Part shown: piece after piece, positions 1 through 34,817 of the stretch | Position numbering within the stretch: the stretch's first letter is position 1 | How the letters are laid out: the number at the start of each line of letters is the position of its first letter | DNA from: Alphaproteobacteria bacterium | GTDB lineage: Bacteria; Pseudomonadota; Alphaproteobacteria; Micavibrionales; UBA2020 | Direction: 5' to 3' | DNA: 34,817 nucleotides | Assembly: GCA_030682495.1 (NCBI GenBank) | Contig: JAUXOC010000015.1 | Coordinates: 1-34,817, forward strand | Position numbers and translations under genes: made by a program | The notes under the pieces: generated by a model | What the model saw: the letters and a program-made list of their open reading frames with translations, nothing else | What the model was told of the DNA's origin: nothing | Database searches by the model: none

Positions 1-158
1 AAAACCTGACGGCGATGCGCAAGCAAATGGTGCTGTCTTTCAATATGCTGTCGGATTCATACGCGGAAGTGTGCAAAAAACTTTATGCCACCCTGCCGCA
101 TATTCCGGTGCCCGAAGCGCCTGTCTTCAAATCCAAAGGCCGCGACTTCGACCTCTGA
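1..158 (+). CDS. C-terminal fragment of an unidentified protein
   Basis: An open frame enters from the left edge, reading in phase from base 3, and ends at the TGA at 156-158. It leaves 51 residues ending in KSKGRDFDL. The segment has a predicted helical first half (MRKQMVLSFNMLSDSYAEVCKKLY) and then a proline-rich stretch (HIPVPEAPVF). Nothing here identifies a family. The stop lies 6 bp from the stop of the convergent acetyltransferase gene on the other strand, a spacing typical of two real convergent genes. The beginning of the gene is outside the window. Confidence 0.55.
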   Translation, partial: NLTAMRKQMVLSFNMLSDSYAEVCKKLYATLPHIPVPEAPVFKSKGRDFDL

Positions 159-164
159 TCAATC

Positions 165-1019
165 TTATTTTTCGAGAACATAGAGGCTGGACCGCCCGAC
201 GAACTGGTAGCCGATTTTACGGTAGATCGAGTTCGATACCGGATTGCGCGCATCCGCATAAAGACAGCACATGTCACGCCCCTGCTCCAGAAGCTGCTGC
301 GACAGACGCGCCACAACCGCGCTGGCATATCCCTTGCCGCGCATGTCGGGCGGGGTATAGACAAGACTGACACGCGCCACGCTGTCCGTACCCGACACGC
401 CCGCCTGCGACACCGCCGTACCGCCCACATCCCAGACGGCGAGGCTGCCCTGCGTAATGCGGTCTTCGGTTTTTTGCAGGGCTTCTTCGGGTGACAAATG
501 TTCGGCCTTCGGCAAACTGTCACGCGCGAAAGCCATCATCCATTCCGCCAGCAGCGGCGCTTCGCCTTCACCGGCAAGACGGAAACTGCCTGCCACCGGC
601 GGCGGGAAATGCACCGTTTTGAGCGAGTAGATAATCTGGTCCATATATTCGATTGTTTTTTGTCCGGTCAGCTTCGTCCACTTCTCGGCGAAGGCGGCGG
701 CGACATCGCTCGGCCCGACGATTGCGGGAAAAGACGGTGTTTTTTCGGCCATCAAACCCGCCAGAAATCCGATATCATCGCCCGCCGCACGGCTGAGCAC
801 AAGGTTATGGGGCGGCATCTGCACGGCGGCGACTTGCGGCTCGCCTTCGTCGCTCAGGGTGACAAAGCGGATGTCCGGCGTCTCGCCCCGCGCCATCTGG
901 CGTTCGGCGGCCTGACACATCGACAAAATAACATTATGCTCGGCGGGATGCGCGCGCAGCCATGCACCATGATGGGCCATAAAGGCTCGCGGATTTTTTT
1001 CAAAGTCGACATGTTGCAT
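165..1019 (-). CDS. GNAT-family N-acetyltransferase
   Basis: A 284-residue protein whose C-terminal third is a GNAT fold. The segment VSLVYTPPDMRGKGYASAVV carries the acetyl-CoA pyrophosphate-binding loop (R-G-K-G-Y-A), and NPVSNSIYRKIGYQFVG is the usual late strand/helix ending in a conserved Tyr and Gly. The N-terminal ~150 residues are a less conserved half, as in the two-domain GNAT proteins of about 280-290 residues. I chose the ATG at 1019 (MQHVDFEKNP). A longer frame to 1109 overlaps hemW and begins with arginine/proline-rich sequence that looks non-coding. It starts 16 bp after hemW ends, so it is probably the last gene of the rph-hemW operon. The substrate is unknown. Confidence 0.8.
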   Translation of the reverse strand: MQHVDFEKNPRAFMAHHGAWLRAHPAEHNVILSMCQAAERQMARGETPDIRFVTLSDEGEPQVAAVQMPPHNLVLSRAAGDDIGFLAGLMAEKTPSFPAIVGPSDVAAAFAEKWTKLTGQKTIEYMDQIIYSLKTVHFPPPVAGSFRLAGEGEAPLLAEWMMAFARDSLPKAEHLSPEEALQKTEDRITQGSLAVWDVGGTAVSQAGVSGTDSVARVSLVYTPPDMRGKGYASAVVARLSQQLLEQGRDMCCLYADARNPVSNSIYRKIGYQFVGRSSLYVLEK

Positions 1020-1035
1020 CAAAAGGTGACTCCCG

Positions 1036-2232
1036 TCAGGCGGCGAGCAGGAAGGACAGCACGGCGTTGAGCTTTTGCCGGCCTTGCGGCGTGGCGGCAA
1101 CCGTACCATGGGCGAGGGTCAAAAGTCCCTCATCCTCCAGTATTCTCGCCTGCGCAAGGTTAATAAACTCTGAAAACGGCTTTCCCGTTTCCGCTTCGAT
1201 GCGCGAAAGCGGTACGCCTTCGGCCAGACGCAGCCCCATCATGAGCGCTTCGCGTCCGCGTTCTGCAAAATCAACAGCTTCAAAATCATGCGCGCCATGG
1301 CCGTGTTCGCGGACGCGCTCTAACCACAGCTCGGGCGCGCGGTGCGCGCGCGTGGCCTGTTTGACCCCGTTCAACGTCAAGCGTCCATGCGCACCGGGGC
1401 CGATGCCCGCATAATCGCCATAGCGCCAATAGACCAGATTGTGCCGCGATTCATCGCCAAAGCGCGCGTGGTTTGACACCTCATAGGCCGGCATGCCCGC
1501 CGCGCCCATCATGTCATGCGTCAGTTCATACATGCGCGCCGCCGTTTCTTCGTCGGGGATTTTCAGATCGCCGCGTTTGTAGAGCGTGTGGTACTGCGTG
1601 CCTTCTTCGATGGTCAGCTGATAAAGCGACATATGCCCGCGCGCATAGGGCAGTGCCGCCGTCAGCTCCGCGCGCCAGTCTTCCACGCTTTGCGCGGGGC
1701 GGGCATAGATCAGATCGAAAGAATATCGCTCGAAAATCTCCGCCGCCATTTTAACCGCCGCCAAAGCCTCTGCCGCCGAATGCTGGCGGCCAAGGGCTTT
1801 AAGATCGGCATCGTTGAGTGCCTGCACGCCGAGCGAGACGCGGTTGATGCCTGCGGATTTGAAGGCGCGCAGCTTATCGGCCTCAACCGATGTCGGGTTG
1901 GCCTCCAGCGTGACCTCGGTGCCTTGTGGCAAGCCCCAGAGATCGGCAATCGTCTCTATCACCAGCGCCGCTGTTTCCGGCTCCATCAGTGACGGCGTAC
2001 CACCGCCAAAGAAGACCGACTGTATCTGCCGCGGCCCTGTCAGCGTCCGGTAATGGCGCATTTCACGCACATAGGCTTCGCGCCAGTCGTCATGCGATAT
2101 TTTTTCGCGCACATGACTGTTGAAATCGCAATAAGGGCATTTGAATTTGCAAAACGGCCAGTGAACATAAACGGCAAGGGCCTGTTCTGGTGCCGCCGCT
2201 GCAAACGTTTGTTTTTTTTCTAGCGGAAGCAT
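1036..2232 (-). CDS. hemW: HemW-like radical SAM haem chaperone
   Basis: A 398-residue member of the HemW (formerly HemN-like) radical SAM family, thought to insert haem into respiratory enzymes. Cysteines at about residues 28, 32 and 35 form the CxxxCxxC motif (FCKFKCPYCDFNSH) that binds the 4Fe-4S cluster and SAM. GGGTPS follows, the SAM-binding glycine motif of this family, and later GIGPGAHGRL is the HemW core signature. The cluster motif lacks the extra cysteine (CxxxCxxCxC) of true coproporphyrinogen III oxidase HemN, where a phenylalanine stands instead, which favours HemW. Its start overlaps the last 13 bp of rdgB, indicating translational coupling. This rdgB-hemW order is common in Alphaproteobacteria. 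Confidence 0.92.
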   Translation of the reverse strand: MLPLEKKQTFAAAAPEQALAVYVHWPFCKFKCPYCDFNSHVREKISHDDWREAYVREMRHYRTLTGPRQIQSVFFGGGTPSLMEPETAALVIETIADLWGLPQGTEVTLEANPTSVEADKLRAFKSAGINRVSLGVQALNDADLKALGRQHSAAEALAAVKMAAEIFERYSFDLIYARPAQSVEDWRAELTAALPYARGHMSLYQLTIEEGTQYHTLYKRGDLKIPDEETAARMYELTHDMMGAAGMPAYEVSNHARFGDESRHNLVYWRYGDYAGIGPGAHGRLTLNGVKQATRAHRAPELWLERVREHGHGAHDFEAVDFAERGREALMMGLRLAEGVPLSRIEAETGKPFSEFINLAQARILEDEGLLTLAHGTVAATPQGRQKLNAVLSFLLAA

Positions 2233-2882
2233 CGCTCGACCAACAGGCGGAAAGCCTCGGCGCGGTGGCTGGTTTTCTTTTTGTCTTCGGGCGCCATGTC
2301 GCCATAGGTGCGCAGATCACCGGCAGGCACAAACATCGGGTCATAGCCAAAACCCTGATCGCCGCGCGGCGGCCAGACGAGTGCGCCCTGCGCATGTCCT
2401 TCGACCGCCTCGGCGTGACCGTCGGGCCATGCCAGCACAAGGCAGGAGACGAAATAGGCGTCTTTAGGCGCAGCCGCCCAATCGCCGTGTTTCTCGACCG
2501 CCATATCATGCGCTTTTTGCATGGCCATGGCGAAATCGCGTGTGCCGTCCGGCTTTTCGGCCCAGTCGGCGGCGTAAATACCGGGCTGCCCCTCCAGCGC
2601 GGCCATGCAGATGCCGCTGTCGTCGGCCAGCGCGGGCTTGCCGGTTTTTTCAGCGACATAGCGCGCCTTGATCAGGGCGTTTTCCACGAAGCTGCTGCCC
2701 GTTTCGGCAGGCGCATCGAGGCCATAATCGACCGCCGTCGAAACCTTGGCCACCCTTGCGCCCAAAAGGTCGCGGATTTCCTTTACCTTACCCGCGTTAT
2801 GCGTGGCAAAAACGATTTCATCGCCTTCAAAAATACGCGGCGGGGATTCGTCGTTGTCGGCCTTGAGAATATGAATGGGCAT
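2220..2882 (-). CDS. rdgB: RdgB/HAM1-family dITP/XTP pyrophosphatase
   Basis: A 220-residue nucleotide-pool sanitation enzyme that hydrolyses non-canonical purine triphosphates (dITP, ITP, XTP) to monophosphates. The family landmarks are present: FATHNAGKVKEI near residues 24-36 (the S/T-H-N-x-G-K-x-x-E substrate loop), ALADDSGICMAAL with the metal-binding aspartates, and GFGYDPMF followed by KKKTSHRAEA (the F-G-Y-D-P and S-H-R-x-x-A signatures). An extra ~20 residues at the N-terminus (MPIHILKADNDESPPRIFEG) precede the usual start of the fold, so a start closer to the core is possible, but no better methionine is visible. It is 18 bp downstream of the ankyrin gene and overlaps hemW. Confidence 0.93.
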   Translation of the reverse strand: MPIHILKADNDESPPRIFEGDEIVFATHNAGKVKEIRDLLGARVAKVSTAVDYGLDAPAETGSSFVENALIKARYVAEKTGKPALADDSGICMAALEGQPGIYAADWAEKPDGTRDFAMAMQKAHDMAVEKHGDWAAAPKDAYFVSCLVLAWPDGHAEAVEGHAQGALVWPPRGDQGFGYDPMFVPAGDLRTYGDMAPEDKKKTSHRAEAFRLLVERCFR

Positions 2883-2900
2883 CGGTCGTCTTTCGTTCGT

Positions 2901-4004
2901 TTACGGCTGTGGCGGCTTGGGCGTTTTCGGTGCCGCCGCGGCAGGGGCAGCAGGCGGCTGCTGGATCAGACGCAGCAGATATTCCTGCACTTTTTCCTCG
3001 TCACCGCGCTTTTCCCAAGACTGCTTCGGCTGCGTGGCGGTTCTATAGGCCACCGCCGGATCTGCGCCATGCATCATGCAGAACATCACGGCTTCCGGCT
3101 GCTCTTTGACACGAATGGCGGTCAACAGTGCCGCACCGCCCTGCGCATTAATATCAATGCTGCCGGACTTCATCATGATCTCGGCAGCCGCGAGATTACC
3201 GGCATAAAGCGCGCGCTGCAAAAGATCGGTATCCGGCTTTGCGCCACGTGCAATCACTTTTTCAAGCAGCTTGTCGTTTTTCGCCTCGATCAGGTTCAGC
3301 ATCACCTCGCCGCCGGATTTGGCGGGGTCGGCGCCCTTGTCCAGCAGATGCTCGGCCAGATCAAAACGGCGGTATTTCACAGCCTGCAAAAACGGCGTGA
3401 AGAATCCTTGCGCTGCCGCATTCACATCCGCGCCTTTTGCAATCAGCAAATCAATCACGGCTTTGCTGTGCTTTTCACCGCTGACAGCACTGACAAGCGC
3501 ATAGGACGGGTCAGCGCCCTTATCGACCAGATAGGATATTTTCTTGAGATTGCCTTCGCGCAGCGCCCAGCCCATGGCGGGAGGTGTATGATCGCCGCTG
3601 TCGTAATCGGGCTGTGCGCCGCATTTCGCATGCAGGAAATCGGCCACTTTGTAATGCCCGTGCAGCACAGCCACCTGAAAAGCCGCAATCACCGCGCCGT
3701 CGGCATGGCGGTTGCCCTCTTCGGTAAAGCTAAAAGCTTTGGCCAGCTTTTCTGTGGTTTGCAGACGCCCAAACATGGCGGCCTGTTTCATGATGTTGTG
3801 ACGGTTCACATAGGCGCGGTCGGCAAATTTTCCCTTCGCCGCCGGTGCCGTCAACGCATCAATCGCCGCATCCATACGCCACTGCACGCCGCCCGCAATT
3901 TCCTTCAGCAGCGCCGCTTCCTTGGCATAGGGTTGCTTGTGGCGCAGATTGGCGACGTAGTTTTTATAGCGCAGGGTTTCTGGCATCGGTTTTTGCGGTT
4001 TCAT
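2901..4004 (-). CDS. Ankyrin-repeat protein in the rph-rdgB operon
   Basis: A 367-residue protein. Residues ~1-90 are helical and unlike any family I recognise. Residues ~90-330 contain about seven degenerate ankyrin repeats, recognisable by recurring L..KGADP or ..AKGADVNAA turns (for example SYLVDKGADPSYALVSAVSG, LLIAKGADVNAAAQG, HLLDKGADPAKSGG). The tail is a low-complexity Pro/Ala stretch ending PKTPKPPQP. There is no signal peptide, so it is probably a cytoplasmic protein-binding scaffold. The start is well supported by an AAGGAGA Shine-Dalgarno 7 bases before the ATG. It lies 29 bp after rph and 18 bp before rdgB, so all are likely cotranscribed. The partner is unknown. Confidence 0.82.
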   Translation of the reverse strand: MKPQKPMPETLRYKNYVANLRHKQPYAKEAALLKEIAGGVQWRMDAAIDALTAPAAKGKFADRAYVNRHNIMKQAAMFGRLQTTEKLAKAFSFTEEGNRHADGAVIAAFQVAVLHGHYKVADFLHAKCGAQPDYDSGDHTPPAMGWALREGNLKKISYLVDKGADPSYALVSAVSGEKHSKAVIDLLIAKGADVNAAAQGFFTPFLQAVKYRRFDLAEHLLDKGADPAKSGGEVMLNLIEAKNDKLLEKVIARGAKPDTDLLQRALYAGNLAAAEIMMKSGSIDINAQGGAALLTAIRVKEQPEAVMFCMMHGADPAVAYRTATQPKQSWEKRGDEEKVQEYLLRLIQQPPAAPAAAAPKTPKPPQP

Positions 4005-4033
4005 GAAAATATCTCCTTATAAAAATAAAAATC

Positions 4034-4750
4034 TTATGCGGCGGCGGCTTTTTTTTGCAACTCGACCAGCTCTGCCGTGCCTTTGCGCGCGAGTTTGAGC
4101 ATATCCAGAAACTGCTCTTCGCTGAACGCGCGGTGTTCGGCCGTGCCCTGAATTTCCACAAGCCCGCCCGCGCCGGTGATGACGAAATTCGCATCGGCTT
4201 CGGCATTGGAATCTTCGGCATAGTCAAGGTCAAGCACGGCAACGCCCTTATAAAGACCGCAAGAGACCGCAGCCACAGCATCGATAATCGGGTCTTGTTT
4301 GACCGCGCCGATGCGGATCAGATGGTCAATCGCCATGCGCAGCGCGACATAGGCACCGGTGATGCCCGCCGTGCGTGTGCCGCCATCGGCCTGAATAACG
4401 TCGCAATCGAGCGTGATTTGCACTTCGCCGAGTTTTTCGAGATCGACCACCGCGCGCAGGGCGCGGCCGATGAGGCGCTGGATTTCCTGCGTGCGGCCGG
4501 ATTGTTTGCCGCGCGCGGCTTCACGGTCGGTGCGCGAACCCGTCGATCTCGGCAACATGCCGTATTCGGCAGTGACCCAACCCTTGCCTTTGTTTTTCAG
4601 CCAGGGCGGCACACGGTCTTCGACCGTCGCGGTGCAAAGCACATGCGTGTCGCCAAAGCGGGCAAGACAGGAGCCTTCGGCGTGTTTGGAAAAGCCCGGC
4701 TCGAGGATCACGGCGCGGAGCGCATCGGGTGTACGGCCTGACGGGCGCAT
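4034..4750 (-). CDS. rph: Ribonuclease PH
   Basis: A 238-residue phosphate-dependent 3'-5' exoribonuclease that trims tRNA precursors. The RNase PH core is clear: [12 protein letters not shown] at the start, then [30 protein letters not shown], and the phosphate-binding region [25 protein letters not shown]. The length matches the family. I chose the ATG at 4750 because AAAGGA lies 6 bases upstream; an in-frame ATG six codons earlier has no ribosome-binding site. It leads the rph-ankyrin-rdgB-hemW-GNAT operon. The upstream 140 bp hold an unusual pair of dyads and the terminator of the preceding gene. Confidence 0.95.
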
Positions 4751-4783
4751 AAAAAGTCCTTTCATCATCGGTTATCTTGTCAT

Positions 4784-4841
4784 CATGCAAAACGACTTTG
4801 TCGTCATGCAAAACGACTTCGTCGTCATGCAAAACGGCTCG
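4784..4841. promoter_or_regulatory. Tandem 21-bp repeats with operator-like dyads upstream of rph
   Basis: A 21-bp unit starting CATGCAAAACGAC occurs at 4784 and 4805, with a degenerate third copy at 4826. Each full copy holds a perfect 5-3-5 dyad, ACGACNNNGTCGT, at 4792-4804 and 4813-4825. Their centres are 21 bp apart, two helical turns, so two dimers would bind on the same face of the DNA. The dyads lie about 40-75 bp upstream of the rph start codon, where a regulator of the rph operon would act. This is an inference from symmetry and spacing; the binding protein is not known and the sites do not resemble CIRCE. Confidence 0.5.
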
Positions 4842-4862
4842 CAGTATAAAACATACGAGCCG
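4831..4862 (-). terminator. Probable Rho-independent terminator of the J-domain gene
   Basis: The arms CGGCTCG (4835-4841) and CGAGCCG (4856-4862) are perfect 7-bp complements. Further pairing (TAT with ATA) is possible inside the loop. On the minus strand the hairpin is followed by TTTT. It lies 30 bp past the stop of the J-domain gene. A separate perfect palindrome CCCTTAAGGG lies between them at 4872-4881. The U-run is short, so termination may be partial. Confidence 0.5.
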
Positions 4863-4892
4863 AAAAGCTACCCCTTAAGGGTTAAAGAAAAA

Positions 4893-5702
4893 TCAGCGAT
4901 TATAGCCGCCTTTAGGGCCGCTGCGGCGGGACTGGCGGATGGCGTTATCAACCTCGCCGATGAAATCCTGCAAATTGTCACGGAATTTTTCCAGCACTTC
5001 GGCAGGCAACGTCACGTCGTCGGACGCGGCGCCGCGCAAGCGACCGGCAGCTTCGGATACTTTTTCAGCGACATCTTCAAAAATCGTTGTCGGCTTGGCG
5101 GCAGGTTTTTCGACGGGTTTCTGGGCAGCCGGTGTCGGCTTTACGTCGGGCTTCGGCGCAGGTTTGGGTTCTTGTTTCGGCTCCGGCTTGGGGGTGACAT
5201 AGGCGGAAGAGCCGATATCGGGCTGGTTCTGGCCGCGGTTGCGGCGGCGCGCTTCGGCAGCGGCGCGGCGCATGTCTTCTTCGCTCATCTCGGGGCCGTC
5301 GCCGGTCTTGGTTTCGGCTTTGGGCGCGGTGCCGTTGCGTTCGGCGGCGCGGTCAAAGAAATCGAAAACTTCTTCGTTGGTGCGCGTACGTTTTCTAACG
5401 GGCCCCATCGCATCGCTCCAGCTTTGCTGGGGCGTCTGGCCGTTCGCCATGCTTTCGAGACCGGCATGACCAAACTTATCGTAAGCCGCACGCTTGAGGG
5501 GGTCGAGCAGCACGGTCTGCGCTTCCTTGCCGTAGGCGAATTTTACATCCGCTTCGGCTTTTTGCGCGTCATTCAATTTTTTGTACGGGGCGGAGTCAGG
5601 GTGGCAGGTCATCGTAATGCGCATAAACGCTTTTTTGATGTCCGCCTCACCGGCTGTACGCTCGACACCGAGCACTTCATAAAGATCGGGTTTCTGGCTC
5701 AT
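4893..5702 (-). CDS. J-domain protein with proline-rich linker
   Basis: A 269-residue protein. Residues ~5-78 are a J domain (DLYEVLGVERTAGEADIKKAF) with the essential HPD tripeptide at 34-36 (CHPDSAP) and the helix IV end AAYDKFGHAGLESM. The loop between helices II and III is expanded compared with DnaJ. There is no G/F region and no zinc-finger cysteines, so it is a type III J protein that should stimulate the ATPase of a DnaK but not bind clients like DnaJ. Residues ~165-205 are a Pro/Lys linker (PKPEPKQEPKPAPKPDVKP), and the C-terminal ~60 residues form an amphipathic helical segment. It has its own TTGACA promoter and stands divergently next to hrcA, in the neighbourhood of dnaK and dnaJ. 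Confidence 0.87.
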   Translation of the reverse strand: MSQKPDLYEVLGVERTAGEADIKKAFMRITMTCHPDSAPYKKLNDAQKAEADVKFAYGKEAQTVLLDPLKRAAYDKFGHAGLESMANGQTPQQSWSDAMGPVRKRTRTNEEVFDFFDRAAERNGTAPKAETKTGDGPEMSEEDMRRAAAEARRRNRGQNQPDIGSSAYVTPKPEPKQEPKPAPKPDVKPTPAAQKPVEKPAAKPTTIFEDVAEKVSEAAGRLRGAASDDVTLPAEVLEKFRDNLQDFIGEVDNAIRQSRRSGPKGGYNR

Positions 5703-5757
5703 GGGTGAATGCTCAAAACTCTCTGGGATTCGTTCTTTTGTTTTTTGACTGCCTCAA

Positions 5758-5785
5758 ACTATAAGGATTTTTCTAGTTATGTCAA
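5758..5785 (-). promoter_or_regulatory. Sigma-70-type promoter of the J-domain gene
   Basis: On the minus strand TTGACA (5785-5780) is followed after 16 bp by TATAGT (5763-5758). The -35 is a perfect consensus and the -10 matches 5 of 6 positions. It lies about 55 bp upstream of the start at 5702. No heat-shock (CTTGAA/CCCCAT) element is visible. Confidence 0.6.
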
Positions 5786-5831
5786 TCTTATATCACCCCT
5801 CTCCGGCCAATGATGCATTTCATTGTATTTA

Positions 5832-5860
5832 TTGGTTTTTCAAGTCTGATCGCCTATATT
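5832..5860 (+). promoter_or_regulatory. Promoter of hrcA
   Basis: TTGGTT (5832-5837) and TATATT (5855-5860) are separated by exactly 17 bp. Seven bases separate the -10 from the ATG at 5868, so the transcript could start at or next to the start codon. No CIRCE inverted repeat (TTAGCACTC-N9-GAGTGCTAA) is present in this intergenic region. Confidence 0.5.
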
Positions 5861-5867
5861 CGTGCAC

Positions 5868-6908
5868 ATGATAAGGGAGATGAACGAAAGAACCCGCCAG
5901 ATTCTCAAGCTGGTTGTGGATGCCTATGTCGAAACGGGGGAGCCGGTCGGTTCGCGCGCCATTTCGCAAAAGCTGGGCATGCGCCTGTCGCCCGCCACCA
6001 TCCGCAGCGCCATGGCGGATCTGGAAGAGCGCGGCCTTCTTTATGCGCCCCATACCTCTGCCGGACGTTTGCCGACCGATAGCGGCCTGACCGTCTTTGT
6101 CGAAGGCTTGCTGGAGCTTGACGACCTGAGCGCGGCGGAGCGCGAAAAAATCGACCATCGTCTGGGCACGGCGCGCGGACAATCCGTGACCGGCATCATG
6201 GAGCAGACCAGCCAGTTTCTCTCCGGCCTTTCGTCTTGTGCCGGTCTGGTTTTTGCCCCCAAATTCGAAGACCCTGTGCGGCAGGTGGAATTTGTCTTGC
6301 TGGCGCCGGGGCGCGCGCTGGCTATTCTTGTCACCAGCGCGGGGCTGGTCGAAAACCGCCTTTTGGATATTGCGCCCGATGTCACGGCCACTTCGCTGAC
6401 GCGCGCCGCCAATTACCTCAATTCACGCATTGCCGACAAAACATTGGCGCAGGCGGCGGAATATATCCGCGCCGAGCTTTTGCGCGACCGCACACAGCTC
6501 GACGCCCTGACCGCGCGGGTGGTGGAGGCCGGTATCGCCAGCCTCGCCCCTGCCGACGCGGGCGGGCATTTGTTTGTGCGCGGACAGGCCAAGCTGCTGG
6601 ATGATGTCACCGCCATCGAAGACCTTGACCGTATCCGCAGCCTGTTCGATGCACTGGAAACCAAGGAAAACATGCTGCAACTTTTGCAGGCGACCACGCA
6701 GGGCGACGGCGTGAAAATTTATATCGGGGCGGAAAACAAACTTTTCGGGCATTCCGGCTGTTCGATGATCGTCTCCCCCTACCGCACGCAGGATGCACGC
6801 GTGATGGGCGCCATCGGCGTCATCGGCCCCGCCCGCCTGAACTACAGCCGCGTCATCCCTGTCGTGAACTATACGTCACAGATTATTGGACGGATTCTCG
6901 GCGCCTGA
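5868..6908 (+). CDS. hrcA: Heat-inducible transcription repressor HrcA
   Basis: A 346-residue repressor of the HrcA family, which binds CIRCE operators and depends on GroEL for folding. The N-terminus is the winged-helix domain with the family signature NERTRQILKLVVDAYVETGE, then PVGSRAISQKLGMRLSPATIRSAMADLEERGLL. The C-terminus ends with SMIVSPYRTQDARVMGAIGVIGPARLNYSRVIPVV, the family's closing motif. Possible starts are GTG 5862, ATG 5868 and ATG 5880. I prefer 5868 because of its position 7 bases after the -10 box; the AGGGAG before 5880 abuts the ATG and is too close to act as a ribosome-binding site. It heads the chaperone cluster. Confidence 0.94.
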   Translation: MIREMNERTRQILKLVVDAYVETGEPVGSRAISQKLGMRLSPATIRSAMADLEERGLLYAPHTSAGRLPTDSGLTVFVEGLLELDDLSAAEREKIDHRLGTARGQSVTGIMEQTSQFLSGLSSCAGLVFAPKFEDPVRQVEFVLLAPGRALAILVTSAGLVENRLLDIAPDVTATSLTRAANYLNSRIADKTLAQAAEYIRAELLRDRTQLDALTARVVEAGIASLAPADAGGHLFVRGQAKLLDDVTAIEDLDRIRSLFDALETKENMLQLLQATTQGDGVKIYIGAENKLFGHSGCSMIVSPYRTQDARVMGAIGVIGPARLNYSRVIPVVNYTSQIIGRILGA

Positions 6909-6952
6909 CGCATATTTTCGATACCCCTTTGAAAAACATATGAAAAAAGGGT

Positions 6953-6981
6953 TTGACTCTGCGGCGGTCATGGTTTAACAA
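6953..6981 (+). promoter_or_regulatory. Possible promoter of the first grpE
   Basis: TTGACT (6953-6958) is followed after 17 bp by TAACAA (6976-6981), a good -35 with a weak -10. Just before it, CCCTTT (6925-6930) and AAAGGG (6946-6951) could form a weak hairpin ending hrcA transcription. The start codon at 7031 has AAGGA 9 bases upstream. Confidence 0.3.
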
Positions 6982-7030
6982 TATGACAATCAAAACAAAT
7001 TCACCGCCCAAGACATAAGGACCTCAACCT

Positions 7031-7753
7031 ATGGCCGATCCGAAGAAAAACGCAGCACCGCAGGACGACACCCCCAAAACCACCCCCGCGGGCGAGCCTG
7101 AAGGTCAAGGAACGGGCGCAGAGAACGATGCCGAGAATGATTATGCCGCCGAAGACGCCGCCGCGGAGGAAGAGCGCCGCCGCCGCCGCGAAGAGCTGTT
7201 CGGCGATATTCTGGACGATGAAGACGCCCCCGCAGATACCATCGAAAGCCTGCGCGCCGAGCGTGACGAGCTGCAACAGAAATTCATTCAGGTCTCCGGC
7301 CGCATCGGTACGCTGCAGCAAGACAGCATGACCGCGCGCAACAAGCTGGAAGAGGCGCAAAAAGCGCTGACCCGCGCCGAAGCGAAATTCGAACAGGACA
7401 AAAAATTCGCGGTCGAGAAATTCGTGAAAGAAGTGCTGCCCGTGATCGACACGCTGGAGCTGGGACTCAGCGCTATTCCGCAAAAAGACCGCGACAGCGA
7501 CCCCAAATTTGCCAAACTGGCCGAAGGTGTCGAGAAGACCATCAACCAGCTGACACAGGTTTTCAACAAATTCGGCATCAAATCGATCAACCCGATGGGC
7601 GAGGAATTTGACCCCTCCAAGCACGAAGCGCTGGCGGTGCAGCCGAAAGACGGCGTCGATCCGGAAACCGTGATTCAGGTCGCGCAGAAGGGCTATGAAA
7701 TCGAAGGCCGCCTCATTCGCCCTGCCAAAGTGATTATCACACCGCAGTTTTAA
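7031..7753 (+). CDS. grpE: GrpE nucleotide-exchange factor, divergent first copy
   Basis: A 240-residue GrpE. Residues 1-70 are very acidic with an arginine run (AAEEERRRRREELFGDILDDED). Residues ~75-140 form the long dimer coiled coil (LRAERDELQQKFIQVSG). The C-terminal beta domain contains FGIKSINPMGEEFDPSKHEALAV and PETVIQVAQKGYEIEGRLIRPAKVIITPQF. The QKGYxxxGRLIRPA ending is closer to what I know of beta/gammaproteobacterial GrpE than to the alphaproteobacterial form. GrpE releases ADP from DnaK. The gene sits between hrcA and a second, alphaproteobacterial-type grpE and ends before a repeat array and strong terminator, so it is a separate transcription unit from that copy. Confidence 0.88.
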   Translation: MADPKKNAAPQDDTPKTTPAGEPEGQGTGAENDAENDYAAEDAAAEEERRRRREELFGDILDDEDAPADTIESLRAERDELQQKFIQVSGRIGTLQQDSMTARNKLEEAQKALTRAEAKFEQDKKFAVEKFVKEVLPVIDTLELGLSAIPQKDRDSDPKFAKLAEGVEKTINQLTQVFNKFGIKSINPMGEEFDPSKHEALAVQPKDGVDPETVIQVAQKGYEIEGRLIRPAKVIITPQF

Positions 7754-7757
7754 GTCT

Positions 7758-7824
7758 CCGTGCCACAGGCTTTAAATACGCCCGTGCCACAGGCTTTAAA
7801 CATGCCCGTGCCACAGGCTTGAAA
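7758..7824. repeat. Three tandem 24-bp repeats between the two grpE genes
   Basis: Units starting CCGTGCCACAGGCTTTAAA occur at 7758, 7782 and 7806, a strict 24-bp period. The first two are near-identical and the third diverges after CAGGCTT. Because the period is a multiple of three, the frame stays open on both strands through the array, but the array follows a stop codon and has no start or ribosome-binding site, so I do not read it as coding. It lies immediately upstream of a terminator hairpin. Confidence 0.75.
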
Positions 7825-7831
7825 GAGACAC

Positions 7832-7869
7832 CGAAAACAGCCATATTCATGTGGCTGTTTTCGCTTTTT
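7832..7869 (+). terminator. Rho-independent terminator after the first grpE
   Basis: A perfect 12-bp stem, CGAAAACAGCCA (7832-7843) with TGGCTGTTTTCG (7852-7863), encloses an 8-base loop and is followed by CTTTTT. This is one of the strongest terminators in the window. The second grpE starts only 41 bp later and must use a promoter in this short gap or readthrough. Confidence 0.85.
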
Positions 7870-7909
7870 AAACGCAACCACACGTTTTGACGGAGATGAG
7901 GGAAAAACC

Positions 7910-8524
7910 ATGACCAAACCATCCGAACACCATCAGGACGTCCCCCCCGCCGATGACATCTTGCCGGGCGCGGACATTCCCGCCGGCGAAGGCATCGCCG
8001 GCGCACTGGCCGCCGCCGAAGCGCGCGTCGCGGAGCTGGAGGGAAAACTGACCGAGCTGAACGACAAGGCGCTGCGCGCTCTCGCCGAAGCCGAGAACAC
8101 CCGCAAGCGCATGGAAAAAGAGCGTCAGGACACTGCCAAATTTGCCGTGTCCTCCTTTGCGCGTGAATTGCTGAGCGTTGCCGACAACCTTGGCCGCGCG
8201 CTGGCCGCCATCACGCCGGAGCAGCGCACACAGGACGGGCCGCTCAAGACCATCTTCACCGGCGTCGAAGCGACGGAGCGCGAGCTTCTCCGCAGCCTTG
8301 AAAACAACGGCATCAAAAAAATCGACCCGCTCGGCCAGATGTTCGACCCCAACCTGCACGAAGTGATGTTCGAAATCGATGCGCCGGATCAAAAACCCGG
8401 CACGATTTTGCAAGTACTGGAGCCGACCTATACCATTCATGACCGTCTGCTGCGCTCGGCACGCGTCGGCATCGCCAAAGGCGGCATCGCGGCAGAGGGC
8501 AGCCAGATCGACGAGAGTGTTTGA
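7910..8524 (+). CDS. grpE: GrpE nucleotide-exchange factor, alphaproteobacterial-type copy
   Basis: A 204-residue GrpE that looks like the normal alphaproteobacterial orthologue. The coiled coil is LEGKLTELNDKALRALAEAENTRKRMEKERQDTAKFAVSSFARELL. The beta domain carries IKKIDPLGQMFDPNLHEVMFEI and then PGTILQVLEPTYTIHDRLLRSARVGIAKGG, where IHDRLLR.A.VGVAKG is the pattern usual for the class. It shares only the family core with the first copy. GAGGG lies 7 bases before the ATG. It is 53 bp upstream of an ankyrin gene on the same strand. Confidence 0.94.
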   Translation: MTKPSEHHQDVPPADDILPGADIPAGEGIAGALAAAEARVAELEGKLTELNDKALRALAEAENTRKRMEKERQDTAKFAVSSFARELLSVADNLGRALAAITPEQRTQDGPLKTIFTGVEATERELLRSLENNGIKKIDPLGQMFDPNLHEVMFEIDAPDQKPGTILQVLEPTYTIHDRLLRSARVGIAKGGIAAEGSQIDESV

Positions 8525-8577
8525 CAAAGCCGGCTGCGCGCAAATGAACTGGCCCAGATGCCCATCAGAGTAAACCT

Positions 8578-9345
8578 GTGAACAATACACCGCCCGCCAG
8601 CCCCGCTTTCAATACCGCCGCCGCAGATACGCGTACGGCGGCGGTGCGCCTGGGGCAAGAGCTTTTGGAACAACTCGGCCAAGGACGCGCCCCGCAGGCA
8701 GATCTGGCCAAACTCAAAGACCTTTTGGCGCGCGGCGCATCGGTGCAGGAAAAAAATACGCACGGCTTGACGGCGCTGATGCTGGCCATCCGTTATGGCC
8801 ATACGGAGATTGCCGGTAAAATCCTCGATGCCGGTGCCTCCGTGCATGCCAAAGACAATCAGGATAACACGCCGCTTCTGTGGTGCGGATACTGGGGCGA
8901 CAGCGAGATTGCCTTGCGCCTTTTGCGCGCCGGTGCGCGTATCGACGATTGCAACAGCACGGGCCGCAATGTGCTGACGCAGGCGGCAGGCAGAGGCAAC
9001 GACGATTTTCTCAAGGCTGTGATCGCAGGCGGGCTGTGGGCCGACCATATCGACCGCCGCGGCGATACCGCGCTCTGCGCCGCCGCCGCCGCGGGGCGCA
9101 AGGAAACGGCGCTGGCGCTGATCGAGGTTGGCGCAAACCCGATCAAACCCGCAAGAAACGGCAAAACCCCCGCCCAAATCGCGCGCGAGAAAAACTATTC
9201 CACCGTCGCAGACGCCATCGAAAAAACCATCGAAGACTGCCGCGAAAGAATTATTCTAGACGACCTCCGCCAGATCACCGAAGGTACGCGCGAAGACGTT
9301 ACGGTCGGCAAACCGATGACCGTCAGAAAACGTCGCGCGCCCTGA
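8578..9345 (+). CDS. Ankyrin-repeat protein downstream of grpE
   Basis: A 255-residue protein with about four or five ankyrin repeats from residue ~60 to 215. HGLTALMLAIRYGHTEIAG and DNTPLLWCGYWGDSEIALRLL are close to the ankyrin consensus, followed by GRNVLTQAAGRGNDDFL and GDTALCAAAAAGRKETAL. The C-terminal 40 residues are charged and basic (MTVRKRRAP). There is no signal peptide, so it is probably cytosolic. The start is a GTG at 8578 with only a weak ribosome-binding site; no in-frame ATG is available before the repeats. It is 53 bp after grpE and probably cotranscribed, suggesting a chaperone-linked or stress-linked role, which is inference only. Confidence 0.8.
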   Translation: MNNTPPASPAFNTAAADTRTAAVRLGQELLEQLGQGRAPQADLAKLKDLLARGASVQEKNTHGLTALMLAIRYGHTEIAGKILDAGASVHAKDNQDNTPLLWCGYWGDSEIALRLLRAGARIDDCNSTGRNVLTQAAGRGNDDFLKAVIAGGLWADHIDRRGDTALCAAAAAGRKETALALIEVGANPIKPARNGKTPAQIAREKNYSTVADAIEKTIEDCRERIILDDLRQITEGTREDVTVGKPMTVRKRRAP

Positions 9346-9350
9346 TTTGC

Positions 9351-11087
9351 TCACTCTTTCGGGCAGCGATACGCCGCGGCAAGGGGCTTTCCCGTTTCTT
9401 CACTCATGACGCATTTGTATGTCTCGCCGCCGGGCATGGGAATGCCTTTTTCAAGAATAAACATACCGCCCATCTCGTAATCCATCGGTGGATACTGGGG
9501 CATCGGGCGCACCACACGCCAATTCATGCTTTCGCGCTCTTCCGTGCTTGTGATCGGCGTATTCGGAAAGGTAGGCTTCGGATGTTCCGCGGACTTGCTT
9601 TCGACACTTCCGCTTTCATAGCGGATAATAATCACTTTTTTTCCGCTCGGCTCCGGCACCACAACACCGTCATGCACCAGCTTGGCAAACCCGTAGCCCG
9701 CCGGCTCGACGGCATAGGGGATCAGGGGGAGTTCTGTTACGATCTCCGCCAGCTCTTCGGGGCTGAATTTGACCAAGTATTGTTTGAAAGTCTGCACATA
9801 GTCACGCCATACCTTCGGATCGTAGCCCGCGGGCGCATCCCCGATGGTTATGTCCCGCTGTGCGCGGACTGTAATGCCAGCTGCTCCGATTTGCGCCCGC
9901 ACCAGAGGGCCACGAATGGCGCCGACTTCCGCCTTCGCACCCGCCGCGCCTTCGATGATCCTCACCGTTTCATCCATAAAACCGCCCGTGCGGCGTAATT
10001 CCGTACCGATGTCATGTGCGCAATCGTGCAGCCCCGCGAAATAAACTCTGTCTTTTGGTACGCCTGCGATGGCGGCATAGCGCTTTTGCGCAGCCGGATT
10101 GTCGGGCGCCAGCACAACGACCTGCGCGAGACGATCTACGGCGCCCGTCACACGCCATACGGAAGGGTGCATGTATGACGCCAGCACCAGATAGAGCGGC
10201 GGCGCGTCCGCATCGATCACCACCTCTGCGGCATATGTGGGCTTCGTATCATCCTGTATGGCGACGGAGGACATAGCGCCTCCCGTAATGCTGGGAACGA
10301 TTTTCAACGAAACGCCGTCGGCCACCTTCGGCAGAACGCAGCGGCCCGTGGACAAAAGCCATTTCACCTTTTCATCGCCGGCACGTTTTTGATAAACCCA
10401 AAGCATTTTAGCCTGTTCGTCATCCGACAAAACGCCGTCGCCATCGCTATCAAAAGAATCAAAAACAGCAGCCGCTTCGTTTTGCAGGGATTGAATCGTA
10501 ATGGGGTCTTCTTTGCCCAGCAGCGGCCTTAGAAACATTTGCTCATGCATAATAATCGCCATACCAATAACACCATCGGCACGTGGGCGCACCACGTCCT
10601 GCGCATCTATAAAACCATCACGGTTCGTATCCTGCCCCATGATTTCGGCGATTTTAAGATCGAAATTGTTTTTGCGGTTTCCCGTTTCCGGCATTTTGCC
10701 GCCGTATTGCCGTCGCAGGACAAAAGCCTCGACTTCTTCTCTCGACGCCCTGCCGTCGTTGTCGGCATCGTAGCTTTTGATCGCTAAGTCGCGCAGTTCA
10801 ACGAGCGTGCCACTCTGTCCCTGAGTCCGGATCGCGCGCTCTATATCGGCCTTGCTGATCGCCGCGCCATCTGCGGCCATCTCCTTGTACGCTTCGGCAA
10901 CTCTTTCCAGATAGGCGTCCCGCGCGCTCTGCCCTTCGAGAATATGCAGCATGTCCACAGGAGTATTCCGGTACTTCTCGTAATCCGGATAAGGCTCCTT
11001 CCACTCCGCCCGCGCACAAGACGGCGTGAAGAAAATTCCCGCTATCGCGGCGGCAAAGGCCGCTCCCCACATACCGCTTTTTGCCAT
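9351..11087 (-). CDS. Secreted EF-hand calcium-binding protein, uncharacterised
   Basis: A 578-residue exported protein. Residues 1-28 are a signal peptide (GMWGAAFAAAIAGIFFTPSCARA) with a signal-peptidase I site after ARA. Three EF-hand loops are visible: DADNDGRASREE, DTNRDGFIDAQD and DSDGDGVLSDDE, each with Asp at positions 1, 3 and 5, Gly at 6 and an acidic residue at the end. The C-terminal ~350 residues are unfamiliar and contain a possible alpha/beta region (PPLYLVLASYMHPSVWRVTGAVDRLAQVVVLA). AGAGGA precedes the ATG by 7 bases. It is inverted relative to the chaperone genes on both sides, and its stop is 5 bp from the convergent ankyrin gene. Its function is unknown. Confidence 0.8.
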   Translation of the reverse strand: MAKSGMWGAAFAAAIAGIFFTPSCARAEWKEPYPDYEKYRNTPVDMLHILEGQSARDAYLERVAEAYKEMAADGAAISKADIERAIRTQGQSGTLVELRDLAIKSYDADNDGRASREEVEAFVLRRQYGGKMPETGNRKNNFDLKIAEIMGQDTNRDGFIDAQDVVRPRADGVIGMAIIMHEQMFLRPLLGKEDPITIQSLQNEAAAVFDSFDSDGDGVLSDDEQAKMLWVYQKRAGDEKVKWLLSTGRCVLPKVADGVSLKIVPSITGGAMSSVAIQDDTKPTYAAEVVIDADAPPLYLVLASYMHPSVWRVTGAVDRLAQVVVLAPDNPAAQKRYAAIAGVPKDRVYFAGLHDCAHDIGTELRRTGGFMDETVRIIEGAAGAKAEVGAIRGPLVRAQIGAAGITVRAQRDITIGDAPAGYDPKVWRDYVQTFKQYLVKFSPEELAEIVTELPLIPYAVEPAGYGFAKLVHDGVVVPEPSGKKVIIIRYESGSVESKSAEHPKPTFPNTPITSTEERESMNWRVVRPMPQYPPMDYEMGGMFILEKGIPMPGGETYKCVMSEETGKPLAAAYRCPKE

Positions 11088-11126
11088 GAAAACGTCCTCT
11101 GGAAATTTGCTCTGAACCGCCTAGAT

Positions 11127-11156
11127 ATTATCATGCCCGCGCTATGATTTTATTAA
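11127..11156 (-). promoter_or_regulatory. Possible promoter of the EF-hand gene
   Basis: On the minus strand TTAATA (11156-11151) and GATAAT (11132-11127) are separated by 18 bp, about 40 bp upstream of the start at 11087. The -35 is weak. The rest of the divergent gap up to dnaK at 11336 has a CCCATATA string near 11304, but I found no convincing -35 for it and no CIRCE element. Confidence 0.35.
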
Positions 11157-11335
11157 CATCCGCGGCGCCCGCTCCTGCGTATAAAAAGCGACACAAAGAC
11201 CTTCACTTCGGACGGAAACGGGTGTAGTTTCTAGGCGAAATACGCTTCAAAAACGCTCGAAGCATATGGAAATCGTGGAGAGGTGCCTGATTGCAGGGCT
11301 TTTCCCATATATTTGCCACTTGAAAGGATAAAATC

Positions 11336-13267
11336 ATGAGCAAAATCATCGGTATCGACCTTGGCACGACCAACTCTTGCGTTGCCATTATGGAAGGCGA
11401 CAAACCCAAAGTCATCGAAAACACCGAAGGCGCGCGCACGACTCCGTCGATGGTCGCCTTTGCCAAGGACGGCGAACGTCTGGTCGGCCAGCCCGCCAAG
11501 CGTCAGGCCGTCACCAACCCCGACAAAACGCTGCATGCCATCAAACGCCTGATCGGCCGCCGGTTCAACGAGCCGGAAGTGAAAAAAATGCGCGACAAAG
11601 CCCCCTTCAAAATCATCGAAGGCGACGGCGGCGCGGCATGGGTCGAAATCGACGGCGAGAAAATGGCGCCATCGCAAATCTCGGCCATGGTCTTGCAGAA
11701 AATGAAAGAAACCGCCGAGAATTATCTGGGCGAAAAAGTCACCAAGGCCGTCATCACCGTCCCCGCCTATTTCAACGACAGCCAGCGTCAGGCCACCAAG
11801 GACGCGGGCAAGATCGCAGGGCTTGAGGTTCTGCGCATCATCAACGAGCCGACGGCCGCCGCGCTGGCCTATGGCCTCGACAAAAAACAATCCGGCACCA
11901 TCGCGGTCTATGACCTTGGGGGCGGTACGTTTGACGTTTCCATCCTTGAAATCGGCGACGGCGTGTTTGAAGTCAAATCCACCAACGGCGATACGTTTTT
12001 GGGTGGTGAAGACTTTGACCTGCGTATCATCGATTTCCTTGCCGACGAATTCAAAAAAGAAAACGGCATCGACCTGCGTAACGACAAAATCGCCCTGCAG
12101 CGCCTGAAAGACGCGGCGGAGAAAGCGAAAAAAGAACTGTCGTCGTCGATGCAGACCGAAATCAACGAACCCTTTATCACCGCAGATGCGTCAGGCCCGA
12201 AACACCTGAACATCAAGCTGACCCGCGCCAAGCTGGAACAGCTGGTCGGTGACATGATCGAAAAAACGCTGGAGCCGTGCAAGGCCGCGCTGAAAGATGC
12301 AGGCCTGAAAGCCAGCGATATCGACGAAGTCGTTTTGGTCGGCGGTATGACCCGCATGCCCAAAGTGATCGAAGCGGTCAAAAACTTCTTTGGCAAAGAG
12401 CCGCACCGCGGCGTCAACCCCGATGAAGTCGTCGCCGATGGCGCGGCCATTCAGGGCGGCGTTCTGGCCGGCGACGTCAAAGACGTTTTGCTGCTCGACG
12501 TGACCCCGCTGTCGCTTGGTATCGAAACGCTGGGCGGTGTCTTTACCCGCCTGATCGACCGCAACACCACAATCCCGACCAAGAAATCGCAGGTTTTCTC
12601 GACTGCCGAGGACAACCAGAACGCGGTCACCATCCGCGTGTTTCAGGGCGAACGTGAAATGGCGGCTGACAACAAACTGCTGGGGCAGTTCGATCTCGTG
12701 GGCATCCCCCCCGCACCACGCGGGATACCGCAGATCGAAGTCACTTTTGATATCGACGCCAACGGCATCGTGCATGTATCGGCCAAAGACAAAGCGACCG
12801 GCAAAGAACAGCAGATCCGCATTCAGGCCTCCGGCGGCCTCACCGACGACGACATCAAGCGCATGGTGAAGGAAGCCGAGGAGAACGCGGGCGCAGACAA
12901 AGAGCGCCGCGAACAGGTCGAAATCGTCAACCGCGCCGAAGCACTGGTACATACGGCAGAAAAAACGCTGAAGGACGCGGGCGATAAAATTCCCGCCGAA
13001 GAGCGCAAAACCGTCGAAGCCGCGATGGAAGACGTCAAAGCCGCCATCAGCGCGGGCAATGCCGCCGACATCAAGGCAAAAACCGATGCCCTGCAAGAAG
13101 CCGCGATGAAACTGGGCGAACATCTCTACCGCGCCGAACAGGAAGCGGGCATGGGCGCCACCGGCGCACCGTCTGCGGATGGCGGCGGCGAAGAGAAAGC
13201 ACAGGAAGGCGAAATTGTCGACGCCGACTTCACCGAAGTCGATGACGACAAAAAACAGGCAAAGTAA
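11336..13267 (+). CDS. dnaK: Hsp70 chaperone DnaK
   Basis: A 643-residue Hsp70 of normal length. The ATPase domain starts [18 protein letters not shown], contains [17 protein letters not shown] and [17 protein letters not shown], and has [12 protein letters not shown]. The interdomain linker is [19 protein letters not shown] around residues 381-400, followed by the substrate-binding domain. The tail [18 protein letters not shown] is the conserved bacterial C-terminal acidic motif. AAAGGA precedes the ATG. dnaJ follows after 88 bp, with a repeat hairpin between them. It would work with DnaJ, either GrpE, and possibly the type III J protein at 4893. Confidence 0.98.
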
Positions 13268-13287
13268 ATATAAACGCGATTTCAACC

Positions 13288-13333
13288 CGTCATTCCGGCG
13301 CATGTCCGGACCCCGGCTTCGGCCGGGGTGACG
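13288..13333. repeat. REP-like palindromic element between dnaK and dnaJ
   Basis: An outer pair CGTCA (13288-13292) and TGACG (13329-13333) encloses two hairpins: TCCGG with CCGGA around GCGCATGT, and CCCCGGC-TTCG-GCCGGGG with a UUCG-type tetraloop. The layout resembles the dispersed intergenic palindromes with a CGTCATTCC opening seen in many Alphaproteobacteria. Placed in the dnaK-dnaJ gap it could protect the dnaK message or reduce dnaJ expression. No second copy occurs in this window. Confidence 0.6.
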
Positions 13334-13355
13334 CGGTTGATAAAAGGCGAAAAGC

Positions 13356-14513
13356 ATGTCTAAAAAAGATTTTTATCAAATACTCGGCGCCGATAAAAAG
13401 GCCAGCGCAGACGAGCTGAAAAAATCCTATCGCAAGCTGGCGATGCAATACCATCCCGACAAAAATCCCGGCAACAAAGAAGCCGAGGCAAAATTCAAAG
13501 AAATCAGCGAAGCCTACGACGTTCTGAAAGACGACCAGAAGCGCGCGGCCTATGACCGTTTCGGCCATGGCGCCTTTGCGGGCGGTATGGGCGGCGCGGG
13601 CGCAGGCGCCGGCGCGCAGGGCTTCAGCGGAGGCTTCGGCGGCTTTGGCGATATCTTCGAAGAAATGTTCGGCGATTTTATGGGCGGGCAGCAGCGCCGT
13701 GGCGGGGCGGGCGGCGACGGCGCACGGCGCGGCGCGGATCTCTCCTATGAAATGGAAATCACGCTTGAGGATTCATTCCACGGCAAGGAAGCCCCCATCA
13801 AGGTCGCCAGCTGGCAGCCCTGTGGCGGTTGCAGCGGCTCGGGCGCGGAAAAAGGAACCAAGGCCGATACCTGCGACACCTGCCGCGGCATGGGGCGCAT
13901 CCGTGCGCAGCAGGGCTTTTTCACGGTCGAGCGCACCTGCCCGTCTTGCGGCGGCGCGGGCCAGACCATCAAAACCCCTTGCAGCGGCTGCGGCGGATCA
14001 GGCCGTACGCGCAAGGAAAAATCACTCAAGGTCGCCATCCCTGCGGGCGTTGAAGACGGTACGCGTATCCGCCTTGCGGGTGAAGGCGAAGCCGGTCTGC
14101 GCGGCGGGCCTGCGGGCGACCTTTACGTTTTTCTGGGCATCAAACCGCACCGTTTTTTCCAGCGTGAGGCCTCGAACCTCTATTGCCGCGTGCCTGTACC
14201 CATCACCACCGTCGCCCTCGGCGGCAATATCGAAGTGCCTACCATCGATGGTAAACGCATGAAGGTGGCGGTGCCGTCGGGGACGCAAACCGGCCAGCAG
14301 TTCCGCCTGAAGGGCAAAGGGATGACCGTTTTGCGCAGCCCGAACCGCGGCGATATGTTTGTCGAGGTCGTGGTCGAAACACCGGTCAACCTGAGCAAAC
14401 GCCAGAAAGAAATTTTGCAGGAATTTGCGGGCGACACCAACGACAAAACCAACCCGCAATCCGCCGGTTTCTTTGAAAAAGTCAAAGGCCTTTGGGAAGA
14501 CCTCAAGGACTGA
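13356..14513 (+). CDS. dnaJ: Chaperone DnaJ (Hsp40, type I)
   Basis: A 385-residue full-length DnaJ. The J domain has HPD at residues 33-35 (YHPDKNPGN). Next is the Gly/Phe region ([33 protein letters not shown]). Four zinc-binding repeats follow: [24 protein letters not shown] and CSGCGGSG. The C-terminal client-binding domains contain [20 protein letters not shown] and [25 protein letters not shown]. It delivers substrates to DnaK and stimulates ATP hydrolysis. The dnaK-dnaJ order with dapB nearby is common in the class. Confidence 0.98.
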
Positions 14514-14544
14514 CGCCATCGCCTCTCATCCGAAAGGGATTAAC

Positions 14545-14976
14545 ATGAAAAAGATTTTTATTGCCGCGGCACTTGCCGCCACGCTTTTCGCAGGCGGTTT
14601 TTTCTGGTCGCAAAGCCGCGCGCAGGCGCCGCACGACCATCATGATAACAGTAGCAGCGACAAGCAAGAGCTTGTCTATACCTGCACGCCCGATCATTTC
14701 ACGCTGACGCAAAACGGCGACAGCTATATCCTTGCCGCATCTCTGGAAACGCCCACGCCGGGTTACAGCTATGAAATCATCCCCGTCGAAACGCGCAGCG
14801 GCCGTATCAAGGCAAAGCTGAAACTCAGAGGTGTCGATGGCGCGATGATACAGGTTATCGGCAATATCGATATCAGCCATACGTTTGAATATACGGGTAT
14901 GCTGCATGCGCTCAGCATCGCGGTTGAAAAAGATTTCAACTGGGGTCCGACCGACGTTAACTGCACGCACCAATAA
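14545..14976 (+). CDS. Small exported protein of unknown function
   Basis: A 143-residue protein with a signal peptide, MKKIFIAAALAATLFAGGFF, and a likely cleavage after RAQA. The mature protein begins with a His/Asp-rich string (PHDHHDNSSSDK) and has two cysteines (YTCTPDH and VNCTHQ) that could form a disulfide joining its ends. The rest looks beta-rich. AAAGGGA lies 5 bases before the ATG. It lies 31 bp after dnaJ and 30 bp before dapB, so it is probably cotranscribed with one of them. I do not recognise the family; the His/Asp start might bind metal. Confidence 0.72.
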   Translation: MKKIFIAAALAATLFAGGFFWSQSRAQAPHDHHDNSSSDKQELVYTCTPDHFTLTQNGDSYILAASLETPTPGYSYEIIPVETRSGRIKAKLKLRGVDGAMIQVIGNIDISHTFEYTGMLHALSIAVEKDFNWGPTDVNCTHQ

Positions 14977-15006
14977 ACCGGCAACGGCAAAGAAAGATAT
15001 TTTATC

Positions 15007-15816
15007 ATGGCAAGAATCGGCCTTCTGGGCGCGGCTGGACGTATGGGCCAGATGATCGCGAAAGAAATCCTCTCCGGCGCTTATGAGGGCGCCGTCTTGG
15101 CCGCCGCGGGCGAACATACGGGCAGCACCGTGCTCGGCCGCGATATCGGCGGGCTCTGCGGTTTGGGCGATTATGGCGTCACGATCAGCGCCGATAAAAA
15201 CGCCGTTTTCGCTGCCTGCGATGTGCTGATTGATTTCACCACACCTGCGGCAACGATGGATCATGCCGCCCTCGCCCATTCAACCGGCAAGGCGCTGGTC
15301 ATCGGCACCACAGGGCTCAGCACGATTGAAGACGCCGCGATTGCCTCTGCCGCCACACGCGCAGCGGTTTTGCAGGCGGCCAACATGAGCGTCGGCGTCA
15401 ACGTGTTGCTCTCGGTGGTCGAACAACTCGCCGCACGTCTCGGCCCCAAAGATTTCGATATCGAAATTTTTGAATCGCACCACAAACACAAAGTCGATGC
15501 GCCCTCCGGCACCGCTCTTGCGCTGGCGCAGGCGGCAGCGAAAGGCCGCGGCGTCAAACTGGACGATGCCATGGTGCCCGCACGCTATGGCCAAATCGGC
15601 CCGCGTCCCGAAGGCGCGATCGGCATGTCGGTCTTTCGCGGCGGGGACGTGATCGGTGACCATACCGTCACCTTCGCTGCACTGGGCGAGCGCATCGAGA
15701 TCGGCCACCGCGCCTCTGACCGCGCGCTTTTTGCCCGTGGCGCGGTGCGCGCGGCTCTCTGGCTGGCGGGCAAACCCGCTGGTCGCTATACGATGCGCGA
15801 TGTGCTTGGCATATAA
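15007..15816 (+). CDS. dapB: 4-hydroxy-tetrahydrodipicolinate reductase
   Basis: A 269-residue DapB, which reduces hydroxy-tetrahydrodipicolinate in the diaminopimelate/lysine pathway. The N-terminus is the dinucleotide-binding fold RIGLLGAAGRMGQMI. DVLIDFTTPAATMDHAALA is the family's strand-loop after the cofactor site. The catalytic segment FESHHKHKVDAPSGTAL near residues 155-170 holds the two histidines and the active lysine. VFRGGDVIGDHTV near the end completes the substrate pocket. Length and motifs are normal. Confidence 0.97.
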   Translation: MARIGLLGAAGRMGQMIAKEILSGAYEGAVLAAAGEHTGSTVLGRDIGGLCGLGDYGVTISADKNAVFAACDVLIDFTTPAATMDHAALAHSTGKALVIGTTGLSTIEDAAIASAATRAAVLQAANMSVGVNVLLSVVEQLAARLGPKDFDIEIFESHHKHKVDAPSGTALALAQAAAKGRGVKLDDAMVPARYGQIGPRPEGAIGMSVFRGGDVIGDHTVTFAALGERIEIGHRASDRALFARGAVRAALWLAGKPAGRYTMRDVLGI

Positions 15817-15907
15817 GCGTCTGTTTTAAAAAGAAAAAATATTCCTGCGCCCCCTGCACAGGGTTTGAGCCCCCTCCCTCGTATTACCTATATCGGGAGT
15901 TTTTCGC

Positions 15908-17269
15908 ATGTCCTCCATCGCTGCATTTATTGCCGCCAACCGCTTCGGCTTTGGCCCGCGCGCGGGCGAGCTTCAAATCATTGACCGCGATCCGGCGCGC
16001 TGGGTGCTCGGCCAGCTGGATGCGCGGCATGCCGTTTCATCCGCCTTTGCCGGATTGCCCGTCACAGCCGAGATTGTACAAGGCGCGATGGGGCAACAGC
16101 GCCAGCTACAAAAAATGAAGAATACCGGCGACACGGATGAAAACCGCCGCAAGCTGCGCGACATGCAAAAAGAACTGCGCGGCGATTTTATCGAAGAAGC
16201 CGCCGCCCGCACCCGCGCCGCCGTTCTCAGCCCCGCCCCCGTTTTCGAACGTCTGGTGCATTTCTGGAGCAACCATTTCACCGTATCGGCCACCAAACGC
16301 CAGAGCCTGCCGCTGGTTGCCGCCTTCGAGCGCGATGTCATCCGCCCGCATGTGCTGGGGAAATTCAGCGATATGTTGCTGGCGGCGATACGGCATCCGG
16401 CAATGCTGACATATCTTGATAATGCGCGGTCAATTGGCCCCAATTCACGCGGCGGCAAACGTCAGGGCAAAGGGCTGAACGAAAATCTTGCGCGTGAAAT
16501 TCTGGAACTGCACACCCTCGGCGTCAACGGCGGCTATACGCAAGACGATGTTATCGCCCTTGCCAAGATGCTGACCGGCTGGACGGTTGATATTGCGGGC
16601 GTTGGTGCGGGCAGCGGGTTTATTTTCAATGCCGCTGTACATGAACCCGGAGAAAAACCGCTGCTCGGCATCCGCTACCCTGAAAACGGAGAGGCCGAGG
16701 CACGCAACGCCCTTTATAACCTGACGCAGCATCCGTCCACAGCGCAATTTATCGCGGGCAAACTGGCGCGGCATTTTATCAGCGATGCGCCCTCTGCTGC
16801 CGCCATCAAGACACTGGCGCAAAGTTTTGCGCGCGGCGGCGGCAGCCTGATGGAGGTTTACCGCACGCTTTTGTCGCTGCCCGCGGCTTGGCAAGCACCG
16901 CTTGGTAAAGTCAAAACACCCAATGACTATATCATTTCCCTGCTGCGCGCCACTGGCGCCGATCTGGAGGATATGCGCCTTGCCGCCGCTTTTCGCGATT
17001 TGGGGCAGGTGCCGTTTTCTGCCCCTTCGCCCGCCGGCTGGAGCGATCTGGGCAAAGACTGGCTGGGCGGCGAAGCACTGCTGCGCCGCATCGGCATCGC
17101 GCAGAGCCTTGCCGCCACGCTGCATACACGCATCACACCGGCAGATCTGCTGGAGGCCACCATCGGCCCCGTGGCATCGGAGACAACACGCAGCGCCGTA
17201 CGCCGCGCAGGCAGCCCTGCCGAGGCCTTGACGCTGGTTTTTGCCAGCCCCGAATTCCAGCGGAGGTAA
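15908..17269 (+). CDS. DUF1800 family protein
   Basis: A 453-residue member of the DUF1800 family. It starts IAAFIAANRFGFGPRAGEL, the usual opening, and contains FERLVHFWSNHFTVSATKR, NENLAREILELHTLGVNGGYTQDDVIALAKMLTGWT, and FIAGKLARHFISD, which are the recognisable family blocks. The biochemical role of the family is unknown. No signal peptide is seen, although its partner is exported. A TTGAGC (15865-15870), 18-bp spacer, TATATC (15889-15894) pair could be its promoter, and GGGAG lies 8 bases before the ATG. It is followed 5 bp later by a DUF1501 gene; this two-gene pairing is common in bacteria. Confidence 0.9.
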   Translation: MSSIAAFIAANRFGFGPRAGELQIIDRDPARWVLGQLDARHAVSSAFAGLPVTAEIVQGAMGQQRQLQKMKNTGDTDENRRKLRDMQKELRGDFIEEAAARTRAAVLSPAPVFERLVHFWSNHFTVSATKRQSLPLVAAFERDVIRPHVLGKFSDMLLAAIRHPAMLTYLDNARSIGPNSRGGKRQGKGLNENLAREILELHTLGVNGGYTQDDVIALAKMLTGWTVDIAGVGAGSGFIFNAAVHEPGEKPLLGIRYPENGEAEARNALYNLTQHPSTAQFIAGKLARHFISDAPSAAAIKTLAQSFARGGGSLMEVYRTLLSLPAAWQAPLGKVKTPNDYIISLLRATGADLEDMRLAAAFRDLGQVPFSAPSPAGWSDLGKDWLGGEALLRRIGIAQSLAATLHTRITPADLLEATIGPVASETTRSAVRRAGSPAEALTLVFASPEFQRR

Positions 17270-17274
17270 ACCCC

Positions 17275-18495
17275 ATGACCCGCAAAATGATCGATACCCC
17301 GCTGTCACGCCGCCTGCTGCTGCAAAGCCTTGGCGGCATGGCGCTGCTGCCGCTCTGTGGCGGTTTGCGCGTCTCGTTTGCCGCCGCACCAGGCGATGCG
17401 CGGTTTGTCTTTATCATCCTGCGCGGTGCGATGGACGGCCTGGCCGCTGCCGTGCCCTATGGCGATAAGAATTATGCTGCCGTGCGCGGCAATATGGCGC
17501 TGCCCAAATCTGCGCTTGTGCCTGTCGACAACTTTTTCGCGCTGCATAAAAGCTTTGAATCCTTCGGCGGACTTTTCAAATCAGGCGAGGCAGCGGTTGT
17601 CCATGCCGTATCGACACCTTACCGCGAAAGATCGCATTTCGATGCGCAGAACGTGCTGGAATGCGGCGCGGCAAGACCGCATGGGGCGCGCGATGGCTGG
17701 CTGAACCGCGCGCTGGACGTTATGAACGTGCCGACAACAACGCCGGGTCTTGCCGTCGGGCAGACCATTCCGCTTGCCCTGCAAGGCAGGGTCGATGTGG
17801 GCAGCTGGAGCCCCGCAGGCGATGGCCTGCCGCCCGATGCACTGCTGATCGCGCTGCAGGATATGTATAGCGGAGATGCCGCGTTTGAATCTGCCTTGTC
17901 GCAGGCCATCGGCATCCATGATATCGCCGATGATGGCAAAATGGGCGGCCAGCGCCTGCGCGGCGGCAATGCGCGCGGCCGCGCACACATGGAAAGCACG
18001 ATCAAGACCGTCGGTAAAATCATCGCCGACCCCAACGGCCCGCGCATTGCCACGCTGGAAATCGGCGGCTGGGATACACATGCACAGCAGGGGCTGGAAA
18101 GCGGCGCGCTTGCGAATAATTTTGCCACGCTCGATGCCGCTTTTGGCGCACTCAAAGACGCGCTGGGCCCGTTTTGGTCACAGACCATCGTGCTGGCCGC
18201 AACCGAATTCGGCCGCACCGTGGCAGGCAACGGCACCGGTGGCACCGACCACGGTACGGCGTCTTGCGCGCTGATTGCGGGCGGGCGCGTGAACGGCGGC
18301 AAGGTTTATGCGCAGTGGCCGGGGCTGGATAAAACGCAGTTGCATCAAGGCCGTGATTTGCACCCGACAACGGATCTGCGGCAGGTGGCCAAGGCCGTGC
18401 TGCAATCGCATCTTGGCCTTGCGGCAGGGGATGTGGAGCGGCATATCTTCCCCGAAAGCGGCAACGTCCGCCCGCTTGCGGGGCTGATCGGCTAG
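17275..18495 (+). CDS. DUF1501 family protein with Tat signal
   Basis: A 406-residue DUF1501 protein, a family related to the alkaline-phosphatase/sulfatase fold. The N-terminus LSRRLLLQSLGGMALLPLCGGL is a twin-arginine signal, so it is probably exported folded. Family blocks are RFVFIILRGAMDGLAA, STPYRERSHFDAQNVLECG, LEIGGWDTHAQQG, and ATEFGRTVAGNGTGGTDHGT, the last holding the His/Asp residues typical of the fold. GGAGG lies 8 bases before the ATG, inside the end of the DUF1800 gene. The stop codon overlaps that of the convergent ogt-like gene within the tetranucleotide CTAG at 18492-18495. Confidence 0.9.
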   Translation: MTRKMIDTPLSRRLLLQSLGGMALLPLCGGLRVSFAAAPGDARFVFIILRGAMDGLAAAVPYGDKNYAAVRGNMALPKSALVPVDNFFALHKSFESFGGLFKSGEAAVVHAVSTPYRERSHFDAQNVLECGAARPHGARDGWLNRALDVMNVPTTTPGLAVGQTIPLALQGRVDVGSWSPAGDGLPPDALLIALQDMYSGDAAFESALSQAIGIHDIADDGKMGGQRLRGGNARGRAHMESTIKTVGKIIADPNGPRIATLEIGGWDTHAQQGLESGALANNFATLDAAFGALKDALGPFWSQTIVLAATEFGRTVAGNGTGGTDHGTASCALIAGGRVNGGKVYAQWPGLDKTQLHQGRDLHPTTDLRQVAKAVLQSHLGLAAGDVERHIFPESGNVRPLAGLIG

Positions 18496-19037
18496 CGGGC
18501 GCCTTCGGCTTTGAGCAGCGCTTTTTTCATCGCAGGGCCCCAGCCATAGCTGATCTTGCTGCCCGATGTATTCACCACGCGGTGACAGGGCACAATGATC
18601 GACAGCGTGTTTTTACCGACAGCAGAGCCAACGGCGCGCACGGCGGCAGGTTTGCCGATTTTACGGGCAACATCGGCATAGGTCAGCGTCTGGCCGGATT
18701 TGATTTTAAGCAGCTCTTTCCACACCTTGATCTGAAAGGCCGTACCGTACAGCACCAGCGGCGCAGAAAGGCTACCTGCGGCCTGAGGCCAGCCTTTTTG
18801 CCAGACCTTGGCGATATCACGCGCGGTTTTTTCGGTCAGTTTTTTATCTTCGATCAAATTGGCACCCGGCCAGTTTTTGGCGAGGTCTTTTTCGCCGCAG
18901 TTAAGGCCGATCCAGCACAGCCCTTCGGCAGACAGCGCCACGAGCATTTTACCGAGCGCAAAGTCATGCAGCCCCCAGACAAGCGTGAGCCCTTTGCCGC
19001 GTGCGGCGCGGGTGGTGGTATGGGTGACGATCTTCAT
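18492..19037 (-). CDS. Methylated-DNA--protein-cysteine S-methyltransferase
   Basis: A 181-residue suicide repair protein that moves the methyl group of O6-methylguanine to its own cysteine. The active-site motif IIVPCHRVV places the acceptor at Cys151. The preceding FQIKVWKELLKIKSGQTLTYADVARKIGKP and AVRAVGSAVGKN are the DNA-recognition helix and the asparagine hinge. The length fits an Ogt or the C-terminal part of Ada, but there is no Ada metal-binding N-terminus. I chose ATG 19037, which has AAGGAGG 5 bases upstream; a longer frame to 19097 has no such support. It is divergent from nth with only 46 bp between starts. Confidence 0.93.
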   Translation of the reverse strand: MKIVTHTTTRAARGKGLTLVWGLHDFALGKMLVALSAEGLCWIGLNCGEKDLAKNWPGANLIEDKKLTEKTARDIAKVWQKGWPQAAGSLSAPLVLYGTAFQIKVWKELLKIKSGQTLTYADVARKIGKPAAVRAVGSAVGKNTLSIIVPCHRVVNTSGSKISYGWGPAMKKALLKAEGAR

Positions 19038-19083
19038 AGAGGCCTCCTTGTGGTTTGCAGCGCGGTTGTGTAAAAATCTATAC

Positions 19084-19716
19084 ATGAAAAAGGACAAAAT
19101 CGAACAGTTTTTTGCACGGCTTCAGGCGCAAAATCCGGAACCGAAGGGGGAGTTGAATTATACCAACCCCTATACGCTGCTGGTGGCTGTCACCCTGTCG
19201 GCGCAAGCCACCGATACCGGCGTCAACCGCGCGACCGAAAAGCTGTTCAAAATCGTCAAAACACCGCAGGACATGCTGAAGCTGGGCGAAGCCGGCCTTA
19301 AAAAACACATCAAAACCATCGGCCTTTTCAACGCCAAGGCCAAAAATGTCATCGCGGCGGCCGAGATGCTGGTGCGTGATTTCAGCGGCGAAGTACCGCA
19401 AACGCGCGAAGATCTGGTCAAACTGCCCGGCTGCGGGCGCAAGACGGCCAATGTGGTTTTGAACATTGCCTTTGGCCAGCCGACAATTGCGGTGGATACG
19501 CATCTCTTTCGCCTTGGCAACCGCACCGGCCTTGCCCCCGGCAAGACGCCGGAGCAGGTCGAGCAAAAATTGCTGAAAGCCATCCCCGCAAAATACCTCC
19601 GCCATGCGCATCATTGGCTGATCTTGCACGGGCGCTATGTCTGCAAGGCGCGCAGCCCTGATTGCGCAAATTGTATTGTGCGGGATTTATGCGGGTTTAA
19701 GGATAAAACGGTTTAA
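19084..19716 (+). CDS. nth: Endonuclease III
   Basis: A 210-residue DNA glycosylase/AP lyase that removes oxidised pyrimidines. The helix-hairpin-helix LPGCGRKTANVVLN contains the Schiff-base lysine at residue 120, and VDTHLFRLGNR has the catalytic aspartate at 138. Four cysteines at 187, 194, 197 and 203 (C-x6-C-x2-C-x5-C) bind the 4Fe-4S cluster. These positions match E. coli endonuclease III exactly, which supports the ATG at 19084. The frame stays open far upstream, but that part is antisense to the ogt-like gene. The divergent pairing suggests a shared DNA-repair regulatory region. Confidence 0.97.
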   Translation: MKKDKIEQFFARLQAQNPEPKGELNYTNPYTLLVAVTLSAQATDTGVNRATEKLFKIVKTPQDMLKLGEAGLKKHIKTIGLFNAKAKNVIAAAEMLVRDFSGEVPQTREDLVKLPGCGRKTANVVLNIAFGQPTIAVDTHLFRLGNRTGLAPGKTPEQVEQKLLKAIPAKYLRHAHHWLILHGRYVCKARSPDCANCIVRDLCGFKDKTV

Positions 19717-19793
19717 GCGCACAGGCGCCGCCTGTCTTAGATCAAGCGCGCGCAGGCGCCGCACATTTTGATTTAGGCGCGCGCAGGCGCCGC
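19717..19793. repeat. Three copies of a GC-rich 17-bp repeat with 31-bp period
   Basis: GCGCGCGCAGGCGCCGC occurs at 19746-19762 and 19777-19793, with a 15-bp version lacking two bases at 19717-19731. The starts are 31 bp apart once the deletion is allowed for. The first copy follows the nth stop directly. The third lies within the last codons of the minus-strand lipoprotein gene (ending APARA), so the array looks like repeated copying of that gene's 3' end. A GGCGCC palindrome sits in each copy. Confidence 0.65.
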
Positions 19794-20324
19794 GCCGTGG
19801 CCCACCAGCGTGCGCAGGCAGCGCGACTGGTTTTTGGGTGCAGCGGGGTTTTCGGCAATCGGGCCGCCGACCTTCAGCTGTTCGCCGCTGCGGAAATCGA
19901 CATAGCTGACGTCATAGCCGCTTTTCTGCGTGTCGTTTTTGTAGAAATAGACATCGACCACACAGCCTTCGGTGCGGTACTGCCAGATGCGGGCGTCCGC
20001 ATCGCGGCGCTCCAGCGAGGGCTTGCCGAAAAGATAGCCGATTTCACGCTCTGTCAGGCGCGTCAGAGCTGCCGGTTCGCCGGCGATGTATTTGCGCGCG
20101 CTGGCGATATAACCACGCGCAGGGCGGTAATCATCGCCGAGGGCATGGCGGCTGTCGGGGAACAAGGCCAGACGGAACATCGCGGGGGCGTCTGTATTTC
20201 CGTAAATATTATCGCTGCTATAGGTCTTGCAGCTGCCAACCAGCAGCACCGCCAAAGGCAGCAAGGCCAGCGCCAGACGCGACAGACGTCGGGCATTGCG
20301 GCGCAGATGCGCGTAGAACAGCAT
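19773..20324 (-). CDS. Putative lipoprotein of unknown function
   Basis: A protein of about 183 residues. From the ATG at 20324 it has a basic N-terminus (HLRRNARRLSR), a hydrophobic core and the lipobox LVGSC, so it is probably lipid-anchored. The mature part contains LTEREIGYLFGKPSLERRDADARIWQYRTEGCVVDVYFY, which resembles the SmpA/OmlA-type layout of small outer-membrane lipoproteins, but I am not sure of that. The frame remains open upstream to a TTG at 20450 that abuts the bactofilin stop, and there is an ATG at 20414. Neither has a clear ribosome-binding site, nor does 20324; I chose it because it places the signal sequence at the N-terminus. It is probably cotranscribed with the bactofilin gene. 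Confidence 0.65.
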   Translation of the reverse strand: MLFYAHLRRNARRLSRLALALLPLAVLLVGSCKTYSSDNIYGNTDAPAMFRLALFPDSRHALGDDYRPARGYIASARKYIAGEPAALTRLTEREIGYLFGKPSLERRDADARIWQYRTEGCVVDVYFYKNDTQKSGYDVSYVDFRSGEQLKVGGPIAENPAAPKNQSRCLRTLVGHGAAPARA

Positions 20325-20450
20325 CAGCGCAGCGTCTACCGTGCCTGCCAGCCATGTCCAGGGGTCTTGCGACGCCTCCCGCACCAAAGCGCAGGCCGCA
20401 GCCCCCCTGAACATTGGGGAAGCTTGCAGGTTATGGTTTTGAATAATCAA

Positions 20451-21032
20451 TCAGTACCCGACCGCCCGGCGGAAAGTACCCGGGCGTTCCTCTGTTACCG
20501 CAGCTTTTTCCGCCTCGTCATTGCTGGCGTCGAAAATCTTCTCGCCCGCTTCGGCTACGGTTGTGGGTTTTGCGGTAATCGCTGCTGTCTTTTCCACAGC
20601 CGGAGCTGCGGGGGCGGGACGAACAGCGATGCGCGCTTCGATACGGCTGCCGGATTCAATTTCCAGCGCGCCGTATTCAATGTCGCCCGTGATATGGGCG
20701 GTAGATTTAACTGTCAGGCGGCCGGTGACCACCAGTTTGCCGTCGAAACGGCCAGCGATCACGGCGTCTTGCACATCGGCGCAGCCGGTGAAGCTGCCGC
20801 TCTCGAGAATATCAAGGCGCTGGGTCAGCAGCGTTTCGGCGGCAACGGTGCCTTCAATCGCGAGATGCTGGCAATCGGTGATCTGCCCGTTCAGCACGAT
20901 ACCGCGGCCCACCATCAGGCGGCGCTCTTCAACGCTGGCACCCGGCGCGGCGGTGTTGTAAGGCATGGTGCCTGTGAGCATGGCACTGTGACCGGGGATA
21001 TCGCTTCGGATCATCTTTTTCTCGACGTTCAT
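20451..21032 (-). CDS. Bactofilin (polymer-forming cytoskeletal protein)
   Basis: A 193-residue bactofilin. Residues ~45-140 form the right-handed beta-helix that polymerises into filaments: GRGIVLNGQITDCQHLAIEGTVAAE, VQDAVIAGRFDGKLVVTGRLTVKSTAHITGDIEYGALEIESGSRIEARI. The DGKLVVTGRLTVKSTAHITGDI string is close to the family consensus. The flanking N- and C-terminal tails are disordered, as usual. Bactofilins help shape cells, stalks and division sites at the inner membrane. I chose ATG 21032, with GAGGG about 10 bases upstream; a TTG two codons earlier is also possible. Confidence 0.93.
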   Translation of the reverse strand: MNVEKKMIRSDIPGHSAMLTGTMPYNTAAPGASVEERRLMVGRGIVLNGQITDCQHLAIEGTVAAETLLTQRLDILESGSFTGCADVQDAVIAGRFDGKLVVTGRLTVKSTAHITGDIEYGALEIESGSRIEARIAVRPAPAAPAVEKTAAITAKPTTVAEAGEKIFDASNDEAEKAAVTEERPGTFRRAVGY

Positions 21033-21331
21033 TTTCAAGGTGCCCTCATTTTAAAGCCGCAAACCCTTTTGCCAACACAAATCGAACATAGGGACATGTT
21101 ATGTATTTGGTTGTGCAGGGTGGTGAATCCGTACCATGCCCCTGAAAGACCGTCCAGATTTTATAGGTTAACGCCGGTCTCGCAGGGGCAAAATCAGCCC
21201 CGTTAATAAATTTTTAATGATAAAACAAATAGATAACGAATCCGGCGTGACCCAAGTAAAATGGCGCTGTATTTTCATAATAAACATATTCATGCTTTGC
21301 GCCGGCCAGTCTAGGCGCGGTTTGACGCGAC
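21033..21331. other. Intergenic region upstream of the bactofilin gene
   Basis: This 299-bp gap separates two minus-strand genes. It holds TATAAAAT on the minus strand around 21157-21164 without a well-spaced -35, and a small hairpin (GGGGC/GCCCC) near 21185-21201. I see no ORF with a ribosome-binding site and no RNA gene that I can name. Confidence 0.4.
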
Positions 21332-22510
21332 TCAGCCTGCGGCGGGTTTCAGCGCACCGGGCGATTTTTGCAGCTGGCGCGCCACCACGGGCACCGCACC
21401 GCCCAGCTGCACCAGACGATGTTCGGCGTTTTCAATCACAGCCAGATCGGCGATGTCGTCAAAGTCGCGCACATGCACGGCCATCACCGGCGTTGCCGCC
21501 TCGCCCTGCACGCGCTCGGCGATTGTGGTTTGCTGGCGCGTGGAGAAATTGAAGACGGTTGTCAGCGTCCGGCCTTCGGGCAGATGCAATGTTTCACTAA
21601 AGGTATCGGGCGCGGTCAGATGATAGCGCTGGCCAAGACGGCTTTGCGCGCGGCGCGCCTCTGCTGCTTCCAGCTTGTCGCCCACCAGAGATTCCAGATG
21701 CGCCATCAGTGTGGATTGCGGGTTTTGCTGGCGCAGCCGCGCGAGCAGGTCGGGGCCATAAACATCCAGCTTGCCGCCCCGTTCGACCAAAAGGTCAAAA
21801 ACCGCACGGTGGCCAAAAGCCAAGGCCTGATACATTGCTGCCGCCACGTCATGGTTGGGATCCGCGCCTTTATCGAGCAAAAGGGCAAGTTTATCCACAG
21901 CCCCTTCTTCGGCAACCGTCTTGAGTGCCGCATTGAGCGCAGGGCCATGACCGGAAAACTTGGCTGTCCATGACAGAACGAACGACAGATCTTGCGCCGT
22001 ACCGTCGCGCATCATGTGCATGGCGACATTAAAGACTTCCGTATTCTTTGCCGTCGCATGGTCGAGGTTCCAGGCAAGGCCGTCATACCAACGCGCCTTG
22101 GCGGCCATGCGCACAACATCGTCATTGTCGATTTTTGCATGGGGTTCGCGTGCGTTGCGTTCACACAAAACCCGCCATACCTCTACATCTTTCTGCTTGA
22201 GCGCGTGCTTGAGCAGCATATGAATACCGGCAATATCGCCATGTGTACCGTCGGCAAAATCGAACCCGCGCTGCGCGAGCACTTCGGCCAGCGCGGCACC
22301 AGCCTTCGCATCGACAGCACGCGAGGCCAGCTGAAAACGCATCTCGCGCTTGGGCTGATGCTTTTTCATCAGGTAACGGACGCGCTGCGCTTTGTTTTCA
22401 ACCACAGCTTCGCTCAGCGCCTTTTTCCAGCCGCCAAAACCGCCGATGCCCTGCGCCCAAGACTGATCTTCGGGCGGGAGGCCTTCGATATGCTGAGGTT
22501 TACCAAACAT
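21332..22510 (-). CDS. Divergent ankyrin-like protein
   Basis: A 392-residue protein with no signal peptide. It is helical and repetitive; one good ankyrin unit is LALLLDKGADPNHDVAAAMYQALAFGHRAVFDLLVERGGKLD near residues 210-255, and weaker ones precede it. The C-terminal ~110 residues are different, with SETLHLPEGRTLTTVFNFSTRQQTTIAE, probably a beta-rich domain I cannot name. GGAAAA lies upstream of the ATG at 22510. It is the third ankyrin-type protein in the window. It lies upstream of the bactofilin gene on the same strand and downstream of the lysS terminator. Confidence 0.75.
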   Translation of the reverse strand: MFGKPQHIEGLPPEDQSWAQGIGGFGGWKKALSEAVVENKAQRVRYLMKKHQPKREMRFQLASRAVDAKAGAALAEVLAQRGFDFADGTHGDIAGIHMLLKHALKQKDVEVWRVLCERNAREPHAKIDNDDVVRMAAKARWYDGLAWNLDHATAKNTEVFNVAMHMMRDGTAQDLSFVLSWTAKFSGHGPALNAALKTVAEEGAVDKLALLLDKGADPNHDVAAAMYQALAFGHRAVFDLLVERGGKLDVYGPDLLARLRQQNPQSTLMAHLESLVGDKLEAAEARRAQSRLGQRYHLTAPDTFSETLHLPEGRTLTTVFNFSTRQQTTIAERVQGEAATPVMAVHVRDFDDIADLAVIENAEHRLVQLGGAVPVVARQLQKSPGALKPAAG

Positions 22511-22584
22511 TTTATTTTCCGAAAAATTTTGGCGAGGTTACATATGATCGAAAACACTGTCAAGGGTCACGGCCTTCGCGAGAT

Positions 22585-22622
22585 AAAAAACCCAGCTACT
22601 CAACAACGAGCATCTGGGTTTT
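22585..22622 (-). terminator. Rho-independent terminator of lysS
   Basis: The arms AAAACCCAG (22587-22595) and CTGGGTTTT (22614-22622) are perfect 9-bp complements. On the minus strand the hairpin ends in a TTTTTT run. It lies about 70 bp past the lysS stop and isolates lysS from the ankyrin-like gene. Confidence 0.8.
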
Positions 22623-22689
22623 ATTAATTATTCAAAGTGTTTAGGGGGCAGGGCGGGCGCGAAACGTATCTTTACGCGGGGCGCATTTA

Positions 22690-24198
22690 TTATTTATGCA
22701 CGGTGCGCATTGTCGGGAAGGCGATGACGTCGCGGATGCTGTGGCTGTCGGTCAGCAGCATGACGAGGCGGTCGATGCCGATGCCAAGGCCGCCCGTGGG
22801 GGGCAGGCCGTATTCCAGCGCTTCGACGAAATCTTCATCGAGCATCTGTGCTTCTTCGTTGCCGGCTTCGCGCGCCTCAACCTGTTTTTTGAAACGCTCG
22901 AACTGGTCGAAGGGGTCGGAAAGCTCCGAAAACGCGTTCGCCACTTCCCAGCCGTTGACGTAGGTTTCAAACCGCTCGGTCAGCGTGTCGTTGTCACGGT
23001 GGACTTTGGCCAGCGGTGAAATGTCTTTGGGCATGTCGATGACATGGGTGGGCTGCACCAGATCGGCTTCGACTTTTTCGCCGAAGACCGCTTCGAGCAC
23101 TTCGCCCCAGTTGCTGCCGTCTTTGACATGCACGCCCAGCTCCTTGGCTTTGGCTGCGGCGGCTTTTGCATCCGGCACGGCGCCGAAATCGACGCCGGTT
23201 TTTTCGGTCACCAGTTCGGTCATCGTCTTGCGCGCCCAGGGGGCTTTGAAGTCGATTTCTTTTTCGCCGAATTTGACCTTGGTTTCGCCATGATGCAGCA
23301 TCTTGACCGCGCCTTCGATGATGCGTTCGGTCAGCGCCATCATATCGCCGTAATCGGCATAGGCCTGATAAATCTCGACCGAGGTAAATTCGGGGTTGTG
23401 CTTGACCGAAATGCCTTCGTTGCGGAAACAGCGGTTGATTTCAAACACACGGTCAAACCCGCCGACAACCAGACGTTTCAGGTGCAGCTCGGGCGCGATG
23501 CGCAGGTAAAGCTGCATATCAAGCGCGTTGTGATGCGTCAGAAACGGTTTGGCATTTGCACCGCCCGCAATGCTGTGCAGCATCGGCGTTTCAACTTCCA
23601 TGAAATTTTCGCCCGTCAGCACCTGACGGATGAAAGAGATAATACGGCTGCGCTTGCGGAAGGTTTCGCGGCTCTCGTCGTTCATAATCAGATCGAGGTA
23701 ACGCTTGCGGTATTTCAATTCAACGTCATGGATGCCGTGGTATTTTTCCGGCAGCGGGCGCACGGATTTGGTCAGCATCTCCACCTTGTCGGTATTGATC
23801 GTCAGCTCCCCGCGCGGGGTGCGGCGGACTTTGCCGGTGACGCCGATGATATCGCCGATGTCGTAATAAGCCATTTGCTCCAGCAATTCCGGCGCGACGT
23901 GTTCTTTGTGGCTGAAAATCTGGATCTTGCCCGTGGTGTCTTTGAGATCGATAAACATGCCCGAATTGCGGTTCGACATGACGCGGCCCGCGACAGAAAC
24001 GATATCTTCGGTCGTCTCGCCCATTTGCAGGCCTTCGTATTTCTTCTGCAGATCAGCGGCATAGGCCGTCACATCGAAACGGTAGGCGAAGGGATTGACT
24101 CCCTTCAGCTGCAGCTGTTTCATGTTTTCGATTTTCGCCTCGATCAGGGCGTTTGAATCGGTGGCATGCTGTTCGGCGGCGGGCTGCTGTTTGGACAT
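22690..24198 (-). CDS. lysS: Lysyl-tRNA synthetase, class II
   Basis: A 502-residue class II lysyl-tRNA synthetase. The N-terminal OB-fold anticodon-binding domain (GRVMSNRNSGMFIDLKDTTGKIQIF) is followed by class II motif 1 (FMEVETPMLHSIAGGANAKPF), motif 2 (FRNEGISVKHNPEFTSVEIYQAYADY) and motif 3 (GGLGIGIDRLVMLLTDS). It ends with IRDVIAFPTMR, as expected. I chose ATG 24198 (MSKQQPAAEQ); the upstream TTG at 24228 overlaps the GNAT gene. The 19-bp gap to the GNAT gene suggests a two-gene operon. Several Alphaproteobacteria use an unrelated class I enzyme, so the class is worth noting. Confidence 0.96.
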   Translation of the reverse strand: MSKQQPAAEQHATDSNALIEAKIENMKQLQLKGVNPFAYRFDVTAYAADLQKKYEGLQMGETTEDIVSVAGRVMSNRNSGMFIDLKDTTGKIQIFSHKEHVAPELLEQMAYYDIGDIIGVTGKVRRTPRGELTINTDKVEMLTKSVRPLPEKYHGIHDVELKYRKRYLDLIMNDESRETFRKRSRIISFIRQVLTGENFMEVETPMLHSIAGGANAKPFLTHHNALDMQLYLRIAPELHLKRLVVGGFDRVFEINRCFRNEGISVKHNPEFTSVEIYQAYADYGDMMALTERIIEGAVKMLHHGETKVKFGEKEIDFKAPWARKTMTELVTEKTGVDFGAVPDAKAAAAKAKELGVHVKDGSNWGEVLEAVFGEKVEADLVQPTHVIDMPKDISPLAKVHRDNDTLTERFETYVNGWEVANAFSELSDPFDQFERFKKQVEAREAGNEEAQMLDEDFVEALEYGLPPTGGLGIGIDRLVMLLTDSHSIRDVIAFPTMRTVHK

Positions 24199-24217
24199 GA
24201 TTTCGTCTTTCTGCGTT

Positions 24218-24649
24218 TTATTTTTCAAGCACCATATCGTAATGCGGAATACCGGCGTCCATGTATTCCGATCCGCGGGTGCGGAAGCCCAGCTTTTCGT
24301 AGAACGGCACGGCTTCGGCCTGTGCGCTGAGCTTGAACAGCTGAATATCGCCCGCCTTGGACAATTCCTGCAAGATGTATTTCATCAAAACGCCGCCCAC
24401 GCCACGGCTGCGGTGGTCTTTCAGCACGGCGACGCGTTCGATCTTGGCGGCGCTGCCCATCAGGCGGACGCGGCAGGTGGCGATGATCGCGCCCTCCGCC
24501 TGCACCGCGAAGTGCCGTGCGGCGGGGTCGAGCCCGTCGATCTCCAGATTGGCGGGCACTTGCTGCTCTTCGACAAAAACCTTGTGCCGGATGTCGAGGC
24601 AGGTTTTCATATCTTCGGGCGCAGCGACGGGGAAACAGCGGATATGCAT
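24218..24649 (-). CDS. GNAT-family N-acetyltransferase
   Basis: A 143-residue single-domain acetyltransferase. The start of the fold is IRHKVFVEEQQVPANLEIDGLDPAARHFAV, a segment typical of YjcF-like GNAT proteins. The acetyl-CoA loop is IERVAVLKDHRSRGVGGVLM, with R-x-x-G-x-G/A. FYEKLGFRTRGSEYMDAGIPHYDMVLEK is the closing strand. I chose ATG 24649, which has AAAGG 6 bases upstream; the longer frame to 24700 has none. It lies upstream of lysS and is probably cotranscribed. The substrate is unknown. Confidence 0.87.
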   Translation of the reverse strand: MHIRCFPVAAPEDMKTCLDIRHKVFVEEQQVPANLEIDGLDPAARHFAVQAEGAIIATCRVRLMGSAAKIERVAVLKDHRSRGVGGVLMKYILQELSKAGDIQLFKLSAQAEAVPFYEKLGFRTRGSEYMDAGIPHYDMVLEK

Positions 24650-24732
24650 AAAAGACCTTTCAGGGGCGATGCCGCATATCTGCCAAAAACAGACGTTCAA
24701 ATCAAGGATTTAACATGTATTTCGCCCTTTTA

Positions 24733-24761
24733 TTGACATAATGAACGCCCTTTGTTAACGT
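24733..24761 (+). promoter_or_regulatory. Promoter of the SLOG-protein gene
   Basis: A perfect TTGACA (24733-24738) is followed after 17 bp by TAACGT (24756-24761). Seven bases later comes the ATG at 24769, so the transcript is probably leaderless; no ribosome-binding site is visible. Confidence 0.5.
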
Positions 24762-24768
24762 TCCTTGT

Positions 24769-25290
24769 ATGAAACAGTCTTCACACAGCCTCTGGACAGC
24801 CATTTCAGGATCTTGGCGCACGGTCAGCGCAGACGTCGAGCACGATGTGCGCAGCGCCGTGGCCGATATTTACGCGCAGGGCGGCGGCATCGTCACAGGC
24901 GGCGCGCTGGGCGTCGATTATATCGCAACCGACGAGGCGCTGAAACATGACCCCGCCGCCGCGCGTCTCAAAATCATTCTGCCGACATCGCTGACCGATT
25001 ACGCCAATCATTATTTCAAACGTGCGGCAGAAGGCGTCATCAGCCCCAAACAGGCCGAAGACCTGAGCGCGCAGCTCAACGCGGTGCGCGAGGCGAACCC
25101 CGCCGCGCTGGTTGAAATGCACTATACCGTCTGCACGCCCGAAACCTATTACGCGCGCAATACCGCCGTGCTGGACGCCGCAGATGCCCTCGCCGCTTTT
25201 CAGGTGAACGGCAGCGCAGGCACGCAGGACACCATCGACAAGGCACGCGCGCGCGGCATGGCCGTGCTGCATAAAGCCTATAAAATCTGA
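24769..25290 (+). CDS. SLOG-superfamily (DprA/LOG-like) Rossmann protein
   Basis: A 173-residue protein with a nucleotide-binding Rossmann fold. IYAQGGGIVTGGALGVDYIATDEAL has the glycine-rich loop of the SLOG superfamily (DprA, LOG lysine-decarboxylase-like proteins and effectors of nucleotide-signal defence). Later YYARNTAVLDAADALAAFQVNGSAGTQDTIDKARARGMAV contains the R-N substrate pair and the G-S-x-G-T phosphate loop. It is shorter than DprA and has no winged helix. It has its own promoter and is followed 10 bp later by an unknown gene, then a paralogue of that gene and a DinG-type helicase. The ligand is not known. Confidence 0.75.
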   Translation: MKQSSHSLWTAISGSWRTVSADVEHDVRSAVADIYAQGGGIVTGGALGVDYIATDEALKHDPAAARLKIILPTSLTDYANHYFKRAAEGVISPKQAEDLSAQLNAVREANPAALVEMHYTVCTPETYYARNTAVLDAADALAAFQVNGSAGTQDTIDKARARGMAVLHKAYKI

Positions 25291-25300
25291 AAGATTCCCC

Positions 25301-25894
25301 ATGCCGTCCTTTTTCGACAAAGCCAAAGCCGCCGCGCGCGCTGCCGGAAAATTTCTGACGGCAGGCGACGAAGCCGAACAGGATATCCTGCGCATCCATC
25401 TAAACAAACCGCCCGCCGCGAACGAGCCTGCCGACATCACCGCATTGCGCAAAACGATGGCCGAAGAGCCGCTGCGCCGCCGCTTTGCCCGTAGCCTGTC
25501 ACGGGCCGCACGCATCATCAAAAACGAAGCCCTCCAGCTGGAAGACATCAGCGTTATCAAACTGCCCGCAGCACAGGGCGCGCAGCTTTATGCCCGCCGC
25601 AATGCGCAAGGACTGTGGAACGTCTGGCGGCGCACAGGCCATGCGCAGGGGCCGGAACCGATTACGGACACGCTGCTGGCCGGAAATCTCTCCGCCCCCG
25701 CCGCGTTGAATGCGCTGGCGGCGCAAAGCCCTGACGGCATGCAAAGGCAATCACATATGCACTGGCATCCCTTCACGGTTGCCGCGCGTATCGGCCATGT
25801 CTTCCCCGGCGAACTGGGGCATCAAATTCCCGTGCCCGAAGGACTGCTGCCGCCCAAAGACAAAACACGCACGCCAAAGCCGCCGAAACGCTGA
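25301..25894 (+). CDS. Unknown protein, member A of a local paralogous pair
   Basis: A 197-residue protein that I do not recognise. The N-terminal ~70 residues are Ala/Arg-rich and helical. From residue ~78 it reads LQLEDISVIKLPAAQGAQL, then WNVWRRTG, ITDTLLAGNLSAPAALNALA, and HPFTVAARIGHVFPGELGH. The same blocks recur in order in the next gene. The C-terminus is basic and proline-rich (PPKDKTRTPKPPKR). There is no signal peptide or membrane segment. The 10-bp gap from the SLOG gene indicates an operon. Confidence 0.7.
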   Translation: MPSFFDKAKAAARAAGKFLTAGDEAEQDILRIHLNKPPAANEPADITALRKTMAEEPLRRRFARSLSRAARIIKNEALQLEDISVIKLPAAQGAQLYARRNAQGLWNVWRRTGHAQGPEPITDTLLAGNLSAPAALNALAAQSPDGMQRQSHMHWHPFTVAARIGHVFPGELGHQIPVPEGLLPPKDKTRTPKPPKR

Positions 25895-25952
25895 TATATC
25901 AGCATTTTTTTAATTACTTTGCTTAATAGGCGGCAGAGGCCTATGGTGCGTT

Positions 25953-26333
25953 ATGTCTCACAACAGCGCCAACCATGAAACTTTTCCTACACGTTGGCGG
26001 CGAAATTTTTCGCGCTTTTACAAATCAGTTCTTGGTATGCCGCTCACGCTCGATGATATTTCCACCGTGCGCTGCCCCAAAACACATGGCGTGATTTTTG
26101 AAGCCTGCCGTGACGGCGGCGCGACATGGAGCGTGTACCGTTTCTATGGCGTCACCTACGACAAAAAAAAGCGGCTGGTGCATGAAACGCTTTACGTGGG
26201 GCTGAGCATCGGTGAAGCACTTGATACGCTCTATCACCTGCACCCCGAAGCCATGCGCCGCCCCGGTCGCGGCGCGTCCCACCCCGCCTCCGTTGCCCGT
26301 CTTGTCGGGCATGTTTTCGGCAGCACCGACTAG
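25953..26333 (+). CDS. Unknown protein, member B of a local paralogous pair
   Basis: A 126-residue protein related to the preceding one. The shared blocks are LTLDDISTVRCPKTHG (versus LQLEDISVIKLPAAQG), WSVYRFYG (versus WNVWRRTG), HETLYVGLSIGEALDTLYHLHPEAMRR (versus TDTLLAGNLSAPAALNALAAQSPDGMQR) and HPASVARLVGHVFGS (versus HPFTVAARIGHVFPG). It lacks the Ala/Arg-rich N-terminal half and the basic tail. It lies 58 bp after member A and 120 bp before the helicase. The family and function are unknown. Confidence 0.7.
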   Translation: MSHNSANHETFPTRWRRNFSRFYKSVLGMPLTLDDISTVRCPKTHGVIFEACRDGGATWSVYRFYGVTYDKKKRLVHETLYVGLSIGEALDTLYHLHPEAMRRPGRGASHPASVARLVGHVFGSTD

Positions 26334-26453
26334 GATCAATCGACATTTACGAACTGTGCCGCGTACGGGTTTAGGCTGGCTTTGCGGGGCAGAATCCGCT
26401 ACAACAAAAAGAACAAGCCAAGAACAAATTTGCGCGAAAGCCGAAGCAAACCT

Positions 26454-29339
26454 ATGACCACCGCATTGCCCCATACGGCGGGATCCGCATCCGTCGCACC
26501 GCGCCGATTGCTGGTGCCTCAGACGCCTGTGCTGGTGCTGGACGGGCTGCGGCTGCTCTGCCTGACGCTGGACGGCGAATTCACCGAAATGGATACCGAT
26601 GCCGCGCGCACGCTGGTACGCCTGCATATGCCGCTGGTCTGCCACGCGCCGCATATCGCCGCGCATCTGGGGATGGAGCGGTTCCCGTCCTATGACGTGC
26701 TGGAGCTTTTTGCCTTTGTGCATCCGGGCGCTTTTACCGTACCAACGCCGCGCGGCATGGCACGCCGCCTGAATTTGCTGGAGCCGGACAGCGCCGAAGA
26801 CCAATGCCTTGCCCTGCGTGATATCGCGCGGCATCTGCTGGCCGACCTTGGCACGGCGGGTGCTGTGCGCGACCCCAAAACCGGCAGCGGCAGCGATGCC
26901 GCCGCACTGGCCGCCATGATGGGGCTGATGCACGGGCAGGCCGACAATGCCGCCACACCGTCATCCATCGCGGCAACGGAACGCTATGGCTGGCCCTGGG
27001 CATCCTCGGTGCTGGCTGCGCTCGGGCGCGAAGAAAACCCACCCACGCGCGGCGATATCCGCGCCGCGCTGCGCATCTGGGATAAAATGCCCGAATGGGC
27101 GGTGCATGCCCCCGAACCCTCTGCCGGACATGAGGGCGTCAGCAACGACGAAGCCGCCGCACGGTTGAAACAACTGCTCGGCACCCAGAACCGCGCAGGC
27201 GACATGCGCGAAGACCGCCCGCAGCAGCGCGCCTATACCGAGAGCCTTGCCCATGCCTTCGCCCCGCGCAACCACCCCGATGCGCCGAATGTGGTGGTGG
27301 CAGAGGCCGGCACCGGCGTTGGCAAAACCCTCGGCTACCTTGCGCCCGCAACAGTCTGGGCGGAGAAAAACGGCGGCGCGGTCTGGGTGTCCACATTCAC
27401 GCGCAACCTGCAGCGGCAGGTGGAGGCGGAACTGGACAGGCTGTACCAAGACCCCGTGGAGCGCGCGCGCAAAGTGGTGACGCGCAAAGGGCGGGAGAAT
27501 TATCTCTGCTTGCTCAATTTCGAAGATATCGCACAGTCGCAAAGCATCATGACGCATGACCTCAACGCCACCGCCCTCGGCCTGATGGCGCGCTGGGCGT
27601 CTGTCACCAGCGATGGCGATCTGGCGGGGCGCGATTTTCCGGGCTGGCTGCCCGGGCTGATCGGCTGGAACCGCATCATGAGCTTTGCCGACCGCCGCGG
27701 CGAATGCATTTATGCCGCCTGCCCGCATTTTGATAAATGCTTTGTTGAAAAGTCGATACGCAAGGCGAAACGCGCCGATATCGTCATCGCCAACCACGCG
27801 CTGGTGATGCATCAGACCGCCGTGATCGGCCCCGAAGACACGCTGCCCGCGCGCTATGTCTTTGACGAGGGGCATCATCTGTTTGAAGCCGCCGACAGCG
27901 CCTTTTCCTGCCATCTGGACGGCACGGAGACTGCCGATTTGCGCCGCTGGCTTTTGGGCTCTGAAACCGGCCAGAAAAGCCGCGCGCGCGGATTGCAAAA
28001 ACGTGCCGAGGATTTGATCGCCGGTGACGATGCCGCCAAAGCCGATCTGGAATCCATCATCGAAGCCGCCCGCGCCCTGCCCGGCCCCGGCTGGCGGCAA
28101 AGATTGTGGGATGGCGCGGTAAAAGGCGTCTGCGAAGAATTCCTTGCCCTCTGCCGGCAGCAGGTACACACCCGCAATGCGGAGGCGAACCAGAACGGGT
28201 TTTACGGCCTCGAAACCCCGCTGCACCCGCCGCTGCCCGGATTGTTCGAAGCCGCCTATGCGCTGTCGCTGCGCCTGCGCGACATTCAAAAACCGATGCA
28301 ATCCCTTGCCAAAAAACTTCTGGAGCGGCTGGATGATGAAGCCGACAGCCTTGACACATCGATGCGCGAGCGTTTGCAGTTTATGGCCACATCGCTGAAC
28401 CGCCGCGCACAGCATGTGCTGGGCGGCTGGGTGTCGATGCTGGACGGGCTGCGCGCCGGTGCGGCCGATGACGTTGTGGACTGGCTGGAGATCACCCGCG
28501 TGGACGGGCATGATTTCGATATCGGCTTTTACCGCCACGCGCTCGACCCCGCCGCGCTTTTTGCCGCAAAATTGAAGCCGCATGCGCAGGGCGTTGCCGT
28601 CACATCGGCCACGCTGCGCGATATCACCGAAGACGACACCGCGGGTTGGCAATCGCCTTTTGCGCGCAGCGGCATATCATCGCTCGCCCTGCCGGAAACC
28701 ACACAGTCTTTCCATGTTCCCTCGCCTTTTGATTACGCGGCGCAGACGCGCGTGATTATCGTGCGCGACGTTAAAAAAGACGACCCCGATGCCACCGCCG
28801 CCGCTTTCCGCGAATTGTTCAAAGCATCCGGCGGCGGGGCGCTGGGTATTTTTACCGCCGTACAAAGACTGAAAATGACGGAGCAGCGCCTGCGCGCGCC
28901 GCTGGCCGAAGCCGGCCTGCCGCTTTACGCCCAGCATGTCGACCCGCTGGAAACCGGCACCTTGATCGATATTTTCCGCGAAGAAGAAAACGCCTGCCTG
29001 CTCGGCACCGATGCGACGCGCGATGGCATCGACGTGCCGGGGCGTTCGCTCAGGCTTTGCGTTTATGACCGCGTGCCCTGGCCGCGCCCGACAATTTTGC
29101 ACAAGGCACGTCGCGCGCATTTTGGCCGCGCCTATGATGACATGCTGACGCGCTTTAAAATCAAACAAGCCTATGGCCGTTTGATCCGCCGCGCCGACGA
29201 TAAAGGCGTTTTTGTGATGCTGGATGCCGGCCTGCCCACACGCCTCGCCGCGGCCTTTCCGGACAGCGTCAGCATCGAGCGCACCGGCCTTGCCGAAGCG
29301 GTCGCCATCGTGCGCGATTTTTTAAAAGAAACGCCATAA
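26454..29339 (+). CDS. DinG/XPD-family Fe-S helicase
   Basis: A 961-residue superfamily 2 helicase of the DinG/Rad3 group. Walker A is AEAGTGVGKTLGY near residue 283. The Fe-S cluster cysteines are YLCLL near 351 and CIYAACPHFDKC near 418-429. Walker B is VFDEGHHLFEAAD near 470 (DEGH rather than the usual DEAH). Motif VI is QAYGRLIRRADDKGVFVML near 905. About 280 residues precede the helicase core (VLVLDGLRLLCLTLDGEFTEM...), longer than E. coli DinG, which starts at its helicase domain; I cannot assign a nuclease fold to it. I chose ATG 26454 because the upstream TTG frame is basic and unlike the rest. It probably unwinds R-loops or forked DNA during damage tolerance. Confidence 0.87.
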   Translation: MTTALPHTAGSASVAPRRLLVPQTPVLVLDGLRLLCLTLDGEFTEMDTDAARTLVRLHMPLVCHAPHIAAHLGMERFPSYDVLELFAFVHPGAFTVPTPRGMARRLNLLEPDSAEDQCLALRDIARHLLADLGTAGAVRDPKTGSGSDAAALAAMMGLMHGQADNAATPSSIAATERYGWPWASSVLAALGREENPPTRGDIRAALRIWDKMPEWAVHAPEPSAGHEGVSNDEAAARLKQLLGTQNRAGDMREDRPQQRAYTESLAHAFAPRNHPDAPNVVVAEAGTGVGKTLGYLAPATVWAEKNGGAVWVSTFTRNLQRQVEAELDRLYQDPVERARKVVTRKGRENYLCLLNFEDIAQSQSIMTHDLNATALGLMARWASVTSDGDLAGRDFPGWLPGLIGWNRIMSFADRRGECIYAACPHFDKCFVEKSIRKAKRADIVIANHALVMHQTAVIGPEDTLPARYVFDEGHHLFEAADSAFSCHLDGTETADLRRWLLGSETGQKSRARGLQKRAEDLIAGDDAAKADLESIIEAARALPGPGWRQRLWDGAVKGVCEEFLALCRQQVHTRNAEANQNGFYGLETPLHPPLPGLFEAAYALSLRLRDIQKPMQSLAKKLLERLDDEADSLDTSMRERLQFMATSLNRRAQHVLGGWVSMLDGLRAGAADDVVDWLEITRVDGHDFDIGFYRHALDPAALFAAKLKPHAQGVAVTSATLRDITEDDTAGWQSPFARSGISSLALPETTQSFHVPSPFDYAAQTRVIIVRDVKKDDPDATAAAFRELFKASGGGALGIFTAVQRLKMTEQRLRAPLAEAGLPLYAQHVDPLETGTLIDIFREEENACLLGTDATRDGIDVPGRSLRLCVYDRVPWPRPTILHKARRAHFGRAYDDMLTRFKIKQAYGRLIRRADDKGVFVMLDAGLPTRLAAAFPDSVSIERTGLAEAVAIVRDFLKETP

Positions 29340-29340
29340 A

Positions 29341-29374
29341 ACAAAAACCGCGTCCATCAGGGCGCGGTTTTTGT
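29341..29374. terminator. Bidirectional terminator between the helicase and zeta-subunit genes
   Basis: A perfect 12-bp stem, ACAAAAACCGCG (29341-29352) with CGCGGTTTTTGT (29363-29374), lies between two convergent genes. It carries T-runs in both directions, so it can end transcription on both strands. Confidence 0.85.
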
Positions 29375-29395
29375 TATCAGCAGCGGAGAAACAGA

Positions 29396-29716
29396 TCAGC
29401 CTGCCATGAGGCTTTTCTTGGCTTCTTCCAGATGCACGTTGAATTGATTTTCAAGGTGATGGAGCGTGACATCCATGCCCTTTAGCGCGAAGTCTTTCTG
29501 CACTTTGCGGAAGACGTCCTGATTGCCCGGCTCTTCAAAGTCGGAATCAACGACTTCTTCGGCATAGGCATCGGCTTCGGCATCGGTAATACCGAGCTGT
29601 TCTGCCGCCCAATAGCCCAGCAGTTTCACCGCGCGGGAATTGACCTTGAAGCGGAATTCTTCATCCATTTTGAATTTGTTTTCGAAAGCCTGTTTACGAT
29701 CGTCAAGCGAGCTCAT
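29396..29716 (-). CDS. DUF1476 / F1-ATPase inhibitor zeta subunit
   Basis: A 106-residue protein of the alphaproteobacterial DUF1476 family, whose Paracoccus member is the zeta inhibitor of the F1Fo ATP synthase. It starts LDDRKQAFENKFKMDEEFRFKVNSRAVKLLGYWAAEQLG and continues AEEVVDSDFEEPGNQDVFRKVQKDF, both matching the family pattern. It has no signal peptide and is all-helical. AAGGTG precedes the ATG by 4 bases. It should bind the ATP synthase in the cytoplasm to prevent ATP hydrolysis; that role is known only for some family members. Confidence 0.9.
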   Translation of the reverse strand: MSSLDDRKQAFENKFKMDEEFRFKVNSRAVKLLGYWAAEQLGITDAEADAYAEEVVDSDFEEPGNQDVFRKVQKDFALKGMDVTLHHLENQFNVHLEEAKKSLMAG

Positions 29717-29734
29717 GGTGCACCTTAATACTGT

Positions 29735-29762
29735 TTGAAAACGACCCGCGGCCGTCTATATC
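29735..29762 (+). promoter_or_regulatory. Promoter of the small gene at 29800
   Basis: TTGAAA (29735-29740) is followed after 16 bp by TATATC (29757-29762). It lies 38 bp upstream of the ATG at 29800. Confidence 0.4.
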
Positions 29763-29799
29763 CGTCGAGAGTCAGAGTATAAAACAGAAATAGTGAAAA

Positions 29800-30081
29800 A
29801 TGGCTGAAAAACAAGAGAAATCACCGCTGAACGTCTGGCTGGAGGAGGATATCCCCCTGAAACAATTACCAGAAATCAAAAAATCCCTGCCTGCCCTGCG
29901 CAGACAAAACTCGCTTTTGGCCGAGGCCTATGCCAGATACGGCCTTTTACCGTGGAAGCGCCAGCCGGAGGGGTTTGAAGGCCACGCCAATATCATCCTC
30001 GCGCAGCATATTTCAACCGCCTTGGCCACGCCTCTGGCACGATGCCTGTCACGCCGCCACGGTGAGGTCTTTGCGTCGTAG
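29800..30081 (+). CDS. Small hypothetical protein
   Basis: A 93-residue protein (MAEKQEKSPLNVWLEEDIPL...) with no signal peptide and no domain I recognise. It is rich in leucine and charged residues and probably helical. It has a plausible promoter at 29735, and its start is ATG 29800. The last ~30 residues (ALATPLARCLSRRHGEVFAS) look less conserved. It lies 79 bp before folE, which has its own promoter, so it is probably expressed alone. Confidence 0.5.
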   Translation: MAEKQEKSPLNVWLEEDIPLKQLPEIKKSLPALRRQNSLLAEAYARYGLLPWKRQPEGFEGHANIILAQHISTALATPLARCLSRRHGEVFAS

Positions 30082-30101
30082 CACGGCGCGGCATCGCTTA
30101 T

Positions 30102-30134
30102 TGTCTGGCACAGCCAGACATGCCGCTTTATAAT
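30102..30134 (+). promoter_or_regulatory. folE promoter with an operator-like dyad over the -35
   Basis: TATAAT at 30129-30134 is a perfect -10. An 8-3-8 perfect inverted repeat, TGTCTGGC-ACA-GCCAGACA (30102-30120), covers the -35 position (CTGGCA, 18-bp spacer). The symmetry suggests a dimeric regulator blocking or activating the promoter. Because transcription would start near 30141, the ATG at 30140 is excluded and 30161 is the likely start. Confidence 0.6.
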
Positions 30135-30160
30135 TCATCATGTCCAAAGAGAGTAAAAAC

Positions 30161-30796
30161 ATGACCAAAAAAATCGCCCGTAAAAAAACGACCGCCGCCG
30201 CTGCAAAAACGCGCGCAAAGTCTAAACCCACCCGCCCGACCCGTACAGAGGCCGAAGCCGCCATCCGTACCCTGATCGAATGGATGGGGGAAGACCCCGC
30301 GCGCGAAGGGCTGCGCGACACGCCGCGCCGCGTCATCAAGGCTTTTGACGAATATTGCGCGGGCTATGATATGAATCCGGCCGATGTGCTGGCCAAAACC
30401 TTTTCGGAAACCGGCGGTTATGACGGCCCCGTGCTGGTCAAATGCATCGAATTTGAATCGCGCTGCGAACACCATATGGCGCCGTTTATCGGCAAGGCGC
30501 ATGTCGCCTATATCCCGAACGGCCGCATCATCGGCCTGTCCAAAATCGCGCGGCTGGTCGATATTTACGCCCGCCGCCTGCAAACGCAGGAACGTTTGAC
30601 GTCCGAGATTACCGCCGCCCTGCAAAAACATCTGAAACCCAAAGGCGTCGCCGTGATGCTGGAGGCCGAACATTTCTGCATGAAAGTGCGCGGCGTACAC
30701 AAAGACCATTCCATCACCGTCACCTCGCGCTTTACCGGCACCTATCAAAAAGACGACGATCTGCGCGAAGAATTTTTTGCGCAGGTGCGGGGGTAA
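30161..30796 (+). CDS. folE: GTP cyclohydrolase I
   Basis: A 211-residue FolE, which converts GTP to dihydroneopterin triphosphate, the first step of folate (and queuosine) synthesis. The zinc ligands are Cys102 and His105 (RCEHHMAPF) and Cys173 ([11 protein letters not shown]). [14 protein letters not shown] and [19 protein letters not shown] are family blocks. The N-terminal 30 residues are Lys/Arg/Ala-rich ([19 protein letters not shown]). I chose ATG 30161 because it has GAGAG seven bases upstream and lies after the TATAAT box. Regulation by the dyad at 30102 is inferred. Confidence 0.96.
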
Positions 30797-30801
30797 ATTC
30801 C

Positions 30802-31341
30802 ATGTACCGCGGGTTTCTATTTTTTCTTTTGTTCTTTACAACCGCCCCGCTACCCGCTGCCGCCAGCGATCCCAAAGCGCCGGCTTGCGGCATATTTTCA
30901 GCGCTCTACAGACCCAGTGTAGCTTCCCCGATTCACGATTACAGCCTGACGATTGAAAAGGAAAAGCTCTCACTTGTTTACCCCGGCAGCACACAGGCTT
31001 ATTTCAAAATAAGAAAACAATCGCGCGAGAGCGCTGCGCCGAGAACTGTCGAAATGGCTATTCCCTATGGTTGTACGGCGAGCGGGCACATTGCCTGCGG
31101 CCTCAGACTGAGATCAATGGCAAGAATCGCAGCACTCAATGGCAGATTTGAAGAGGTCACGCTGCTCGACGAAAGCGCCGCCCCTGCGGCCATCGTCATA
31201 CCGGAGCTCAACAATATCATCTTTTATACACCGGAGCAGGAAATCACAAAACTGACCCGTACGGAAACTTCCTATGCGGAAGCCGTTGGAAACAGCGGCG
31301 CTATTAACATCTGGATCTTTGACCGATGCCTTGAACCCTAA
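30802..31341 (+). CDS. Exported protein of unknown function
   Basis: A 179-residue protein with a signal peptide MYRGFLFFLLFFTTAPLPAA, probably cleaved after AAA. It has four cysteines in the mature part (ACGIF, YGCTAS, ACGLR, DRCLEP), consistent with disulfides in the periplasm. The rest is beta-rich and I do not recognise it. It is 5 bp after the folE stop and probably cotranscribed, though a role in folate metabolism does not follow. Its stop is 9 bp from the convergent ligase gene. Confidence 0.65.
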   Translation: MYRGFLFFLLFFTTAPLPAAASDPKAPACGIFSALYRPSVASPIHDYSLTIEKEKLSLVYPGSTQAYFKIRKQSRESAAPRTVEMAIPYGCTASGHIACGLRLRSMARIAALNGRFEEVTLLDESAAPAAIVIPELNNIIFYTPEQEITKLTRTETSYAEAVGNSGAINIWIFDRCLEP

Positions 31342-31350
31342 ATCCGACCT

Positions 31351-32790
31351 TTACTTCCCCATCGCCCTGCGTAGTGCGGGGGGGATGGCGGGTTTGTTTT
31401 GCGGTTTGGCCTGCGCCAGCATGTAATCCGATGCATCCTTGAGCGTACCGAATTTCTGCGAGAACAGCTTGGCATCGCAATCGCCTGTCAGCAGCACATT
31501 CACAAGACGGGAGACATCGGCGGCCAGCTCCGGCTGCGCTTCGTAGCGGGTCGCAACGATACCTGCCACATCCGCCGCGAAATCGCGCAAGCTGCGCACT
31601 GCGCCCGTCTGCGGGTCTTTGCCGAAAGCAACATCCATAAATTTCCCGCCGTGGCCGACCACTGCCGCGCGTGCGGATTTGAGCAGCGGCGCGTCATTGA
31701 CAGGATTTCCGGTGAAGCCGTAATCCGCGAGCAGCGCGTCGAAAGCCTTCGCCTGCGGCCCTGCCGGTACAATGGCGGCGGAGAGCAGCGCGGCCATAAC
31801 CGGCTGGTCGATGCCGCTGTCGGCGCCGCGCACTTCCATGCGCTTGCCGACCACAGTGCCCGCTTCATCACGCAGGTTGCAGATTTTGATGTCGTTATAC
31901 AGGAACGTCTCGGCCAGCTCAAAATTCGACTGGGTATTGAGCCCCTCTGCGATCAGCCCTGCGAAGGTGATCGGCTTTTCGCGGCTGGCCGGAAACAGGT
32001 TGCCGTCCTTGTCATAGGCAAAGTGCATGGGGGCGTCGAAAACCTCGCGGATGTGGCCGTCGATAAATTCTTTGCCGTTCGTCGCCTTGAGGAAAGCTTC
32101 GGAAAGCCCGCCCGCGCGGCCATAGCCCTGATAATACTGCGCGCGCGGCAGGATGCCGAGTTTTTCGTCTTCGTTCACCACATAGCCGCTGAGCGTATTG
32201 CAGGCTGCCATCAGAAGCGGCGTCAGCGCATAGGCGCGGCGCGCCATATCGAACATCTCGTTTTCGTCTTTGGGGCTGAAACTGACCTGTACGGCGGAGG
32301 TCAAAAGAGGCAGGCGCAGCGTATCGGGCGGAAAGATTTCCTTCATCGCGCCGATGCTGACCTGCAGGCGCGGGCGGGAGACGATTTTATCGAGCGCGTC
32401 CTGCTCGGTCGTCGTCGGGACGATAGAAAACGGCACACGGGTAAAACCGGCCTCTTCAGCAGCCTTTGTAAACGTCGCCAGCTCTTCGCGCAAAATGCTG
32501 ACAAGGCGCGAGACGGCAGGCGCATCGGGCGTCGTCGCGGGGCTGGCGTATTCCAGCACGCCGGCGGGCTCCAGCTGCGCATCGAAGCCTTTTTTGCGCA
32601 AGACGGCCTGCAATTTTTCCATCTCTAGGGCGGTAGGCACTTCGGGCTTGCCGCGGCGGGCGTCAATCAGCGGCATTTCGACTTCCACGCCCATCTTGCC
32701 GGTGAATTTTTCCGGCGGCGGCGCGTAAAGCGCGCGGGCATCGTCGATGCTGGCGATGAGGCGGGTGTTGTTTTTTTGTACGTCGGTCAT
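31351..32790 (-). CDS. Glutamate-cysteine ligase-like protein, copy 1
   Basis: A 479-residue protein of the glutamate-cysteine ligase (GCS2)/carboxylate-amine ligase fold, as I judge it. Glu36 and Glu38 in GKMGVEVEMPL are the first metal-ATP residues. QVSFSPKDENEMFDMARRAYAL and GKRMEVRGADSG provide the central strand/helix and the late acidic-basic active-site strand. It is the paralogue of the gene at 33082; both start MTDVxKN and share LNTQSNFELAETFLYNDI. The enzyme would join an amine to a carboxylate using ATP; the substrates are not certain, and gamma-glutamylcysteine synthesis is only one option. It has its own leader ORF and promoter upstream. Confidence 0.68.
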   Translation of the reverse strand: MTDVQKNNTRLIASIDDARALYAPPPEKFTGKMGVEVEMPLIDARRGKPEVPTALEMEKLQAVLRKKGFDAQLEPAGVLEYASPATTPDAPAVSRLVSILREELATFTKAAEEAGFTRVPFSIVPTTTEQDALDKIVSRPRLQVSIGAMKEIFPPDTLRLPLLTSAVQVSFSPKDENEMFDMARRAYALTPLLMAACNTLSGYVVNEDEKLGILPRAQYYQGYGRAGGLSEAFLKATNGKEFIDGHIREVFDAPMHFAYDKDGNLFPASREKPITFAGLIAEGLNTQSNFELAETFLYNDIKICNLRDEAGTVVGKRMEVRGADSGIDQPVMAALLSAAIVPAGPQAKAFDALLADYGFTGNPVNDAPLLKSARAAVVGHGGKFMDVAFGKDPQTGAVRSLRDFAADVAGIVATRYEAQPELAADVSRLVNVLLTGDCDAKLFSQKFGTLKDASDYMLAQAKPQNKPAIPPALRRAMGK

Positions 32791-32905
32791 GGTATTTGCG
32801 GCCCTTTATTTATTGTGCGCGCCCGCCCTGTTTTTGGCGGCGGCTGGAAGATCGGTAGCTGAAGGGGGAGGCAGGACGAAACCTGCCCATAAACGGTGAA
32901 CTGGC

Positions 32906-32968
32906 TTAATGCCAGTGATGGTGCGTATGGGCGCGACCGAAGCCGATGGATGCAAATACCGTTTTCAT
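32906..32968 (-). CDS. Short His-rich leader ORF of ligase copy 1
   Basis: A 20-codon ORF, MKTVFASIGFGRAHTHHHWH, starts 7 bases after a -10 box and ends 115 bases before the ligase start. Five of its last seven codons are His. Its end coincides with a hairpin ACTGGC-ATTAA-GCCAGT containing the stop codon. It resembles amino-acid leader peptides used in attenuation, but no U-run terminator is visible after it. Its sequence is similar to the leader before copy 2 at FG-x-A. Confidence 0.5.
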   Translation of the reverse strand: MKTVFASIGFGRAHTHHHWH

Positions 32969-32975
32969 GTCTTGG

Positions 32976-33005
32976 AATATGACTGATTCACACTGATTCT
33001 GTCAA
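32976..33005 (-). promoter_or_regulatory. Promoter of ligase copy 1 and its leader ORF
   Basis: On the minus strand a perfect TTGACA (33005-33000) is followed after 18 bp by CATATT (32981-32976), with the leader ATG 7 bases further on. The first 12 bases, TTGACAGAATCA, are identical to those of the copy 2 promoter. Confidence 0.65.
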
Positions 33006-33023
33006 TAAAATATTGTTGCGGCA

Positions 33024-33059
33024 CAAAAAAACCGCCCTTTTACGGAGAAAAGAGCGGTT
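33024..33059 (-). terminator. Rho-independent terminator of ligase copy 2
   Basis: On the minus strand AACCGC...GCGGTT with an inner CTTTT/AAAAG pairing forms a long stem, followed by a run of seven Ts. It lies 22 bp past the stop of copy 2 and separates that gene from the promoter of copy 1. Confidence 0.8.
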
Positions 33060-33081
33060 CTTTGCAGAAGCACGTTAAAGG

Positions 33082-34503
33082 TTAACGGCGCATCGACGGT
33101 TGCGCCTTCGCGGCGGGCTGCGGCATCGGCGTTTGCTGGAGCGCTTCGGTCACCTCGGCCAGACTGCGGTACTGCGCCGCGAAGATCTTCGCATCGCAAT
33201 TGCCGCTCAGCAGCAGATCGGCGAGTTTCGAGACATCGGCGGCCAGCGCCTTGTCTTTTTCGAAGTGATCGACCACAAGCCCCGCCACATCCGCCGCGAA
33301 GTCGCGCAAGCGACGCGCAGCACCGGTTTGCGGATCCTTGCCGAAAGGCACGTCCATAAATTTGCCGCCGTGGTGGACGGCTGCATCGCGTGCCGCCTGC
33401 AAAAGCGGCGCGTCCTGCACCGGCACGCCGGTGAAACCGTAATCCTTCAGCAGCGCATCGAACTTCTCCGCCGTTTTGCCGTCCGGCACCAGCGCGGCGG
33501 TCAGCAAAAGCGCGCTGACCGGCTGGTGCATGCCGCTGTCTGCCGCGCGGACTTCGAGACGTTTGCCGACAACATTGCCGGTTTCATCGCGCAGGTTGCA
33601 GATTTTGATGTCGTTATAGAGGAATGTTTCCGCCAGTTCGAAATTCGACTGGGTATTCAAACCGCGGTCAATCAGCTTGCGGAAGGTCAGCACATCGTCT
33701 TTGGTCGAACGGATCAGCGCGCCATCATGGCCGTAAGCAAAGAACATCGGCGCGTCGAAAACGGCCTCGATATGGCCGCGCACGAAGTCATCGGCATTCG
33801 TCGCTTTGAGAAAAGCCTGCGACAGCCCGCCGGATGTGCCGTACATTTCGTAGTATTTGCCGCGCGGATGATGGTCGAGGCGCGTATCGTCATTTTCGAC
33901 ATAGCCCGCCGTACTGTTCATGGCCGCAATCAAAAGCGGCGTCAGGGCATAGCCGCGCTGCGCCATACGGAACATTTCGCCGGTGTCTTTGGGGCTGAAG
34001 CTGGTCTGCACACCCGTCGTCAGCAGCGGAATGCGGCTGAGGCGCGGGTCGAGCGCATTTTCGATGACGTCCAGCGATGCTTCCAGCCGTTCGCGCGGCA
34101 CGCGGTTATCGAGCGCATCCTGCACCGTTGTGGTCGGCAGAATGCTGAAGGGCGCACGCGAAAACCCGCGCGCTGCCGCTTCGTCTTCAAAGGCCTCCAT
34201 ATCCGCCTTGACGCGTGCCACCAGCGGCGCGAGGTTTTCAAGCGCGGCGGGTGGGCTTGCGTATTCCAAAACGCCCGCGGCTTCCAGCTGCGCATCGTGG
34301 CCTTTGGCTTTCAGCGCGGCATGCATGGCCAGCATATCGGCGGCGGCGGGAATGTCAGGCTTGTCACTGCCTGCGCGGTACAGTGCCATTTCCACTTCCA
34401 GCCCCGTTTTTCCAGTGAAGCTTGTCGGCGGCGGCTGGAAGAACGCAAGCGCGTCTTCGGGTTTATTGATACGGGTATCCTTGTTCTTGACGACGTCGGT
34501 CAT
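33082..34503 (-). CDS. Glutamate-cysteine ligase-like protein, copy 2
   Basis: A 473-residue paralogue of the gene at 31351, alignable over its full length. Glu36 and Glu38 (GKTGLEVEMAL) match copy 1, as do QTSFSPKDTGEMFRMAQRGYALTPLL, the block LNTQSNFELAETFLYNDI and GKRLEVRAADSG. Differences concentrate in the N-terminal helices and the ~25 C-terminal residues (basic and Gln/Pro-rich, ending AKAQPSMRR). AAGGA lies 8 bases before the ATG. It is a separate transcription unit with its own promoter, leader ORF and terminator, so the duplicates can be expressed under different conditions. Confidence 0.68.
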   Translation of the reverse strand: MTDVVKNKDTRINKPEDALAFFQPPPTSFTGKTGLEVEMALYRAGSDKPDIPAAADMLAMHAALKAKGHDAQLEAAGVLEYASPPAALENLAPLVARVKADMEAFEDEAAARGFSRAPFSILPTTTVQDALDNRVPRERLEASLDVIENALDPRLSRIPLLTTGVQTSFSPKDTGEMFRMAQRGYALTPLLIAAMNSTAGYVENDDTRLDHHPRGKYYEMYGTSGGLSQAFLKATNADDFVRGHIEAVFDAPMFFAYGHDGALIRSTKDDVLTFRKLIDRGLNTQSNFELAETFLYNDIKICNLRDETGNVVGKRLEVRAADSGMHQPVSALLLTAALVPDGKTAEKFDALLKDYGFTGVPVQDAPLLQAARDAAVHHGGKFMDVPFGKDPQTGAARRLRDFAADVAGLVVDHFEKDKALAADVSKLADLLLSGNCDAKIFAAQYRSLAEVTEALQQTPMPQPAAKAQPSMRR

Positions 34504-34599
34504 GACTCTGTTCCTTGGCCCGGACTTTTAAGCGGGGCTGATATTTATGATGGGGGTACTGAGGGGGGCAGCGCGAGGCTGTAAAAATGACAATGGCGG

Positions 34600-34659
34600 C
34601 TAGGCGCCAAAATAAGCGTAGCCAAAAAAGAAAACAGCGATGTGTTTTGCGTTCGTCAT
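34600..34659 (-). CDS. Short aromatic-rich leader ORF of ligase copy 2
   Basis: A 19-codon ORF, MTNAKHIAVFFFGYAYFGA, starts 9 bases after a -10 box and ends 96 bases before ligase copy 2. It is rich in Phe and Tyr. The FGYAY segment lines up with FGRAH of the other leader. No ribosome-binding site is visible, as expected for a nearly leaderless message. Confidence 0.4.
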   Translation of the reverse strand: MTNAKHIAVFFFGYAYFGA

Positions 34660-34668
34660 GATGGAAAG

Positions 34669-34698
34669 ACAATAATCCGCGCGCGTTGATTCTGTCAA
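34669..34698 (-). promoter_or_regulatory. Promoter of ligase copy 2 and its leader ORF
   Basis: On the minus strand TTGACA (34698-34693) is followed after 18 bp by TATTGT (34674-34669). The -35 and the six bases after it (TTGACAGAATCA) are identical to the copy 1 promoter; the remaining spacer differs. Confidence 0.55.
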
Positions 34699-34764
34699 GC
34701 GCAGGGTGCAGAAAATTAAATAATCAATATTTTCAGTATTTTATCGAGAACCTGCGGGACGCGG

Positions 34765-34817
34765 TCAGGGCATGAACTGTTCTTTGATCATCCGCTCGTC
34801 GAGGTTCATTTCAGGGT
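34765..34817 (-). CDS. C-terminal end of an unidentified gene
   Basis: The minus strand enters from the right edge in frame and ends at the TGA at 34767-34765, reading ...PEMNLDERMIKEQFMP. Only 16 residues are visible, too few to identify. The gap to the promoter at 34698 contains no clear terminator. The frame may be a chance opening. Confidence 0.35.
   Translation of the reverse strand, partial: PEMNLDERMIKEQFMP

What the first reader, a model, noticed from the sequence alone, without database searches (positions are those of the whole stretch)
32906..34698. Two paralogous ligase genes, each with a matched promoter and a short leader ORF
Both ligase genes are preceded by TTGACAGAATCA, an 18-bp spacer, a -10 box and, 7-9 bases later, a 19-20-codon ORF. 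They share MTNAKHI.../MKTVFAS... starts and an alignable FG-x-A core, yet one ends His-rich (HTHHHWH) and the other is Phe/Tyr-rich. The leader-to-ligase distances are 115 and 96 bases. Retention of the same layout after duplication argues for function. A translation-sensing control, where ribosome speed over the leader sets ligase expression, is the simplest idea. Small modified peptides acted on by the ligase are a more speculative alternative.
Basis: partly seen in the sequence, partly recalled or inferred. Interest (0 to 1): 0.75.

Follow-up and report, generated by a model that had tools for sequence, protein, structure and literature searches.

The report
Leader peptides controlling two paralogous ligases
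In a Micavibrio-like bacterium, two sister genes for enzymes of the glutamate-cysteine-ligase fold are each preceded by a tiny conserved gene, one rich in histidine and one in phenylalanine/tyrosine, whose stop codon sits in the loop of an RNA hairpin; this looks like a switch in which ribosome movement on the tiny gene sets enzyme production, a new use of a known control principle.

Summary
Each ligase (A 31351-32790, B 33082-34503, minus strand, 57% identical, glutamate-cysteine-ligase fold) has its own TTGACAGAATCA promoter, a 20- or 19-codon ORF, and a 115- or 96-base gap. Homologous leaders precede 22 ligase loci in 13 genomes of the order (Micavibrio relatives). A-type leaders end HHW-x-stop, B-type Y-x-Y-F-G; two distant ligases carry W..WA leaders. 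In all 22 the ATG lies 35-40 nt from the -35 box, so the leaders are probably leaderless. In 21 of 22 the stop codon lies in the loop of a GC-rich hairpin (2.8% of control stops). A second hairpin with a C-rich tail follows in A and B types. As a group, leaders are complementary to the ligase start region beyond shuffles and control segments. Best reading: ribosome-sensing leader peptides tuned to His(/Trp) in A and Phe/Tyr in B, acting by translational, possibly Rho-linked, attenuation. Transcription start, translation and signal are untested. The ligases are not the genome's main GshA, and hisD is missing from all 13 carriers, so this is not ordinary biosynthetic feedback.

The parts
33000..33005 (-). 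-35 box TTGACA of the ligase A leader
   Evidence: TTGACA/TTGACG at 35-40 nt before the leader ATG in all 22 loci
32976..32981 (-). -10 box CATATT of the ligase A leader; 7 nt from the leader ATG, so a leaderless or near-leaderless mRNA is predicted
   Evidence: transcription start itself not mapped
32906..32968 (-). Leader ORF A, MKTVFASIGFGRAHTHHHWH* (20 codons, five His, one Trp)
   Evidence: A-type leaders end HHW[H/R/L]-stop in 10 of 10 genomes with an A-type ligase
32900..32916 (-). Hairpin H1 of leader A: ACTGGC[ATTAA]GCCAGT, stop codon in the loop
   Evidence: all A-type leaders have the same 6-bp stem with a 4-5 nt loop
32869..32888 (-). Hairpin H2 of leader A: GGGCAGG[TTTCGT]CCTGCCT, followed by C-rich CCCCCTTC
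   Evidence: a stem is kept with different sequences in relatives
32952..32960 (-). Leader segment GGTATTTGC, perfectly complementary to the 9 bases before the ligase A ATG
   Evidence: own A: z -2.9 to -3.7
32791..32799 (-). GCAAATACC directly before the ligase A ATG; partner of 32952-32960
31351..32790 (-). Ligase A, 479 aa, glutamate-cysteine ligase fold, clade A
34693..34698 (-). -35 box TTGACA of the ligase B leader
34669..34674 (-). -10 box TATTGT of the ligase B leader; 9 nt from the leader ATG
34600..34659 (-). Leader ORF B, MTNAKHIAVFFFGYAYFGA* (19 codons, six Phe/Tyr)
   Evidence: B-type leaders end Y-x-Y-F-G(-A/G/C)-stop in 9 of 9 genomes with a B-type ligase
34594..34609 (-). Hairpin H1 of leader B: TGGCG[CCTAGC]CGCCA, stop codon in the loop; T-rich tail TTGTCATTTTT
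   Evidence: stem varies with compensation in relatives (CTTTGGCTG/CAGCCAAAG, TGGCGG/CCGCCA)
34569..34581 (-). Hairpin H2 of leader B: CAGC[CTCGC]GCTG, followed by CCCCCC
33082..34503 (-). Ligase B, 473 aa, paralogue of A

Best explanation
Each ligase gene is a separate transcription unit whose mRNA begins at, or within a few bases of, the ATG of a 16-21-codon leader ORF. Ribosomes that load on this ORF run into hairpin H1, which holds the stop codon in its loop, while they decode the His codons (A) or Phe/Tyr codons (B). Without a ribosome on the leader, its sequence pairs with the ligase start region and keeps ligase translation low. A ribosome slowed at those codons, or held at the stop, keeps the leader RNA open, so the ligase is made. 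This is translational attenuation by a leader peptide; the C-rich, G-poor stretch after H2 would fit an added Rho-dependent layer. SHOWN by computation: the conserved ORFs, biased residues, promoter-to-ATG spacing, stop-in-loop hairpin, second hairpin, leader/start-region complementarity as a group property, and the ligase fold. INFERRED: leaderless start, ribosome pausing, direction of control, the amino acids sensed, Rho. The ligase substrate is unknown; the fold suggests ATP-dependent amide formation, probably on glutamate.
For: 22 leaders from 13 genomes. -35 to ATG distance 35-40 nt in all. Stop codon in a hairpin loop at score >=14 in 21 of 22 against 2.8% of 246 control stop codons. H2 begins 15-25 nt after the stop in all A- and B-type leaders, with differing stem sequences. 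Close relatives keep the leader ORF better than the bases after it: 100% vs 78%, 98% vs 64%, 81% vs 54%. Residue enrichment. Leader x ligase-start complementarity: Stouffer z -4.6 to -5.0 over 17-18 leaders; two control segment pairs give -0.2 and +0.5. Leader type follows ligase clade. No intrinsic terminator in A.
Against: No expression data. Own B shows no significant leader/start pairing by itself, and the two distant leaders (G092, G071) show none. Relatives are not independent, so combined z-scores overstate. Synonymous excess is weak. The A stem of H1 never varies, so H1 in A has no covariation support. Hosts lack hisD, and those tested lack a clear trpE, but keep prephenate dehydratase, so a simple biosynthetic feedback logic is missing. 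Hairpin H1 of B has a T-rich tail that scored as terminator-like, so termination there is not excluded.
Confidence: 0.6

Rival explanations
1. Classical transcription attenuation of the trpL/hisL kind: H1 is the 1:2 pause hairpin, and alternative pairing decides on an intrinsic terminator before the ligase.
For: Repeated regulatory codons and stop codon inside the first hairpin, as in trp leaders (own knowledge); H1 of leader B scores as terminator-like; a leaderless leader ORF with transcription attenuation is known for S. meliloti trpL (PMC7298713).
Against: No hairpin with a U-run in leader A; H2 is followed by C, not T, in the A and B leaders; no mutually exclusive antiterminator was recognised.
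Confidence: 0.18
2. The leader is a structured RNA element (riboswitch-like or protein-bound); the ORF is incidental and its C-terminus only mirrors the hairpin.
For: H1 overlaps the last codons (CAC TGG C.. or TTT GGC) and H1/H2 recur.
Against: The ORF starts at a fixed promoter distance in all 22, its end is in frame with the hairpin at several different lengths, His and Tyr codons upstream of the hairpin use both synonyms, and residue bias differs by ligase clade. No Rfam family matched.
Confidence: 0.12
3. Plain translational coupling: leader translation opens the ligase start site without sensing any amino acid.
For: Leader/ligase-start complementarity is all that coupling needs; the leader of G010 (ending RFRNA) has no His or Phe/Tyr run at its end.
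Against: Does not explain clade-specific His or Phe/Tyr enrichment kept through sequence change.
Confidence: 0.2
4. The short ORFs encode functional peptides, perhaps substrates of the ligase (a small modified-peptide system).
For: Conserved C-termini HHW-x and YFG-x next to an ATP-dependent ligase; distant fold similarity to the Pup ligase PafA.
Against: N-terminal and central residues vary freely; the C-terminal residues coincide with the hairpin; the PafA similarity is weak and expected within the superfamily; no modification or export gene is seen between or next to the pair.
Confidence: 0.03

Closest known systems
toiL uORF of E. coli topAI-yjhQ (PMC12121999)
   Same: A uORF whose ribosome stalling alters RNA structure around the downstream ribosome-binding site; translational repression followed by Rho-dependent termination
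   Different: toiL responds to several classes of ribosome-targeting antibiotics; here the leaders are His- or Phe/Tyr-rich, probably leaderless, end in a hairpin loop, and precede a ligase. No response was tested
Sinorhizobium meliloti trpL attenuator (PMC7298713)
   Same: Alphaproteobacterial leader ORF with regulatory codons, RNA 5' end at the ATG
   Different: trpL controls Trp biosynthesis through transcription attenuation; here no clear terminator, and the gene is not a biosynthetic gene of the encoded residues
Enterobacterial hisL / pheL / pheST-type leader peptides (own knowledge)
   Same: His runs or Phe/Tyr runs in a leader ORF before the regulated gene
   Different: Those leaders precede His or Phe biosynthesis or tRNA-synthetase genes and intrinsic terminators; the present hosts lack hisD
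ermC-type translational attenuators (own knowledge)
   Same: Start region of the main gene masked by leader RNA, opened by a ribosome on the leader
   Different: Macrolide-dependent nascent-chain stalling there; no drug link here
Plant-type glutamate-cysteine ligase (2gwc, TIGR01436, GCS2)
   Same: Fold (Foldseek E 1e-11, TM 0.69/0.75); many Glu/Arg residues invariant through distant paralogues
   Different: No TIGR01436 match for A or B; a separate, much closer GshA candidate is encoded elsewhere

Membership tests
Ribosome-dependent transcription attenuator (trpL/hisL type) | Leader ORF with repeated regulatory codons | tested here: met
Ribosome-dependent transcription attenuator (trpL/hisL type) | Hairpin overlapping the end of the leader ORF | tested here: met
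   21 of 22 leaders, 2.8% of controls
Ribosome-dependent transcription attenuator (trpL/hisL type) | Intrinsic terminator (hairpin plus U-run) before the structural gene | tested here: not met
   Leader A none; leader B only H1 with an interrupted T tail; H2 followed by C-rich sequence
Ribosome-dependent transcription attenuator (trpL/hisL type) | Regulated gene makes or charges the encoded amino acid | tested here: not met
   GCS-fold ligases; hisD absent from carrier genomes
Translational attenuator (ermC/toiL type) | Leader RNA pairs with the main gene's start region | tested here: inconclusive
   Significant as a group, clear in own A (9 bp), not significant in own B
Translational attenuator (ermC/toiL type) | Ribosome stalling on the leader changes expression | not testable with these tools
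   Needs reporters and ribosome profiling
Leaderless leader ORF (as S. meliloti trpL) | Transcript begins at the leader ATG | tested here: inconclusive
   -35 to ATG spacing 35-40 nt in 22 of 22 predicts a 0-5 nt 5' UTR; no RNA data
Plant-type glutamate-cysteine ligase TIGR01436 (GshA) | Curated equivalog score | tested here: not met
   No match listed for A or B at E up to 10; best GshA candidate is G000:C84
GCS2 superfamily fold | Glutamate-cysteine ligase fold | tested here: met
   Pfam PF04107 reaches its cut-off for A only

The most novel reading that the evidence does not exclude
The codons of each leader name the amino acid that its ligase handles: a set of paralogous GCS-fold ligases in predatory alphaproteobacteria specialised for His, Phe/Tyr and Trp, each set by a leaderless uORF that measures that amino acid, so that the substrate could be read from the leader.
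Probability: 0.12. Interest if true: 0.78.

Novelty: new variant of a known kind. Interest (0 to 1): 0.55.

Why it matters
Leader-peptide control is best known for amino-acid biosynthesis operons and drug-resistance genes. Here it appears before uncharacterised ligases in bacteria related to obligate predators that lack the His pathway, with different residue biases on two sister genes. If confirmed it would give a sensor of amino-acid supply in an auxotroph, a handle on the function of an unnamed ligase family, and a simple architecture (promoter, leaderless ORF, stop codon in a hairpin loop) that can be searched for elsewhere.

Tried and rejected
A SAM-II-like riboswitch before the third paralogue (C), suspected by eye, was rejected: Rfam names that stretch bacterial small SRP RNA. 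Pairing of the leader 5' end with the segment after H1, seen in several minimum-energy folds, was not above shuffles (Stouffer -0.6). A search of the order with a degenerate pattern for the A-type hairpin gave only one true leader besides scattered matches at other places; the pattern missed most known leaders and is no evidence of absence. Comparison with a trpE leader of the same genome was not possible: only a weak PabB-like match is there. MAFFT alignments of A and B leaders together misplace the B stems, so hairpins were scored per sequence and no covariance model was built. Absence of hisD in carriers is recorded as context, not as a correlation: about half the order lacks it and carriers cluster in one family. 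No match of the leader in plasmid records. A class-wide sample found no close A/B-type ligase outside the order.

Full report
WHAT IS THERE. The window is a contig (C40) of a 2.52-Mb genome whose close relatives in the public collection are named Micavibrio sp. and Rhodospirillaceae/Alphaproteobacteria MAGs. Two genes on the minus strand, B (33082-34503) and A (31351-32790), encode proteins 57% identical over their length. Pfam sees GCS2 only for A and at the cut-off. A predicted model of A (pLDDT 79, 8 sequences) matches plant glutamate-cysteine ligase 2gwc (E 1e-11, TM 0.69/0.75) and YbdK. Neither protein matches the GshA equivalog model, while another locus of the genome nearly reaches its cut-off. 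So these are extra GCS-fold ligases of unknown substrate, not the main GshA. B and A each have their own promoter; the sequence between them holds a G+C-rich hairpin followed by seven T, which reads as the terminator of B (by eye).

THE LEADERS. Leader A is MKTVFASIGFGRAHTHHHWH (32968..32906), leader B MTNAKHIAVFFFGYAYFGA (34659..34600).

CONSERVATION. Homologues were fetched from the genus, family and order. The tandem B-A pair is present in two genera (nine genomes); single copies occur in two further genera of the family. Leaders were found before every one of these A/B-type ligases. A-type: MKTAFISIAGFGRAHLHHHWH, MTNRVEKFSALHSRRHHWR, MTNRVNISALHHHHWH, MTNRVKNISALHHHHWH, MTNLMQQISALHSHRHHHWR, MTNLVAQVLAHAHHAVSHHWL, MTKAANIAVLPFHPRHHWR. 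B-type: MTNAKHIAVFFFSYAYFGA, MTNKWNIAFFSYSYFG, MKTVSQIAVTYFAYAYFGG, MTNVWNNNFFFYPYFGC, MANNKNIAAPYFSYAYFGG. G010 has a longer leader ending RFRNA. Two distant ligases of another family (G092, G071; 28-29% identical to A) carry MKNLTQTSFVVETCQSAVSVWRLWA and MINLKANVISISFAPVWRNWA. The ligase tree puts the A-type genes, including the single copy of G017, in one clade (95/94); B-type genes lie around it. Leader type therefore travels with ligase type, and the duplication is older than the split of the two genera.

COMMON ARCHITECTURE. In all 22 loci the first base of the -35 box is 35-40 nt from the leader ATG, which predicts a transcript starting at or within about five bases of the ATG, as is known for trpL of Sinorhizobium meliloti (PMC7298713). 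In 21 of 22 the stop codon lies in the loop of a hairpin scoring 14 or more; 2.8% of 246 control stop codons do. The A stem is always ACTGGC/GCCAGT. B stems vary: TGGCG/CGCCA, TGGCGG/CCGCCA, CTTTGGCTG/CAGCCAAAG, ATTTTGGCT/AGCCAAAAT; G010 has AACGCC/GGCGTT, G092 TGGGC/GCCCA. The shared TGGC falls in different reading frames in A (TGG C) and B (TTT GGC), so the different last residues follow partly from the hairpin; the His and Tyr/Phe codons before it do not. A second hairpin starts 15-25 nt after the stop in all A- and B-type leaders, with many different stem sequences, and is followed by C-rich sequence. The stretch from stop to ligase ATG has more C than G (median ratio 1.48; other upstream regions of the window 0.7-1.5, mostly near 1).

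LEADER AND LIGASE START. The leader is complementary to the ligase start region more than to shuffled versions of it (mean z -1.2, Stouffer -5.0; 5' part -4.6); two control pairs of segments are at zero. In own A it is a perfect 9-bp match, GGTATTTGC with GCAAATACC. In own B it is not significant. Relatives share ancestry, so the combined values overstate the certainty.

CODING TEST. Leader ORFs are better kept than the bases after them in most close pairs. The hairpin and the promoter spacing fix both ends, and at least five distinct leader lengths in A and three in B all keep the stop in frame inside the loop. Synonymous codon differences are 14 of 41 (34%) against about 21% expected for random changes; pairs are not independent and the test is weak.

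MECHANISM. The anatomy fits a ribosome sensor. The hairpin meets the ribosome while it decodes the His (A) or Phe/Tyr (B) codons. Leader RNA free of ribosomes can mask the ligase start. No U-tract terminator follows in A, and in B only the stop-codon hairpin has a T-rich tail. I therefore prefer translational attenuation, perhaps with Rho as in toiL of E. coli (PMC12121999). Direction of control and the signal are inferred.

CONTEXT. hisD is absent in all 13 carrier genomes and present in 68 of 142 genomes of the order. Of seven carriers tested, only two have a trpE-like match, weak and inside 700-800-codon frames that look like PabB. Prephenate dehydratase is present. Micavibrio aeruginosavorus is reported to lack the pathways for Ala, Arg, His, Ile, Met, Trp and Val (PMC3189940). 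So a His- or Trp-sensing leader cannot be feedback on its own biosynthesis here; it might report supply from prey. This is conjecture.

JUDGEMENT. Real, conserved and in all likelihood regulatory; the closest kind is known. What is new is the gene family controlled, the paired His and Phe/Tyr versions, and the stop-in-loop, probably leaderless layout.

Noticed in passing
G000:C49 (L009), L011, L033-L037, L025: A third, distant ligase paralogue (C, about 34% identical) lies downstream of the SRP RNA gene; a short ORF ending ..RM* precedes it, its stop overlaps a possible hairpin (CGAATGTGA...), and in several genomes TTCTGCC after the stop is complementary to the ligase Shine-Dalgarno region GGCAGA.
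   Followed up: partly
G000 contigs C25, C84, C96, C49, C40: The genome encodes about six GCS2-superfamily proteins, including a near-cut-off GshA (C84) whose match is in two pieces.
   Followed up: partly
L040 and L044 (G092, G071): Ligases of another family carry Trp-containing leaders (..VWRLWA*, ..VWRNWA*) with a stop-in-loop hairpin and, in G092, TTCCTTT after the hairpin complementary to the ligase AAAGGAA.
   Followed up: partly
32791-32869 and 34504-34568 (leaders A and B, between H2 and the ligase start) and relatives: A recurring motif close to CCAGATAACCGA between the second hairpin and the ligase start in both A and B leaders of several genomes; meaning unknown.
   Followed up: no
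order-wide, hisD search: Histidinol dehydrogenase is missing from about half of the genomes of this order, including 17 of 18 of the window's family.
   Followed up: partly
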